A stretch of 61,589 bases of DNA. Source: Planctomycetota bacterium (lineage in GTDB: Bacteria > Planctomycetota > Planctomycetia > Gemmatales > Gemmataceae). A program made the position numbers and the translations under genes. Under the pieces are notes generated by a model. It was given only the letters and a program-made list of their open reading frames with translations, was not told where the DNA came from and searched no databases. Shown piece after piece: positions 1-61,589 of the stretch; within the stretch, counting starts at the first letter, position 1; each line of letters opens with the position of its first letter. The stretch is taken from positions 1 through 61,589 of the forward strand of contig JAKBCS010000009.1 of the NCBI GenBank assembly GCA_021807595.1, given 5' to 3'.

Positions 1-193
1 CTTCCAAAAAAAGCTCCCCTCTCCCCTGTACTCAGGGGAGAGGGGCTGGGGGTGAGGGGTGCATTTTTCCGTGGCTTCTCGCCCCCTCACCCCAACCCCT
101 CTCCCCCTGAGTACAGGGGGAGAGGGGCTTCTAAAATGCTCCCCTCTCCCCCCGAGTACAGCGGGAGAGGGGCTTCTGGAACAGACTCTGAGT
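1..193. repeat. Dispersed C-rich palindromic repeat, copy 1
   Basis: Three consecutive palindromes built on the same pattern, a C-rich arm, a GTACTC or GAGTAC loop, and the complementary G-rich arm: arms at 16-27/34-45, 96-108/115-127 and about 141-150/163-172. The right end carries GGAACAGACTCTGAGT (178-193). The first 130 bases recur in reverse orientation near 30838-30960 with few differences. The left terminus probably lies outside the window. No gene is supported here. Confidence 0.8.
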
Positions 194-554
194 CGTTTCC
201 GGAATGCCGACGCCGAGGAGACGAGGAGTTTTCGGTATCAGTGGTTCGACAGAGCAAAATTGTCATATGTACACTATTGACGGGGGAAATTCTCTGGACA
301 GGATTTCCTGAAGGCTTTAGACTAACAATACAGCTTCACTCATCTCTCCCTGTATTCAGGGGGGAGCCGGGGTGAGGGGTTTGCCGAAAACGAGTGGATT
401 CGACGTCTCCATTTGTCTCTTACCCCCAAACCCTCTCGCCTGACCCTAGGGGAGAGGAAAGTAACCGAGAGTCGCTGTACAGCTGCTAACTACAGACACA
501 AAGAGTAAGTAACACTCGAGAATACGGATTTAGTTTTGTCATGGGAGGTTTTGT
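194..554. other. Intergenic stretch with degenerate repeat copies
   Basis: About 360 bases with no convincing coding sequence. Around 330-375 and 420-460 there are degenerate copies of the C-rich element (CCCTGTATTCAGGGG-like and CCTGACCCTAGGGG-like cores). The region holds the upstream sequences of the helicase gene, including GGAGG at 544-548. Confidence 0.5.
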
Positions 555-1796
555 TTGACGACCGCAATGATGGCGGAGCCGCGCAGCGGCTTCCACGAAT
601 TAGCTCTCTCTTCACCTTTGTTGGAAGCGCTCGAACGCGCTGGCTACCGCGAACCCACACCAATTCAGGCCGCTTTCATCCCCGAAGCACTCACCGGACG
701 CGATGTCATAGGCCAAGCTCAGACCGGGACCGGCAAGACGGCCGCTTTCCTCTTGCCCTTCCTCAATCAATGGCGGGACGAAAATCGTCCCGGCCCTCAG
801 GCTCTCATTCTGGCACCGACGCGCGAATTGGTCGTGCAGGTTGCCGAGGAAGCGGCCAAACTATCGCCACATAGCCGCTGCCGCGCCGTCCCCATCTATG
901 GCGGGCAGCGTTTTCGTCAGCAGTTGACACAGCTTCAGCGCGGCTGCAACATCGCCGTCGGTTCGCCGGGCCGTGTACTCGATCACCTATCGCGCGGCAC
1001 ACTCTCGCTGGAAAATGTTCGCTACGTCGTACTCGACGAGGCGGATCGAATGCTGGACATTGGTTTCCGTCCGGACATCGAAAAAATCCTGCGCCGTTGC
1101 CCGCAGCCACGACAAACATTGTTGCTGTCGGCCACACTCCCGCCGCCCGTACTGCGCCTCGCCCAGCGCTACATGGTCGAGCCACTCAATATCAATCTTT
1201 CGCCGGCCAGGGTGACGGTCGAGAACATCCGGCAAACCTATTTCACCGTCGATGAAGACCGCAAGTTCGACCTGCTCTTAAAGGTATTCGAGCGCGACGA
1301 ACCGCGCCAGTGCATCATTTTCTGCGAACGGAAGCGCTGGGTCGAAGACGTGTATCGGATGCTTCGCAAGCATCGCCAGCGCGTGGCGGCGATGCACGGC
1401 GACCTACCGCAATCGCTTCGCAACCGCATCATGCAGGGGTTCCGCGACGGCAAAATCGTCTATCTCGTCGCCACCGATGTCGTCGGTCGCGGCATCGACG
1501 TGAAGAATATCTCTCACGTCATCAACTACGATATTCCAATCGACCCCGAGAATTATGTTCATCGGATTGGCCGCACGGGCCGCATCGGCGCGGATGGCAT
1601 CGCCATCGCCTTCATCACCCCCGAACAGGGCGATCAGCTAACGGCGATCGAACATTTTATCAATAAGCAGATCGAGTGTGAGGAAATATCCGGATTTCAG
1701 ACGTACCGAATGCGGGCTCGCCCCGATGGGGATACGCCGAGAGCGTCGCAACCCGTCTTTGGGCGTTCCATCAAACGTTATAGCAAGCGAGTTTGA
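555..1796 (+). CDS. DEAD-box ATP-dependent RNA helicase
   Basis: RNA-duplex unwinding ATPase of the DEAD-box family (RhlE/RhlB-like size, 413 aa), cytoplasmic. The motifs are in order: Q motif YREPTPIQ (31-38), motif I AQTGTGKT (55-62), PTREL (88-92), DEAD (161-164), SAT (192-194), GRGID (311-315) and HRIGRTGR (336-343). The C-terminal tail is short (about 40 residues, basic), without the long RGG or RNA-binding extension of some members. The TTG at 555 is chosen as start because GGAGG at 544-548 is 6 bases upstream. The ATG codons at 567 and 570 are alternatives but sit far from that site. The exact RNA target cannot be told from sequence. It is followed by galE after about 110 bases. Confidence 0.95.
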   Translation: MTTAMMAEPRSGFHELALSSPLLEALERAGYREPTPIQAAFIPEALTGRDVIGQAQTGTGKTAAFLLPFLNQWRDENRPGPQALILAPTRELVVQVAEEAAKLSPHSRCRAVPIYGGQRFRQQLTQLQRGCNIAVGSPGRVLDHLSRGTLSLENVRYVVLDEADRMLDIGFRPDIEKILRRCPQPRQTLLLSATLPPPVLRLAQRYMVEPLNINLSPARVTVENIRQTYFTVDEDRKFDLLLKVFERDEPRQCIIFCERKRWVEDVYRMLRKHRQRVAAMHGDLPQSLRNRIMQGFRDGKIVYLVATDVVGRGIDVKNISHVINYDIPIDPENYVHRIGRTGRIGADGIAIAFITPEQGDQLTAIEHFINKQIECEEISGFQTYRMRARPDGDTPRASQPVFGRSIKRYSKRV

Positions 1797-1905
1797 CGCC
1801 TATTCTCGACTTCGCCGAGTCGGGTTCCGTCCCAATCTTGCCTTTTGTTCGGTCGACGCCTAACGTGAAGGGCGATCGCCCAACGAACGGCAAGAAGGAC
1901 CATTT

Positions 1906-2889
1906 ATGCGCATTCTCGTCATCGGCGGCGCAGGCTATATCGGCAGTCACGCGGTTCGGCTGTTCCTCGCGCGCGGCCACGACGTTTGGATCTTCGACAA
2001 TCTTTCGATGGGGCATCGCGCCGCCATCCCCGCCGAACGGCTGATCCTCGGCGATCTATCCGAAACCGCTCGATTGGATCAAGCGCTCGTCACCCACCGC
2101 ATCGAAGCCGTCGTTCATTTTGCCGCATTCGCCTACGTCGGCGAATCGGTTTTGCAGCCGGCCAAATACTATCAGAACAATCTCGTCAATACGCTGAACC
2201 TGCTCGATGCCATGCACCGACTGCGCATCGACCGGATCGTATTCTCTAGCACCTGTGCCACCTACGGCGTGCCGGAGCAGGTGCCGATCACTGAAAACGA
2301 GAAGCAGAAGCCGATCAATCCCTACGGCAACACAAAGCTGGCCGTCGAGTACGCTCTCGCCGACTATGCTGCCGCCTACAACTGGGGCTTCGCCGCGCTG
2401 CGCTACTTCAATGCCGCCGGAGCCAGTCCCACAGGCGACATCGGCGAGGACCACGAGCCGGAAACGCATTTGATCCCTCTGATTCTGCAAGCGGTGATGG
2501 GACAGCGACCGGCCATCACCGTATACGGCGACGATTATCCGACGCCGGACGGCACGTGCATCCGGGATTATATTCATGTCGATGACTTGGCCGAGGCGCA
2601 TCTCGTGGCCTTGGAGAATCTCTCGCCCGGCAAGCATCTGCGCTACAACCTCGGTACTGAACGCGGTTACAGTGTGCGCGAAGTGATTCGCCTCGTCGAA
2701 GAAGTGACGGGCAAGCGGGTTCCGGTTCAACAAGGACCGCGCCGTGCCGGCGATCCCCCAGTCCTCGTCGCCTCGGCGGAGAAGATACGAAGCGAGTTAG
2801 GATGGAAGCCGAGCTACACCGATCTGCGCGCTACTTTGGAGACGGCGTGGAATTGGCATCGCAGCCATCCGAAAGGATACGATGATTGA
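1906..2889 (+). CDS. galE: UDP-glucose 4-epimerase
   Basis: Interconverts UDP-glucose and UDP-galactose in the cytoplasm, feeding polysaccharide or LPS sugar supply. It is an extended short-chain dehydrogenase of 327 aa. The NAD-binding glycine motif GGAGYIGS is at residues 7-14, the catalytic serine region SSTCATYG at 114-121, and the YxxxK pair at Y140 and K144. Length matches the family. An AAGGA ribosome site precedes the ATG. The stop overlaps the start of the next gene by 8 bases, so the two are translationally coupled. Specificity for UDP-GlcNAc instead of UDP-glucose cannot be excluded by eye. Confidence 0.93.
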   Translation: MRILVIGGAGYIGSHAVRLFLARGHDVWIFDNLSMGHRAAIPAERLILGDLSETARLDQALVTHRIEAVVHFAAFAYVGESVLQPAKYYQNNLVNTLNLLDAMHRLRIDRIVFSSTCATYGVPEQVPITENEKQKPINPYGNTKLAVEYALADYAAAYNWGFAALRYFNAAGASPTGDIGEDHEPETHLIPLILQAVMGQRPAITVYGDDYPTPDGTCIRDYIHVDDLAEAHLVALENLSPGKHLRYNLGTERGYSVREVIRLVEEVTGKRVPVQQGPRRAGDPPVLVASAEKIRSELGWKPSYTDLRATLETAWNWHRSHPKGYDD

Positions 2890-3904
2890 GCTGACCGCCG
2901 ACAATGCCGCCGATTACATGCGAAAACGCGGCTGGATCGACGAGGGACCAACGCGCATCGAGACGATGTCGGGTGGCGTGTCGAACATCGTATTGCGCGT
3001 GGAAATTCCGGATCGATTGTTCGTCCTCAAGCAATCGCGGCCTCAGTTGCGCACGCGCGATGTGTGGTTCAGCGATCTGGAGCGTGTCTACCGCGAGCAG
3101 GAAGTCATGCAAATGCTCGCGCCCTTATTGCCGAACCACGTTGTTCCCGAAGTGTTCTTCGTCGATCGCGCCAATTTCGTCTTCGCCATGGCACACGCGC
3201 CGCGCGAAGCCAAAGTATGGAAACGACAGTTGCTCGATGGTGAGATCGATGGTGCGATCGGCGAACGAGTGGGACGCATCCTCGGCTGCATTCACGAGAC
3301 AACGGCACGCTGTCCGCACCTCGTCGAACCGTTCGCAGATCGAAATGTGTTCGTGCAACTGCGAGTCGATCCCTTTTATCGCCGAATTCAGGAACGCATT
3401 CCCGAAGTGGCCGATGTCATCGAACCGCTCGTCGAACGGATGATGACGGCGCGCGAGGCGCTATGCCACGGCGATTACAGTCCGAAGAACATTCTCACTC
3501 ACGAACACGGCTTTACCCTCGTCGATTACGAGACGGCCCATTGGGGCGATCCGACGATGGATATTGGATTCTTCCTGAGCCATCTTTTACTCAAAGCGCT
3601 GAAGCGTTCGTACGATCGGCAACGCCTCCTCGAACTGACGCACCGTTTCTGGCGGGGATACCGGGCGGAAACGACATTTTTAACCGCTATGGAATGCGAA
3701 AGACGCGGCATCGAGCATTGCGGTGTTTGCCTGCTGGCGCGCATTGATGGGACGAGTCCGGTGGATTATCTGCCCGAAGAAGAGAAACGCCAGGCAACGC
3801 GGCGCACGGGTCGTCGCATCTTGTTGGAGCGTCCTCGGACATGGGACGAGGTACTTGGGATGTTGAGGGAAGAATTTGGCGAGCCGGGGGCATCGGCCTG
3901 CTGA
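2882..3904 (+). CDS. APH-type phosphotransferase (small-molecule kinase)
   Basis: Protein-kinase-like fold of the aminoglycoside/choline/methylthioribose kinase group, 340 aa. Visible features are the ATP-binding lysine in VLKQ (K50), the catalytic loop HGDYSPKN (196-203) and the metal-binding aspartate in LVDYE (D215). The spacing fits the family, and the N-lobe resembles methylthioribose-kinase-like proteins. The substrate is unknown. Coupling to galE (ATGA-type overlap, 8 bases) suggests it may act on a sugar or sugar-linked metabolite, but that is inference. Confidence 0.8.
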   Translation: MIELTADNAADYMRKRGWIDEGPTRIETMSGGVSNIVLRVEIPDRLFVLKQSRPQLRTRDVWFSDLERVYREQEVMQMLAPLLPNHVVPEVFFVDRANFVFAMAHAPREAKVWKRQLLDGEIDGAIGERVGRILGCIHETTARCPHLVEPFADRNVFVQLRVDPFYRRIQERIPEVADVIEPLVERMMTAREALCHGDYSPKNILTHEHGFTLVDYETAHWGDPTMDIGFFLSHLLLKALKRSYDRQRLLELTHRFWRGYRAETTFLTAMECERRGIEHCGVCLLARIDGTSPVDYLPEEEKRQATRRTGRRILLERPRTWDEVLGMLREEFGEPGASAC

Positions 3905-3917
3905 TTCGAGAGCCATA

Positions 3918-4349
3918 TCAGGGGGTTGACGCCCCTCGCTCGCCCACGGTCGATCCGTAGGTGGCGAAGCAGTTTTCCGTCTCCCATAGTTTTACTTCGA
4001 CGACGGGGAAGCCTTGCGAGGCCGTATAATCGAAGATGAGGCGGGCGATGTTCTCGGCGGTGGGGTTCGCCTCGAGGACGAAAATCGGTTCGCCCTGTTG
4101 TCGCAAAAAGGGCAACAGTGGATCGTCTCGGTGCAGAATCATTTTATGGTCTAGCTGTTCGTCGATCCAGGAGCCGACGACGCGCTTGAGGCGCGTGAAA
4201 TCCATCACCATGCCGAGTCTGTCGAGCGTCTCTGCGACCAGCGTAATGACGGCTTTGCCATTGTGACCGTGCAGATGGCGGCACTTGCCGTCGTAATCGA
4301 GCAAGCGGTGGCCGTAGCAGAAGGAAATCTCGCGCGTCACGCTGAACAT
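3918..4349 (-). CDS. queD: 6-carboxytetrahydropterin synthase
   Basis: Converts dihydroneopterin triphosphate to 6-carboxytetrahydropterin, the second step toward preQ0 and queuosine. It is 143 aa, in the family range. Zinc ligands H14, H27 and H29 lie in FCYGHRL and HLHGHN, and the catalytic cysteine is C23 (KCRHLHGH). The conserved NPTAEN (95-100) and the C-terminal VKLWET segment are present. ATG at 4349 is chosen because homology starts there; the longer open frame upstream is out-of-frame queC sequence. It begins inside the 3' end of queC (13-base overlap). Confidence 0.93.
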   Translation of the reverse strand: MFSVTREISFCYGHRLLDYDGKCRHLHGHNGKAVITLVAETLDRLGMVMDFTRLKRVVGSWIDEQLDHKMILHRDDPLLPFLRQQGEPIFVLEANPTAENIARLIFDYTASQGFPVVEVKLWETENCFATYGSTVGERGASTP

Positions 4350-5044
4350 GGTGGCTCTCGATGGTAGACCGTTGGATCGGGCAGGCCGGCGCGAAGGAAG
4401 GCGATCCGGCGCTCGGCACATTTGTTGCAAACTCCACAATGCTTGTTCTCGATGGGCCTCATGCACGAAAAAGTCCACTGCAACGGCAGAAGACGGCCGC
4501 GCCAAAGCACTTCCTCTTTGTGCATTCCACAGTACGGGCGGTCGATGCACACCGTCCCGTCGATCGCTCGATTGACCACCGCCCGATAGTCCGCGAAGAA
4601 CTCCGCCGTGGCATCGGCAAACGGATTGCTCTCCAAGGGAGCCAACGCCAACGTCGGCACCGAGCGCAGATGACACCACAACATCGCCTTGGACAGAAAC
4701 AAGACATTGCGCCCAGGCAGATAGACGGCTGCGTCCGGCGTGCCGGCCGCCGGAACGTCGATACCCGTCAGACTCCAGTGTTCGCCGTAGAGGTCGGTTA
4801 CTGGTACGTCGAGGATGGTCAGCGACTGAAGAGTGGGAGTGGCAACTGCGTCGAGAAAGCGACGTAGATAGCTCAACTCCGTCTCTTCCCAGAAGAGGCC
4901 GAAACGGACGTACAACGGCCAAACGGCCGAATGTCGAGGCAGCGATTCGGCAAGGAGAATAGCACTATCGAGACCGCCACTGACGAGAACGGCCAGCGCG
5001 GATGAGGCATCGGTGGCAGCAGAAGCAACATTCATCGCTATCAT
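4337..5044 (-). CDS. queC: 7-cyano-7-deazaguanine (preQ0) synthase
   Basis: ATP-dependent conversion of 7-carboxy-7-deazaguanine to preQ0, cytoplasmic. The PP-loop SGGLDS is near residues 22-27. Four cysteines that would bind zinc are at about 194, 203, 206 and 209 (CM...KHCGVCNKC). Length (about 235 aa) is normal. Start choice is uncertain: ATG 5044, ATG 5035 and TTG 5059 are in frame and none has a strong ribosome site. It overlaps queD by 13 bases, forming a two-gene unit; queE and folE are not in this window. The tgt gene near 37 kb belongs to the same modification pathway. Confidence 0.93.
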   Translation of the reverse strand: MIAMNVASAATDASSALAVLVSGGLDSAILLAESLPRHSAVWPLYVRFGLFWEETELSYLRRFLDAVATPTLQSLTILDVPVTDLYGEHWSLTGIDVPAAGTPDAAVYLPGRNVLFLSKAMLWCHLRSVPTLALAPLESNPFADATAEFFADYRAVVNRAIDGTVCIDRPYCGMHKEEVLWRGRLLPLQWTFSCMRPIENKHCGVCNKCAERRIAFLRAGLPDPTVYHREPPCSA

Positions 5045-5122
5045 TGTAGGAAGGGTCAATGGCGAGCGGCGAATCGACGGCTATTCCCGATCCGCGCTTC
5101 CCTTCTCCGTGGAGACTATCTC

Positions 5123-5917
5123 GTGCAATCCGAATGGAAAAATCGCTATGAAATCGCGGTAGAAGCCGCGCGCCAAGCCGGTCAGCTGGCGCGGCGCTAT
5201 TTCGACGGGTCTTTCGAGGTCGAATGGAAGGCCGATCTCAGTCCCGTAACCGTCGCCGACCGCGAGGCCGAGCAGCTGTTGCGCGCCAAGCTGCTCGATG
5301 CCTTTCCCAACGACGGCTTCCTCGGCGAAGAGTACGGAGACAGTCCGGGCACGTCCGGCTACCGTTGGATTATCGATCCCATCGACGGCACGCGCAGTTT
5401 CGTGCGCGGCATACCCCTTTGGGCCACCCTGGTCGGTTTGGAGTACAAGAACGAGCAGATAGCCGGGATCGCCGAGGCGGCGGCGCTTGGCTACAGCTAC
5501 CGCGCACTGCGCGGCGACGGTGCGTATCGGAATGACCGACGCATCCACGTTTCCAAGGTCGGCGAGTTGTCGCAGGCATTGATTTTCTATTCCAGCTTGT
5601 CGTGGTTCGTCAAAGCCGGCCGGCAAAAAACCTTCTTGGAGTTGATCCGGCGAACCGAGCGCAGCCGTGGTTTCGGCGACTTCTACGGTTTCGTATTGGT
5701 GGCCGAGGGGGCCGGCGAATTGATGGTCGAACACGGCGTCCATGCCTGGGACGTGGCGGCCATCAAACCGATTGTCGAAGAGGCGGGCGGGCGCTTCAGC
5801 GATTGGGACGGCGGAATCTCGATTCATCGACCCGACGTAATTGTCAGCAACGGCAAACTGCACGAGGAGGCGCGAGCTATTTTGCAGTCTGGCGAGGCCG
5901 GCGAACCGGCAGCGTAA
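5123..5917 (+). CDS. Inositol-monophosphatase family phosphatase, histidinol-phosphatase-like
   Basis: Mg-dependent phosphomonoesterase of the IMPase/FBPase fold, 264 aa. The metal and catalytic motifs GEE (68-70), DPIDGT (85-90) and WDVAA (209-213) are present. The segment GFGDFYGF followed by LVAEG resembles HisN-type histidinol phosphatases more than SuhB, so histidinol-phosphate is a reasonable substrate guess. GTG start at 5123 with GGAGA 7 bases upstream. The stop codon TAA (5915-5917) is the loop of the first hairpin of the tandem array that follows, and the last codons (G-E-P-A-A) are repeat-derived; the natural C-terminus appears to have been replaced. Confidence 0.87.
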   Translation: MQSEWKNRYEIAVEAARQAGQLARRYFDGSFEVEWKADLSPVTVADREAEQLLRAKLLDAFPNDGFLGEEYGDSPGTSGYRWIIDPIDGTRSFVRGIPLWATLVGLEYKNEQIAGIAEAAALGYSYRALRGDGAYRNDRRIHVSKVGELSQALIFYSSLSWFVKAGRQKTFLELIRRTERSRGFGDFYGFVLVAEGAGELMVEHGVHAWDVAAIKPIVEEAGGRFSDWDGGISIHRPDVIVSNGKLHEEARAILQSGEAGEPAA

Positions 5918-6195
5918 GCTGCCGGGTGAATTGCATAACCGGCAAGCGAACCGGCAGCGTAAGCTGTCGGGTGAATTGCATAACCCGCAGGCGAACCGGC
6001 AGCGTAAGCTGCCGGGTGAATTGCATAACCCGCAAGCGAACCGGCAGCGTAAGCTGCCGGGTGAATTGCATAACCCGCAAGCGAACCGGCAGCGTAAGCT
6101 GCCGGGTGAATTGCATAACCCGCAAGCGAACCGGCAGCGTAAGCTGCCGGGTGAAGCGTAAGCTGCCGGGTGAAGCGTAAGCTGCCGGTTCGCCA
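5900..6195. repeat. 45-bp tandem array of GTAA-loop hairpins
   Basis: Five 45-base units start at 5901, 5946, 5991, 6036 and 6081; a sixth at 6126 degenerates into 19-base reiterations. Each unit carries CCGGCAGC-GTAA-GCTGCCGG, an 8-bp stem with a four-base GTAA loop (GNRA type in RNA), then GGTGAATTGCATAACC. Units 4 and 5 are identical; units 1 and 2 carry single changes. The array is framed by a 14-bp inverted pair, GGCGAACCGGCAGC (5900-5913) and GCTGCCGGTTCGCC (6181-6194). Because 45 is a multiple of three, long spurious reading frames run through it on both strands. There are no unique spacers, so it is not CRISPR. Confidence 0.9.
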
Positions 6196-6355
6196 ACGGA
6201 TTTGCCGAACGTGCCGAATAATTCAAGAAGGAGGATTCTAACGACCGATACGATCACGGATGAGAGAACGTGTCCAGCGATTGCTGGCCGTTGGTGGGGG
6301 ACGATTCACGCCGGCATCCGCTGCGATGAACGGCGTGTTCTAGGGGGGCGCGAAT
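6196..6355. other. Upstream region of the BBP7 gene
   Basis: Short non-coding stretch between the hairpin array and the barrel protein gene. A G-run (GGGGGG, about 6342-6347) just before the ATG may serve as ribosome site. No other signal is recognised. Confidence 0.35.
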
Positions 6356-7687
6356 ATGTGCAGAGGCTGGAAGGGCTTGGCGCTGCTGGTAGGTTATGGG
6401 TTGTTGACCTTGCCGGCCCAGGCTCAAGTAGGCACTTATCCAAGTCCAGTGGGAGCGGCGCGGATGCCGGTACCGATCCCGGCAGATCCGTCGTCGATCC
6501 CCCCCGCGCCGAATTTGGTGCCTGGACCTATTAGTCCTCTCGCCGCACCCATGGGGCCCGACGATTCCTTCAGTCTGCCCGAAAACCATTCGAGCGCGTT
6601 TCAGACGGAGAATTACGTCCAAGAGTCCGGCGTTTATCTACACGTCGGCCCGATGGCTCTGCAGCGCAATCAACTCGGAGCGGGAGACATCGCCGTCAAT
6701 AACGCGGCGGTCCAAGGTCTCCCTCCGCATCTGTTGCCCAATGATTTCGCGCCTCCGCCACCTGGAACCGCAAGCGCCTTGAACTTCAACAGCGTCAATC
6801 CCGCGCTCTCGATGGGTATTCGCGGAACGGTTGGCTACCTCTGGCACGATCAGGCGATCGAGTTTTCCAGCTTCTACGTTTGGCAGAACAACGTATCGGC
6901 GACGGCCAACGATCCGCATTCGCTCGACACCTTGTTTTACAATCCCCCCTATGCCTTCCTCGGTCAGGGGTTGTATCGATTGGCAGATACCGTGCAACTC
7001 ACGCAGGGATCAAGCCTGTTCAACGCCGAAGCGAACTATCGCAAGCTCAACACGGTCTTCCCAGGCATGGAGTTCCTGATCGGGGCTCGCTACGTTCGCC
7101 AGAACGATTTCCTTAGCATCCTTTCGCAGGGGACATCGACAATCTTGCCCCCGCCGGGTCTCAGCATCGGTCAGGACGCTTCGATTTATAAGGTCATTAC
7201 CCACAACAACATCGTCGCTCCGCAGATGGGTCTCGAGTACGCCTACAACCCCTTCGCCTGGCTTACTCTATCCTGCATGGGCAAGGGAGCATGGGGTGCA
7301 AACTATTTGACGAGCGAAGTGAACCTGACGCGAAACGACGGACTGATTGGCTTCAATTCGATCCGTCACGCCACGGTCTTCAGCCAGATCTACGAATTGG
7401 GTGCCTTCGCCGATTTTAATTCGCCCTCTGGAAAGATGCGATTGCGGTTGGGCTATACCTCAACGTGGCTGATGGGAGTCGCCGACGCTCCGTCGCAGGT
7501 CAATTTCAACTTGTTGGGTGCCGAAGCCGTCCGGGCTTTCGGCCAGGCTAACTTCAACAACGTACTTAGCAACGGAAATCTTTCGCAGATTAATAATGCT
7601 CAGGGGAACATCCAACACGGTCGCGTCAACAACGACGGAACGATCCTCTACTTCGGCCCGCAGATTGAACTACAGTTCATGTTTTGA
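6356..7687 (+). CDS. BBP7-family outer membrane beta-barrel protein
   Basis: Likely an outer-membrane beta-barrel of the planctomycete-rich BBP7 family, 443 aa. It has an N-terminal signal peptide ending near AQA-Q (residues 22-24), a Pro-rich linker to about residue 70, then alternating amphipathic strands (for example IRGTVGYLW and IEFSSFYVW) and a terminal strand ending in aromatic residues, LQFMF, as in barrel proteins recognised by BamA. The Asn-rich segment near residues 400-425 fits an extracellular loop. The substrate or pore function is unknown. No enzymatic motif is seen. Confidence 0.8.
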   Translation: MCRGWKGLALLVGYGLLTLPAQAQVGTYPSPVGAARMPVPIPADPSSIPPAPNLVPGPISPLAAPMGPDDSFSLPENHSSAFQTENYVQESGVYLHVGPMALQRNQLGAGDIAVNNAAVQGLPPHLLPNDFAPPPPGTASALNFNSVNPALSMGIRGTVGYLWHDQAIEFSSFYVWQNNVSATANDPHSLDTLFYNPPYAFLGQGLYRLADTVQLTQGSSLFNAEANYRKLNTVFPGMEFLIGARYVRQNDFLSILSQGTSTILPPPGLSIGQDASIYKVITHNNIVAPQMGLEYAYNPFAWLTLSCMGKGAWGANYLTSEVNLTRNDGLIGFNSIRHATVFSQIYELGAFADFNSPSGKMRLRLGYTSTWLMGVADAPSQVNFNLLGAEAVRAFGQANFNNVLSNGNLSQINNAQGNIQHGRVNNDGTILYFGPQIELQFMF

Positions 7688-7766
7688 CAGTCGACGGAAA
7701 TGCTCCTGGCGAGCGCGTTCGTTGGTCCCTCCGATGGCAACAACGAGGGCTAACGAACCCGTTCGC

Positions 7767-8072
7767 TTAAAACTTCGCTCCGACGCACCACATCCCTTCC
7801 GCGGTCTTCAACGACCAGACGACCTCGGCGTTCAGTTTCAAGGTTTGACAATAGCCGATTCCGTCTAGATCGACTTCGATCTTTTGCCCTACGGTTATTG
7901 GCAAATTCACGGTGAGTCGAATGCCCTCTGCCGAGATGTCGAGTACGGTAGCGGCCTCCTTCGCGCCAACGAATACGGTGTCGCCGGTGCTGCACGAAGC
8001 GGTCGTACTCGGTTTCGGTCGTTGACGCCGCGTGCGGCGGCGTTCTGATTCTGTCGAAGCCGGATTATTCAT
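7767..8072 (-). CDS. PilZ domain protein
   Basis: Small (101 aa) candidate cyclic-di-GMP receptor. The PilZ signature is present as an Arg-rich N-terminal motif (RRRTRRQRP, residues 11-19) and the downstream DISAEG matching (D/N)xSxxG. A strong GGAGG site lies just upstream of the ATG (8072). It has no output domain, so it probably acts by binding a partner. It is divergent from the methyltransferase gene and convergent with the barrel gene. Nothing nearby shows which process it controls. Confidence 0.8.
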   Translation of the reverse strand: MNNPASTESERRRTRRQRPKPSTTASCSTGDTVFVGAKEAATVLDISAEGIRLTVNLPITVGQKIEVDLDGIGYCQTLKLNAEVVWSLKTAEGMWCVGAKF

Positions 8073-8240
8073 GTTCGTCCTCCCGGCAAGCCTAGGTCAC
8101 GAATCCGAGAGACGCCAATCGCCTCCCCTCGCCGGTTCGCCAAATCAGTCGTATTTTGGTAATCAGGACGAGACGATTGCGGTAGGCGCAACCGATTTCG
8201 ATTCGATGGCTTATCCAGCGATCTCCAAAGGAAATGAGAC

Positions 8241-9263
8241 ATGACAGCCAGCCAACCTGCTTATCCCTCGCCTCAAGCCGTGATGATGCGCTTGCTCACT
8301 GGCTATTGGATGTCGCAGGCGCTGCATGTCGCCGCTCATCTCGGAATCGCCGATTTGTTGAAGGACGGCCCGCAAACGGTGGCCCAACTCGCCGCAGCCT
8401 GCGACACCCACGAGCGCTCGTTGTATCGACTGTTACGCAGTCTCGCCGGAGAAGGCGTGTTCGCCGAAGATGAAGAAGGACGCTTTGCCCTGACGCCGCT
8501 GGGCGATTGTCTGCGAAGCGACGCGCCGAACTCGCAGCGTTCGTTGGCGATCATGAACGGCGAAGAACATTATCGCTGCTGGGGCGAGTTGTTGTACAGC
8601 GTGCAGACGGGGCGGACGGCGTTCGAGAAACTGTACGGCCAGCCGGTTTTCGACTACCTCGCTTCGCATCCGCGCCAGGCGCGCATTTTCGACGAAGGCA
8701 TGGTCGGCGTCCACGGTGCGGAAACCAAGGCCATGCTCGATGCCTACGATTTCCACGGCATCGGTACCTTGGCGGACATCGGCGGTGGCAACGGTAGTCT
8801 CCTGTCCGCCACGCTGCAACGCCATCCCTCGCTTCGCGGACTCCTGTTCGATCGACCCGATGTCATCGAAAGGGCCAAAGGCTACCTCGAAGCGGCTGGG
8901 GTGGAGAATCGTTGCACCCTGCAAGGCGGCAACTTCTTTGAGACCGCTCCCTCCGGTGGCGATGTTTATCTGATGCGGCACGTCATTCACGATTGGAACG
9001 ACGAACAGAGCCGAACCATCTTGCGCAACTGTCGCAGCGTCGTGCCCTCGACTGGGAAATTACTTCTCGTCGAAAGTGTGATTCCACCGGGCAACGAACC
9101 ATGTTTCGCCAAAATGCTCGATCTCACCATGCTGACCATTCCCGGCGGAATGGAGCGCACCGAGTCGGAGTACCGCGCCTTGCTGGCGAGTGCCGGTTTC
9201 CACCTCTCGCGCATCGTACCGACGGCGGCCCACGTCGATGTCATCGAATGCGTGCCGGTGTGA
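8241..9263 (+). CDS. SAM-dependent O-methyltransferase, plant/polyketide (family 2) type
   Basis: 340 aa with an N-terminal winged-helix dimerisation domain (about 14-100, including LTPLG) and a Rossmann methyltransferase domain. The SAM-binding glycine loop is ADIGGGNGS (178-186), and the catalytic-histidine region MRHVIHDWND is at 245-254, as in hydroxyindole and polyketide O-methyltransferases. AAGGA precedes the ATG. The substrate is probably a phenolic or polyketide-like small molecule, but no biosynthetic cluster surrounds it. It stands alone between PilZ (divergent) and a secreted esterase. Confidence 0.85.
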   Translation: MTASQPAYPSPQAVMMRLLTGYWMSQALHVAAHLGIADLLKDGPQTVAQLAAACDTHERSLYRLLRSLAGEGVFAEDEEGRFALTPLGDCLRSDAPNSQRSLAIMNGEEHYRCWGELLYSVQTGRTAFEKLYGQPVFDYLASHPRQARIFDEGMVGVHGAETKAMLDAYDFHGIGTLADIGGGNGSLLSATLQRHPSLRGLLFDRPDVIERAKGYLEAAGVENRCTLQGGNFFETAPSGGDVYLMRHVIHDWNDEQSRTILRNCRSVVPSTGKLLLVESVIPPGNEPCFAKMLDLTMLTIPGGMERTESEYRALLASAGFHLSRIVPTAAHVDVIECVPV

Positions 9264-9394
9264 AGTTTGTCAAACGAGATGCGTAACGATCCTTGCCTCG
9301 CGCTCGATTCCCCCTTGTTCTCGTGAACGGGGCCATTTACACTCCTGAAAGACGCCCTGTCTTCCATCTACGGCTCTCCATTCGAGGATGATTC

Positions 9395-10903
9395 ATGCTT
9401 GCAGAGTCGCTCCGCCGTGGACTCCCTTTCGCTTGGTATCTACTCCTTCTCAGTCCGGCCACCGCCGCCGCGCAACCGCGTCCGTTGGAGTTTCACCTCA
9501 GCCACGATCGACGCCTGTCCGAAAAGCCGTTCACCGGGCGCGTCTACGTCATGCTCTTCAAGCAAGACGTGAAGGAATTGCGCCCTGGACCCAGTTGGAT
9601 CGGCACCGATCCCTTCTTTGCGGTGGACGTGAAGGACTGGCAGCCGGATCGACCGCTCGTCCTCGATGCCAAGGCGCTTAGCTTTCCCGTGGCAACGGAC
9701 AAGGTGGCGAAAGCAACGTACTCCATTCAGGCCGTAATGGATTTCAACCGCGGCGACCGCAGCTTTAGCACATCGGAAGGCAACGGCTACAGCCGAACGA
9801 TCCGGCGCGAGTTGGACGGAGCGACTACCGGCACGGTGGAATTGCGGATCGACCAAGTGTATAAAGCGAAGCCGTTCGTTGAGACGGAGCGCGTGAAGTT
9901 GGTGGACATCGAGAGCAAGTTGCTGACGGCGTTTCACGGTCGTTCGACGCGCCTGCGCGCCGGCGTGGTTCTGCCACGATCGTATGCCTCGGAACCGCGC
10001 CGTCGTTATCCCGTGGTTTATGAAATCCCCGGATTCGGCGGCAGGCACTACGGGGCGCACGGCGCGGCCGAGCGCGATGCCACCAACGTCGCCGGGGTGG
10101 AGATGATTTACGTCGTTCTCGATCCCGATTGTCCGCTTGGCCATCACGTTTTCGCCGACTCGGCCAACAATGGTCCGTGCGGCCGAGCGTTGATCGAGGA
10201 ACTGATTCCGCATCTCGAAGCGAAATATCGCGGCATGGGCACCGCTCAGGCTCGCTTCGTAACGGGCCATTCCTCGGGAGGGTGGAGCAGCCTATGGTTG
10301 CAGGTGACTTATCCGGATTCCTTTAACGGCGTCTGGTCCACTTCGCCGGACCCTATCGATTTCCGCGATTTTCAACGCATCGACTTGACCAAACCCGACG
10401 CCAATATGTTTCTCGACGCCAAAGGAGAACGCCGTCCCATCGCACGAGCGGGAGGCAAACCGATTCTCTACTATCGTCCTTTTTCCGACATGGAAGAAGT
10501 GATGGGCCACGGCGGGCAGTTGGCGTCGTTCGAGGCGGTGTTCTCGGCGCGCGGCAAGGATGGCCGACCGCGCAAACTCTGGGATCGCGCCACCGGGGCC
10601 ATCGACGCCGAGGTCGCCAAGAGTTGGGATCGTTATGACATCCGTATTGTACTCGAACGCAACTGGAAGACGCTTGGCCCGAAGCTGGCCGGGAAATTAC
10701 ACATTTGGACCGGAGGCGAGGATACCTTTTATCTCGAAGGCGCGGTAAAGCTATTGAAAGAGTCGCTGCGACGGCTCGGCAGCGACGCGGACGTGGAGAT
10801 TATTCCCGGCAGAACGCACGGACTGCGCGACAAGGCTATTCTCGACCGCATCGCCCGTCAAATGGCCGAGCGCTATCGCCTCACCCGGCCTCGCACGGAA
10901 TAA
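9395..10903 (+). CDS. Secreted esterase-like alpha/beta hydrolase
   Basis: 502 aa with a signal peptide (hydrophobic 11-25, cleavage near AAA-Q). The N-terminal half (about 30-180) looks like a beta-rich accessory domain. The second half is an esterase-D-like alpha/beta hydrolase with the nucleophile elbow GHSSGG (291-296, Ser293) and a likely catalytic histidine in GRTHG near residue 470. Probably periplasmic or exported. The substrate is unknown. It ends 4 bases before tyrA and is likely co-transcribed with it, although no functional link is evident. Confidence 0.75.
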   Translation: MLAESLRRGLPFAWYLLLLSPATAAAQPRPLEFHLSHDRRLSEKPFTGRVYVMLFKQDVKELRPGPSWIGTDPFFAVDVKDWQPDRPLVLDAKALSFPVATDKVAKATYSIQAVMDFNRGDRSFSTSEGNGYSRTIRRELDGATTGTVELRIDQVYKAKPFVETERVKLVDIESKLLTAFHGRSTRLRAGVVLPRSYASEPRRRYPVVYEIPGFGGRHYGAHGAAERDATNVAGVEMIYVVLDPDCPLGHHVFADSANNGPCGRALIEELIPHLEAKYRGMGTAQARFVTGHSSGGWSSLWLQVTYPDSFNGVWSTSPDPIDFRDFQRIDLTKPDANMFLDAKGERRPIARAGGKPILYYRPFSDMEEVMGHGGQLASFEAVFSARGKDGRPRKLWDRATGAIDAEVAKSWDRYDIRIVLERNWKTLGPKLAGKLHIWTGGEDTFYLEGAVKLLKESLRRLGSDADVEIIPGRTHGLRDKAILDRIARQMAERYRLTRPRTE

Positions 10904-10907
10904 GACG

Positions 10908-11753
10908 ATGCGAATCACTCAACTCGCCGTTGTGGGCGTGGGATTGTTGGGCGGCTCCATTGCCTTGGCAGCGCGGCGATGCGGCGTAGCCGAGCGAATT
11001 GTCGGCGTCGATCGGACGGAAGAGACTCTGCTTCGAGCCGTCGCCGAGGGAATTCTCGACGCCGCACAGACGGATCTTCGGGCTGCCGCCTCAATGGCGG
11101 ATCTTCTCGTCTTTTGTACGCCGGTCGATTGTATCGCCGAGCAGGTCGTCGAAGCGGCAGCGCATTGCCGGCCGGGCACGCTGCTCACCGATGTCGGCAG
11201 CACCAAAGCAGCCATTGTCCGCGAGGTGCGCGGACGGTTGCCCAGCGGGGTAACATTCGTCGGCAGTCATCCCTTGGCCGGTTCGGAGAAACACGGTCCC
11301 GAACACGCCAGCGCCCAACTGTTTGAAGGGCGGCTCGTCCTCCTCACGCCGGATGCGGACGCGCCGCACGACGCCCTGTCGGCGATCGGCGCGTTCTGGT
11401 CGGTACTCGGAGCAACCGTTCGGATCATGGATGCCGAAGCACACGATCGCGCCCTCGCTCTGACAAGCCACTTACCGCATCTGCTGTCGTCCGCCCTGGC
11501 CGGCATCTTGCCCTCCGAGTTGCAATCTCTCACGGCCACGGGCTTCCGGGATGCCACACGACTCGCCTCCGGACAACCGAGTCTGTGGTCGGCCATCTTT
11601 CACGCCAATCGAACGCATCTCCTCGCCGCCCTCGATGTTCTCGAAGAGCAATTGAGACTTTTCCGAGAGGCTTTATCGCATCACGATCGCCGGTCTATCG
11701 AGACGCTCTTGCAACAGGGCAAAAAGATCCGCGACGACCTGGCGAAATCATGA
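10908..11753 (+). CDS. tyrA: Prephenate/arogenate dehydrogenase
   Basis: Oxidative decarboxylation step of tyrosine synthesis, 281 aa, cytoplasmic. The N-terminal dinucleotide-binding motif is GVGLLGGS (10-17). The family hallmark GSHPLAGSEKHG (118-129) contains the conserved histidine, and the helical dimerisation domain follows with LTSHLPHLL. It has no chorismate-mutase or ACT domain, so it is the short monofunctional form. Prephenate versus arogenate, and NAD versus NADP, cannot be decided by eye. Confidence 0.92.
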   Translation: MRITQLAVVGVGLLGGSIALAARRCGVAERIVGVDRTEETLLRAVAEGILDAAQTDLRAAASMADLLVFCTPVDCIAEQVVEAAAHCRPGTLLTDVGSTKAAIVREVRGRLPSGVTFVGSHPLAGSEKHGPEHASAQLFEGRLVLLTPDADAPHDALSAIGAFWSVLGATVRIMDAEAHDRALALTSHLPHLLSSALAGILPSELQSLTATGFRDATRLASGQPSLWSAIFHANRTHLLAALDVLEEQLRLFREALSHHDRRSIETLLQQGKKIRDDLAKS

Positions 11754-11954
11754 GTTCGTGACACGAACGCTCTGGGGGCGAGGGAGCAAGTCTTACCGAG
11801 ATTTCTCGTCCCTTCCCCCATCCCCTGCCCCCTGAGTACAGTACTTAGGGAAGAGAAGTTGCGAGTAGGGGCGGATTTCAGACTCCTCAGTCCTGCGTAC
11901 GGCAGAGTCCGAGGGTAGAGCCTTAAGGTTGGAAAGAATCCGCGAGGGGGAGCC
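11754..11954. repeat. Intergenic region with degenerate C-rich repeat
   Basis: Between tyrA and htpX. Around 11812-11856 there is a decayed copy of the C-rich element (CCCCTGAGTACAG core, with arms that pair only partly). No gene is seen. Confidence 0.5.
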
Positions 11955-12923
11955 ATGACAACCACGTTTCGTGAATTAATTGCCGAGAACAAACGCAACA
12001 GCGTGCTTCTCGTGGCAGGTTTCTGCTCGTTCGTCGTCGCGGTCGCCTTGATTCTATCCTTGGGCGTGGCCGCCGCTTTCGCACCGCAGGCGGTGTCCCA
12101 TCTGAATTGGAGCGAGGCGCTCCTGTGGGGTGGAGTCGCAACGGGATTGTCATTATTTCTATCTCTTTTGGGTTATTATAGCGGCGATCGCTTCGTGTTG
12201 GCCGCCAGCGGTGCGCGGCGCATTCGTCATCGGGACGATCCCGAATTGTTCAATGTCGTCGAGGAAATGGCGATTGCCGCAGGCGTTCCCATGCCAGAGG
12301 TTTATCTCATGGACGATCCGGCCCTCAACGCGATGGCCACTGGGCGCGATCCGCAACATGCGTCGGTTGCCGTCACGACCGGCTTACGAAGTCAGCTGAA
12401 ACGCGACGAATTACAGGGCGTCATCGCCCACGAGATGTCGCACATCCGCAACTTCGACATTCGCCTCATGCTTCTGATGGCCGTATTGGTCGGCACCATC
12501 GTGATGCTTTCCGATATTTTTTGGCAACTCACCCGCGGGAACAATCGAAGCAAAAGCAACGACAAGGAGGGCAAAGACGGTGGATTATTTGTCCTCGTCG
12601 TTCTCGTTTTGGCGATCGGCTTGGCGGTCATCGCTCCCTTCCTCGCTCAGATCATTCAATTTGCCGTCAGCCGACAGCGCGAATTCTTGGCGGACGCCTC
12701 CGCAGTCGAGTTGACGCGCTATCCGCAAGGCTTGGCCAACGCCTTGCGAAAGTTGGAGGCGGATACGGCCGTCCTTAAGTCGGCCAATCGAGGTACGGCT
12801 CATCTGTTCATCGCCAATCCCATCGAAAAATTTCAGGCTCGCGCCGAGTCCGCCTTTGCCAGCCATCCGCCGTTGCAACAACGCATCGCGCGTCTTGAGG
12901 CACTCGTCCGTTCCGAGAAATAG
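11955..12923 (+). CDS. htpX: HtpX-like membrane zinc metalloprotease (M48)
   Basis: Inner-membrane quality-control protease, 322 aa. There are hydrophobic segments at about 15-38, 52-75, 170-190 and 210-235. The zinc motif HEMSH is at 159-163, and the third ligand is E243 in the REFLAD segment (242-247), which matches M48 spacing. The active site faces the cytoplasm in known members. A GGGGGAG site precedes the ATG. Stress regulation is usual for the family, but no operator is recognisable here. Confidence 0.9.
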   Translation: MTTTFRELIAENKRNSVLLVAGFCSFVVAVALILSLGVAAAFAPQAVSHLNWSEALLWGGVATGLSLFLSLLGYYSGDRFVLAASGARRIRHRDDPELFNVVEEMAIAAGVPMPEVYLMDDPALNAMATGRDPQHASVAVTTGLRSQLKRDELQGVIAHEMSHIRNFDIRLMLLMAVLVGTIVMLSDIFWQLTRGNNRSKSNDKEGKDGGLFVLVVLVLAIGLAVIAPFLAQIIQFAVSRQREFLADASAVELTRYPQGLANALRKLEADTAVLKSANRGTAHLFIANPIEKFQARAESAFASHPPLQQRIARLEALVRSEK

Positions 12924-12945
12924 CCGTTTTTATGCACTGAATCCC

Positions 12946-13479
12946 ATGAAGACCCCTCAACGTGGCACTTGGACAGATTTGACCGACGCGCAGCTGTTGG
13001 CACAGTGCGCGGTGGACGCCTATCGCGCCAGCGGTCCCGGCGGACAGAAGCGGAACAAAACGAGTTCCGCCGTGCGCCTCCGTCATCCGCCCAGCGGGTT
13101 ATTGGTAATCGCCGAGGAGAGCCGCTCGCAGCACGAAAATCGTGCCCGCGCCCTTCGCCGTCTCCGTCGCGCGCTCTATCTTAAATTACGAGACGACTTG
13201 TCTCCGGTCGAGTTGGCGACGGTTCGAGACAATTCGGTACTCGCTTCGGCTCGCGATGGCGAGGGCAGACTTCGGGTGGGCGTTAAGGACGCGCGATTCT
13301 GGCCCATCGTCGGATTGGTACTCGATGTGTTGCAGGCAACTGGCGCTAGGGTGAGCGAGGCCGCCGATTCGCTCGGCATTTCGACGGGCAATCTCATTGA
13401 CTTCTTGCGAGGCGACGAGAAGGTTTGGGAGCAAGCGAACCAGTTGCGAGCGCGATTCGGACAAAAGTCGCTCCGTTAG
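12946..13479 (+). CDS. Release-factor-like GGQ domain protein
   Basis: 177 aa. It contains the peptidyl-tRNA hydrolysis motif GPGGQ (30-34) followed by KRNKTSSAVRL, typical of class-I release factor domain 3. It lacks the domains that read stop codons and bind the ribosome A-site. It therefore resembles ArfB/mtRF-R-type (C12orf65-like) rescue factors or the 'peptide chain release factor-like' group. The C-terminal region includes a helix-turn-helix-like stretch (ARVSEAADSLGISTGNL). ATG 12946 is preferred because upstream residues do not match; an earlier ATG at 12931 is out of frame. A ribosome-rescue role is inference from the motif. Confidence 0.8.
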   Translation: MKTPQRGTWTDLTDAQLLAQCAVDAYRASGPGGQKRNKTSSAVRLRHPPSGLLVIAEESRSQHENRARALRRLRRALYLKLRDDLSPVELATVRDNSVLASARDGEGRLRVGVKDARFWPIVGLVLDVLQATGARVSEAADSLGISTGNLIDFLRGDEKVWEQANQLRARFGQKSLR

Positions 13480-13533
13480 GAGCGATCTAGCCCGCAGCGC
13501 CGGCGAGGATCGACGAAACGGGAATGAACGATC

Positions 13534-14001
13534 ATGGCTGCGCCTTCTGGATTTTCGTGGATCGATAAACCGTTGTTGGCGGCCATGGCGCGCCCATCGG
13601 GAGCGGACGAATTCGCCTGGCTGCGCGGACACGGGATTGAGGTCTTGCTGTCGTTGACAGAGGATCGGCCGCGCCGCGATTGGATCGAAGCAGCGAACCT
13701 GTTGGTGTACCACGAACCGATGGAGGACATGGAGCCACCGGCGCAGGAACAGATCGACCGCTGCGTTTCGGCCATCGTGCGCGCCAACGAGCGCAAAATG
13801 GGTGTGGCCGTTCACTGCGGTGCGGGACTGGGGCGAACCGGCGTCGTTCTCGCCGCCTACTTCGTCACGCGCGGACTCAATGCCGCCAACGCCGTCGCGC
13901 GCATCCGCCGCCTGCGCCCTGGATCGATCGAAACCGAAGAACAAGTCGGCGCGGTCGAACTGTACGCTCGCCGCAAACGCAAGGAACCGGGAGATCTCTA
14001 G
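13534..14001 (+). CDS. Dual-specificity / tyrosine protein phosphatase-like
   Basis: 155 aa cysteine phosphatase. The P-loop HCGAGLGRTG has the nucleophile C95 and R101, and an acidic loop (MEDMEPP, 63-69) can supply the general acid. The size fits a compact atypical DSP, and the substrate may be protein, phosphoinositide or RNA 5' ends. Its TAG stop shares its G with the GTG start of the next gene (TAGTG), so the two are translationally coupled. Confidence 0.85.
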   Translation: MAAPSGFSWIDKPLLAAMARPSGADEFAWLRGHGIEVLLSLTEDRPRRDWIEAANLLVYHEPMEDMEPPAQEQIDRCVSAIVRANERKMGVAVHCGAGLGRTGVVLAAYFVTRGLNAANAVARIRRLRPGSIETEEQVGAVELYARRKRKEPGDL

Positions 14002-15194
14002 TGGACGCACTCGTTCGGGACTTATTCGCCGAGATAGGCCGCATTCCGCTGATCGATCCGCATTCGCACATCAATCCGCATCGTCCCGCCTCGCGCACCC
14101 TCGACGACATTTTGGGCTATCACTATTACACCGAATTGGCGCATTCCTGCGGCATGGATCGAGCATGCTTGGCTCCGGAATTCGATCCGCGCGAGCGCGT
14201 TCGCGCCATCCTCGCCCACATGGATCGCTTCGACAATACGGCCCAATATGCCTGGTTCTTGGAGATCGCGCGTACGTTTCTCGACTTTCAGGGCGAACGC
14301 CTTTCGGCCGGAGATGCCGACGCGCTGTGGAGCGCCGCCGAACGCAAGATGTCGCGCCCGGATTGGGAGAACGAAGTTCTGCGCCACTCGAACATTGAGA
14401 AGGTTTTCCTCACCAACGATTTCGACGATCCCCTCGAAGGGTTCGATACCACTCGCTACATTCCTTGCTTGCGCACCGACGATCTCGTTTTTCATCTCGA
14501 CAAGCCCGAAGTTCGCCGACGTTTGGTCGACGCTACCGGCATCGAAGGCACCGATGCGATCAATGTTCGTAAAGCGATCCGCAAACTCTTCGAGCATTTC
14601 ACTGCGCACGGAGTGAAGGCTTGCGCCATCTCGCTGCCGCCGGATTTCTCACCGCGTCCCGGTACAGACCCCTTCTGGATGCTGGCCGAGCATTGCCGCG
14701 AGTTTCAGTTGCCTTTCGATCTTATGATTGGCGTCAACCGCCGCGTCTATCGCTCCGGCGTCCATCAAGGGCAAGATTTGTTCGATGGCCGCACCTCTCT
14801 GATGCAATACGGCGAGTTGTTCAACGCCTTCCCGGAGGTCACGTTTTGCGTCTCGGTGTTGTCGAGCGGGCAAAATCAGGAGTTGGCCGCCTTCAGTTGG
14901 ATCTTCCCTAACATCATAACCAACGGCCATTGGTGGTACTCGAACGTCCCAGCGTACATCGAGGGCGATCTGCGGGCGCGCATCCAGGCCGTACCGAAGA
15001 CAAAACAGATCGGCTATTATAGCGATATGTATAAGCTGGAGTTCGGCCTTCCCAAATTCAATATGTATCGCCGGCTGCTGGCGCGGGTGCTGGCCGACGA
15101 TTTCGTGCGCCCCGGCGTCCTCGACGAGTCTGGAGCGCTCGGCCTGGCGCGCTGCCTGCTTCGAGACAATGTGGAGCGCATCTTTCGGGTTTGA
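14001..15194 (+). CDS. Uronate isomerase-like amidohydrolase-fold protein
   Basis: 397 aa, distantly like glucuronate/galacturonate isomerase (UxaC). The metal motif is DPHSHINPH (H21 and H23). Further family features are an alpha-helical DADALW insert, the VFLTNDFDDPLEGFD segment, an FTAHGVKA segment like the AAHG of UxaC, and the NGHWWYSN segment near the C-terminus resembling its GWWF motif. It is shorter than E. coli UxaC (about 470 aa). The GTG start is set by coupling to the phosphatase stop and by GGGAG 8 bases upstream; the open frame extends further 5' but is phosphatase sequence in another frame. The substrate need not be a uronate. Confidence 0.7.
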   Translation: MDALVRDLFAEIGRIPLIDPHSHINPHRPASRTLDDILGYHYYTELAHSCGMDRACLAPEFDPRERVRAILAHMDRFDNTAQYAWFLEIARTFLDFQGERLSAGDADALWSAAERKMSRPDWENEVLRHSNIEKVFLTNDFDDPLEGFDTTRYIPCLRTDDLVFHLDKPEVRRRLVDATGIEGTDAINVRKAIRKLFEHFTAHGVKACAISLPPDFSPRPGTDPFWMLAEHCREFQLPFDLMIGVNRRVYRSGVHQGQDLFDGRTSLMQYGELFNAFPEVTFCVSVLSSGQNQELAAFSWIFPNIITNGHWWYSNVPAYIEGDLRARIQAVPKTKQIGYYSDMYKLEFGLPKFNMYRRLLARVLADDFVRPGVLDESGALGLARCLLRDNVERIFRV

Positions 15195-15379
15195 ACGATG
15201 TTGCGGTGGGAGCGCCTTGGATCACCGACGGCGCAACCGGAACGAGCGCAACGAGAATCGACGCCCATCGACCAACTCCTACTTGACGGCGCGGCCTCAA
15301 TGCCGTCACAATACCATTACGCCGAAAGGGCCGTCCGGGGAGGTTGGTGCCTATCTCACGGATCAAGGGAGCATGTCTT

Positions 15380-17827
15380 ATGCACAGCGCGAACCGCGCC
15401 TCGTGGCGTCGTGGACTATGGGGTTCCGTTTTCCTCGGCGCGATTCTCTATTGGACGGTCGCTTCGCCCGAAGCCTCCGCCGACATTCTGTTTTTCAAAG
15501 ACGGGTTTGCCATCGAAGGCCAGGTCAAACGCGAAATGACACTGGAGTTCGACGAAGTGGCGCGCGACGTATTCCAAATGCCCAAGGGGTTCTTCTTCCT
15601 CAACGACGGCCCGCGCCGCATCTATTTCAACCCATCTCAGGTCCGTTTTGTACACGAGAAGGACACGGGCGGCGAAGTGAAGATCGTTCGTCCCAATCCG
15701 CGCGGCATTCAGGTTAATCCCAAGCGCATGCCGCCCCTTCTCGAAGTCCTTCGCGCTCCCGATTGGGATCCGGACTGGAATCGGCGCTTTCAATTCCGCA
15801 GTGCGGACGGCCTGATCGACGTACCTCAACACATCGGCCTGTTGACTCCCTATTGGATGCGAGCCGACTCGCCTGGAAAATACTGGTGGTCGTGCGCTTA
15901 CTTGACGCGCGAACTTGGATCGGACACGGTTCAAGCGCTGCTCAACACGCATCCGGACTTCGAGGAAAAATCCAATCTCAAGCCCGAACAGCGCCTCTCC
16001 ATTCGCTTGCGTAAGGCCGATTTCTACGTTCAAGCCGGTTGGCTCGATCTGGCCGAAAAAGAAATCGACCGCGCCCGCGACGACCTGCCCGAACAGAAGG
16101 AACGCCTTGACGCGGCGCGCACCATGCTCTTGAAAGTTCGCGCAACGGATCGCATTGAGGAGATTAAACGCCGCCGCGCGGGAGCTCAAGACAAGCGCGT
16201 CGTCGCCCTCCTGACAGATTTTCCCACGAAGGGGGCAACTAAGGATCAAGTAGCCGAAGTCGAAGTGCTGCGCCACGAATACAAGAGCGCGTCCGAGCTA
16301 ATTGCCGAGACGGCGCAACAACTCAAACGGACGCGCGAGGCATCTATAGGCATTCCTGGATCGGTGCTGCGCGATGCGGCAGCGCTGATAGAATCCGAAC
16401 TCAACTTCGAGAACGTGGCCCGGCTCGATGCGTTCTTGGGCCAAGCTCGTCAAGACGAACGCTTGAAGAAAGCGGGGAAAAAATCCGAAGTTGAAGCGGA
16501 TCAACTGTTGAGCCTGGCCGTTTCCGGCTGGTTGCTCGGTAGTGCCTCGGCGGAGAAAAGCGTGGAAACGGCTCGCAGGCTCTGGCGTGGGCGCGATCTG
16601 GCTTTGGCTTATCTGCGCAGCGACGACGACGAGAAACGACGGCTGATGCTCAAACGGCACGCGGCTAGTTCGCACACCGATGCGGCTTCCGTCGACGAGA
16701 TGGTCCAAATCCTACGCACGCTGCCTCCTGCCGAGCCGGAGAAAAAAGTTTCCACGGATGAAGTCGAACATAAATCCGGCCATACCCCTTACCTGTTGCA
16801 GGCACCTCCAGAATATCGTCACACACGCCCCTATCCAGTCTTGATCGTGCTGCATCAAGCGGGCGAGCGAGCCAGAGACATGCTCGTTCGCTGGTCGGAA
16901 GCGGCGGCGGAGAACGGCTATCTTCTCGTCGCTCCCAAGTGGAACGACGGCGCGAACAACCGATACACTTACAGCGCGGCCGAACATGCCATCGTGATAG
17001 ACACCCTGCGCGATGTCAAGCGGCGTTATAACGTGGACGACGATCGCGTGTTTCTGTTCGGGCTTGGGGAGGGCGGCAACATGGCTCTCGATGTAGGACT
17101 GGGGCATCCCGATCTGTTCGCGGGCATCTTGCCGATGGCGGGCGTACCCCTGTTCCACGCCTCGCTCTGTTGGCGCAATGCCCAGTATCTCCCGATGTAC
17201 TTTGCCTGCGGATTCAAATCGCCCGACGGCGATAAGATTCACGAACTGTTCAACAATTGGATCGTCCACCGCCACTATCCGGCATTATGGGTCGAGTACA
17301 AGGGACGAGGTGTCGAGTGGTTTGGCGGCGAAGTGTCGAACGCCTTCGATTGGATGCGAAACAAGCGGCGCGCCTTTCCCCTTCGGCAGTTGGGGACCGA
17401 CGGACGAGGCGGCACATTCGGCGACGAGTTTTGCAGTCTGCGCAGCTGCGACAATCGTTTCTATTGGCTCAGCAGCAACGACATCCGCGTCGCCCGAACT
17501 CTCGAAACGTGGAATCGTGGCCGCGTTCAGCCGGCCGCCCTTCATGCCCGCGTCAACTATGAGGCCAACGATATCGTGGTCAAGGCCACGGGTGTGCGCG
17601 ACTTAACGATCTGGCTCGGTCGCAATAGTAAGGGTGAAGACACGATTGATTTCGACAAGCCCGTTACGGTGCGCCATCCTTTCGCCCCGCTTCCCTGGCG
17701 TCAGAAGGTGACGCCTCGCTTGGATGTACTATTGGACGACCTCTATCAGCGCGGCGACAGACAGCACCTTTTTCTGGCCAAAATCACGCTGGCGGTAGGC
17801 AAACGTCCCATCCTCGGCGGGCGATGA
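15380..17827 (+). CDS. Large secreted protein with degenerate alpha/beta-hydrolase domain
   Basis: 815 aa. Hydrophobic N-terminus (about 13-35, ending ASADI) consistent with a signal peptide. Residues 35-100 resemble a small beta domain seen in planctomycete proteins, followed by a long helical, TPR-like middle (about 195-450). The C-terminal half is an esterase/depolymerase-like alpha/beta fold with PVLIVLHQAGE as an oxyanion-type strand and DRVFLFGLGEGG at the nucleophile elbow. The position of the catalytic serine (residue 563) is glycine, so normal serine hydrolase chemistry is not expected. ATG 15380 is preferred over GTG 15344 because AAGGGA lies about 9 bases upstream. Confidence 0.65.
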   Translation: MHSANRASWRRGLWGSVFLGAILYWTVASPEASADILFFKDGFAIEGQVKREMTLEFDEVARDVFQMPKGFFFLNDGPRRIYFNPSQVRFVHEKDTGGEVKIVRPNPRGIQVNPKRMPPLLEVLRAPDWDPDWNRRFQFRSADGLIDVPQHIGLLTPYWMRADSPGKYWWSCAYLTRELGSDTVQALLNTHPDFEEKSNLKPEQRLSIRLRKADFYVQAGWLDLAEKEIDRARDDLPEQKERLDAARTMLLKVRATDRIEEIKRRRAGAQDKRVVALLTDFPTKGATKDQVAEVEVLRHEYKSASELIAETAQQLKRTREASIGIPGSVLRDAAALIESELNFENVARLDAFLGQARQDERLKKAGKKSEVEADQLLSLAVSGWLLGSASAEKSVETARRLWRGRDLALAYLRSDDDEKRRLMLKRHAASSHTDAASVDEMVQILRTLPPAEPEKKVSTDEVEHKSGHTPYLLQAPPEYRHTRPYPVLIVLHQAGERARDMLVRWSEAAAENGYLLVAPKWNDGANNRYTYSAAEHAIVIDTLRDVKRRYNVDDDRVFLFGLGEGGNMALDVGLGHPDLFAGILPMAGVPLFHASLCWRNAQYLPMYFACGFKSPDGDKIHELFNNWIVHRHYPALWVEYKGRGVEWFGGEVSNAFDWMRNKRRAFPLRQLGTDGRGGTFGDEFCSLRSCDNRFYWLSSNDIRVARTLETWNRGRVQPAALHARVNYEANDIVVKATGVRDLTIWLGRNSKGEDTIDFDKPVTVRHPFAPLPWRQKVTPRLDVLLDDLYQRGDRQHLFLAKITLAVGKRPILGGR

Positions 17828-17837
17828 TTTTATTCCC

Positions 17838-17864
17838 GGCGCGCCTTCTACCAGGAGGCGCGCC
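17838..17864. terminator. Palindromic hairpin after the hydrolase-like gene
   Basis: Eight-base arms GGCGCGCC at 17838-17845 and 17857-17864 pair across an 11-base loop, 11 bases after the stop codon. There is no T-run, so intrinsic termination is only possible. The remaining bases to 18108 show no gene. Confidence 0.4.
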
Positions 17865-18108
17865 GTCCGCTGAAATTGAGACGGAGCCATTTCTGGTTCT
17901 CCAGGTGAAGAGCGAGTTACTCGAACACCGCACCATCTGAATCCGCCGCAATTTCCCTTCGCCTAGCGTTTCGGATCGACCGCAACACCATCCTACCTTC
18001 CCGAGTCGGGATGCACTCTTCTCGCAATCCTGCCGAATTGAGTTGCCGACCCATCGCGCGGCCGTTACAACGTGACTGGATCAACCCACCGTAACCGGAG
18101 TTCCTATC

Positions 18109-19353
18109 ATGCTACGCCGAGTCTCGTTTTTTTCGCTTCTGTCTCTCGTCTTGGCCTCCATCCCCGCAGTTGCAGCGGAGAAGAGCGACGACTTTTTCTT
18201 CCGAAAGGGAGATCGCGTCGTTTACCTGGGAGATTCCATCACCGAGCAATATCAGTACAGCTCGTATATGGAATTGTATCTGACGACGCGATTCCCGCAG
18301 GGTGAGATGACATTCATCAATGCGGGCATCGGCGGCGACACGGCCACCGGCGGCGCGCGGCGCTTTGCCGAACACGTCTTGGCCGAGAAACCAACCGCGT
18401 TGACCATCGACTTCGGCATGAACGACGGTGGCTACGGCGGCTTCAATCCTTCCGCGGCCAAAAACTACATCGAGAGAACCGAGGAGATGCTCAAGGCCGC
18501 ACAAAAGGCCGGTTTCCGCGTCGCTCTCATCTCGCCCAACGCCGTCGAAATACGAGCCAGGCCGCAGTTGAAACTCTACCTGGAAACGCAGCAAAAGTTT
18601 TATGCTCCTCTCAAGGAGTTGGCCGAGAAGTACAAGGTGCCGTTCGTCGATCAGTACGCCGTGACGCGCAAGGTGTTGGATAAGATCGCCGCCGACAATG
18701 CGGACGTGCATCCGTTTCCCGACGGCGTTCACACCAATGGCCCCGGCGGCCTGCTGATGGCCCATACCATCCTCACCGGCTTAAAAGCGCCTGCCGTCGT
18801 CAGTGATGTCGAGATTGACGCCGCCGCCAAGAAAGTCAAGCCGACCGATTGTACCGTCGAAGAGTTGGCCGTGAGCAGCGACTGCGTGTCCTTCCAGCGC
18901 AAGGACAAGGCATTGCCGATGCCAGTTCAAAAGGACTGGCTGCCGATTTTGCCTTACGTCCACGAACTGAAGGATCTCAACTACTATGGCCTGAAGGTAA
19001 AGGGCCTCAACGGCAACAGCAAGTACGCCCTGAGCATCGACGACAAGAAAGTCGGCGAGTATAGCGGCGAGCAGCTGGACAAAGGCGTCAATCTAGGAAA
19101 CCTCAACGAAGGACCGATTTTCGATCGCGGACAGAAAGTTCATCAGATGATAACCGAGAAGAATAAGCTGGTTCATCATCGCTTCCGAAGCGTAGTCATG
19201 TTCAACGCCCCAGATTGGCTTGCCGATGCGGCCAAAGAGCGCAAGCCTCTGGAATTGAAGAAGTTGATGCACAAAATCGACTCGATGCAGGAGCAAATCT
19301 ATAAGGCGGCCCAGCCGAAGGCACATCGATTCGAGTTGAAGGCTATTCAATAA
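18109..19353 (+). CDS. Secreted SGNH/GDSL hydrolase
   Basis: 414 aa with a signal peptide (hydrophobic 5-21, cleavage near VAA-E). The SGNH blocks are complete: GDSIT with Ser43, NAGIGGDT (71-78), GMND with Asn105, and DGVHTN with D205 and H208. An extra C-terminal domain of about 190 residues follows the hydrolase core. Exported esterases of this kind in planctomycetes are often carbohydrate acetylesterase-like, but the substrate here is unknown. It is convergent with the sulfatase gene. Confidence 0.87.
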   Translation: MLRRVSFFSLLSLVLASIPAVAAEKSDDFFFRKGDRVVYLGDSITEQYQYSSYMELYLTTRFPQGEMTFINAGIGGDTATGGARRFAEHVLAEKPTALTIDFGMNDGGYGGFNPSAAKNYIERTEEMLKAAQKAGFRVALISPNAVEIRARPQLKLYLETQQKFYAPLKELAEKYKVPFVDQYAVTRKVLDKIAADNADVHPFPDGVHTNGPGGLLMAHTILTGLKAPAVVSDVEIDAAAKKVKPTDCTVEELAVSSDCVSFQRKDKALPMPVQKDWLPILPYVHELKDLNYYGLKVKGLNGNSKYALSIDDKKVGEYSGEQLDKGVNLGNLNEGPIFDRGQKVHQMITEKNKLVHHRFRSVVMFNAPDWLADAAKERKPLELKKLMHKIDSMQEQIYKAAQPKAHRFELKAIQ

Positions 19354-19371
19354 AGTCGATACTCGCTTTCT

Positions 19372-19469
19372 CCGCCCGCTGCGGGCGGGTGAGAGATCGA
19401 GGACTGCGGGTCAACTTCCTCCAAGGTTCGCTGCGAAGCCAAGCGCGAGAGCGACGCGCTAGGCTTCGC
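19372..19469. terminator. Paired hairpins between convergent genes
   Basis: Two inverted repeats lie in the 154-base gap between the SGNH hydrolase and the sulfatase. CCGCCC/GGGCGG is at 19372-19388, and GCGAAGCC...GGCTTCGC is at 19433-19469, extended by AGCGCG/CGCGCT after one mismatch. Their position between two converging stop codons suggests bidirectional termination. Confidence 0.5.
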
Positions 19470-19507
19470 GGCAAGCCGAAGCTAATTGTGGGCGCGATTG
19501 AATCGAC

Positions 19508-20929
19508 CTATTTACTCCGTTTATCCTCTTTCCGCCTCTCGTACTGCGACAAGCTGTCGGCGATTAAACCGCGCTCGATTAGCTCGCGTTCGGGCACCGC
19601 ACCGAGGTCGTTCGTCTCTTTCATCCAGCGGTCGAGCGCGGCGCGCAGTTCGATGAGCTTCTCTTTATGTTTTGGATCGTCGGCGAGATTCTTGACTTCA
19701 TCGGGGTCGGCGTCCAAGTCGTACAGTTCCTCGCGCGGTTTGGTTGCGGCAAAAAAAGCGTCCTGGACGGAGTTCAGCTTGCCCTCGGCGTGCAACTTCC
19801 GCCATACCTGCATCGTTGGCATCAACTCCATGTAGGCGATGCGCTGGGCGTGCGACCATTCCGGGTGGAAATTGCGAATGTACTGAGAGTGCTTGTCGCG
19901 TACGGCGCGGATGCGGTCGGGCGTTTCGTCCATGCGGTCGCGCGCGGCGAAGATGTACTTGCGTTCGGCGGTCTTCTTGGGGCCGAGAACGACTTGTCCT
20001 TGCAACTGTTTCGGCACCTCGATCCCGGCCAATGCCAGCATGGTCGGCGCGAAATCGAGGAAGCAAACGAGTTCGTCGCGCACCGTATTGGGCTTTATGT
20101 GACCCGGCCAACGCACGAGCAGCGGCACATGGATGCCCCGATTGTAAACCCACCGCTTGCCGCGCGGCAGACCGCGACCGTGATCGCCCGTCAGAAAGAC
20201 AATGGTGTTGTCTGCTACGCCAGCCTTGTCGAGGGCGTCGAGGACGACGCCGACCTGATAATCGACGGCTGTAACCAACTCATAATAGTTGGCAAGATCG
20301 CGCCGAACCTCCGGCGTATCGGGATAGTATGCGGGCAGTTTCAACCCTGCGGGGTCGCGGCGTTCCGAAGGTTTCAGGCGTTCGGTGTTCTTGGCGAAAC
20401 GGGTGGCGGGGGCGCGGATTTGGCTTTCGTGGCTGGTAAAGATGTTGTAGAAGCCGAAGAAAGGCTGTTTGGGAACCTCTTTCGTCCAATCCGAGGTGAT
20501 ATCGAAGGCTTTGGGCGGCAGATCGAAGTTGAAATCCGTTTTGCCGTAGGGCGTCTTCGTCGGCCAAGCGATGGTATAGCCGGCCTTCTTGAGATAGTCG
20601 GTGAACATGGGGGGCGGCTTAAGCAATTTCGAACGCATGTGGTGCGTGCCGATGCTCGTGGGATAGCGACCGGTGATGAGACCAGATCGGCTGGGAGCGC
20701 ACACCGGGGCATGCGTGAAACAGCGGGTGAAGCGCGCGCCCTGAGCGGCGAGGCGATCTATGTTCGGCGTCACGGCACTGGTATCGCCGTAACAGCCGAG
20801 TTCCGGTCCCATGTCCTCGCCCACGATCAGAACGATATTTGGCGGTTTCCGCGGCGCGCCGTCGGCGCGCCCAGGCAATACAGGAACGAGAAGAGACAAC
20901 GCCACCAGTCCGCAGCGCGCGAGTAGCAT
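19508..20929 (-). CDS. Secreted sulfatase (alkaline-phosphatase superfamily)
   Basis: 473 aa with a signal peptide (hydrophobic 5-20). Metal-binding start of the domain is IVGEDMG (35-41). The sulfatase signature CAPSRSG has Cys77, which would be converted to formylglycine by an FGE enzyme, and GRYP follows. GDHGRG later in the protein provides further metal ligands. Exported sulfatases are expanded in planctomycetes and remove sulfate from polysaccharides; the exact substrate is unknown. An AGGA site lies 9 bases before the ATG. An FGE-domain gene sits at the far right of the window but is not linked to it. Confidence 0.92.
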   Translation of the reverse strand: MLLARCGLVALSLLVPVLPGRADGAPRKPPNIVLIVGEDMGPELGCYGDTSAVTPNIDRLAAQGARFTRCFTHAPVCAPSRSGLITGRYPTSIGTHHMRSKLLKPPPMFTDYLKKAGYTIAWPTKTPYGKTDFNFDLPPKAFDITSDWTKEVPKQPFFGFYNIFTSHESQIRAPATRFAKNTERLKPSERRDPAGLKLPAYYPDTPEVRRDLANYYELVTAVDYQVGVVLDALDKAGVADNTIVFLTGDHGRGLPRGKRWVYNRGIHVPLLVRWPGHIKPNTVRDELVCFLDFAPTMLALAGIEVPKQLQGQVVLGPKKTAERKYIFAARDRMDETPDRIRAVRDKHSQYIRNFHPEWSHAQRIAYMELMPTMQVWRKLHAEGKLNSVQDAFFAATKPREELYDLDADPDEVKNLADDPKHKEKLIELRAALDRWMKETNDLGAVPERELIERGLIADSLSQYERRKEDKRSK

Positions 20930-21110
20930 GAATTAGTCCTCGATCGAGTTTGAGGTTAAGCGTTGAGAATACGAACACCACCAAGGTTCGAGTTCGGCAC
21001 GGATGGCTCCGTCCCAGCAATCCATGATGGATCTTACTGTTGGGAACGGCAAGGTCGTTCGTCTACTTTACGGACGGCACGACTTTTTGCGAAAGCGAAG
21101 GAATCTCTCC

Positions 21111-21587
21111 ATGCTCTGTCTCAATAAGCTGTTTACGCTCTCGCATGGGCTTGGGCTGTCGTTGATTGCCGTCGCCGCTGGTTTAACTGTCTGGGCCTTT
21201 CCGGGCATGGATCAGGACGGTGCGCGCGCTACGAAGGTCCAAGAATGGTCGATTGCCGACATGCTCTCGCAATTGAAAGAGTCCGGCGTGGAACTACGAG
21301 TCGTCTCCACGCGGAAGGACGGCCGAATCGAGCAATCCGCGTTCTTGACCGCCACAAATCAAAGTTGGCACGAACTGAATCTCCTTCCAAAATCGTCGCA
21401 GCACATGAATCTTTGGAATAACACGCTCTATTGCGAGCGCAGCCCAAGGGATGCGGACTTGACCGTTCAAGCCGAACTCTGGGGCGAGAACTGCTTGATC
21501 GTGGAGCCATTCGTGTTCTTTGGCGATCGAAACCTTTTGGAGCGCGTTCGTTCCGCCCTTGAAGCCCCCCTCGCCTCCGGCATCTGA
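21111..21587 (+). CDS. Hypothetical protein with N-terminal membrane anchor
   Basis: 158 aa, not recognised. There is one hydrophobic segment near residues 10-29 (signal anchor or signal peptide), then a compact soluble region with no motif. ATG 21111 is selected because GAAGGA lies about 9 bases upstream; the open frame extends upstream to 21003 without similar support. It is 109 bases before the RdgC-like gene, same strand. Confidence 0.5.
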   Translation: MLCLNKLFTLSHGLGLSLIAVAAGLTVWAFPGMDQDGARATKVQEWSIADMLSQLKESGVELRVVSTRKDGRIEQSAFLTATNQSWHELNLLPKSSQHMNLWNNTLYCERSPRDADLTVQAELWGENCLIVEPFVFFGDRNLLERVRSALEAPLASGI

Positions 21588-21696
21588 TCGATGGAATCTT
21601 CCCTGTGGTCCGAATCCGCCTGAATTGCCCCACTGCCTCGCGCCGATAGATCTGAGGGGGACATTCCGTCCAGCGATGCGGGAAGCGAGGCAGTGA

Positions 21697-22875
21697 ATGG
21701 GATTTTTCTCCGGGCGCGTCACCTTCGGCCGGTATCGGGTCCAAGGTCCGTCTCCGGGCATGTTCGGGCCGGAACATCTGCAACGCCTCCAAACGCACGC
21801 CATCGGCAAACAGAAAGTCGTTTCCGCGGACGGCGTGGAGAGCGGCTGGACGGCGGGAGATCACCTGCTCGATACCTCGTTCGATCTCGCCAAGAATATC
21901 GTCAACGATGCACTGCATTTTTGTCTGCGCGTCGATACCATGCGATTGCCCAACGATTTGTTGCGCGCTTACACTCAGATCGAGCTTCAAGGCTTGGCCG
22001 CATCCAATCCTAGCGGCATCCCTAGCGCCAAGCAAAAACGCGAAGCGCGCGAATTAGCGCGCGAGAAACTGGAAGAAGAAGCGCGCGACGGTCGATTTAT
22101 CAAACGCAAAGTCTTTCCGATTCTATGGGACGCGCCTTCGAACGAACTGCTGATCGGAACCACCTCGGTGACGGCGCTCGATCGACTACATCTGTTGTTC
22201 GAGGATACGTTCGGCTGTGGGTTCGAGCCGTTGAGCGCGGGACAACAAGCATTTCGCCTTGCCGAGCCGCGCCAGCAGACACGCGGCATCGACGACGCCG
22301 CGCCGGCCTCGTTCGTGCCAGGTTCGTCTCCCGCTGAGGTGGCGTGGATTGTCGATGAGAACAGCCGCGATTTTTTAGGCAATGAGTATCTGCTTTGGTT
22401 GTGGTACCTGCTCGATGCCGAGTCCGACACGGTGGGATTAAGCGATGGCAGCGAAGCCGCTGTGATGTTGACGCGGACGCTAATGCTAGAATGCCCGCGC
22501 GGCCAGACAGGACGCCAGAGCATCAGTAGCGACGGCCCGACGCGCTTGCCGGAGGCACGCCGAGCCATTCAATCCGGGAAACTGCCGCGCAAAGTCGGTC
22601 TCCTCGTCGTTCGCCACGATGCCCAGTACGAACTGACGCTACAAGCCGAGACGCTGGCCGTGAGCGGAGCGAAGCTGCCCGCGCCGGAGGCGAGCGAGGA
22701 ACGCGCACGCTTGGAGGAGCGCATCGTGCAAGTGCGCCATCTCCTGGAGACACTCGATCTGCTGTACGACGCGTTCACCTCCAAGCGCGCCAGCGATCAG
22801 TGGTCGAAAGAATTGGCGAAGATGCAGAAATGGTTGGCGCGCGAAGAGCGCGGGCGCGTGTCGGCAGTGGGGTAA
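21697..22875 (+). CDS. RdgC-like protein (putative)
   Basis: 392 aa. The overall pattern resembles recombination-associated RdgC: MGFFSGRVTF at the N-terminus, a charged K/R/E-rich helix (KQKREARELAREK), a short FPILWD beta segment, the EYLLWLWYLLD motif seen in RdgC-like proteins of deltaproteobacteria and planctomycetes, and a Glu/Arg-rich C-terminal helix. RdgC binds double-stranded DNA and modulates RecA. No catalytic motif is visible. Similarity was judged by eye and is moderate, so unknown function remains possible. It stands alone, with GAGG before the ATG. Confidence 0.5.
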   Translation: MGFFSGRVTFGRYRVQGPSPGMFGPEHLQRLQTHAIGKQKVVSADGVESGWTAGDHLLDTSFDLAKNIVNDALHFCLRVDTMRLPNDLLRAYTQIELQGLAASNPSGIPSAKQKREARELAREKLEEEARDGRFIKRKVFPILWDAPSNELLIGTTSVTALDRLHLLFEDTFGCGFEPLSAGQQAFRLAEPRQQTRGIDDAAPASFVPGSSPAEVAWIVDENSRDFLGNEYLLWLWYLLDAESDTVGLSDGSEAAVMLTRTLMLECPRGQTGRQSISSDGPTRLPEARRAIQSGKLPRKVGLLVVRHDAQYELTLQAETLAVSGAKLPAPEASEERARLEERIVQVRHLLETLDLLYDAFTSKRASDQWSKELAKMQKWLAREERGRVSAVG

Positions 22876-23092
22876 AGCTGCGAGCGATCACGGCAAAGAG
22901 GAGACGATTCGCTCAAAAGGTTTCCCAGGCTTGGCCCGGCGGGATGCGTTCTCGACGAAACGATCTTGTCAAAAACACGTCGATGAGGCTAAGCTAGACC
23001 GCATTCGAGCGACCTCGACCGCCGATCCAGGCGCGATCTCGGCCACGAGGCTCTCTCCTCAACGGAAAGTCTTAAGCCAGGAAGGTGAAGCC

Positions 23093-23362
23093 ATGCAGGA
23101 CCGCGCGTTTATTCGTCGCACACTCATCGAGTTATTGGAAGCCGACACGGGCGAAAATCACAGCGATCTGGATGAATCCGTCAATCTGCGCGAGGGGCTA
23201 GGTCTCGATTCGGTCGATGTCGTCAGCATCGTTTCGCAGATCGAACGCCGTTTTCACATTCGATTGACGCATCAAGAATTGGAGAAGCTCGTCGCCGTGT
23301 CCGACGTGTTGGATTTGCTGGAAGCGAAGTTGGCCGACACCTCGTCGAAGTCCGCCGCCTAA
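23093..23362 (+). CDS. Acyl carrier protein
   Basis: 89 aa carrier with the phosphopantetheine attachment motif GLDSVD (Ser40), acidic helices and the expected length. It is not next to fabD, fabG or fabF, so it is probably a dedicated rather than the housekeeping ACP. AGGAAGG precedes the ATG. It converges on an alpha-oxoamine synthase gene; in bacterial sphingolipid clusters a serine palmitoyltransferase and its own ACP are neighbours, so a role in supplying its acyl chain is a reasonable inference. Confidence 0.88.
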   Translation: MQDRAFIRRTLIELLEADTGENHSDLDESVNLREGLGLDSVDVVSIVSQIERRFHIRLTHQELEKLVAVSDVLDLLEAKLADTSSKSAA

Positions 23363-23370
23363 AATCGGAT

Positions 23371-23418
23371 GTCCGCGAAACGACAAGTCGAATCCCTTCG
23401 ATTTATCGTTTCGCGGAC
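23371..23418. terminator. Strong bidirectional hairpin between convergent genes
   Basis: A perfect 13-bp stem (23371-23383 with 23406-23418, GTCCGCGAAACGA and its complement) encloses a second 5-bp stem TCGAA/TTCGA (23388-23401). It sits 8 bases after the ACP stop and 6 bases before the end of the facing gene, so it can serve both. A half copy (TCGTTTCGCGGAC-like) occurs near 28910, close to the glmS stop. Confidence 0.65.
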
Positions 23419-23424
23419 AGTCCC

Positions 23425-24684
23425 TCATGCCGCTCGCCGAGCCACCGTCTCCGGCCCCGGCAGACGAATCACTTTCGATAGCTTCGTAATCGCATCGAGC
23501 AGTCCCGCAATGGACTCGGTGAGATGGTTGGCGTTGACCTGGATGCGCAACACTCCCGCATGATACGGCACGGCGGGGAATGTCACCGATTGGACGTAGT
23601 AGCCCTGCTCGAAGAGGTAGTTGCCTCCGTTGAGCGTGTCTTCCTCATCGCCGATCAGAACCGACAAGATCGGCGTTTGACCTCCCAAAACGACGAGATC
23701 CCGGTCGATCAATCCCTTGCTCAGTTGCCGAATGTTTCGATGCAGCCGGGCCGAGAGCAGTTCGTATTCCGCCGAATTGAGAATGTCGCAAACGGTGCAA
23801 ATCGCCTCGAGATAGCACGGAGCCACAGGACCGCCGAAGATGTAGGTGTTGGAACGCATCTTCAGCAAGCGCTTCATCTCGTGGGTGCAGCCGATGAAGC
23901 CGCCCATGCACGAAAAGCCCTTCGACAACGAACCGATGACGAGCGCGTTGTCGTAATCGCCCAGAGCATCCAAGACGGTGCCGCGTCCTTGCCTGCCCAT
24001 GACGCCGGTTCCGTGCGCGTCATCGACGTAGAGGATGGCTCGGCGTTGCAAGCAGACGCGATTGAGTTGCTCCAAAGGCGGCAACTCTCCGCTCATGCTG
24101 TAGACGCCGTCAATCGCGACCACGGCACAACGATACTCGCCCGCTTCGTCGAGAACCTTGGCCAACGCTTCGGGGTTGCAGTGCGAAAACGAGAACAGGC
24201 GCGTGCCGTTGGCCTTGGCGATTTTGGCCCCTTCCTGAATCGAGTTGTGCGCTTGCTCGTCGACCACTAGCACGTCTTGGCGACCGACCAAGCCGGGAAT
24301 GGCCCCCATGTTGGCGAGCGTGACGGACGGATAAATCAACGTCGCCTCGGTTCCCAGCCACTCCGCCAATTTATCTTCGGCATCGATGTTGGCTTGAATG
24401 CTTGAGAAGGCGCGCGACGCGCCATTGTGCGATCCCCAACGTCGGATGCCTCGGTGGAGCGCGTTCAGAACGCGCGGATCCTGATCCAATCCCAGGAAAC
24501 TATCGGAGCCGAAGTTGACGACTTTTTTGCCGCCGACTTCAATGACGCGATGGGGATCCATGCGTCCGACGACCATGTCTTTCATGTGCGTCGTTGGGAA
24601 AAGCTCGGCGAAATGTTCGATGAAGCGAATCAAGCCGTTCTGGCGTAGGGCGTTGGCCAGTTGCTGCATCGGGGAGACAATCAT
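23425..24684 (-). CDS. Alpha-oxoamine synthase (serine palmitoyltransferase / KAPA synthase type)
   Basis: PLP enzyme condensing an amino acid with an acyl thioester, 419 aa. The PLP lysine is K255 in GSLSKGF, the aspartate lies in VDDAHGTG (220-227), and a stacking histidine is in DEQAHNS (143-149). The SLSKGF...GGF context resembles serine palmitoyltransferase more than BioF (GTLGKA). No bio genes are near, and an ACP gene faces it. Start ATG 24684 has AAGAAGG upstream; the frame extends to 24768. BioF or 2-amino-3-ketobutyrate ligase remain alternatives. Confidence 0.82.
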   Translation of the reverse strand: MIVSPMQQLANALRQNGLIRFIEHFAELFPTTHMKDMVVGRMDPHRVIEVGGKKVVNFGSDSFLGLDQDPRVLNALHRGIRRWGSHNGASRAFSSIQANIDAEDKLAEWLGTEATLIYPSVTLANMGAIPGLVGRQDVLVVDEQAHNSIQEGAKIAKANGTRLFSFSHCNPEALAKVLDEAGEYRCAVVAIDGVYSMSGELPPLEQLNRVCLQRRAILYVDDAHGTGVMGRQGRGTVLDALGDYDNALVIGSLSKGFSCMGGFIGCTHEMKRLLKMRSNTYIFGGPVAPCYLEAICTVCDILNSAEYELLSARLHRNIRQLSKGLIDRDLVVLGGQTPILSVLIGDEEDTLNGGNYLFEQGYYVQSVTFPAVPYHAGVLRIQVNANHLTESIAGLLDAITKLSKVIRLPGPETVARRAA

Positions 24685-25042
24685 ACGGACCTTCTTTTCC
24701 TCATGGGTCGAGCTGGAAAGCCCGACGGAGCATGTGAGGTCGGGATCAACGCCCCGACTCGCCTTCACGCGATGGTGTACGGCGGGGATGCGGGCACATC
24801 AAACCAAAAACCATGACGGTGAGCAAGCGGAATCGGCTGCATTCGGACAGAGTCGAATCCCCCTCGCTTCCCTGGCTTGCCGCGCCAAACGATCCCTCGT
24901 CCATCATCGGTTCGATGCAATGAGTCCGTTGAGCTTTTTTGGAAAAGAACGCACATTTTACCCGACCGTCGAGAATGGAGGACGATTTGCGAACGAAAGC
25001 GCGAAGCAGCTAAAGCAAGAGGAGGATCTCCTCTAACTCGAC
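24685..25042. other. Intergenic, nothing recognised
   Basis: About 360 bases between the PLP enzyme start and the end of the MBL-fold gene, both on the minus strand. It holds the promoter region of the PLP enzyme. No palindrome, RNA gene or supported reading frame was seen. Confidence 0.4.
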
Positions 25043-26101
25043 TCAACAAGAAACGGCTAATCCCTCATGCACGATGCGCGCCCGGCAAGCGTCTTCGGGG
25101 CATCCGGAGCGGCGGAGTTCCTCGCGCAGTCGTTCGCGCAGATATGCCTCCAATCGCGCGATGCCCTCGTCGTTTCGCGCGGGATCGCGATGCCCCACAT
25201 GCAGTTCGCGCACTCCAGCGGCGACAGCAGTGGCCGCGCAGGCTTCGATCGTGCTGTGCCCCCAACCCTGGCGCGGCATGGCTGAACTAGTTCCGATTTG
25301 CTCGCGCCCCTCGTATTCGGCGCGGGTGTATTGGCCTTCGGTGTACAGAACGTCCGCTCCGCGTGCAAAGGCCGCCAGTCCGGCATCGGGAGATTCGATT
25401 TGTTCGTGATCGGTGGCGAATACGAAGGCTCGGCCGGCGTTCTCCAAGCGATAGGCCAAGCAGCCTCCCGGATGGGTCAGCGCGTGCGTGCGAATGTGCG
25501 TGGAGCCGATGGAAAAGGAACTGCCCGGCTCGATGGGTCGAAACTCCTCAATCGCCTTCATTTGCTCGTAGGTGGGTGGAAAATAGTGACGGCTCATCCG
25601 CGATTGCGGATCGAACAGAACGCCGAGTTGATGGATCAGGCTCGGCGATCCCCATAGAGTAAAACGATTATCCGCATCGTAATAGGGGGAGAAATACGGC
25701 GTGCCGCAGATATGATCGAGATGGGGATGCGTTACCAGAACGTGGGCGCTGCGCTGCGGGCCAGGCGGTTTGTCGCGCCAGCGTTCGGCGAGGGAGACGC
25801 CGAGTTCGCGGAGTCCGCTGCCGCAATCGAGAATGAGCAGCGCGTCCGGCGTTTTCACCTCGACGCAAGTGGTGTTGCCGCCGTAGCCGCTGCGAAGGTG
25901 AAACGGCAATTCGTCCTCGATTCGACGGCGGATGTTCGCTTCCAACTCAGGCCCCGGAAGAAGATCGGCCAAGCGACCGCGTTCGATGAGCTGTTTGACG
26001 GCGGCGACGAGCCTCTCGGTAACCTCGGTAGGCCGCAACGGAGCGGTCAGGGTTCCGGTGACTCCCCAATAGACGATGGAAAAGATAGGTTCTGTCGCCA
26101 T
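25043..26101 (-). CDS. MBL-fold metallo-hydrolase
   Basis: 352 aa metallo-beta-lactamase fold protein. The di-metal motif HPHLDH (125-130) follows LDCGSG (91-96); later candidates for ligands are in THPGG, FATDHE and HSTIEA. It has a long N-terminal extension (about 70 residues) before the core. The GYGGNTTCVEV entry resembles phosphodiesterase or RNase Z-like members rather than lactamases. ATG 26101 is chosen because GAGG lies about 9 bases upstream; ATG 26110 directly abuts that site. The substrate is unknown. Confidence 0.8.
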   Translation of the reverse strand: MATEPIFSIVYWGVTGTLTAPLRPTEVTERLVAAVKQLIERGRLADLLPGPELEANIRRRIEDELPFHLRSGYGGNTTCVEVKTPDALLILDCGSGLRELGVSLAERWRDKPPGPQRSAHVLVTHPHLDHICGTPYFSPYYDADNRFTLWGSPSLIHQLGVLFDPQSRMSRHYFPPTYEQMKAIEEFRPIEPGSSFSIGSTHIRTHALTHPGGCLAYRLENAGRAFVFATDHEQIESPDAGLAAFARGADVLYTEGQYTRAEYEGREQIGTSSAMPRQGWGHSTIEACAATAVAAGVRELHVGHRDPARNDEGIARLEAYLRERLREELRRSGCPEDACRARIVHEGLAVSC

Positions 26102-26290
26102 GACGACCATCCTCGGCCTCGCGTTCGCCTTCCCTTATGTTACACAATGCCTGCCGCTCGCGTCCGCGCCATCCGGCCTCAAAGGGAAGGAAGACGGTCT
26201 CTGGAGGACTCTCTCGGACACACTCGAACTCAACGGTCTCGTGGAAGTTAACCGATCCACCGAGGGATGCGAAAAACGACGGAGAGTCCG

Positions 26291-26340
26291 TCTCAGAAGC
26301 CCCCTCTCCCCTGATTACAGGGGAGAGGGGGCTTCTGAGA
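26291..26340. repeat. Perfect 22-bp stem copy of the C-rich palindrome
   Basis: Arms 26291-26312 and 26319-26340 are perfectly complementary with a six-base loop GATTAC. The core CCCCTCTCCCCT is shared with the elements at 1-190 and 30.8 kb, and the outer flank CAGTTTCGGAG recalls their GGAACAGACTCTGAG end. It sits 16 bases beyond the end of the small membrane protein gene and may act as its terminator. Confidence 0.75.
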
Positions 26341-26355
26341 CAGTTTCGGAGCCAT

Positions 26356-26700
26356 TCAATTGTTGGACGGTGGACGGTCGATGATGCCCTGAGGCGGCGG
26401 CGAATCGTCGGTGAAATTGAAATTCGGATCGACGGGTTGCGTGGGATTGGAAGAATGGCGGTGCCGCCTTTCCCATTCCTTATGCGCGCGAGCGAACTCC
26501 ACCATCCGCTGCTTCTCTTTCAGCGAACGATAGCTCCACCAACGAACGAGGTTGTAGACCATCAACGCCAACATCAGCCAGACGCCCGGAAAGCTGAAGC
26601 GGCCGATCTGGATTTGAAATCGCTCGCCGCCGAGCAGAAACTCGTAAGCAAACAACACCACGGCGCAGATCAACCAGAATAATGCCAAAAAGAGGTTCAT
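26356..26700 (-). CDS. Small membrane protein of unknown function
   Basis: 114 aa with two predicted membrane helices (about 2-22 and 36-54), a charged helix (LKEKQRMVEFARAHKEWERR) and a Pro/Asn-rich tail. No known domain. AGGAG lies immediately before the ATG. It is divergent from the RraA-family gene. Confidence 0.6.
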   Translation of the reverse strand: MNLFLALFWLICAVVLFAYEFLLGGERFQIQIGRFSFPGVWLMLALMVYNLVRWWSYRSLKEKQRMVEFARAHKEWERRHRHSSNPTQPVDPNFNFTDDSPPPQGIIDRPPSNN

Positions 26701-26820
26701 GCTCCTATTGTCTGCTTCCGCGATGCCGATGACAACGGAGTTTTCTCTTGGTGTCCAAGCGCCGCTTCTCGTACTATGTTCTCAGTCTGATCTTTTCCTT
26801 TCTTCCACGGGGTGCTTCTC

Positions 26821-27549
26821 ATGCCGTCTCCTGTCGTTTCCACCGCCGATTTGGATCTGCTGCGCCGCTTCGACACGCCGACGGTGTGCAACGTGGTGGA
26901 GTTGTTCGACCTCTATCCGCGCACGGACGGTTACATGGATCGCCGCATTCAAGCGTGTTATCCGAAGTTGCCGCCGATGGTCGGTTTCGCCAGCACGGCG
27001 ACCTTTCGCGCGGCCGACGCTCCACGCACCGGGGGAGCGTATTCCGGCCTCGTCGAACAAGTCGAATCGTTCGCTCACAGCGCCCACCCGCCTATTGTCG
27101 TGTTTCAAGATCTCGACAATCCTGTCGTGGCCGCGACGTTCGGCGAGGTGATGTGCAGCACCTACAAGGCGTTTGGCGCGGTCGGGATCATCACCGGCGG
27201 CGCGGGCCGCGATCTCGATCAGGTCGAGGCGTTACACTTTCCCACTTTCTGCGACGGCGTCATTTGCGCCCACGGCTACTGTCACATTCCTCAAATCAAC
27301 GTGCCGGTCCATGTCGGAAACATTACCGTTCATCCCGGCGATTTACTGCACGGCGATCGCAACGGCGTCACGCGCATCCCTCTGGAAATCGCTTCGGCCG
27401 TCGCCCAAGCTTGCGGTGAATTCATGGCCGCCGAGTCGGTGGTTCTCGATTACCTGAAAACAGATCGACCCGATCCGAAAGGCTATGCGCGAGCGCGCAA
27501 TGAGTGCCGCGATCGCATTGAAGCGCTGGCACAACGCCTGAAGCGATGA
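26821..27549 (+). CDS. RraA-family protein
   Basis: About 242 aa, of the RraA / HMG-CHA aldolase fold. It shows the family GxxGxxxD-type segment GIITGGAGRDLDQ and the C-terminal GDLLHGDRNGVTRIP, equivalent to GDLVVADxxGVxVIP. Family members either inhibit RNase E or are class II pyruvate aldolases; the longer length and the retained metal-site-like aspartates leave the aldolase option open. ATG 26821 is preferred over GTG 26812. It converges on lpxB with only 7 bases between stops. Confidence 0.8.
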   Translation: MPSPVVSTADLDLLRRFDTPTVCNVVELFDLYPRTDGYMDRRIQACYPKLPPMVGFASTATFRAADAPRTGGAYSGLVEQVESFAHSAHPPIVVFQDLDNPVVAATFGEVMCSTYKAFGAVGIITGGAGRDLDQVEALHFPTFCDGVICAHGYCHIPQINVPVHVGNITVHPGDLLHGDRNGVTRIPLEIASAVAQACGEFMAAESVVLDYLKTDRPDPKGYARARNECRDRIEALAQRLKR

Positions 27550-27556
27550 AGGAACG

Positions 27557-28711
27557 TCAGGCTGCGAGAGGATGTTTCCCGATCCTCGCACGCACCATTG
27601 CCAGAATCGCCTCCGCGGCTCGCTCGCAAGCACCCGGTGCCGCGACTTGGTCGCGCAGTGCCGCCAGCTCGGCGCAGCGGCTCTCGTAGGCGGTGCTATC
27701 GTTCAACCAACCGAGGAGGTACCCGGCCATCGACTCCGCCGGACATTGCACACCGAAATACTCTGGAAATAGCTCTCGGTTCGCCAGCAAGTTGACCAAA
27801 GTGATGTAGGGCACGCGCTTGAGCAGGTGCGCCAACACTATGCTGATCCGACGATGGCGATACAACACCGCAGTCGGTTTGCCGCGATAGAGCAGTTCCA
27901 GACTCACCGACCCCGACACGGCCATGCACGAATGAGCGAGATGGATGATCTCCGGCGTCCGGCCCACATGGACCTCAATGGGTAATTCACTGCCTCGCAA
28001 ACTTTCCTCGACTTGGCTGCGATGTTGTTCGCGGAAGCAGGCGGCGAGAAAGCGCGTGTCCGGTCGTTGGGCGTGGATCAGACCGGCGGCACGCAGCAGC
28101 GACGAGAGATTGTACTGAAGTTCCGTGTTACGAGAACCGGGAAGCAAGGCGACGACATTGCCCGGTTTGTTCCGTTGCGCGTCGACAAACGCTTGATCCA
28201 GACGCTGCTCGCGCAGTTCGTCGAAATAAGGATGGCCGATGTACTCCGCCGCCACGTTGCGCTGTCGATACCACTCTTCCTCGAACGGCAGCGTGCAAAG
28301 GACGCGATCGGTTAGACGGCGCATTTTGTGAACGCGATAGGTAAGCCAGCCCCAAATCTGCGGAGGCACGAAATAAACCACGGGGATGCCGTGGGCGCGC
28401 GCGCGCCGCGCCAGCCACCAATGGAATCCGGGATAGTCGATGAGGACGAGTGCGTCGGGCCTCTGCCGAGCGAAGAAGCGGTCGGCCCGATCGAGGAGAC
28501 GCCAGAAACGCGGCAAATTGGCGACGACCGGGGCGATACCGACGACGGCGAGATCGCACAGCGGGTAGAGCAGCCGACATCCGGCTTGCGCCATGCGGTC
28601 GCCTCCGAAACCGTGTATCGCGGAATTCGGCTCGCGTTGCCTTAGAGCGTGGATCAGATTGGCTCCGTGCAGATCGCCGCTCGGTTCTCCCGCGCTGACA
28701 AACAAACGCAT
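27557..28711 (-). CDS. lpxB: Lipid-A-disaccharide synthase
   Basis: Condenses UDP-diacylglucosamine with lipid X to make the lipid A disaccharide, at the inner membrane. 384 aa with the family start FVSAGEPSGDLHG, then GFGGDRM, VLIDYPGFHWWLA, YFVPPQIWGW and the C-terminal SGSVSLELLY nucleotide-sugar site. ATG 28711 is preferred (AGGA 9 bases upstream); ATG 28720 is the other option. Presence of lpxB supports an outer membrane with lipid A-like lipid in this organism. Upstream on the same strand lies glmS, after a 200-base gap. Confidence 0.93.
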   Translation of the reverse strand: MRLFVSAGEPSGDLHGANLIHALRQREPNSAIHGFGGDRMAQAGCRLLYPLCDLAVVGIAPVVANLPRFWRLLDRADRFFARQRPDALVLIDYPGFHWWLARRARAHGIPVVYFVPPQIWGWLTYRVHKMRRLTDRVLCTLPFEEEWYRQRNVAAEYIGHPYFDELREQRLDQAFVDAQRNKPGNVVALLPGSRNTELQYNLSSLLRAAGLIHAQRPDTRFLAACFREQHRSQVEESLRGSELPIEVHVGRTPEIIHLAHSCMAVSGSVSLELLYRGKPTAVLYRHRRISIVLAHLLKRVPYITLVNLLANRELFPEYFGVQCPAESMAGYLLGWLNDSTAYESRCAELAALRDQVAAPGACERAAEAILAMVRARIGKHPLAA

Positions 28712-28922
28712 GAAAGGCATCCTGCCGTTAGGGTGAGGAGGAAGACGGCCCGTCCGGCCATCCTCATCTCAATAAATTACCAGGTCTTCACGCCTCTCGC
28801 AACGGGGGAAATCAAACCTTCGCGCCGAGAGGAGAGGGAGGCCGCTTCTCCCCTTTCTGTACTCAGGAATGAGGTGATAAGGTCGATGGAAATCACCCGA
28901 TCGTTACCTCGTTTCGCGGACA

Positions 28923-30767
28923 TCATTCCACCGTAACGCTCTTGGCCAGGTTGCGCGGTTTGTCCACGTCGCAACCGCGCAAGAGTGCGATGTGATATGC
29001 CAACAGTTGGAGCGGCACTACCGAGACGATGGGTTGCAAATACTCCGGCACATCGGGCACACAGATGACCTCATCGGCGCGGGCGGCAACGTCCTCGTCG
29101 CCCTCGTGGGCAATGGCGATGATCGGTCCTCCCCGCGCCTTCACTTCTTCCAGATTGCTCATCACCTTGTCGAAGATCGCGCCGCGCGGCAACAAAAACA
29201 CGGACGGCGTATTTTTATCGACCAGCGCGATGGGGCCATGTTTCATCTCGGCGGCAGGATACCCCTCGGCGTGGATGTAGCTGATTTCCTTCAACTTGAG
29301 TGCGCCTTCCAGTGCCACCGGATAGTTGTACTGCCGGCCCAGATACAGAAAATTGGCAACGTGGCAATAACGCTCGGCGATGGCCCGCACGGCATCGTGA
29401 CAAGACAAGGCGCGGCGCACGGCGTCGGGAATGGCGCGTAGTTCGCGGATGATTTGCGCGCCTTGCAAGCTGGACAGATGGCGCATGCGTCCGAAATAGA
29501 GCGCGAGCATGGCGAGGACGGCGACTTGATTGGTGAACGCCTTGGTGCTGGCGACGCCTACTTCCGGGCCGGCGTGCAGATAGACGCCGCCATCGGTCTC
29601 GCGGGCGATACTACTTCCAACTACATTGCAGAGTGCTAATGTCGGATGACCCTTGCGTTTCGATTCGCGCAGTGCGGCCAGGGTGTCCGCCGTCTCGCCA
29701 GATTGGGTGACCGCGATGACGATGGTGTTGCGGTCGATGGGCGGATTGCGATAGCGAAACTCGCTGGCATACTCGACCTCGACCGGGATGCGCGCGAACT
29801 CCTCGAACAGATACTCGCCGACCAAGGCTGCGTGATAGCTCGTGCCGCACGCCGTCAGAATGATGCGCTCGGCGCGACGAAGCTGCTGCGTATCGAGGTT
29901 CAGGCCGCCGAAATGCGAGGTCGCGTCGGAGTCGACGAGCCGGCCGCGCAGGGCGTTCTCGATCGCTTCGGGCTGCTCGTAAATCTCCTTGAGCATGTAG
30001 TGTTCGAACGCGCCCTTGTCGGTGTCGCTCGCATCCCACTCGATGGTATGGACGGCTGCCTCGACGCGGGCGCGATCGCCGTCGAGAATGTGCCAATCGT
30101 TCGCCGTCAATACGCACATTTGATGGTCTTGTAAGTAGACGACGCGCTCGGTCTTGCCGACCAGGGCACTGGGATCGCTGGCTAAGAAATTCTCACCTTC
30201 TCCGATACCCAACACCAAAGGGCTGCCCAAGCGCGCGCCGAGAAGCAATCCCGGATGGCGACGGCTGAGGACGGCAAGCCCATAGGTTCCCTTCAACAAC
30301 GCCAGCGTCCGCGCCACGGCATCGATGAACGCGGCTTGGGACTCCTCCTCGGCGGGTAAGCGGCGGGCGATAAGTTGGGCGACGACCTCGGTATCGGTGT
30401 CGCTGTGGAATACCACCCCTTCGTCGGCCAATTGACGCTTCAGTGGTGCGTAGTTTTCAATGACACCGTTATGGACGATGGCGATGCGGTTGTCGCCACT
30501 GACGTGGGGATGGGCGTTGCGATCGTTGGCCGGTCCATGTGTCGCCCAGCGCGTGTGGCTGATACCGGTTGTTCCGGGCGCGGCGTTTTGATGGAGATGT
30601 CGCGCCAGATCTTGAATGCGACCGGCTCGTTTGCGCAGGTGTAAATCGCCGTTGCTAAGTGTCGCGAGGCCGGAACTGTCGTAGCCGCGGTACTCCAGAC
30701 GATGAAGCCCTTCCAGGAGAAGGGGTTGTGCCTCGCGCGATCCGGTATAGCCGATGATGCCGCACAT
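28923..30767 (-). CDS. glmS: Glutamine--fructose-6-phosphate aminotransferase (isomerizing)
   Basis: Makes glucosamine-6-phosphate, the entry to UDP-GlcNAc for peptidoglycan and lipid A. 614 aa, normal length. The N-terminal nucleophile glutaminase domain starts MCGIIGY (Cys2), followed by two SIS sugar-isomerase domains (for example TACGTSYHAAL and TQSGETADT). The terminal LAKSVTVE is the family end. GGAGG lies upstream of the ATG. No glmS ribozyme was recognised in the 300 bases upstream, which are occupied by repeats. Confidence 0.97.
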   Translation of the reverse strand: MCGIIGYTGSREAQPLLLEGLHRLEYRGYDSSGLATLSNGDLHLRKRAGRIQDLARHLHQNAAPGTTGISHTRWATHGPANDRNAHPHVSGDNRIAIVHNGVIENYAPLKRQLADEGVVFHSDTDTEVVAQLIARRLPAEEESQAAFIDAVARTLALLKGTYGLAVLSRRHPGLLLGARLGSPLVLGIGEGENFLASDPSALVGKTERVVYLQDHQMCVLTANDWHILDGDRARVEAAVHTIEWDASDTDKGAFEHYMLKEIYEQPEAIENALRGRLVDSDATSHFGGLNLDTQQLRRAERIILTACGTSYHAALVGEYLFEEFARIPVEVEYASEFRYRNPPIDRNTIVIAVTQSGETADTLAALRESKRKGHPTLALCNVVGSSIARETDGGVYLHAGPEVGVASTKAFTNQVAVLAMLALYFGRMRHLSSLQGAQIIRELRAIPDAVRRALSCHDAVRAIAERYCHVANFLYLGRQYNYPVALEGALKLKEISYIHAEGYPAAEMKHGPIALVDKNTPSVFLLPRGAIFDKVMSNLEEVKARGGPIIAIAHEGDEDVAARADEVICVPDVPEYLQPIVSVVPLQLLAYHIALLRGCDVDKPRNLAKSVTVE

Positions 30768-30821
30768 GCTTGGTCCTCCGTGAACCGCGGGACGATGGGA
30801 GCTTTCCTCGCCACTTCAGAT

Positions 30822-30978
30822 TACTGAGAGTCTGTTCCAGAAGCCCCTCTCCCCCTGTACTTGGGGGGAGAGGGGTTGGGGTGAGGGGGCGAGAAGCCAC
30901 GGAAAAATGCACCCCTCACCCCCAGCCCCTCTCCTCTGAGTACAGGGGAGAGGGGAGCTTTCGGAACAGACTCTGAGT
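30822..30978. repeat. Dispersed C-rich palindromic repeat, copy 2, with terminal inverted repeats
   Basis: Reverse-complement copy of bases 1-130: two palindromes (CCCCTCTCCCCCT/GGGGGGAGAGGGG and CCCCTCTCCTC/AGGGGAGAGGGG types) flank a GTGGCTTCTCGCC-type middle. The ends form a near-perfect 16-base inverted pair, ACTGAGAGTCTGTTCC at the left and GGAACAGACTCTGAGT at the right. This is MITE-like in layout, but no target-site duplication was established. It fills most of the gap between glmS and the SH3 gene. Confidence 0.75.
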
Positions 30979-31063
30979 GTACCGAGATGTTTCCCTCGCG
31001 CACAAGCCCGCTACGGATCGGTTCACCCGGCAACTTACTCTGGCCGGTTCACCTAAGACGTGA

Positions 31064-32209
31064 TTATTGGAGTTCGCGGACGTGAGAGACGGTGAGCAGA
31101 TAATTGCGGCGTTCAAAATCGTAGGTGAGGTGGCCCCACAGTTCGACGTTGTGATTCTCGTAACTCGTCAGGTCCACACCCGGCGCGGCGGTGACCGAGC
31201 GGAAGGGACGTCCCTGAGCATCGAGAAGGTGGTAGCGGCGTGTCACTTCGCTTTTATATGCGCTTTGGAGCCGTCCCTTTTCGTAATAGACTTGCTGTGC
31301 CGCGCCTCCCATCGCCGGTTTCGGACCCGTGGAAACGAGGAGACCATTCGGTGAGCCGCCATTCGCTCCGCCGATGGGCTGGACGACATTCGCACCGACA
31401 CGATTAACCGGAAGGTGTATAGGCACAGTGTTCGGAGTCGGTGGCGTTTGTCCGTCGGGATAGTAGAGCGAACCGCGCGGCGCATGGATACCGCTGTTGT
31501 TTTGCTCGATCCAGCGGGCGCGGCGATAGGCTTCGTCGGCACGCGGGGGATTGACCGACAAGTTGGCGTCGCCGGCCAAACGATAGAGACGAGCGGCATC
31601 GCCGCTCCGTCCGGCGAGATCGGCTTTCTCTGCGTCGCGCCACAGGGTATCGCCGTCCGCCGCCTGGACGGTGGGCTTGGAAGCTGTGGTGGTCGGAAGA
31701 TCGTCGGGTTTGGCGACGCTCTCCTTGCGAATGTACCGTACTTCGCCTTCGGGAGGCTCGATCGGCAACCAAGTTCCCTCTTCGTCGGTCATCGTTCTGC
31801 CAACCACTCGTACCTGCGCACCGCGCGGCAGCTTGACGCCAATCTTCGACGGACGCTCCCCTTTCAAACTACTCCCGATCAACACGGGCACATCATTGCC
31901 GTCGTAGGTGACGACATAGTTGGCGTATTTGCTGCTGATGTACTGCACGAAGCGATTGTTGATCCAGCTGAACGAACCGGCGGGCGGGCGAACGACCAAC
32001 CAGCCGCTTTCCAGTTCGCGCTCGACTTGCACGCGCTCTCCCAGGCGGAGCATGTTGGTCGGATACAGCCCGCTCGAGGTACTGGGACCGCACCAAACTT
32101 GGGCTTGCGGTACCACGACGGTTCGCACGTCCGGCGCGGGTTCGGCGGCAGGCGAAGCCGGGACACAGAGAATTCCAGTAATTAGGACGATCGATGAAGC
32201 GAAACGCAT
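31064..32209 (-). CDS. Exported protein with bacterial SH3-like domains
   Basis: 381 aa with a signal peptide (hydrophobic 6-20, cleavage near AAE). Two SH3-like repeats are visible: about 28-90 (VWCGPSTSSGLYPTN...VRPPAG) and about 125-175 (KLPRGAQVRVVG...WLPIEPP). Such domains often bind peptidoglycan or cell-wall peptides. The rest is a low-complexity linker and a beta-rich C-terminal domain (GHLTYDFERRNYLLTV). No catalytic motif. GGAGGTGA precedes the ATG. Confidence 0.65.
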   Translation of the reverse strand: MRFASSIVLITGILCVPASPAAEPAPDVRTVVVPQAQVWCGPSTSSGLYPTNMLRLGERVQVERELESGWLVVRPPAGSFSWINNRFVQYISSKYANYVVTYDGNDVPVLIGSSLKGERPSKIGVKLPRGAQVRVVGRTMTDEEGTWLPIEPPEGEVRYIRKESVAKPDDLPTTTASKPTVQAADGDTLWRDAEKADLAGRSGDAARLYRLAGDANLSVNPPRADEAYRRARWIEQNNSGIHAPRGSLYYPDGQTPPTPNTVPIHLPVNRVGANVVQPIGGANGGSPNGLLVSTGPKPAMGGAAQQVYYEKGRLQSAYKSEVTRRYHLLDAQGRPFRSVTAAPGVDLTSYENHNVELWGHLTYDFERRNYLLTVSHVRELQ

Positions 32210-32410
32210 GGATCACCTCCACGGACGCCTACCCTACGTTGCGCGGCCGCCCTTTCCTAAGTCGGCGCGAGACGGACTCATTCGTGAGTATCAAGTCGCC
32301 GCGGAGCGCGCGTTCGCCTCTCCGCGTGGGAATTTCGATTCAATGTGCCGCTTATAGCGAAGGAATTGGATCGAGCAAGGCCAATCGGTGATGTGCGAAC
32401 ATACGGAAAT

Positions 32411-32449
32411 CGTAGGCGTCATCGAGAACAACTCTCGTTGACGCCTACG
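32411..32449. terminator. Hairpin downstream of secDF
   Basis: Perfect 11-bp stem CGTAGGCGTCA/TGACGCCTACG (32411-32421 and 32439-32449) with an inner CGAGA/TCTCG stem, about 25 bases past the secDF stop codon. It is a likely end of the tgt-yajC-secDF transcript. No long T-run follows. Confidence 0.55.
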
Positions 32450-32473
32450 AGGCGTTCGCTTCTCTGCAAGCGC

Positions 32474-35400
32474 TTAGGCTTTTTCGGCAGCCGCCAGGAA
32501 CTCTTGGCGCTGGCGTTCGCGGGCGCTGGGAATCCCCTCGCCGAAAATCAACAGCAGCGGGCTGGCGATGTAGATGGAACTGTAAGTGCCGACGATCACG
32601 CCGACGATCATCACGAAGGAGAACAGATGTACTCCTTCGCCGCCGAAGATGTACAGCACGATGACGACGAGCCATACCGTCATCGACGACAGGATGGTGC
32701 GTGTCAGCGTTTGATTCACGCTGTCGTTAATCATCGTCGCGGTCAGGATCGGATTCTTGCCGCGCACTTCGCGGATGCGATCGAAGACCACGATGGTATC
32801 GTTGACCGAGTAACCTACTAGGGTGAGCAATGCGGCGATGGCGGGCAGATCGATCTTGAAATCGCTAATCATGAACAAATTGCCGAGCCAGGTTCCGTGC
32901 AGGTAATGGCAAGCGGCGATGAAGCCGAGCGTGAAGAACAGATCGTGCAAGAGACACAACACGGCAGCCGCGCCGAAGGTCCAGTTGCCGAAGCGGAACC
33001 ACAGGTAGAGGAGGATGGCGGCCCAACTGGCCAAGATGGCGTAGAGCGCGCGTTCCTGTGTGTTGGCCGCAAGCTGAGCGTCGAAGTTCTCCAAGCGCTC
33101 CGGTTGCGGGCTAGTGTCGAACGCTTGCTTGGTCTGAGCCAGAATCTTCTCGAACTGCTCGCGGCCCAATGTTTCCGTCGGCTCGATCTTCATTTTGGCA
33201 AAGCGGCCGTTCTCGCCCTCGCCGAGCGCTTCGACGGTGAACCCCAACCGATTCTCACTCGGGTAGAGATCGTCCTTGACCTCGCGCAACAGCATTTGCA
33301 CTTGAGCGCGCGAGGCGTATTCCGCTTCGTCCGTCTTTGGTTTGGTAAACTCCAAGGTCGCACTTTTCCCGTCCTTGTCCAGATCGACCTTGTGCAACTC
33401 GATGTGTTCGAGATCGTCGCCCAAGCGGATGTTGACAACTTTCTGCACTTTCCGGGCGTCCTTGTCGGCGGTGCGGACAGTGAAAAACGAACTGCGGCCT
33501 CCGGTGTCGTTGCGGGAGAAGACTTGTTCGACGGTAATATCGGCCAACTCGCTCTCCTCCTTCGTCAGACCTGGAACGGGAACGTCGCGCTCCAGTTTTT
33601 CGCGCAGCTCCTCGATAGTCATTGGCTTAGAAAGCTTGCCGGTATAAGCCGTGCCGCCGATGAAGTCGATATTCATCACACTGCGCCCCTTGGCGTCCGG
33701 CGCGAGCCGCCACAAGAACAGACCCGCACCGAGGACCGTCAGTACGATGGTGGCCGTGAACCAATAGTAGCGGATGCCCATGAAATCCCAGTGATGGCGA
33801 TGCAGCGCCCGCACCAGACCTTGGTAGAAGCTGAGTTTGTGCATCCAACCCTTCGACAGCCAAAACTCGAACATCGTTCGCGTCATAAAGAGCGACGTGA
33901 ACAGACTGATGAGGAGGCCCATCGTCAAGCTGATGCCGAAGCCCTTGAGTTGATCGTTGCCGACGACGTACAGCACGATGGCCGTGAAGATGCTCGACAG
34001 ATGCGTGTCGATGATGGTCGGGAAGGCGCGGTCGTAACCGTTGCGGATGGCGAGGGCGAGACTGGCCCCGCGTTCGCGTTCCTCGCGCAGACGTTCGTAA
34101 ATCAGCACGTTGGCATCGACGGCCATGCCGAGCATGAGGACGAGTCCGGCCAAGCCCGGCAGCGTGAAGGTGGCGTTGACCAGCACCATGATGAAAATCG
34201 TCAACAACAAGTTCGCCAACAGCGCGACGCAGGCGACGATACCGGCAAAGCGATAATAGAACAACATGAAGGCGAGGACGGCGGCGAAGGCGAGTCCGAC
34301 CGACATCGTGCCCTTGAAGATGGTGTCGCTTCCGAGCGTAGGGCCCATGCTGTTTTCGCTGGCGGGTTCGTGTTTGAGCGTGGCCGGCAGCGCTCCCGAT
34401 CGCAGGATTGTGACCAATTCCTGAACCTTCTTTTGATTGAAGCTGCCGGAGATGATGCCTTGCGAATAAATGACATCGTTAATGGTCGGCGCGGACTGGA
34501 TCTGCCCGTCGAGGACAATGGCCAGTTGGCGTTTGAAGCCGCCCTCGGTTTTGGACGGCGGACGATTGAGGCTCGTTAGCTCGCCGAACAGCGCGCCTCC
34601 CTCGGAAGTAAAGGCGAAATGAACGGCCGGTTCGCCGCGCGGATCGGCTCCAGACGTGGCTTGAGCCAGATAGTCGCCGGTGATCTCCTTGCCCGGCTGG
34701 GAGTTGCGGGTCAGGATGAAGTATTCGTATGTTTTGCCCAGTTCTCGATCCTTGGGCGAAACGCGATTGAGATTGCGAATCGTTCGGCTGTAGAGCAGAC
34801 ACTGCGAGCCGCGCGAGGAGGCGAAACGGATCGGCTCCTTGTCGCGCGCCTCGGCCACCTTCTTTCCAAGCTCGGCAAAGATAGCCGACTTCTCGGCCTC
34901 ATTGTTGAGGTTCAGATTCCAGATTTCTTCCTTACCGACCATCACCCAAGTATAGGTGTAATCGATGTCTTCGCCGTTGAGCTTAACGGTAAACTTGGTA
35001 CCGCCGCCTTGGGGCGTCGGGTCGGGGGGAGCCAACCCCTTCTTTTCCACATCGTCCAACTTCGATCTGTTGTCGGGGTTGCGGAAGAACTCTTCGGAGC
35101 GCTCCAACGCTTCGCGGTCGTCGGTGGGATTGGCTAGGATCTTGAATTCGAGTTTGCCCTGTTGGCCGATGAGGTTCTTGATGTTCTGAACCTCTTCGTC
35201 GGAGAGCGTGCGCCGCCCGGAAGCTTGCCCGCCAGTCGGCAGAATGATTTCGACGCGCGCCGGCTCGCTGTTGATGGGCCGAATGGTGACGTTCAGAAGA
35301 TCGGCGGGATCGATGCGGCGTTTGAGCGCGGCGGCCAATTCGTCCGACTTGACCGGCTCGCCCTGCGCTTGCTGTTTGGTCGTATCCACCTCATAAACCA

Positions 35401-35527
35401 ATATGGTGCCGCCGACCAGATCGACGCCGAGACGGAACTTGCCCGCCGCATAGGCCCAGGCACAAACGTAAATGCCTACCAACACGGGGACAACACAAAG
35501 GATCATCCTGCCGAGAAATGATTTCAT
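32474..35527 (-). CDS. secDF: Fused SecD-SecF protein-export subunit
   Basis: Proton-driven accessory subunit of the Sec translocase, here one 1017-aa chain instead of separate SecD (about 615 aa) and SecF (about 320 aa). The SecD half runs to about residue 570 and includes VDLVGGTILVYEVD, a large periplasmic P1 region and the membrane motif MAVDANVLIYERLREE. The SecF half starts with FIGGTAYTG near 640 and includes GYSVNDTIVVFDRIRE. Both conserved membrane aspartates are kept. It is last in the tgt-yajC-secDF order that is conserved in many bacteria. No obvious ribosome site precedes the ATG. Confidence 0.93.
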   Translation of the reverse strand: MKSFLGRMILCVVPVLVGIYVCAWAYAAGKFRLGVDLVGGTILVYEVDTTKQQAQGEPVKSDELAAALKRRIDPADLLNVTIRPINSEPARVEIILPTGGQASGRRTLSDEEVQNIKNLIGQQGKLEFKILANPTDDREALERSEEFFRNPDNRSKLDDVEKKGLAPPDPTPQGGGTKFTVKLNGEDIDYTYTWVMVGKEEIWNLNLNNEAEKSAIFAELGKKVAEARDKEPIRFASSRGSQCLLYSRTIRNLNRVSPKDRELGKTYEYFILTRNSQPGKEITGDYLAQATSGADPRGEPAVHFAFTSEGGALFGELTSLNRPPSKTEGGFKRQLAIVLDGQIQSAPTINDVIYSQGIISGSFNQKKVQELVTILRSGALPATLKHEPASENSMGPTLGSDTIFKGTMSVGLAFAAVLAFMLFYYRFAGIVACVALLANLLLTIFIMVLVNATFTLPGLAGLVLMLGMAVDANVLIYERLREERERGASLALAIRNGYDRAFPTIIDTHLSSIFTAIVLYVVGNDQLKGFGISLTMGLLISLFTSLFMTRTMFEFWLSKGWMHKLSFYQGLVRALHRHHWDFMGIRYYWFTATIVLTVLGAGLFLWRLAPDAKGRSVMNIDFIGGTAYTGKLSKPMTIEELREKLERDVPVPGLTKEESELADITVEQVFSRNDTGGRSSFFTVRTADKDARKVQKVVNIRLGDDLEHIELHKVDLDKDGKSATLEFTKPKTDEAEYASRAQVQMLLREVKDDLYPSENRLGFTVEALGEGENGRFAKMKIEPTETLGREQFEKILAQTKQAFDTSPQPERLENFDAQLAANTQERALYAILASWAAILLYLWFRFGNWTFGAAAVLCLLHDLFFTLGFIAACHYLHGTWLGNLFMISDFKIDLPAIAALLTLVGYSVNDTIVVFDRIREVRGKNPILTATMINDSVNQTLTRTILSSMTVWLVVIVLYIFGGEGVHLFSFVMIVGVIVGTYSSIYIASPLLLIFGEGIPSARERQRQEFLAAAEKA

Positions 35528-35555
35528 GTTTGGACTTCGTGCCTTTCATCGCACT

Positions 35556-35628
35556 CCGGCGAGCGGGGGAGCGTAAGCCCCCATGATCTGCCAAGAGAAT
35601 CAGGAGGCTTACGCCCCCCGCTCGCCGG
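35556..35628. repeat. Inverted repeat between yajC and secDF
   Basis: CCGGCGAGC...GCGTAAG (35556-35577) pairs with CTTACG...GCTCGCCGG (35608-35628), with one unpaired base. It lies between co-oriented genes, so it may attenuate or stabilise the transcript rather than end it. The GCGTAAGC core is shared with the array at 5.9 kb. Confidence 0.6.
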
Positions 35629-35631
35629 GCA

Positions 35632-35991
35632 TTACGCCTTGACTTCCTTCGCCGCCTTGGCCTCTTTTGCCGCCTCTTCGTTCGTCAGGTTGCGGAGGAC
35701 GCTACCCTTGGTCATTTTCACGCGCACATTATCCGCCACCTTGACCGTGATCTTGTCGTCGGTCTCGCTCACGTCCACCACGGTTCCATAGATACCCGCG
35801 TTGGTCAGCACCTCATCGTTCTTCTTAAGGTTCTTGACCATCGCCATGCGTTCTTGTTCTTGCTTTTTATGAGGGCGCAGAATCAGCATGTAGAACACAA
35901 TGAAGATGATGGGCAACAGGAACATGATCCCACTCGTTCCCGGATCGGGACGCTGCGGCTCATCTCCCAACAACAACAAGAATCGTAACAT
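35632..35991 (-). CDS. yajC: Preprotein translocase subunit YajC
   Basis: Single-pass membrane partner of SecDF, 119 aa. One hydrophobic helix near residues 20-39 (IMFLLPIIFIVFYMLILRP in part), then the family RPHKKQEQE basic turn and a KNLKKNDEVLTNAGIYG domain, ending with an Ala/Lys-rich tail. ATG 35991 is preferred because AAAGG lies 7 bases upstream. It sits between tgt and secDF. Confidence 0.93.
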   Translation of the reverse strand: MLRFLLLLGDEPQRPDPGTSGIMFLLPIIFIVFYMLILRPHKKQEQERMAMVKNLKKNDEVLTNAGIYGTVVDVSETDDKITVKVADNVRVKMTKGSVLRNLTNEEAAKEAKAAKEVKA

Positions 35992-36038
35992 GAACAACCT
36001 TTCCACCCGCTGCCGTCTCGTGGATTAAAAAGCATATC

Positions 36039-37148
<1,110 letters not shown>

Positions 37149-37225
37149 TCGGTAAGTCTTCGGTTTGCCGCGCTCCGAAGGGGAGCGCGAACGCCGCGCT
37201 CTCCTTTCGGGGTCGAGGCCAATCG

Positions 37226-38560
37226 TTAGTCTCCGCGGAGCGTGAGGCCGAGTTGCGACAGTTTCTCGCGCACTTCGCTCAGCGAGGTGATGCCGAAGTT
37301 TTTCGACTCCAGGAGTTCGTCCGCCGTGCGATTGACGAGATCGCCCACCATGTTGATGCCCAGGCGATTCATGCACTTGCGGGCGCGGACGGACAAATTG
37401 AGATCGCTAATTGGTTTATTGAGAACCGCCTGCTCTTGCTCGCTCAGCTGTTGGGGCCGATAGCGCGTGTCCGTCGGAGTGCCTTCTTCCAACGATTGCC
37501 CCAGTCGCAACCCCTTGGAAGTCATAATTTCCTTGATTTCTTCGAGCGACGTTTCGCCGAAGTTCTTGCTACTCAGGAGCTGTTGTTCGCTGATGCGCGT
37601 CAGATCGCCCAGCGTCTTGATGTTCATTTTCTTAAGGCAGTTGCGGCTGCGGACGGACAACTCGAAATCGGTGACGGAGATTTCCAGCACCTGACTGAAG
37701 CGGTTGAAGGTGTGTTCTTCCTCAGGGCTGTAGTACATCGTCTGCGAGGCCTGCGAATCCTTGAGGAAGAGGCGCGCTTGCTCGTCGGTGGGATCGCCGG
37801 TCAGTACGCGACGATAGCATTCGACGGCCTTATCGTATTTCTCGTGATCCTCGTAGAGAACGCCGAGATTCTTCAAGACTCCGACGTGGATCGGCGGATG
37901 TTTCAGGCAGCGTTCGTAGAAGCCGATGGCCTCCTCGTCGTTGCCGGCCAAGTCGTTGGCGTGGGCCAGTTGAAACAGAACGCCGGTGTGCGCCGGATCA
38001 TATTTCTCTGCCTTTTCCAGATGGTCGAGAGCAGTCAGCCGTTCGCCCTCGGCAAGATGGCATGAAGCGAGTTGAAAGTGATACTCGGCGCTATGGCTCG
38101 ACAGCTCGGCGAGTTTGTTGAGAATGGCGTGGGCTTGGTGCAAGTCGCCCTTTTGGCGATAGATGCCGGCGCGTTGTAGCTGCACTTGGTTGGCGTTGTA
38201 GCCGGACTTCTCGGCCTTGTCGTAGGCTTTGAGCGCTTCGTCGAACTCGCGGCGCGAGACCAATGCCCTACCGAGGTAGAAATTGGCCAAAGCCCCTTCG
38301 CTCTGGCGCAGGTGATCGACGGCTTGCTGAACGTAGCCGAGGAAGAAGGAAGCGATTCCGAGTTTGAGATGCCAGCGTTTGACCGCCGTGCCGCTGGCAC
38401 CCTCGATCTTTTTCTTGATGACCTCCGTAACTTCGCGGAGGGTGCGATATTGCGTGCCCCCTTGGGCCAACGCTTCACGCAGTTTCGACACCGTTCCGGC
38501 ATCGCAGTCTTCTCGTTCTACCAACAGGGCTTTCAAATCGATCAACATCGGCTCAACCAT
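37226..38560 (-). CDS. TPR protein with two C-terminal RNA polymerase alpha-CTD modules
   Basis: 444 aa. Residues about 60-260 form tandem TPR helices (for example FYLGRALVSRREFDEALKAY and GVLYEDHEKYDKAVECYRR). Then come two copies of the alpha-subunit C-terminal domain, about 293-357 and 382-444. Copy 1 keeps the VRS-RNC segment matching R265/N268/C269 of E. coli alpha and a GETSLEEI segment; copy 2 reads VRARKC with Lys at the Asn position and GITSLSEV. K298 of E. coli is Thr in both. There is no alpha-NTD, so it is not the core subunit. ATG 38560 is chosen because GGGAG lies 8 bases upstream. A role linking protein partners to DNA or to RNA polymerase is inference. Confidence 0.85.
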   Translation of the reverse strand: MVEPMLIDLKALLVEREDCDAGTVSKLREALAQGGTQYRTLREVTEVIKKKIEGASGTAVKRWHLKLGIASFFLGYVQQAVDHLRQSEGALANFYLGRALVSRREFDEALKAYDKAEKSGYNANQVQLQRAGIYRQKGDLHQAHAILNKLAELSSHSAEYHFQLASCHLAEGERLTALDHLEKAEKYDPAHTGVLFQLAHANDLAGNDEEAIGFYERCLKHPPIHVGVLKNLGVLYEDHEKYDKAVECYRRVLTGDPTDEQARLFLKDSQASQTMYYSPEEEHTFNRFSQVLEISVTDFELSVRSRNCLKKMNIKTLGDLTRISEQQLLSSKNFGETSLEEIKEIMTSKGLRLGQSLEEGTPTDTRYRPQQLSEQEQAVLNKPISDLNLSVRARKCMNRLGINMVGDLVNRTADELLESKNFGITSLSEVREKLSQLGLTLRGD

Positions 38561-38656
38561 GCAACGCACTCCCATGAAAACCAGCGCTCGCGCGTGTCTC
38601 TTCACCGATTGGAAAATGTTAGTATAACGGTAGCGGTTGTTCGTGCAAGAGAGGAC

Positions 38657-38721
38657 GGTTAGCCGCGACGCAGAGCGGAGCGCGAGACACTCTCGCCCTC
38701 CGCGCCGCGTAGCAGCTAACC
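38657..38721. repeat. GGTTAGC palindromic element, copy 1
   Basis: GGTTAGC (38657-38663) and GCTAACC (38715-38721) bracket an imperfect GC-rich hairpin containing GCGACGC and GCGGAGCGCG. A related element lies at 40878-40941. It is located between the divergent TPR/alpha-CTD and methyltransferase genes. Confidence 0.55.
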
Positions 38722-38742
38722 GGGGTATGTATCGGAGGGTTC

Positions 38743-39843
38743 ATGTCGCGTTCGCGTTCTCAACCTTCCACACCACCCGCTTGTTACGCGATGGTCCATC
38801 CCGGCCTGGAGCCGATTGCCGCCGAGGAGATCGAGCGCGACTTCGGTGGGGAAGTCAAGAAGACGGGGAACGGCATCGTCGTTTTCCGCGCGCCGAACCT
38901 CGACGAGCGCTTGCTGACTTTTCGCACCACGGAAGACCTGTTCCTCTTCGCTTGGGGCAGCGATCGCCTTACGCATCGGGCCGCCGATCTGGAGAGCATC
39001 CGCCGTTGGACGGCGCGCGAGGCGGACTGGCAAACCCTGCTGCGCATCCATCACGGCCTGCGACCGAAACCGAAGGGAAGAACGACGTATCGCCTGGTGA
39101 CGCAAATGGAAGGACAACACGCCTATCTTCGCCGCGATGCCCGCAAGGCGCTGGCACAGGGTTTGGCGGACGTCGTTCCAGAGAGTTGGCGACCCGCCGA
39201 AGAGAACGCCGCCGTCGAATTCTGGTTGACCATTCACGAAGAGACGGCCGTTTGCGGTCTGCGCCTGTCGGATCGGACCATGCGTCATCGCGACTACAAG
39301 CTGGAGCATCGACCCGCCTCGTTGCGTCCGACCATCGCGGCGGCGATGGTTCGCTTGGCCGAGATTCGACCGCGACACGTTTTCCTCGATCCAATGTGCG
39401 GCGCGGGCACGCTGTTAGCCGAGCGTATGATCGCCGGACAACGCATTCGCGGCGGGTTTGCGGCAGCGTGGGGCGGCGACATCGAATTCAGCGCCGTTCG
39501 CGCCGCCGCCATCAATTTGCGCCGTCTTGGTCCGGCCATGCTGGCACGCTGGGACGCCACGCACTTGCCGCTCGCTTCCGAGTCCGTCGATCGCATTGCA
39601 ACCAATCCACCGTTCGGCAAGCAGCTGAGCAGTCCCGATGCCGTGGGACCACTGTACCGTGCCATGCTCCGCGAGTACGATCGCCTGCTGCGCCCCGAAG
39701 GGGTTGCGGTAATCGTGGTCAGCGCCGCCGGCGAATTGCGCTCTGCAGCGCGAACTGTCGGTTGGCAACAGCTAAGACAAGTATCGATCCGCGTCCTCGG
39801 TCAGCCCGCGGTTATTAGCGTCTGGCGGAAGGCGGCAAAGTAG
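38743..39843 (+). CDS. THUMP-domain RNA guanine-N2 methyltransferase-like protein
   Basis: 366 aa. N-terminal ferredoxin-like/THUMP region (about 10-180, starting CYAMVHPGLEPIAAEEI) followed by a Rossmann methyltransferase domain. SAM-site DPMCGAGT is at 216-223 and catalytic TNPPFG at 287-292, both typical of Trm14/RlmL/TrmN-type enzymes acting on guanine N2. It is shorter than bifunctional RlmKL and closer to Trm14-type tRNA methyltransferases. The exact RNA target is unknown. Confidence 0.82.
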   Translation: MSRSRSQPSTPPACYAMVHPGLEPIAAEEIERDFGGEVKKTGNGIVVFRAPNLDERLLTFRTTEDLFLFAWGSDRLTHRAADLESIRRWTAREADWQTLLRIHHGLRPKPKGRTTYRLVTQMEGQHAYLRRDARKALAQGLADVVPESWRPAEENAAVEFWLTIHEETAVCGLRLSDRTMRHRDYKLEHRPASLRPTIAAAMVRLAEIRPRHVFLDPMCGAGTLLAERMIAGQRIRGGFAAAWGGDIEFSAVRAAAINLRRLGPAMLARWDATHLPLASESVDRIATNPPFGKQLSSPDAVGPLYRAMLREYDRLLRPEGVAVIVVSAAGELRSAARTVGWQQLRQVSIRVLGQPAVISVWRKAAK

Positions 39844-39855
39844 AGTAGCATGAAC

Positions 39856-39918
39856 TATCGGCCCGAAGCGTTGGCGACGGGCCATTCGAGCGCCTGTCGC
39901 CGGTGCTTCGGGCCGATA
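39856..39918. terminator. Long hairpin after the methyltransferase gene
   Basis: Perfect 14-bp stem TATCGGCCCGAAGC/GCTTCGGGCCGATA (39856-39869 and 39905-39918) with an inner GGCGAC/GTCGCC stem (39873-39878, 39896-39901). It begins 13 bases after the stop codon and ends 28 bases before the next ATG on the same strand, so it may terminate or attenuate. Confidence 0.55.
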
Positions 39919-39946
39919 TATCTTCAAATCCATCAGGGCGAATATC

Positions 39947-40873
39947 ATGGCTTCCCAGCGACTTACCTGCCCCGATTGCAAATCGGTTCTGCGTCCGGCC
40001 AAGCCGTTACCCGACGGCAAAAAAGTCAAATGCCCAAAGTGCGGCGGTTTCTTCACCACGCCCGGACTTCTCGAACGGGAACCGGCGAGAAAGAAGCCTG
40101 CCGCTATCAAGACGACGAAAGGAACCAGCAATAAACCTTCCGCTCCCCAGCCTCCCGCCGACGAGGACGAGGGCGGCATTTACGGTTACATCTCCGAGGA
40201 CAAAAAAGAGGAAGAGAACAAGCCGGACATCGAGTACGCCCCCGATATGTCCATCAAAGACTTGCGCGGTCCGGCACAGGCTGCCGTGGTCTCCCCTTCC
40301 AATTACATGCTGATTCTCGGCGGATTGGGCTGCCTGAGCAATCTCTTCCTCATCTGCGTCAGCTTTTGGCCGATGGTCTTCAGCGACTCTCCGGTCGATT
40401 GGCAGAAAGTGCTTAAAGACTACTATAAGGACGACAAAAACGCCGTTCAGCGCGTGGAGAATATTAAGGAGTATAAAGATCTAAAAGACAAAGATTTAGA
40501 TGTCGTGCAAGATGCGGAGGCCGACGCCCGACTGTACCGCTTCATTGCGATGGGCGTGTATATTTTCTTATTCATCTACAATGCCGTCGCCATTATCGGC
40601 GCGGTGAAGATGCAGAATCTGGAATCGCGCGGCTGGGGCATCGCTTCCAGCATCATGACTCTCTTGCCATTCAGTTCCGGCGGCCTCAGTTCCTTGGTCG
40701 GCGGCGTATTTTACTTTACCATCGGCTCATGGGTGTTGGAAGAAATGAATGCCTACTACTCGTCCGGCATCAGTTCGCTGCCTTACCTGTTCGCGCTCTA
40801 TATCGGCGTGTGGTCGCTGCGCACATTGATGTCGCAAGAAGTAATCGACGGCTTCGAGTATGTGGCGGAGTGA
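39947..40873 (+). CDS. Zinc-ribbon membrane protein of unknown function
   Basis: 308 aa. An N-terminal zinc ribbon with C8, C11, C29 and C32 (CPDC...CPKC) resembles the MJ0042-type fingers common in planctomycete membrane proteins. A Lys/Glu/Pro-rich linker follows (about 40-110), then about four membrane helices (near 120-145, 200-222, 230-262 and 275-292) separated by a charged loop. No enzymatic motif. Function is not recognised. Confidence 0.65.
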   Translation: MASQRLTCPDCKSVLRPAKPLPDGKKVKCPKCGGFFTTPGLLEREPARKKPAAIKTTKGTSNKPSAPQPPADEDEGGIYGYISEDKKEEENKPDIEYAPDMSIKDLRGPAQAAVVSPSNYMLILGGLGCLSNLFLICVSFWPMVFSDSPVDWQKVLKDYYKDDKNAVQRVENIKEYKDLKDKDLDVVQDAEADARLYRFIAMGVYIFLFIYNAVAIIGAVKMQNLESRGWGIASSIMTLLPFSSGGLSSLVGGVFYFTIGSWVLEEMNAYYSSGISSLPYLFALYIGVWSLRTLMSQEVIDGFEYVAE

Positions 40874-40877
40874 CGAT

Positions 40878-40941
40878 GGTTAGCCACGACGCGCAGCGGA
40901 GCGCGCGGGCTGTCACGCTACACTGCGCGTCGCGGCTAACC
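40878..40941. repeat. GGTTAGC palindromic element, copy 2, overlapping the leuD stop
   Basis: Nineteen-base arms (40878-40896 and 40923-40941, GGTTAGCC...GCGCAG and its complement) match with one mismatch. The stop codon of leuD (40936-40938, minus strand) is inside the right arm. Lying between converging genes, it can serve as bidirectional terminator. Confidence 0.65.
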
Positions 40942-41496
40942 GAGCATGCCGCTCTTGCGAGCGAATGGGAAAATGCCGCCCGCTTCCAGGATGGGTGCGA
41001 CTTCGCCGAGCGGCTTCAGTTCGTATCGTTCGCCGGTGGTCAGATTGTGCATCGTGTGTGCGGCCACATCGAGACGCAATTCATCGCCGGTGCAGACGCG
41101 CTCACACAATCTTTCGACGCATTCCAGAGGGATCAAATAGCCGCCGTTTACCGAATTGCGATAGAAGATGCGCGCGTAGAACTCGGCGACGACGGCTTCG
41201 ATGCCGGCGGCGTCCAGCGCGATCGGCGCGTGTTCGCGCGAGGAACCACAGCCGAAGTTCTTGCCGGCGACGACGATTTTGTAGGGCGAGACAAACTCGT
41301 CGTCGGTGTGAAAGGGGACATGCCCCTTGGGCAATCCCGCTTGCGACGGCGGCACGCTGCTGAGCGCGTATTTGCCGAACTGCTTGTATTCCTCTGGGAT
41401 CGACGGATTGAACGTCAGATACTGGGCGGGGATAATCTGATCGGTGTCGATGTTATCGCCCAGGACATAGGCTTTGCCGGTGATGGTCGTTTGCAT
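40936..41496 (-). CDS. leuD: 3-isopropylmalate dehydratase small subunit
   Basis: Swivelling subunit of isopropylmalate isomerase in leucine synthesis, 186 aa. Family motifs GDNIDTDQIIPAQY (13-26), the FGCGSSREHAP active-site loop, and a YRNSVNGG segment are present. It pairs with LeuC encoded upstream, from which it is separated by a small aspartyl-protease gene. The stop lies in a palindromic element. Confidence 0.94.
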   Translation of the reverse strand: MQTTITGKAYVLGDNIDTDQIIPAQYLTFNPSIPEEYKQFGKYALSSVPPSQAGLPKGHVPFHTDDEFVSPYKIVVAGKNFGCGSSREHAPIALDAAGIEAVVAEFYARIFYRNSVNGGYLIPLECVERLCERVCTGDELRLDVAAHTMHNLTTGERYELKPLGEVAPILEAGGIFPFARKSGMLG

Positions 41497-41508
41497 GTTT
41501 GTACAGCG

Positions 41509-41898
41509 TTATCGAGTGATTGAGTGGGAAGCAGCGGCTGGCAAAGGACCAGCCGCAACCAGTTTCTTTCGGGCGGAGTCGACGCGCAAGTTGAACCCTT
41601 CGAGGGTTCGCGCCCCAAGAAGAAGTAAATCCCCTTCTTCCGCGAATACCACTTCGTCAATGGTAAAATAGCTATCGTGTCGGACGATGGCGAAGCCGAC
41701 GCTGCGGGTGATGTGCTGGCCGTTGGCCATGACAAAGGTCAGGTCTTTTTTTTCTCTCGATATCCCCAGCGCTTCCAAAGTAGCCGTCGGAACCCATGTA
41801 TATTCGCTTCCCGTATCGACCAACATCTGAGGGATGACGGCGGATCGGGAGCGGTCTACAGGGTTCTCGATCCGGCATTCGATGGAAAAAGTGCCCAT
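41509..41898 (-). CDS. Small retropepsin-like aspartyl protease-fold protein
   Basis: 129 aa, single-lobe aspartic protease fold. The active-site triad is LVDTGSEYT (D28), and a hydrophobic-glycine flap-partner segment LLLLGARTLEG lies near 90-100. Active enzymes of this size work as dimers. GGAG lies 9 bases before the ATG. It starts 6 bases after the leuC stop and ends 12 bases before leuD, so all three probably share one transcript. The function beside leucine enzymes is unknown. Confidence 0.75.
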   Translation of the reverse strand: MGTFSIECRIENPVDRSRSAVIPQMLVDTGSEYTWVPTATLEALGISREKKDLTFVMANGQHITRSVGFAIVRHDSYFTIDEVVFAEEGDLLLLGARTLEGFNLRVDSARKKLVAAGPLPAAASHSITR

Positions 41899-41904
41899 CA
41901 GGAC

Positions 41905-43212
41905 TTACTCCAGGTATTCGCGAGGATCGGTGATGGCACCGCGCACGGCGCTGGCGGCCACGGTCAAGGGGCTGGCCAGATAGACGCGCGCCTCTTTGTG
42001 TCCCATGCGCCCAGGGAAGTTGCGATTGGTGGTGCTGATGCAACTGAGCGGCTGATTGAGCCGACCGAAGGTATCGCTCGGTCCTCCCAGACAGGCGGCG
42101 CAGGAGGGCGGTCCGACCTTGGCACCGGCGGAGAGAAACACTTCTTCGAGCGTTTGACTACCGATTTTTTCACTCTTCAGCCCCGCCGCCACCTCGCTGG
42201 TCGCCGGAACGACAAAGGTGTCGATCTTGACGGTCTTGTCCTTGAGAATCCTCGCGGCGGCGCGGAAGTCGGTGAGCTTGCCGCCCGTACACGAACCGAT
42301 GTAAGCCCGATCGAGCTTGGTGCCGCTCACGTCGCCGACGGCGGCGCGGTTGTCCGGGCTGTGCGGCTTGGCGACGACCGGCTGCAACTTCGTCACGTCG
42401 TAGACCTTTTCGTAGATGAACTTCGCGCCGGGGTCGGTGTGGACCGGGGTGTACGCCTTGCCGTGTTTGTTGCGGGCGTTGACGTAATCGAGCGTCACTT
42501 TATCCGGCGCGATGACGCCGTTCTTGCCGCCGGCCTCGATCACCATGTTGCACAGCGTCATGCGCTCCTCAATGTTGAGCGCGTACACGCCGTCGCCGTC
42601 GAACTCCATGGCGCGATAGGTCGCTCCGTCGCAGCCGATGTCGCCGATGACGGCGAGGATGAGATCTTTCGCCATCAAATACGGCGGCAGTTGACCGTGA
42701 AAGACGAACCGCATCGTCGGCGGGACTTTGACCCACAACTTGCCCGTGCCGAGGATGAAACCCGCGTCGGTGTTGCCGATGCCGGTGGCGAACTCGCCGA
42801 ACGCTCCCGCCGTGCAGGTATGGCTATCGGTGCCGAACAGCACTTCGCCGGGCCGGGTATGTCCTTCTTCCGGCAGGGCGATGTGGCAAACGCCTTTGTA
42901 TTTGTCGGTGCCAACATCGTAGTAGTAGGGCAAATCTTGTTCGCGGACGAACTCGCGCAGTACATCGACGTTGCGATTGGCCATCTTGTCGGCGGTGAAG
43001 ATGTAGTGATCGGGAACGATCACGACTTTTTCACGATCCCAAACTTTGGCGTCCTTGCCGAAGTGTTGTTTGAACACGCCGATGGTTCCCGGCCCGCAAA
43101 CGTCGTGTGTCATCAGAACATCGACATCTACCCAAATGTTGTCGCCCGGCCCAACCGCATCGCGTCCGGCGTGTTGTGCGAGGATCTTTTCGGTCAACGT
43201 CATCGGCGTCAT
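41905..43212 (-). CDS. leuC: 3-isopropylmalate dehydratase large subunit
   Basis: [4Fe-4S] aconitase-family enzyme of leucine synthesis, 435 aa. Cluster cysteines are in GSCTGG and in SCAACLGG; the N-terminal motif MTHDVCGPGTIG and HTCTAGAFGEFATG are intact. It is shorter than E. coli LeuC (about 466 aa), and many stretches (for example VPDHYIFTADK, STTNRNFPGRMGHKE) resemble the plant-type enzyme. An AGGAG site lies about 11 bases before ATG 43212. It is first of the leuC-protease-leuD unit. Confidence 0.94.
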   Translation of the reverse strand: MTPMTLTEKILAQHAGRDAVGPGDNIWVDVDVLMTHDVCGPGTIGVFKQHFGKDAKVWDREKVVIVPDHYIFTADKMANRNVDVLREFVREQDLPYYYDVGTDKYKGVCHIALPEEGHTRPGEVLFGTDSHTCTAGAFGEFATGIGNTDAGFILGTGKLWVKVPPTMRFVFHGQLPPYLMAKDLILAVIGDIGCDGATYRAMEFDGDGVYALNIEERMTLCNMVIEAGGKNGVIAPDKVTLDYVNARNKHGKAYTPVHTDPGAKFIYEKVYDVTKLQPVVAKPHSPDNRAAVGDVSGTKLDRAYIGSCTGGKLTDFRAAARILKDKTVKIDTFVVPATSEVAAGLKSEKIGSQTLEEVFLSAGAKVGPPSCAACLGGPSDTFGRLNQPLSCISTTNRNFPGRMGHKEARVYLASPLTVAASAVRGAITDPREYLE

Positions 43213-43344
43213 GTCTCGCAGGCTCCTGTGAGCTTTGTCGCGTCGGAAAGAGTTATTCTATTTGAGACCAAGAAAAAGGACACGCCGGGAACAGGTGGAT
43301 CATCCGACGGCTCGACGGAGAAGGCTGCCGATTCGACGCGGAGA

Positions 43345-44016
43345 CTACTTGGGCCCGTTGGTTGGAGGAGGACCGAAGATCGTTTCCGGTTTGGGAAGCG
43401 ATTTGAAATCGCAGTGGGCCAAGCGTTCGAGAATCACCTGTTCCAGCTTGTAATCGCGGCCAATGGGAATCCAACTCGGCTCGTACACCGGCTGCTCGAT
43501 CACTTCAAATTGACGTTCGATGGTGCTGACCATGTTGAAACTGGCGGAACCGGCCGTGGCGCGCATCGGGGCTGGGAGATCCTCCAACTCTTTTAATACT
43601 TTCACGTCGATATAATATCCGCCATCGTCGGCTGTTGAGATGAGCAAGATACAGCGATGGCGGATCGTTTGGAAGCTGGCCAAGATTCTCTGATAGAGAT
43701 CCGGGCTGCCCGGTTTCCAAGGCTGCTCGATACCCGGAGCGACTGCCGGTTGCGATTCGATGCGACCCTCAAAACGATTCATGTAAGCGATCTCAAAGAA
43801 GTCATCGACGACATCGAGCGCCTTTTGAAAGATCTTATCGTAGACCTCTGGCTGCGGCCCTTGGGGAAGATAGAGAGGATTCTCTTGGGCCACCCACTGA
43901 TCGGGCCTCAAAATAATAGGGTTCTCTTGGAGCGGGCCGGTCGAACAGCCGGCGAACACAAGAGCCGCCAAGCTCGCGCTTCCGACGATGAATTGTCGGC
44001 GGTTGATGCGCCCCAT
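43345..44016 (-). CDS. Tat-type lipoprotein of unknown function
   Basis: 223 aa. The N-terminus has a twin-arginine stretch (NRRQFIVG) followed by a hydrophobic core and lipobox LVFAGC, so a Tat-exported lipoprotein is likely. The mature part has no known motif. ATG 44016 is preferred, with GAGGAA upstream; 36 further codons open upstream lack support. It is divergent from the DUF1571 lipoprotein gene. Confidence 0.6.
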   Translation of the reverse strand: MGRINRRQFIVGSASLAALVFAGCSTGPLQENPIILRPDQWVAQENPLYLPQGPQPEVYDKIFQKALDVVDDFFEIAYMNRFEGRIESQPAVAPGIEQPWKPGSPDLYQRILASFQTIRHRCILLISTADDGGYYIDVKVLKELEDLPAPMRATAGSASFNMVSTIERQFEVIEQPVYEPSWIPIGRDYKLEQVILERLAHCDFKSLPKPETIFGPPPTNGPK

Positions 44017-44227
44017 ACCGATTCCTCGTCGCCTCGTCGCCAGCGCAGCCGACGACCGTGCGCCCCCATAATTTCTGTTACGACTAAGGGGCGGGGTTAT
44101 GCCGATCGAGCGGCGATAAGTCAAGGCCGATCTCGGCGACAGATCGCCTTGCTCCGTTCGCGCGCTTGTTGTACAGTGCCCCTTCGTTCATGGAAGACGA
44201 GCTTGTTTCGATGAGAAGGGATGCACA

Positions 44228-45289
44228 ATGGCTGGCGGAACGCGCGGACTGCGAGGCATTGCGGCGGGAGTTCTTCTACTGTCGGGCTGCGTCGGACTCG
44301 GCGATGCCCTGCCGTTGAAATCCGCATCGAATCCCCCTCTGGAGCCTCGCGCAGCGACCCAGACGAGCGCCACCGAAGCCTCAATTGCCCAGGCCCAGCC
44401 CGAGATTCCGTTGGTGCCGTTGCCATCGTTGACGCCTCCGGTGCATCAGTCGTTCCGACCACCCTCGCCGCCGCCCGCCGTTCCAGCCGCCAATGTCGAT
44501 GGTTCCTCGCCCCCATCGGTGCAGGCCGCCTCTCTTACCGACGATGCGAAATCAATGCCGCAACACTCGGCCCGACAGCTTCTTGAACGAGCCGCCGCTC
44601 GATGCGCTTCGCTCGATTCGTACATCGTTCGACTCACTCGGCGGGAGCATCTCAAGGGCAAGGGCAACGAGGAAGAGATCATCGCCTTCACCTTTCGCAA
44701 ACATCCGTTCAGCGTCCATTTCAAATGGCTCGGCAAAACGGCGAATGGGCGCGAGGTTGTCTACGTCAAGGATCGATTTGACAACAAGATTCATACCAAG
44801 GTGGCGAGTGGCGATGCTCCTCTGTTACCGGCTGGAGCCAAGCTGTCGCTGTCTCCCGAAAACCCCCTGGTTCGCTCGGCCAGCCGTCATCCCATTACCG
44901 ATGCCGGCGTCTCCCACTGCGTCGATTCGTTGATCGACATGCTCAACGCCCAAGATCGCGGCGACATCCGACAGGGGACGATCGCCGTCCTCTCACCCCA
45001 AAAGCGCCCCGAATACGCACAGCCGATCGAGACCATCGAACGCAACATCCCTCCCGGCGTCGAAGCGGATCTACCCCGTGGCGGGCGACGATTCATCTAC
45101 TTCGATCCCGATTGCAGTCTCCCTTTACTCGTCGTCACGCTCGACGATAAAGGCAACGAAGTTGAATACTACCGCTACGACCGGCTGATGACCCCCGCCA
45201 ATCTCGACGATGACGACTTTAATCCCGACAAATTGTGGGCCAAACAGCCGGTAGCGGGCGGTAAGCAGAAAGCGATAGACAGAAGGTAA
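44228..45289 (+). CDS. DUF1571-family lipoprotein
   Basis: 353 aa with a signal sequence and lipobox LLLSGC (about 16-21), a Pro/Ala-rich linker to residue 115 and a C-terminal domain matching DUF1571 (for example YIVRLTRREHLKG, FTFRKHPFSVHFKWLG). This family is common in planctomycetes, and its function is unknown. AAGGGA precedes the ATG. Cell-envelope location is likely. Confidence 0.75.
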   Translation: MAGGTRGLRGIAAGVLLLSGCVGLGDALPLKSASNPPLEPRAATQTSATEASIAQAQPEIPLVPLPSLTPPVHQSFRPPSPPPAVPAANVDGSSPPSVQAASLTDDAKSMPQHSARQLLERAAARCASLDSYIVRLTRREHLKGKGNEEEIIAFTFRKHPFSVHFKWLGKTANGREVVYVKDRFDNKIHTKVASGDAPLLPAGAKLSLSPENPLVRSASRHPITDAGVSHCVDSLIDMLNAQDRGDIRQGTIAVLSPQKRPEYAQPIETIERNIPPGVEADLPRGGRRFIYFDPDCSLPLLVVTLDDKGNEVEYYRYDRLMTPANLDDDDFNPDKLWAKQPVAGGKQKAIDRR

Positions 45290-45439
45290 AAGAGGGCATC
45301 GATCCAAACGAGAATCGACCGGTGCCCCGACCAGACGAAAAACCTTCGGGTAAAGCCACGTCCCTTTCGCCCTTGCCTTGTCGACGGCTCGCTGTTTCTC
45401 TTTGACGCAGGTTGACCGCGTGGCAATCGCTCGCGGGTG

Positions 45440-47371
45440 TTAAGAAACTCCGTCGCCCGTGGATCGGCCGGCGACCGACGAATGGCGGCGGCGCGGACGT
45501 GTCAACGCCAATGCCTCGCGGAAGTCGATTTGACGGCACGACGAACCCGATTCCAGATAGCGGTGCATCAACGCCATCGTTTCATCGACGAGATCGACTT
45601 GAATCAGCAGCAGTTCGCCGGGGCGCGCGCGTTCCAAAGCGTATTCCAACGCCTGAATCGCTCCATCCACTTCCTCGATGTGCTTGACGCGGCGACGACC
45701 CGTCAACCCCTTGCGGAAAAGTGAATTGATCTCGCCCGGAGCGCGGCCGCGGATACAGTTCTCTTCTTCGTAGAGAATCACGCGGTCGAAGGCGTCGCCG
45801 AGGAGTTCGCCCTGACGGATAAGGTCGATGTCGCGGCGGTCTCCAGCAGCGGAGTAGACGGCGGAACGGAACTTGTGGGGCAAAGCCTCGAAGGTCTCAA
45901 TCAGCGAAGCCAACGACGACGTGTTGTGCCCGTAGTCCATGATGACCGTGGCGTCGTTGAACTCCAGCACGTTGAAGCGAGCGGGGGCGAGATCCAGGTC
46001 GGCGACGAACGATTCGAGTCCCGTGAGGATAACTTCGCATGGGACGCCGAGAACCCAAGCGGCGGCAGCGGCGGCGAGCGCGTTTTCGACCTGAAAGCCG
46101 ACGAGGCCGCCGTGCGTCAGCGGCACGTTTTCCAGACTCACCAAGGGAATCTCCTGGGCTCCTTCCGCGAGAATGATGCGACGATCCCGAACAAAAGCGG
46201 CGCGGCCACTGCGGCGGAGATGTTCGACAATCACTGGATGATGTCCGTCTCGGGCAAAGAAAACGACCGATCCTGGACAATAAGTAGCCATCTCGGCAAC
46301 TAACGGATCATCGGCCTTGAGGACGGCGTTGCCTTCGGGGGCCACCACGTCAACGATGGCGCGCTTGACGCGCGCAAGCTGTTCGAGCGTCTCGATGTCG
46401 CCGATCCCAAGATGATCGCCCTCGGCGATGTTGGTGACGACGGCGACATCGCAGCGATCGAAACCGAGTCCGGCGCGGAGAATTCCACCGCGCGCCGTTT
46501 CTAATACCGCTGCCTCAACGCGCGGATCGCCCAATACCACGCGCGCGCTGAGCGGCCCGCTACAATCGCCGGCCTCCACACGCTGGCCGTCGATGTAGAT
46601 GCCTTCGGTACACGTCATGCCCACACAACGTTGCGTGCAAGCGAGGATATGCGCGATCAATCGCGTCGTCGTCGTTTTACCGTTGACACCGGTAACGGCG
46701 GCGATGGGGATGCGCCCCATCTGTCCGGCGGGGAACAAACGATGAAGCAATCCCTCGACCGGCGGCACGAGATTGGCGAGCGCGACTTGCCGCTGGCGAA
46801 TTCCATGACCGAGGACGAATCGGTCGGAGTCATCGAGTCGAGCGATGGGGATGTGTCGCTGTCGCGCCGCCTGACGCAAAGCGGTCTCCGTCGGATGCGG
46901 GCGGTGGCGTTGGGCGATTTCGCGTAGTTGTGCCAACGCGCCCTCGACATCGAAGGATCGGTTGTGGACGGCGGCCAAACAGAGATCGCGGCCCACCTCA
47001 AGCGACGCACGACCGAGTTCTTCGCATTCAAACTCAAGAGCGATTTTATACACCCCATCTTCGTGGGTTTCGCGGGTGCGACCGAAGCCGACGGGCGTAC
47101 CGGCCATCGACTGCAACTCCAGCGCGACGTGTTCGAGGATGTGCGCCTGCCAGGTACCGCGCCGCAGGCGTTCCAAAAAGCCGCCGCGTTTGCCGACGCT
47201 GCAACGATGTTCGATCAGGGAAGGAAGCCAAGCCATGAGCCGATCCGTAAAGCCAGGCAACTCATCGGACGGGGAATCCTTTAAGACGCCCAGATCGACC
47301 CAGGCTTCGAGGACAGGATAATTCGCCCAGATGTTGGGACCGCCAAGAAGCCGGACTCTCCTGAACTCCAT
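45440..47371 (-). CDS. Cyanophycin-synthetase-like Mur ligase lacking the ATP-grasp domain
   Basis: 643 aa against about 870-900 for cyanophycin synthetase CphA. The CphA N-terminal domain is clear (RLLGGPNIWANYPVLE; HILEHVALELQSMAG; VGFGRTRET, residues about 8-102). A short remnant (AARQRHIPIARLDDSD, LGHGIRQRQ) leads directly into the Mur-ligase M domain: P-loop TGVNGKTTTT (227-236), TARGGILRAGLG (292-303), VTNIAEGDHLG and VIMDYGHN. The roughly 230-residue ATP-grasp domain that adds aspartate in CphA is absent. It should retain one ATP-dependent amide-forming site. GGAGGAG precedes the ATG. It is divergent from an ABC exporter and DUF1854 gene. Confidence 0.85.
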   Translation of the reverse strand: MEFRRVRLLGGPNIWANYPVLEAWVDLGVLKDSPSDELPGFTDRLMAWLPSLIEHRCSVGKRGGFLERLRRGTWQAHILEHVALELQSMAGTPVGFGRTRETHEDGVYKIALEFECEELGRASLEVGRDLCLAAVHNRSFDVEGALAQLREIAQRHRPHPTETALRQAARQRHIPIARLDDSDRFVLGHGIRQRQVALANLVPPVEGLLHRLFPAGQMGRIPIAAVTGVNGKTTTTRLIAHILACTQRCVGMTCTEGIYIDGQRVEAGDCSGPLSARVVLGDPRVEAAVLETARGGILRAGLGFDRCDVAVVTNIAEGDHLGIGDIETLEQLARVKRAIVDVVAPEGNAVLKADDPLVAEMATYCPGSVVFFARDGHHPVIVEHLRRSGRAAFVRDRRIILAEGAQEIPLVSLENVPLTHGGLVGFQVENALAAAAAAWVLGVPCEVILTGLESFVADLDLAPARFNVLEFNDATVIMDYGHNTSSLASLIETFEALPHKFRSAVYSAAGDRRDIDLIRQGELLGDAFDRVILYEEENCIRGRAPGEINSLFRKGLTGRRRVKHIEEVDGAIQALEYALERARPGELLLIQVDLVDETMALMHRYLESGSSCRQIDFREALALTRPRRRHSSVAGRSTGDGVS

Positions 47372-47915
47372 CTGTCAGTTCTCCTCCCACCCAGTCTGCG
47401 GTGAGGTAAATAGGCATGAAATTGCCGAACGATACAACAAAAATCCGTAGGTTTGTGGAATCGCGCGGCGCACTACCGCACGAGACGACAGACTTAGTCT
47501 CCGTGATTGCGCCGACGTTGGCGCGCTCTGCGAGGTATCTAAGGTCGAAGTCCGTTTCCCACATCGGTGAAGATTGGAAGCAAATCGCGTGCCTTCCCGA
47601 AGAATCGAAGGACCAAGTCCTCGCCGATCCGGCGCGAAGCCACAGCGAGAAACTTAAGGGAGCAGGACACGTCAACTCCTACTCGATGGGTTATTCGCCG
47701 CCCGACGACGACGATACAGCCCCGTCCCGATTGGGCATCCGGTCGGGCTGACTTTGGCCTAACAAGACCTAGTATAGAGAGTGGCGGTGTCGTCGGTCAG
47801 GGGCAAGGAGCGAATTGCCTGCCGATTTCGAGCGTTGGATGCCACATAAACCGGAAGGCGAACCAATCTTGGGTAAATCCCCCATTCGCCGGGTAACGAG
47901 GAGAACTGGACCAAC
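47372..47915. promoter_or_regulatory. Divergent intergenic region of the CphA-like / ABC locus
   Basis: About 540 bases between the start of the CphA-like gene (minus) and the ABC exporter (plus). Both promoters must lie here, but no confident -35/-10 pair or operator was recognised. A 111-codon frame (47416-47751, plus) has no recognisable protein features and is not called. Confidence 0.4.
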
Positions 47916-50156
47916 TTGAACGAATCGGATGAGAAATGGGGCGCGCTGCCGCCCGAATGGCGCGAAGACACCGCCGCTCAGCTGCAAGCCGGTGAGACGC
48001 TATTAGCCTGGTTCGAGCCGGACCTCGACGAACGCTTGCACTATGCGCGTGGCTTGGTGGTTCTCACCGATCGGCGGGTGCTGGCGCGAGGTAGGGCGCG
48101 CTGGGACGATTGGCCTTTGACCGAAGGAACGAGTCTGCGCACCGCCGAGCATGGGAGTGCCGGCCTGCTCGAATGGGTAAATGGCGCGGGACGGCTCGCC
48201 TGTTGGCGCTACACGGCGGCCAAGGCGACCGCGGCACATCGACTGGTTCAACGATTGTCGGCTTTGCAGTCGAACGGGAAGACCGAGGACTTGGAGTCGG
48301 CGCGGGCCGTTTGTCCGAGTTGTGGTGCGACCATCGACGCCGACGACGGCCGCTGTGAAACCTGCGTCGCGGGTCCGGCCAAAGTCTCGCCGTCGGCGTT
48401 GCTGCGCCTCGTCTCGTTTGCCCGACCTCGTGCGGGCCTGATCGCGCTGGGATTTCTGCTGACGCTATCGGCGACCGCTGCCGGGTTAGTGCCGCCGTAT
48501 CTTACGATGCCGCTGATCGATAACGTCTTGATCCCTTGGCAAGAGAACCAGGTCGATAACTTTCATCTAGCCGTCTGGTACCTCAGCGGCCTGGCGGCAG
48601 CGGCGCTTTTGGCTTGGCTGCTCGAATGGGGGAAGCTCTATGTGTTGGCCTGGGTCAGCGAGCGCATCAGCGCCGATCTGCGCTCCCAGACTTACGCTCA
48701 TTTGCAACGTCTCTCCGTCGAATTTTTCGGAGGCAAACGTACCGGCGATCTCATCTCGCGCATCAGCAACGACACCGAACGCTTGTGCAACTTCTTATCG
48801 CTGAATTTGATCGACTTCGCCACCGATATTCTGATGATCGCGATGACGGCGGCGATCCTGTTCACCATCGATCCGCTGTTGGCGACGGCAGCCTTGTGTC
48901 CGTTCCCGATTATCTTGTGGATGGTGGCGCGGGTGCGCTCCCGGCTACTTCGCGGCTATCTGCAAGCCGGGGCAGCTTGGGGGGCGATGACCAGTGTGTT
49001 GGCCGACACCATTCCCGGCATTCGCGTCGTCAAGGCCTTTGCCCAGGAAAGCCGCGAGATCGAACGTTTCGATGCCAGCAACGAGCGTGTTTTTCACTCT
49101 GCTAATCGCTTAAATAAGGTTTGGTCGCTCTTTGGACCGACCGTGACGCTTCTCACCACGGCGGGACTGTTGATCGTATGGGCGTTCGGCATTTGGCACG
49201 TCCAACGCGGCGCGATCAAGGTTGGCGTCTTGACGGCTTTTCTGGCCTACATCGCTCGCTTTTACACGCGCATCGAGTCGATGATCCGCATGGCCTCGGC
49301 GGTGCAGCGCGCCTCGGCCAGCGCCCAACGCGTCTTTGAAATTCTCGATAAATACAGCAACGTGCCGGAGCCGACGCGACCCGTTCGCCCCGGCAGGCTC
49401 CAAGGACGCATCGAACTGCGGGGCGTGCGCTTCAAGTACGGTGCCCGCGAGGTGCTGCACGGTCTCGACCTGACGGTCGAACCCGGCGAGATGATCGGCC
49501 TGGTCGGACCAAGTGGAGCGGGAAAAAGCACGCTCATCAATCTCATTTGTCGCTTTTACGATGTCAGCGCCGGAGCAATCCTCGTCGATGGCGTCGATAT
49601 TCGGTCTTATCCGGTCGAGGAGTATCGCCGGAATATCGGCATCGTTTTGCAAGATCCGTTCTTGTTCTACGGAACCATCGCCGAGAACATCGCCTATGGC
49701 CGAACCGATGCCAGCCGTGAAGAGATCGTGGCCGCGGCGCGGGCGGCGCGCGCGCACGAGTTCATCTTGCGTTTGCCGTGCGGCTACGACTCGTTGGTCG
49801 GCGAACGCGGTCAATCGTTGTCCGGCGGCGAACGCCAACGTATCTCCATCGCCCGCGCCTTGCTGATCGACCCGCGCATTCTCATCCTCGACGAGGCGAC
49901 TTCTTCCGTCGATACCGAGACGGAACGCGAGATTCAGGTTGCGCTGGAGAATCTGATTCGCGGACGCACCACCATCGCCATCGCCCATCGTCTCAGCACC
50001 CTCCGCCGCGCCAATCGACTCGTCGTCGTTGAGAACGGCCATATCGCGGAGATTGGCCGGCACGACGAATTGCTCGAAGCGCGCGGCAGCTACGCGCGCT
50101 TGCACCGCGCGCAAATGGAACTGGTCAACGGGAGTGTCTCCGATGGCAACGAATGA
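47916..50156 (+). CDS. ABC exporter with N-terminal zinc ribbon (cyanophycin-associated type)
   Basis: 746 aa. Residues 1-120 form a beta-rich PH-like domain (ARGLVVLTDRRVLARG), then a zinc ribbon with C133, C136, C147 and C150, both unusual for exporters. A six-helix type-IV transmembrane domain follows (about 170-460), then an ATPase domain with Walker A GPSGAGKST (531-539), LSGGE near 635 and DEATSS. As a fused half-transporter it should dimerise. TTG start with GAGGAG 12 bases upstream. From memory, this transporter plus DUF1854 is called cyanophycin metabolism-associated in protein family collections, which agrees with the divergent CphA-like gene. Confidence 0.88.
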   Translation: MNESDEKWGALPPEWREDTAAQLQAGETLLAWFEPDLDERLHYARGLVVLTDRRVLARGRARWDDWPLTEGTSLRTAEHGSAGLLEWVNGAGRLACWRYTAAKATAAHRLVQRLSALQSNGKTEDLESARAVCPSCGATIDADDGRCETCVAGPAKVSPSALLRLVSFARPRAGLIALGFLLTLSATAAGLVPPYLTMPLIDNVLIPWQENQVDNFHLAVWYLSGLAAAALLAWLLEWGKLYVLAWVSERISADLRSQTYAHLQRLSVEFFGGKRTGDLISRISNDTERLCNFLSLNLIDFATDILMIAMTAAILFTIDPLLATAALCPFPIILWMVARVRSRLLRGYLQAGAAWGAMTSVLADTIPGIRVVKAFAQESREIERFDASNERVFHSANRLNKVWSLFGPTVTLLTTAGLLIVWAFGIWHVQRGAIKVGVLTAFLAYIARFYTRIESMIRMASAVQRASASAQRVFEILDKYSNVPEPTRPVRPGRLQGRIELRGVRFKYGAREVLHGLDLTVEPGEMIGLVGPSGAGKSTLINLICRFYDVSAGAILVDGVDIRSYPVEEYRRNIGIVLQDPFLFYGTIAENIAYGRTDASREEIVAAARAARAHEFILRLPCGYDSLVGERGQSLSGGERQRISIARALLIDPRILILDEATSSVDTETEREIQVALENLIRGRTTIAIAHRLSTLRRANRLVVVENGHIAEIGRHDELLEARGSYARLHRAQMELVNGSVSDGNE

Positions 50157-50643
50157 GATAAGCAAAGCGCCCGGCGCATCCCCGCCATTCTCTCTCGCGC
50201 ACGACGATTGGGGCCGACTCGTGTTGACCGACGCCGAGGGAAATCGACGCTCCGGCGTCGAGGTGGTCCGCGCCTTTCCGCTGTCTGCTCCGCGCCAGTT
50301 TGTCTCAATTTGCGATCCGAAAGGAAGAGAATTACTGTGGCTCGATCGGCTCGACGACTTGCCGGAATCGCTGGCCCAGCGCGTGGAGGACGAACTGTCG
50401 AAACGCGAATTCTTGCCGATCGTCCATCGCATTGTGAGCATCTCGTCTCCGGTGGAACCGTCCGAATGGGAGGTCGAGACGGATCGCGGCCCCACTCTTT
50501 TCATGCTCGACAGCGAAGACGACATTCACGAATTGGACGAATGCCGCGCTCTCATCACCGACGCTCACGGCATCCGCTATCTGATTCCGGACACGACGAA
50601 GTTGGATGAGGAGAGCCTGCGATATTTGGAACGTTATTTGTAA
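50143..50643 (+). CDS. DUF1854-family protein
   Basis: 166 aa, soluble, no signal. The DUF1854 pattern is present: DPKGRELLWLDRLDDLP, EFLPIVHRI, EWEVETDRGPT, and the C-terminal GIRYLIPDTTKLDEES. Function is unknown; it usually accompanies ABC exporters of this kind. ATG 50143 lies inside the ABC gene end (14-base overlap, GGAG 8 bases before), so it is translationally coupled. Confidence 0.82.
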   Translation: MATNEISKAPGASPPFSLAHDDWGRLVLTDAEGNRRSGVEVVRAFPLSAPRQFVSICDPKGRELLWLDRLDDLPESLAQRVEDELSKREFLPIVHRIVSISSPVEPSEWEVETDRGPTLFMLDSEDDIHELDECRALITDAHGIRYLIPDTTKLDEESLRYLERYL

Positions 50644-50661
50644 TAGTGCATCAACGCAATT

Positions 50662-50715
50662 GGAGCCGGAAGCATAAGCGGCGTATTTTCCTCTGTCGCT
50701 TACGCTTCCGGCTCC
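50662..50715. terminator. Bidirectional hairpin after DUF1854
   Basis: GGAGCCGGAAGC (50662-50673) pairs with GCTTCCGGCTCC (50704-50715), extended by TAAGCG/CGCTTA after one mismatch: an 18-bp stem in total. It starts 18 bases after the DUF1854 stop and lies just before the end of the facing gene. Confidence 0.65.
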
Positions 50716-50743
50716 GATTGGACGTGGTGCCGTCCGTTCGCGG

Positions 50744-51796
50744 TTACGGTTTTGCCGGTGGTAGGGGCAAAGGAAGAGGGCGCGGGCCACCGAGAGCGGG
50801 GGTGGGCGGTATTACTTGTCGGAAGCCCTCAATGGGCAAAGTCGATACCTTGACCAATTTTCCCGCCTTATCCACTTCGTAGGCCATGCCAAACTCGATC
50901 CCGAAAGTCGTGCCGTGACGCATCCGGAGACGTAGGGGAGGAGGCACTTTCATGGCCATCCCCTTGGCCGGGAGAGGGGCCGGTTGAACCCCCGGTTTCC
51001 GATTCGGCGGCAACGGCAACGGAACGGGGCGAGGGCGGATGCCATCTGTAAATTCGTAAGCTCCATCGCTTATGCGCGTTCGGAAGCAGACACGCAGATG
51101 TTCGCTTTCCGACATCCAGGTGACGTAGAACAACTCTGCCGTCTCGCGCGGTCCCGTCGCTTTTTTGTCTTTCAGGGCGTCTTTCCCCTCTTTAGCCAGT
51201 GCCTCTTCAAGTGTCTTCTTTTCGTCCTGCAAATAAGTCTGATAGCGTTTGCGGAGAAGGGCGACGACTTCGGGTACCTTGAGCGGATAATCCTTCGTGC
51301 CATCGATCCGTTTCATCCTCGTGGCAACGAAGCCTTGATCGGCCGGCGCGGCCAACCCATCGTTGACCTCGACCTCGACTAAGGCATACGGCACGTCGAT
51401 ACCCCATTGCTTCACCGTCGTGGGGCTGGTCATGTCCAGCTGGGGATAGGTTTTCCGCTGTTCTCCTTTTTCGCCGACGGCAATCTGAAGATTCGTGATG
51501 CGTGGATTGTCGGCGACGGGAACGTACATCCATCGGTAGCTGTTGCCGTTCGCGCTGAATCCCATGGCGTCGGCAGGTCCGCTTCGTCCTTCTTGGCCCA
51601 TCATTGCGACAACATCGCTAACCACAATGCCGATGGTGCTTCCGGGCAAGGCCTGATATTTACGCTGTGGGATGAATACATTACGGTCTTTGACGATTTC
51701 GATAATCGGCCCGCGCGGAGCGGGAGCGGCCCATGCGATGCCAACAGCGGCGCTGGCCACGAAAGATAGTCCGACGATGCGAACGGGGAGAGACAT
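50744..51796 (-). CDS. Exported protein of unknown function
   Basis: 350 aa with a signal peptide (hydrophobic 7-23, cleavage near AWA-A). A beta-rich N-terminal part (about 30-150), a charged helical stretch (KKTLEEALAKEGKDALKDKK), and Pro-rich blocks near the C-terminus (RPRPVPLPLPP, RPLPLPLPP). No known motif. GGAGGTTAGGG lies upstream of the ATG. It is divergent from the sigma factor gene. Confidence 0.6.
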   Translation of the reverse strand: MSLPVRIVGLSFVASAAVGIAWAAPAPRGPIIEIVKDRNVFIPQRKYQALPGSTIGIVVSDVVAMMGQEGRSGPADAMGFSANGNSYRWMYVPVADNPRITNLQIAVGEKGEQRKTYPQLDMTSPTTVKQWGIDVPYALVEVEVNDGLAAPADQGFVATRMKRIDGTKDYPLKVPEVVALLRKRYQTYLQDEKKTLEEALAKEGKDALKDKKATGPRETAELFYVTWMSESEHLRVCFRTRISDGAYEFTDGIRPRPVPLPLPPNRKPGVQPAPLPAKGMAMKVPPPLRLRMRHGTTFGIEFGMAYEVDKAGKLVKVSTLPIEGFRQVIPPTPALGGPRPLPLPLPPAKP

Positions 51797-51982
51797 AACC
51801 CTAACCTCCGAAACAGAAAAGCGGAACGATGAGAAGACGAGAGAAGCGACGAAATAGTTTGGGCTCTAATGAGAAATCTTGCTCGAGGATGTTAGCTTTA
51901 AGGCATTGCATCGTCTTACCAATGACTACCGAGCGAGGGATTCCTCTGGCCCACGGACGGGGGCGGATGAAATAATGGAACT

Positions 51983-52528
51983 ATGAAGCCAAAGCCGCCA
52001 CCGGCCGATGTTCGCCGAGCGGACTTCGAGCAGCTGTACGAACGCCACAGCCGTGAAGTCTGGGCCGTAGCATATGCGCGCTGGATGAACGCCGACACGG
52101 CGTCCGACGTGATGCAGGAGACGTTCCTGCGCTTGTGGAAACAACAAGAGACTGGCGAAACGATTCTCAACGCGCGCGCATGGCTATTGCGCGTCGCCCG
52201 AAACTTGGCCGAGGACCATGCCAAAAGCGCTTTTCGCCGTAATGGCACGAGTCCCCCGCAGACGATGAACGGCGTGCAGGCGTCGGAACCCTTGCCGTTA
52301 GAACGGCTGGAGCGAGACGAAACCTTTGCTCAGCTGCGCGAAGTGATGGAACAACTACCGAAAGCGGATCGCGAGATCCTGACGCTGCGATACGCTCTGG
52401 ACTACGAAACGGGGGAGATAGCGGAACTGCTGTCGATTAACGCCACGGCCGTTCACATGCGGCTGAGTCGCGCTCGACAGCGTTTGGCCGACCGCCTCAA
52501 AAGCGAAGGCGTAGGACCGTTGCCGTGA
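51983..52528 (+). CDS. ECF-type RNA polymerase sigma factor
   Basis: 181 aa with only regions 2 and 4. Region 2 (about 14-80) includes FEQLYERHSREVWAVAYAR, the DVMQETFLRLW motif and the RAWLLRVARNLAED stretch. Region 4 (about 115-172) contains LPKADREILTLRYALDYETGEIA and the recognition helix INATAVHMRLSRARQRL. The next gene encodes a single-pass membrane protein that may hold it inactive. No autoregulated promoter was identified in the divergent upstream region. Confidence 0.9.
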   Translation: MKPKPPPADVRRADFEQLYERHSREVWAVAYARWMNADTASDVMQETFLRLWKQQETGETILNARAWLLRVARNLAEDHAKSAFRRNGTSPPQTMNGVQASEPLPLERLERDETFAQLREVMEQLPKADREILTLRYALDYETGEIAELLSINATAVHMRLSRARQRLADRLKSEGVGPLP

Positions 52529-52586
52529 TTTCCTCAACCCGGTCTCCGGTCGGACGGAGAACGCTCTCTCAGTGAAGAAGGACGAT

Positions 52587-53012
52587 ATGCGATCTGTTGA
52601 ACCGCTCTCCCAAAATCGTGGCGACAATGTGGATGGCTTGCTCCGCGCGTTTTACCGAACTCAGCTGCCTAATCCGTGGCCAATGCCTCCCACGACTTTC
52701 CGTCCTACCTTGCCATTTCGGCGCTCGCTGAGAGGGCATGGATCGACGCGCAGTCGATGGGTATTAGCTGCATCGGTGGCCCTCTTGCTGGCCGGCTCAC
52801 TATTGTTGCCGCGCCGCTTCACCTCCAATGTACAGCCGGAGCCAGGCATTGACGCCCTAGGCACGGCCAATCGCAACATTCTGCCCGATGCGCCGAAGAT
52901 GAAGACCCACGAAGGGAAGCCCGTCGAGAAGAAACCGCTTCCCGGTCTCGGCTTCGACGAAGGTGATTTACTGCCCGATCTCGACGATTCCGCGGTTTTC
53001 CCGCCCAAGTGA
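52587..53012 (+). CDS. Single-pass membrane protein, possible anti-sigma partner
   Basis: 141 aa. A cytoplasmic N-terminal region of about 57 residues, one membrane helix (WVLAASVALLLAGSLLL) and a Pro/Asp-rich outer tail. The layout and position 58 bases after the ECF gene fit an anti-sigma factor, but the HxxxCxxC zinc motif of ZAS domains is absent. ATG 52587 (AAGGA 4 bases upstream) is preferred over GTG 52572. The anti-sigma role is inference from position. Confidence 0.5.
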   Translation: MRSVEPLSQNRGDNVDGLLRAFYRTQLPNPWPMPPTTFRPTLPFRRSLRGHGSTRSRWVLAASVALLLAGSLLLPRRFTSNVQPEPGIDALGTANRNILPDAPKMKTHEGKPVEKKPLPGLGFDEGDLLPDLDDSAVFPPK

Positions 53013-53039
53013 TTTGCGGCAGCGAATGGCAAAGCTCAC

Positions 53040-53059
53040 CCGGCGGCTTACGCTGCCGG
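53040..53059. terminator. Single GCTTACGC-core hairpin
   Basis: CCGGCGGC-TTAC-GCTGCCGG, an 8-bp stem (one G-T pair) with a TTAC loop, 28 bases after the membrane protein stop. It is the reverse-strand form of the unit repeated in the array at 5.9 kb, followed by the same GGTTCGC flank. Confidence 0.6.
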
Positions 53060-53125
53060 TTCGCTTCGTGTATGATGGGGGTATGAGTGAGAACCCCTCT
53101 TGCTCTGGGAGACGGAGTGAGTACC

Positions 53126-54577
53126 ATGCACCCCTTGAACGAACACATTCAGACCCTCACGCGCCGGCATTTTTTTGGCCGCACGACGCTTGGTCTCGGT
53201 AGCGCGGCGTTGGCCACGCTGATCCCGGATCGAGCAGGGGCAGCCACGGCGACCGGCGGACAGGCCGATCTACCGCACTTCGCCCCCAAGGCCAAACGCG
53301 CCATCTATCTCTTTATGAACGGCGGGCCGTCGCAACTCGATATGTTCGACTACAAGCCGGCACTCGATAAGCTCTTCGATAAAGATCTGCCCGAGTCGAT
53401 CCGCAAGGGACAACGTCTCACCACGATGACCAGCGGACAAGCGCGCTTTCCGTTGGCCCCGTCCAAGTACAAGTTCGCCCAGCACGGCCAATCCGGCGCG
53501 TGGGTCAGCGAGTTAATGCCGTGGACGGCGAAGATGGTCGATAAACTCGCCTTCATCAAGAGCGTCAACACCGAGGCCATCAATCACGATCCCGCCGTCA
53601 CATACATTTGCACTGGCCATCAACTGCCCGGCCGCGCCAGTCTCGGCGCGTGGCTCAGCTACGGACTGGGTACCATAAATAGTAATCTCCCTGCCTTCGT
53701 CGTGATGACCGCCAGTTGGAGCGGACGCAAAGAAGCGCAAGCGATCTATAACCGTCTCTGGGGATCGGGGTTTTTGCCCAGCAAACATCAGGGCGTGGCG
53801 CTGCGGTCGAGCGGCGATCCGGTGTTGTTTCTCTCCAATCCCGCCGGCGTCGATGCCGCCACGCGCCGCCGGATGCTCGATGCCTTGGCGAAACTGAATC
53901 AGAAACAGTACGACGAAGTCGCCGATCCGGAGACGCAGGCGCGCATCGCTCAGTACGAGATGGCCTTCCGCATGCAGTCGTCCGTACCGGAGTTGATGGA
54001 TCTGTCGCGCGAACCGAAGAACGTTCTCGATTCGTACGGCCCCGACGTTCATAAGCCCGGCACATTTGCGGCGAGTTGTCTTTTCGCCCGTCGCTTGACC
54101 GAGCGGGGTGTGCGCTTCGTACAGATTTTCCATCGCGGCTGGGATCAACATTTCAACATCTCCGGCGATCTACCCAATCAATGCCGCGACGTGGATCAGC
54201 CGTGCCACGCCTTGATCCGCGATCTCGAACGGCGCGGTCTGCTCGATGAGACGTTGGTTGTGTGGGGCGGCGAGTTTGGCCGGACGACTTATTGCCAGGG
54301 CAGTCTGACGCGCGAGAATTATGGCCGCGATCATCACCCGCGATGCTTTACCGTGTGGATGGCCGGAGGAGGCATCAAGCCCGGCATCAGCTACGGGAAG
54401 ACCGACGATTTCAGCTACAATATCGTTGAGGACCCCGTTCACATCCACGACATGAACGCCACTATCTTGCACTGTTTGGGCATCGATCACCGTCGCTTGA
54501 CGTTCAAGTCGCAAGGCTTGGACATGAGACTCACCGGCGTCGAGGAGCATCGTGCGGTGCGAGCCGTCTTGGCGTAA
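53126..54577 (+). CDS. DUF1501 Tat-exported protein
   Basis: 483 aa. N-terminal Tat-type signal ([19 protein letters not shown]), then a sulfatase/phosphatase-like fold with [19 protein letters not shown] and a later [10 protein letters not shown] segment and [10 protein letters not shown], hallmarks of DUF1501. In planctomycetes this gene usually follows a DUF1549/DUF1553 cytochrome-type partner; none is adjacent here. ATG 53126 is chosen at the homology start. Its enzymatic activity is unproven. Confidence 0.85.
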
Positions 54578-54795
54578 GAAACGATTCGCGGTCGCGCAAT
54601 CGTTCGCCCCGAATTGAAAAATCGCGCGATTCGACTCGAAGGCGCGGAGGTCGAAGCATCCCCCAATTGGCAGCGACGGGAAAGAAAAATAAGGTTTCGC
54701 GTCGAGATTCTCTTGACAGCGACGGGGGTTGTATGAGAATGAAACATTAGAGCCGATCCGCGTGCGTTATCTCGTCGCGCCGAGAGGAGCCGATC
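54578..54795. other. Intergenic, nothing firm
   Basis: Contains TTGACA at 54713-54718, but no good -10 at the right distance. GAGGAG sits before the next start codon. Confidence 0.35.
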
Positions 54796-55725
54796 GTGAA
54801 ACGTCCATCCCTTGTACTATTATTGGCCCTTTTGTCTGTATTCGTATCGCAATCATCGGCGGAAGAGCCGTCCAGTGAGGCTCTCGCCAACCTTCAAAAG
54901 ACCTTCGCCGACTATTGCGGCGCACATCTCGTTTTCAACGCCAAAGATCTCCCGGAAGGAACCTATCACGACATCATGCCGTCCCTGAATGACGAGGGGC
55001 AGCTGAAGGCGGCGCGTCTCGTCCTCGCGGAGATTCGCAAACTGCCGCCGCGCTATTTAGACAAAGTGGGTCTGAAGAGCGTCGGTATCTTTGCCGCTTG
55101 CGTCTCGCGTCAGGGCGACGGCTTTCGGGATTTCGACGAACGATGGAAGGGTTATCGCTATTTCGGCATCTACAACGGCAAGAACGCGCTCGTCGCCGCC
55201 TATTACAACGATGCGCAATTGCCCGGAACGCTACACCACGAAGTCTTCCACCACATTGATGCCACGCGAAAGGGCGAGACCAAATATACCACCGAGTTTG
55301 TCCGCGACGAACGCTTTCGGAGGGCGCTATCCGGTACGGAGCGCTATGCAGCCCTGCGCTTGTCCGAGGCGGATTTGAATGCGCTGCGCAAGCTCGGCAA
55401 AGGGCGCATTCTGGAAAATGCAGTCGGTCCCTACTGTGAGAAGAACGTCGGCGAGGACAAAGCGGAGACGGCGCGTTACCTGATGGCCGATCTACCGGAT
55501 GCCCTCGTGCAGATGGCCACGCGCTCCGAACTAACCGGCAGTCAACGTCTGTTGCACGTCCTGAACAAATACCAGCAGGCCGCTCCGGATAGACTGGGGC
55601 CGGAGTGGTTTCTCTCCGTCGCTCTCGGACGCGCCGCGCCGCTAGCTGCCGCAACCGTAGTCCCGGTTCCCGCCCCCGCCCCCGCTTCCACTGCCATCCT
55701 TGGCACCGGAGAAGGACGGCGATAG
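54796..55725 (+). CDS. Exported putative zinc metallopeptidase
   Basis: 309 aa with a signal peptide (hydrophobic 5-19, cleavage near SSA-E). The zinc motif HEVFH (148-152) is followed about 70 residues later by EDKAETA with E224 as a possible third ligand. No prodomain. The Pro/Ala-rich end (VPVPAPAPAP) may be a linker or unstructured tail. GTG start with GAGGAG upstream. Proteolytic activity is inferred only from the motif. Confidence 0.65.
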   Translation: MKRPSLVLLLALLSVFVSQSSAEEPSSEALANLQKTFADYCGAHLVFNAKDLPEGTYHDIMPSLNDEGQLKAARLVLAEIRKLPPRYLDKVGLKSVGIFAACVSRQGDGFRDFDERWKGYRYFGIYNGKNALVAAYYNDAQLPGTLHHEVFHHIDATRKGETKYTTEFVRDERFRRALSGTERYAALRLSEADLNALRKLGKGRILENAVGPYCEKNVGEDKAETARYLMADLPDALVQMATRSELTGSQRLLHVLNKYQQAAPDRLGPEWFLSVALGRAAPLAAATVVPVPAPAPASTAILGTGEGRR

Positions 55726-55902
55726 TCTGCCGACTCGATTGGTGAGTATCCGTCGCCTACGCGAACGGATACTCACCCGGCAAAACCATTTCGTTTGCCA
55801 ACTCGCCTCCTTGCGAGAAACCCTCCAACCGAGTATCTTCACGAATGTCGATCGCGCGGACTCAATCACTGAAATTTCCCCAAGGGATGAGAGGTTCTCG
55901 CC

Positions 55903-57066
55903 ATGTTGCCGATTCGTTCGTGGATGCTGCTATTGCTTGTGGCGTTTCTCATGGGAATCACGGCCATTCGAGCCGAGGACGACGAACCGTCGCTGCGCGG
56001 GAAGAAGCTGTCCGAATGGATCGGCCAGCTGCAAAACGGCAAGACGAGTCTCGACCGTAGGGCGGCTCTGTTAGCCGTTCAATCGATTGGGCCGCGCAAA
56101 AGCCGAAAAGTGACTCCGGCGCTGATCGCCGCACTGCGTGAGAATAGCGATGTTACGATCCGCGCCGGTTCCGCTCGCGCGCTCGGCTACATCGCGGCCA
56201 AGGCTCGCTTCGAGGACGATGTGCCCGTTGAGAAAGTGCGCGATGCGCTGGCGACGGCGCTGCGAGTGGACAAGCAACCGACCGTGCGCCGAGCCGCCGC
56301 CAAAGCTCTGGGCGAAATGAAGGTACGCGCGCAGGGCGCGGTCGATGTGTTGGGGTTGGCGCTCAAGGACGCCGACGCCGGCACGCGCACCGAGGCCGCC
56401 GCCGCATTGCAACAACTCGGCAAAGACGCCGAGGACGCGCTGACGGATTTACAAACTGCGCTCAAAGAGACCAAGATGGAACGCTTGATGCGCGTCCACT
56501 GCGCCCACGCACTCGGACGCATCGGCTCGGCCCAAGCCGTCCCTAGTTTGCGCGAGGTTTTAGCCGAAGTCAAAACGGACGGCGAACTCCGCCGCGCTTG
56601 TGCCGAGGCATTAGGCCAGCTTGGCAAGCAAGCCACCGACGCCGCGCCGGCGTTGGCCGCCGCCTTAACGGCCAAGGATTCGGATGTCGGCTTACGCCGC
56701 GCCGCGGCCGAAGCACTCGATCGCATGGGGCAGGAAGCGCATGCCGCTCTGCCCGCACTGCAAACGTCGCTGAAGGACGAGGATCAATTCGTCCGTTCGC
56801 TGTCTCTGCACGCCGCCAGTCAGATGGGCCGCGAACTCGGCGACCAACGCAAACCGACGATTCTTGGCATCCTCGCGGCCATGGACGACAACGTCTTGGA
56901 AGTGCGCGTCACGGCCATCGAAGCGCTGGGCAATCTCGGCGCGGACAATCTCGGCGAACTGAGCAAAAATGTCGTCGAGAAGCTGACGGCGGCCACGCGC
57001 GATCCACAACGTGTCGTCGCCGAAGCGGCGCGCGTGGCACTCAAAAAACTACAAGGCTCTCGATAA
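55903..57066 (+). CDS. Exported HEAT-repeat protein
   Basis: 387 aa with a signal peptide (hydrophobic 8-22, cleavage near IRA-E), then about eight HEAT-like helical repeats with the recurring pattern R-A-A-A-x-A-L-G-x-x (for example RRAAAKALGEM, RRACAEALGQLG, RRAAAEALDRMG). A scaffold for protein binding in the periplasm is likely. GAGG lies before the ATG. The partner is unknown. Confidence 0.85.
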   Translation: MLPIRSWMLLLLVAFLMGITAIRAEDDEPSLRGKKLSEWIGQLQNGKTSLDRRAALLAVQSIGPRKSRKVTPALIAALRENSDVTIRAGSARALGYIAAKARFEDDVPVEKVRDALATALRVDKQPTVRRAAAKALGEMKVRAQGAVDVLGLALKDADAGTRTEAAAALQQLGKDAEDALTDLQTALKETKMERLMRVHCAHALGRIGSAQAVPSLREVLAEVKTDGELRRACAEALGQLGKQATDAAPALAAALTAKDSDVGLRRAAAEALDRMGQEAHAALPALQTSLKDEDQFVRSLSLHAASQMGRELGDQRKPTILGILAAMDDNVLEVRVTAIEALGNLGADNLGELSKNVVEKLTAATRDPQRVVAEAARVALKKLQGSR

Positions 57067-57114
57067 GCTTCGTTCTCGAGACGGCTTGCGAGCGCATCGG
57101 GAAGGGATCGCACG

Positions 57115-58065
57115 ATGGGAACTATGGATCGACGCACCTGGTTGACGGCGACGGCGGCAACACTCGGCGGAGCAGTGGCTTCGCATGCCGAGGCGACCAA
57201 AGACGACAAGCCGGACAGCAAAAAGGCCGAGCCGTTTCGCTTCGGGCTGAACACGGCCACGCTCATGGGGCAAAAGTTGTCCATCGTCGAAGTCGTCGAA
57301 GTCGCCGCGCGCGCCGGGTATCGGGACATCGAGCCTTGGGTCCGCGAACTCGATCGCTACGTCGAATCGGGCGGAAAACTGAAGGATCTGCAAAAGCGCA
57401 TTGCCGATCGCGGGTTGAGCGTCCCAAGTGCCATCGACTTTTTCGAGTGGATCGTGGACGACGAAACCCAGCGGAAAAAGGGACTGGAAAACGCGCGGCG
57501 CGGCATGGATGCGGTGAAGCAAATCGGCGGAACGCGCATCGCCGCCCCTCCCAGCGGAGCGACCAACCGAGGCAACATTCCGTTATCTACCATTGCCCAG
57601 CGGTACCGCGCCCTACTCGACATCGGCTCGGAGATCGGCGTCGTGCCGCAGGTCGAAGTGTGGGGCTTCTCCAAGACGCTGAGTCGGCTGAGCGAAGCGG
57701 CTTATATCGCCGTCGAGAGCGGGCACAAGGACGCCTGCATTTTGGCCGACGTCTATCATCTCTACAAAGGCGGCTCCGGATTTGGCGGTATTCACGCGCT
57801 CAACGGTTCGGCCTTGCATGTCCTGCACATGAACGACTACCCCGCCGATCCGCCGCGCGACGCGATCGCCGACGCCCAGCGCGTCTACCCCGGCGATGGA
57901 GTCGCGCCGCTGAAGACGTTCCTGCGCGATCTGTGTCATATCGGCTTTCGAGGTACCCTGTCCTTGGAGTTGTTCAACCGCGACTACTGGAAACGCGACG
58001 CGCTCACCGTGGCGCGCTCTGGCCTCGACAAGATGCGCGCCGTCGTCGCAAGCAGCCTGGAATGA
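57115..58065 (+). CDS. Sugar phosphate isomerase/epimerase-like (xylose isomerase-type TIM barrel)
   Basis: 316 aa. A Tat-like N-terminus (DRRTWLTATAATLGG) is followed by an AP-endonuclease-2/xylose-isomerase-like barrel. Metal-ligand candidates are in the QVEVWGFSK segment (E181), the DVYHLYKGG motif (D205 and H208), HMNDYPA and the terminal LSLELFNRDYW. Exported versions are frequent in planctomycetes; the substrate is unknown. AAGGGA lies 7 bases before the ATG. Confidence 0.82.
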   Translation: MGTMDRRTWLTATAATLGGAVASHAEATKDDKPDSKKAEPFRFGLNTATLMGQKLSIVEVVEVAARAGYRDIEPWVRELDRYVESGGKLKDLQKRIADRGLSVPSAIDFFEWIVDDETQRKKGLENARRGMDAVKQIGGTRIAAPPSGATNRGNIPLSTIAQRYRALLDIGSEIGVVPQVEVWGFSKTLSRLSEAAYIAVESGHKDACILADVYHLYKGGSGFGGIHALNGSALHVLHMNDYPADPPRDAIADAQRVYPGDGVAPLKTFLRDLCHIGFRGTLSLELFNRDYWKRDALTVARSGLDKMRAVVASSLE

Positions 58066-58078
58066 ACGCTCGAACCTT

Positions 58079-59314
58079 TCAAGGCTCCAAGGGATTTTTA
58101 TCTACAATGCGGAGTTGAAAAAGCTGCATTTCGTCCATTTGCACGGCAGAGTCGATCCCGGCAAATGAAACGGCGAGCATGCCGCGAACGTGAAAGCGTT
58201 CCTCGGCAGCCGCCACGCGCCCGCGCTTCGGATCGTAGGCTATCGCGCCTCGCGCCGCCTGAATTTGGAAGCGCGATTGTCCAATCTCAAACGGCAGACC
58301 TCCGCGTTTGGTCGGCGGCCGGTACGCCAGATCGAGTGCATAATCGTAGCGCTCCATCTCGCGTTGCTTACCCGTCGCTTGAAAATGCATCTTGCCGTCC
58401 CACGCGCCCAACGGCCCCCAACTGTGCTTCATCGCACGGTCCCAGCGTTGGCCGCGCCGCACGTCGTTCGGCGGCTGAAAGAACGACAACTGCGCCAACT
58501 CTTTCCAGCCGTCTCGATCCATGAACGACCACAAGAGAAAGCTTGGCCCACCGAGCGGATTGCCGGCATCGAATACCTTGAAAGCCTGCGTTCCCCCCTC
58601 GAATTTCGTTACTTCCCGGTCGGCGTTCAAAGTCATCGTGAAGGAAGCGCCCTTCGTCTTTTGCAGCATTTCGTTGAGTTTGACCTGTAGCGCGGGATCG
58701 GCGTTGCTCAGACGGACGCCCTCAACTTTTTGCTCGACCACCATGCTGCCGTCTTCGTTCTTTTTCCCAATGCGAAATCGGGACACGAGGACGTACTGCA
58801 CGTCTTGCCCCATGTCCAATTCCAGGATGCGATAGCGCGAGACGCGGCCAACCACAAGATGCTGAAAGAATTCTTCCGCGGGAGCGGGCGGGAGCGGCTT
58901 GGCCACTCCGTTTTTTTCGGCGCGAGGAGGGGGAGGATCGTCCAACGGCGGCGCGGTGGATTGCGGCGCATCGAGAAGCGGCAATGTGGTTTTCAACGGC
59001 GGATCGGGTAATGGCGGGGAACTCGACACGATCGGAGCGGGAGGCGAGGGCACGGGTTCCTTAACCTCGGCGCGGGACGATTGCGGCTCATGGCGGGACG
59101 CGGGAAGCAAGCGAATGCAGAGAACGCCCGCGACAACGACGAGGAGAAGCGTTGCCCCCGCCGCTAAAGCTAAACGTGGCAACAGCGCGCGCCAGCCAGT
59201 CGTGGTCGCCGGCGCGGCGGGGAGGCCGCATTGGGGACAAAAAGAGGGCGGAGCGGTTAAATCGTTTTCGATCGACCAACGATTTCCGCAGGAGCAGACA
59301 TGAAGCAGATTCAT
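58079..59314 (-). CDS. Zinc-ribbon single-pass membrane protein of unknown function
   Basis: 411 aa. An N-terminal zinc ribbon (CSCG...CPQCG, residues 8-33), one membrane helix (about 50-70), a Pro/Ser-rich linker to about 165 and a beta-rich outer domain with no catalytic motif (for example VVGRVSRYRILELDMGQDV). ATG 59314 has GGGAG 9 bases upstream; the frame extends to 59620 without support. It lies 37 bases after the M50 gene, co-oriented. Confidence 0.6.
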   Translation of the reverse strand: MNLLHVCSCGNRWSIENDLTAPPSFCPQCGLPAAPATTTGWRALLPRLALAAGATLLLVVVAGVLCIRLLPASRHEPQSSRAEVKEPVPSPPAPIVSSSPPLPDPPLKTTLPLLDAPQSTAPPLDDPPPPRAEKNGVAKPLPPAPAEEFFQHLVVGRVSRYRILELDMGQDVQYVLVSRFRIGKKNEDGSMVVEQKVEGVRLSNADPALQVKLNEMLQKTKGASFTMTLNADREVTKFEGGTQAFKVFDAGNPLGGPSFLLWSFMDRDGWKELAQLSFFQPPNDVRRGQRWDRAMKHSWGPLGAWDGKMHFQATGKQREMERYDYALDLAYRPPTKRGGLPFEIGQSRFQIQAARGAIAYDPKRGRVAAAEERFHVRGMLAVSFAGIDSAVQMDEMQLFQLRIVDKNPLEP

Positions 59315-59351
59315 GGACTGGACTCCCGATAGAGAGGAGATGCAATCTTCC

Positions 59352-60125
59352 TCACGTCCATTCGTCGTGGTCCCAGCGTCGATGGCGATCGCTTTCCGCT
59401 TGCAGGGCCGAGAAACTGCTAATGCAAAACATGAGGAAAAAGATCGCCATGAACGTGCTGCCGAAATTGAGATAACGAAGGGGGATGAGGGGCTGTCCAC
59501 GCGAAGCCATGAACGTATGAACGGCCAAGACGCCGGAGACCACGAGAGAGATTCCCAAGGAACACGACACCCCGCGCACCGGCATGATGGCCATGCACAG
59601 TTCGCGCGTAATTTGTCCACCGTCGAGAGGCCAAATCGGCAACAGATTTAACAAGCCCCAGAAGAGGTTGATCCAGACCATGTAGACCACCATTTGATTG
59701 ACGTATGGAATCCACTCCCGCGAGAGGTGCGGCCCCAGCAGCCGTACAAGCCCCCAAAACGCGGCGAGCAAGAGGAATTCCGCACCGGGTCCGGCAAAGG
59801 ATACGAGGATTCGCTGCCAGCGCCTCTGCAGCACATTACTGCCGACGGCCAATCCACCCATGCCGTACAGAACGATGTAACCGTGCGAGCCGAACCATTT
59901 GCCCATGAGTACATGGCCGAATTCGTGAACGAGAATGGACACGAACACGCAGCCGATCCACAGAAACAAGGATGGAAATCCGCCTCCTTGAGGATCCATC
60001 GCTCCTTGCCATCCGAGGACGAGATTCACCAGCCAAAACATCGGATGCACGCGGATGGGGGTGCCCAACATACGCCAACGCAGATCGTATCGAGTTTCTT
60101 CCGGCTCAAAAAGCACAGCGAGCAT
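59352..60125 (-). CDS. Site-2 protease family (M50) membrane metallopeptidase
   Basis: 257 aa, about six membrane helices. Zinc motif HEFGH (67-71) and the third ligand in LLPIWPLDGG (D168) match M50 site-2 proteases of the minimal, non-PDZ group. They cleave within or next to the membrane, often releasing regulators. GAAGG abuts the ATG at 60125, so initiation there is doubtful; ATG 60071 is an alternative. The neighbouring zinc-ribbon membrane protein could be a substrate, but that is speculation. Confidence 0.85.
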   Translation of the reverse strand: MLAVLFEPEETRYDLRWRMLGTPIRVHPMFWLVNLVLGWQGAMDPQGGGFPSLFLWIGCVFVSILVHEFGHVLMGKWFGSHGYIVLYGMGGLAVGSNVLQRRWQRILVSFAGPGAEFLLLAAFWGLVRLLGPHLSREWIPYVNQMVVYMVWINLFWGLLNLLPIWPLDGGQITRELCMAIMPVRGVSCSLGISLVVSGVLAVHTFMASRGQPLIPLRYLNFGSTFMAIFFLMFCISSFSALQAESDRHRRWDHDEWT

Positions 60126-60162
60126 CCTTCAAGAAAGTTGTTGGCACTTGCATGGTGTGATA

Positions 60163-60257
60163 GTCCGTAGCCCGTGGCCAGGGGTCGAGAAACGTGTTCC
60201 GAGAGTGATCCTCTCCCTTATTCACTGTACAATCACTGTATTCTCATGGCTACGGAC
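60163..60257. repeat. Inverted repeat in the coaD upstream region
   Basis: GTCCGTAGCC (60163-60172) and GGCTACGGAC (60248-60257) are perfectly complementary across 75 bases, with further partial matches (CCGTGG/CCACGG). It covers the divergent promoter zone between the M50 protease and coaD. Function unknown. Confidence 0.45.
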
Positions 60258-60277
60258 CACGGATTACGGACTTCGCT

Positions 60278-60790
60278 ATGACTACGCCACTTACCCATCG
60301 CCTCGCCGTCTACACCGGCACGTTTGATCCCGTTCACTTGGGGCACCTCGACATCATCGGTCGCGGCAGTTCGATTTTCGACCGATTGATCGTCGGCGTC
60401 GGCATCAATCCGGACAAGCAGCCATTCTTCGATCAGAGCGAGCGCGTCGAATTGGTCCGAGCCGTCATCGCACCCTATGCCAATGTCTCCGTTCTGCCCT
60501 TCACCAGCCTTGCCGTCACGTTTGTACGCGAGGTCGGGGCGCGCGTCATGCTGCGCGGCCTGCGCACCACCAGCGACATGGAAAACGAAATTACCATGTC
60601 GTTGATGAACCTGAACCTCGATCCAGAGATCGAGACCGTGTTCCTGATGGCCAAGGAGGCCTATTCGCACGTCAGCAGCACGCTGCTACGACAGATCGCC
60701 ACGTTTGGCGGGAATTTAGAGAAGTTCCTGCCGACCACCGTTCAAAAGGCGTTGGAAGCACGCGTAAGGCAACGGCAGTACGGCATCTAA
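60278..60790 (+). CDS. coaD: Phosphopantetheine adenylyltransferase
   Basis: Penultimate step of coenzyme A synthesis, 170 aa. The nucleotidyltransferase motif YTGTFDPVHLGHLD (12-25) includes the HxGH signature, RGLRTTSDMENE (94-105) binds pantetheine phosphate, and the YSHVSSTLLR motif (129-138) closes the active site. Length and motifs are typical. A weak ribosome site precedes the ATG. Confidence 0.95.
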   Translation: MTTPLTHRLAVYTGTFDPVHLGHLDIIGRGSSIFDRLIVGVGINPDKQPFFDQSERVELVRAVIAPYANVSVLPFTSLAVTFVREVGARVMLRGLRTTSDMENEITMSLMNLNLDPEIETVFLMAKEAYSHVSSTLLRQIATFGGNLEKFLPTTVQKALEARVRQRQYGI

Positions 60791-60881
60791 CTCGCCGGAT
60801 CACCCCAGCCGTTCTCAGCCCGATTCCACGCTTCAAGAGCGACGGAAACCCGGGAAGAGTCCATCAAAATGGAGAGTCTCG

Positions 60882-61589
60882 ATGCCACCCCGCCGCTCAC
60901 CCATCCAAGCCGCCGAACATCAGCCGGTATTAGACGGCCTTCTCGCTGCCATTGTCGAGTACGGCGCAGATCCCACGCCGCGTCTCATTCTCGCCGATTG
61001 GCTGGACGAACACAATCGGTCGGAAGAGGCCGAGTTGCTGCGTCTGCATGTGACGCTGTTGGCGACATGCTGCGCTCCAGATCAGCATCCGGAGCGTGAG
61101 CGGCAACAATCGCGCATCGTCGAATTGCTGATGGGCGGTGTGCGTCCGTGTGTGCCGCGTCAGACGATTGCTTTGGCCAAGGGTACGGACATGACGTTCG
61201 CCTGGATTCCGCCCGGCACGTTCCTGATGGGCAGTCCAGAAAGTGAGGCCGAGCGGTTCGAGGACGAGGTGCAACATCGCGTCACGCTGCTGCGGGGATT
61301 CTACCTAGGCATTCATGCGGTGACGCAGGCGCAGTGGCAGGCGGTGATGGGCAACAATCCCAGCTATTTCAAGGGCGAGGATCTTCCTGTGGAGCAGGTA
61401 TCGTGGGAGGATTGCCAAGAATATCTCACGAAACTGAGCCAGAGGGACGGCAAGCGTTACGGGTTGCCGACGGAGGCGGAGTGGGAATATGCCTGTCGGG
61501 CCGGGACGACGACGCCCTTTCACTTCGGGGAGACGATTTCCACGGAGCAGGCCAATTACAACGGCAATTATCCCTATAACGAGGGCGCG
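60882..61589 (+). CDS. TIGR02996 domain plus formylglycine-generating-enzyme (SUMF1) domain protein, 3' truncated
   Basis: The frame runs open for 236 codons to the window edge. The N-terminal TIGR02996 domain (about 10-60) shows DPTPRLILADWLDEHN, a module largely restricted to Gemmata-like planctomycetes. After a short linker, an FGE-sulfatase domain starts near residue 100: MTFAWIPPGTFLMGSPESE, HRVTLLRGFYLGIHAVTQAQW, LPTEAEWEYACRAGT. The two catalytic cysteines of true FGE lie beyond the cut, so activity cannot be judged. Many such fusions are thought to be non-catalytic. It could mature the sulfatase near 20 kb, but there is no direct evidence. Confidence 0.82.
   Translation, partial: MPPRRSPIQAAEHQPVLDGLLAAIVEYGADPTPRLILADWLDEHNRSEEAELLRLHVTLLATCCAPDQHPERERQQSRIVELLMGGVRPCVPRQTIALAKGTDMTFAWIPPGTFLMGSPESEAERFEDEVQHRVTLLRGFYLGIHAVTQAQWQAVMGNNPSYFKGEDLPVEQVSWEDCQEYLTKLSQRDGKRYGLPTEAEWEYACRAGTTTPFHFGETISTEQANYNGNYPYNEGA

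Follow-up and report, generated by a model that had tools for sequence, protein, structure and literature searches.

A tandem array of tagged hairpins at the end of a hisN-like gene

The window analysed here is a 61,589-nucleotide stretch of a Planctomycetota bacterium of the family Gemmataceae (GCA_021807595.1, contig JAKBCS010000009.1). Near its left end lies a gene whose product matches the histidinol-phosphatase model TIGR02067 (E 4e-77, with a score just under the model cut-off) and which, judged from its sequence, is an IMPase-superfamily protein nearest to the histidinol-phosphatase HisN. The gene runs into an array of short hairpins, the features of which are collected in Table 1. TRF reports a 45-bp period with 5.7 copies and 97% matches over 5901-6155 and a repeat search finds five 45-bp steps, while reading of the sequence resolves six full 45-bp units followed by a pair of truncated ones and an inverted end. 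In each unit, a GTAA loop caps an 8-bp palindrome that carries a tag. The array closes on its 3' side with the inverted GGTTCGCC (6188-6195), and its two edges are the outer tags of a REPIN, GGCGAA on the left and TTCGCC on the right.

An earlier note on this DNA had described five near-identical 45-base units, each with an 8-bp stem and a GTAA loop. The period and the hairpin design both hold, whereas the full units number six and the stem of the second carries a mismatch. The same note correctly placed the stop codon of the IMPase gene in the first loop.

Table 1. Coordinates of the array, the gene it terminates and a further REP in the window
Feature	Position	Strand	Basis
HisN/IMPase-superfamily gene	5123..5917	+	ORF, 264 aa; final residues GEPAA and stop read from first REP
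TAA stop codon within first loop	5915..5917	+	ORF and sequence reading
Tandemly expanded REPIN	5900..6195	+	GGCGAA at 5900, inverse TTCGCC ends at 6195; TRF, repeat search
REP unit 1 (tag, stem, GTAA loop, stem, GT)	5900..5927	+	Sequence reading
REP unit 2, one stem mismatch (CTGTCG)	5945..5972	+	Sequence reading
REP unit 3	5990..6017	+	Sequence reading
REP unit 4	6035..6062	+	Sequence reading
REP unit 5	6080..6107	+	Sequence reading
REP unit 6	6125..6152	+	Sequence reading
Secondary 19-bp duplication of half-palindromes, overlapping the 45-bp array	6136..6188	+	TRF, 2.8 copies, 100%
Terminal inverted REP arm bearing the outer tag	6174..6195	-	Inverted repeats I1-I6
Further REP of the GGCGAA family, single copy	53041..53065	-	Palindrome search and context

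The array unit belongs to a dispersed REP family

A genome search for the unit, proposed in the earlier note as a check, identified it as a dispersed REP element. With up to one mismatch allowed, the 18-bp palindrome CGGCAGCGTAAGCTGCCG matches 131 times across the 5.67-Mb genome and its reversed control not once, a copy number far beyond chance. The element has the consensus GGCGAA-CCGGCAGC-GTNA-GCTGCCGG-GT and is frequently an inverted pair with its tags facing outward; this inverted doublet ('+-') is the most frequent type of REP cluster in the window genome (13 of 56). Copies of the tagged pattern number 157 in the window genome and 420 in a sister species of the same genus (Planctomycetota bacterium isolate BP6.bin110, JAJXWW01). 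Two other congeners have 2-4 copies, two members of the wider family have 23 and 21, and the rest of the 95 genomes have 0-2.

Among 300 copies, each of the six unpaired tag bases is 96-99% conserved, a figure due in part to the selection of copies by their tag (no more than one mismatch allowed over the first 8 bases), and the unpaired tag is conserved at least as well as the stem. One stem pair varies in both ways, with compensated (27 G-C) and uncompensated (28 T.T) changes. The family loop is GTNA, and about one fifth of the GTNA-loop copies read GTTA or GTCA. REP arrays also stand at the ends of contigs C7, C24, C89, C92, C128, C231, C241 and C260 of the window genome. With so many contigs ending in this way, the assembly is evidently cut by the arrays, which explains why the genome breaks into contigs at them and means that unit counts may be collapsed.

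REPs close to gene ends supply host stop codons

Gene context was assessed with a home-made gene caller in 0.74 Mb of the window genome and 1.03 Mb of the sister species, in stretches that lie mostly around REP copies. Of 147 clusters, 14 are intragenic. Beside the intergenic ones, a REP lies within 15 bp of the gene end for 74 of 108 3' ends (69%) but for 13 of 104 5' ends (13%). Stop codons lie inside REPs in 32 cases at 106 clusters, mostly through the reading GGC GAA CCG GCA GCG TAA. The REP family also accounts for gene predictions that terminate in GEPAA. Both the supply of stop codons and the closeness to 3' ends have already been described for GTAG REPs (PMC3733652), so this part of the pattern is not new. 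At one further site a REP stands at the start of a reading frame, with a 42-nt (14-codon) difference in length between the sister species (L099 13832-13859) and the window genome (L146 near 2491).

At the hisN-like gene, the window protein ends in ILQSGEAGEPAA and its counterpart in the sister species in ILQPADLGEPAA, both stopping within the repeat. The proteins of two congeners with no GGCGAA repeat at this locus end differently, in ILRVTSDR and ILQEYPK. This comparison supports the earlier suggestion that a repeat placed at the 3' end altered the C-terminus of the protein. The orthologous locus of the sister species is 88-91% identical, and there too the stop comes from a REPIN. The tandem unit of that REPIN measures 56 bp, is present in 3.0 copies (TRF) and takes in the gene's own 3' end. 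The simplest reading is a single insertion before the two species split, followed by separate expansion in each. Copy number differs at 13 of 16 distinct REP sites shared by the two genomes, and the expansion and length variation that had been expected from the near identity of the units are thus borne out.

Tandem arrays are common in both species (TRF; 24 of 56 clusters in the window genome and 53 of 91 in the sister species), with about 30 different periods between them and a maximum of 14.8 copies. Junction analysis of 81 head-to-tail runs did not single out one expansion mechanism: 26 runs fitted a permissive rule for simple flank-plus-REP duplication, and the boundaries were variable.

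A planctomycetal RAYT clade and its GGYGAR tag

The sister species encodes a 184-aa Y1 transposase (C78:12561-13112) with GGCGAA-family REPINs in direct repeat on both sides of the gene, whose own stop codon lies within a REP. The protein matches Y1_Tnp (PF01797) above the cut-off. Its best match is the NCBIfam model REP_Tyr_transpos, at 43.6 bits against a cut-off of 80, and the same model matches all 28 members of the set at E <= 0.001. The AlphaFold model of the protein (pLDDT 90) matches the ISDra2 and IS608 transposases and the RAYT-REP complex 4er8. Relatives of this RAYT are present in 62 of the 95 family genomes. The HuH motif, the catalytic Tyr and a Gln (His97, His99, Tyr159 and Gln163) are invariant among the relatives. 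Relatives that carry a name come mostly from Gemmataceae or other Planctomycetota.

No RAYT gene of this type was found in the assembly of the window genome. The flanks orthologous to those of the sister-species gene lie near the end of C24 and near the start of C231, and in each case the contig runs out within a REP array. This leaves the absence of the gene from the genome unproven, with an assembly gap as a likely reason. The only PF01797 match in the window genome, a gene on C104, has no GGCGAA REP nearby and so is probably not the cognate enzyme. Hairpins GCGGACTGAAGTCCGC and GCCGCTAAAGCGGC lie downstream of this gene (around 23111-23455, L049), and together they are possibly a different RAYT/REP pair.

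Hairpins beside the RAYT relatives carry a common tag. Alongside 30 family relatives, GGYGAR is found at 63 of 97 hairpins, compared with 5 of 67 farther off at the same loci (p = 1.5e-14), and in a wider, overlapping set of 78 loci across Planctomycetota it is found at 90 of 235 near hairpins and 5 of 163 controls (p = 9e-19), although these p-values overstate the certainty because hairpins in one locus, and loci in one lineage, are not independent. Within the 78 loci, GGCGAG ranks first among all hairpin-foot 6-mers (21 loci near, 1 control), and no enrichment beside the clade was seen for GTAG, CGTC or CnGA, the last occurring at 48 of 235 near and 44 of 163 control hairpins. By the criteria used, a tagged hairpin is missing from 44 of these loci.

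For GTAG REPs, others have demonstrated that a guide sequence precedes the hairpin on its 5' side (PMC8266576), and the combination of a conserved unpaired tag, a hairpin and a GTNA loop fits the same arrangement here. The GGYGAR tag appears to differ from those described (GTAG, CGTC and CnGA). We hold with about equal belief and doubt that it defines a third REP tag class, served by a separate RAYT clade that is widespread in Planctomycetota. In such a class, hairpin bodies would vary by lineage while the tag stays fixed, and insertions would hug gene ends closely enough for the element to form, as a regular matter, the stop codon and last residues of the host gene. With differing hairpin bodies and a common tag, the clade amounts to a natural experiment on RAYT recognition.

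Relationship to described REP and transposase systems

Like this family, the GTAG and CGTC REP superfamilies (PMC3733652) consist of short hairpins preceded by an unpaired 5' tag; they form inverted dimers and tandem clusters, lie at gene 3' ends and give stop codons from their REP termini. Membership of those superfamilies goes by the tag, however, and the tag is GGCGAA here and GGYGAR across the clade; furthermore, the stop codon is a TAA in the loop rather than the TAG in the tag of GTAG REPs. The REPINs and RAYTs of Pseudomonas fluorescens SBW25 (PMC3116915) are alike in having an inverted REP doublet as the unit and a REPIN-flanked RAYT, and SBW25 tandem clusters likewise comprise flank plus REPIN. 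The tag and the RAYT clade differ from those of SBW25, and the tandem unit in the window is half a REPIN.

Of the published groups, TnpA-Y1 class 3 (PMC6006769) comes nearest; it is mostly planctomycetal and flanked by many-copy non-GTAG hairpins. Its Tyr...Gln signature and its conserved N-terminal region are both like those seen here, although the signature, invariant in the RAYT relatives as Tyr159 and Gln163, is common to class 1 also. The hairpin foot of class 3, going by its published description, is CnGA, in contrast to GGYGAR. The fold and HuH/Tyr/Gln motif of the sister-species RAYT are those of IS200/IS605 transposases (IS608, ISDra2); unlike those elements, no compact left/right-end element was seen, and the gene is flanked by many-copy REPINs. 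Overall, the REPIN is of an ordinary kind, while the tag class and the RAYT clade look new.

Origin of the array

We have high confidence in the REP/REPIN identity of the array. Very probably it is a locally expanded REPIN, made of two inverted REP hairpins with outer GGCGAA/TTCGCC, from a lineage-specific REP family, and most likely a near-neutral by-product of RAYT/REPIN activity. The palindromic element is probably transposase-driven, and we place moderate confidence in RAYT-driven mobility of the REPINs. The RAYT described above, working in trans on hairpins of single-stranded DNA, would have inserted a REPIN at the end of the hisN-like gene, with the tag perhaps serving as its guide sequence. 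Readthrough into the outer tag would then have yielded Gly-Glu-Pro-Ala-Ala-stop, and later tandem duplication may have amplified one half of the REPIN by slippage, recombination or RAYT strand transfer. No function of the array itself is required to account for it. The array may still have a secondary effect, either on the transcript 3' end or on translation close to the stop.

Several observations weigh against this account. The RAYT gene is absent from the window genome's assembly, tagged hairpins are missing near roughly half of the RAYT relatives by the criteria used, and many arrays are not simple flank-plus-REP duplications. In addition, the few alignments of empty and filled sites are divergent and ambiguous and show no clean insertion footprint.

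The earlier note had seen the array, as RNA, as a row of GNRA-capped stems suited to transcript protection or protein binding. We consider it improbable that such a row is kept for protection of the hisN transcript or for protein binding. The predicted RNA is very stable (z -7.6), but its predicted fold pairs the units among themselves instead of forming a row of stems, the GTTA and GTCA loops of the family are not GNRA, stem mismatches have been amplified without compensation, and the unpaired tag is no less conserved than the stem. Placement of REPs at gene 3' ends would suit such a device, as would the report, cited in PMC12306157, that in E. coli a REP lying no more than 15 nt from a stop codon can reduce translation; the family is nonetheless dispersed in a mobile-like manner, and the array lacks an intrinsic terminator. 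Scans for intrinsic terminators and promoters found none, and nothing in window 5000-7000 came near the gathering score of any Rfam model. Mobile DNA accounts for the array better than an RNA device does.

A MITE of a DDE transposon, with the 28-bp tag-plus-palindrome as the terminal inverted repeat of a cut-and-paste transposase, is a still fainter prospect. Inverted pairs with conserved outer ends do resemble short terminal inverted repeats, yet each end is itself a REP-like hairpin with an unpaired tag, and the transposase found flanked by the element is of the Y1 type, with a tag common to its clade; no DDE element with such ends was noticed. Least credible of all is selection of the GEPAA-stop tail itself as a REP-encoded C-terminal tag on host proteins: about 30 genes in the two genomes, the RAYT included, get their stop from a REP, mostly in the GEPAA reading, but this follows from a sequence in which one of three frames through the outer tag meets the loop TAA, and many REPs sit just past an existing stop.

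Read as an expanded REPIN, an apparently special 3'-end structure becomes one example of a mobile repeat system. The finding also draws attention to a RAYT clade whose guide tag has apparently not been described before.

Other palindromes in the window and its relatives

Another palindrome family (GGTTAGCCGCGACGC...GCGCGTCGCGGCTAACC) occupies window 40878-40943, a place taken in the sister species by a GGCGAA REPIN array; GGTTAGCCGCGACGC is present in 14 copies in 0.74 Mb of the window genome and in 34 copies in 1.03 Mb of the sister species. Window 30840-30975 holds a long inverted repeat (CCCCTCTCCCC...GGGGAGAGGGG), and the surrounding stretch is about 150 bp longer than in the sister species. 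In the congener G002 (L052), a third, unrelated palindrome (TTTAGCTGCGAGCCGAAGGCGCGC...) stands immediately 3' of the IMPase stop, so the same gene end holds different palindromes in different species.
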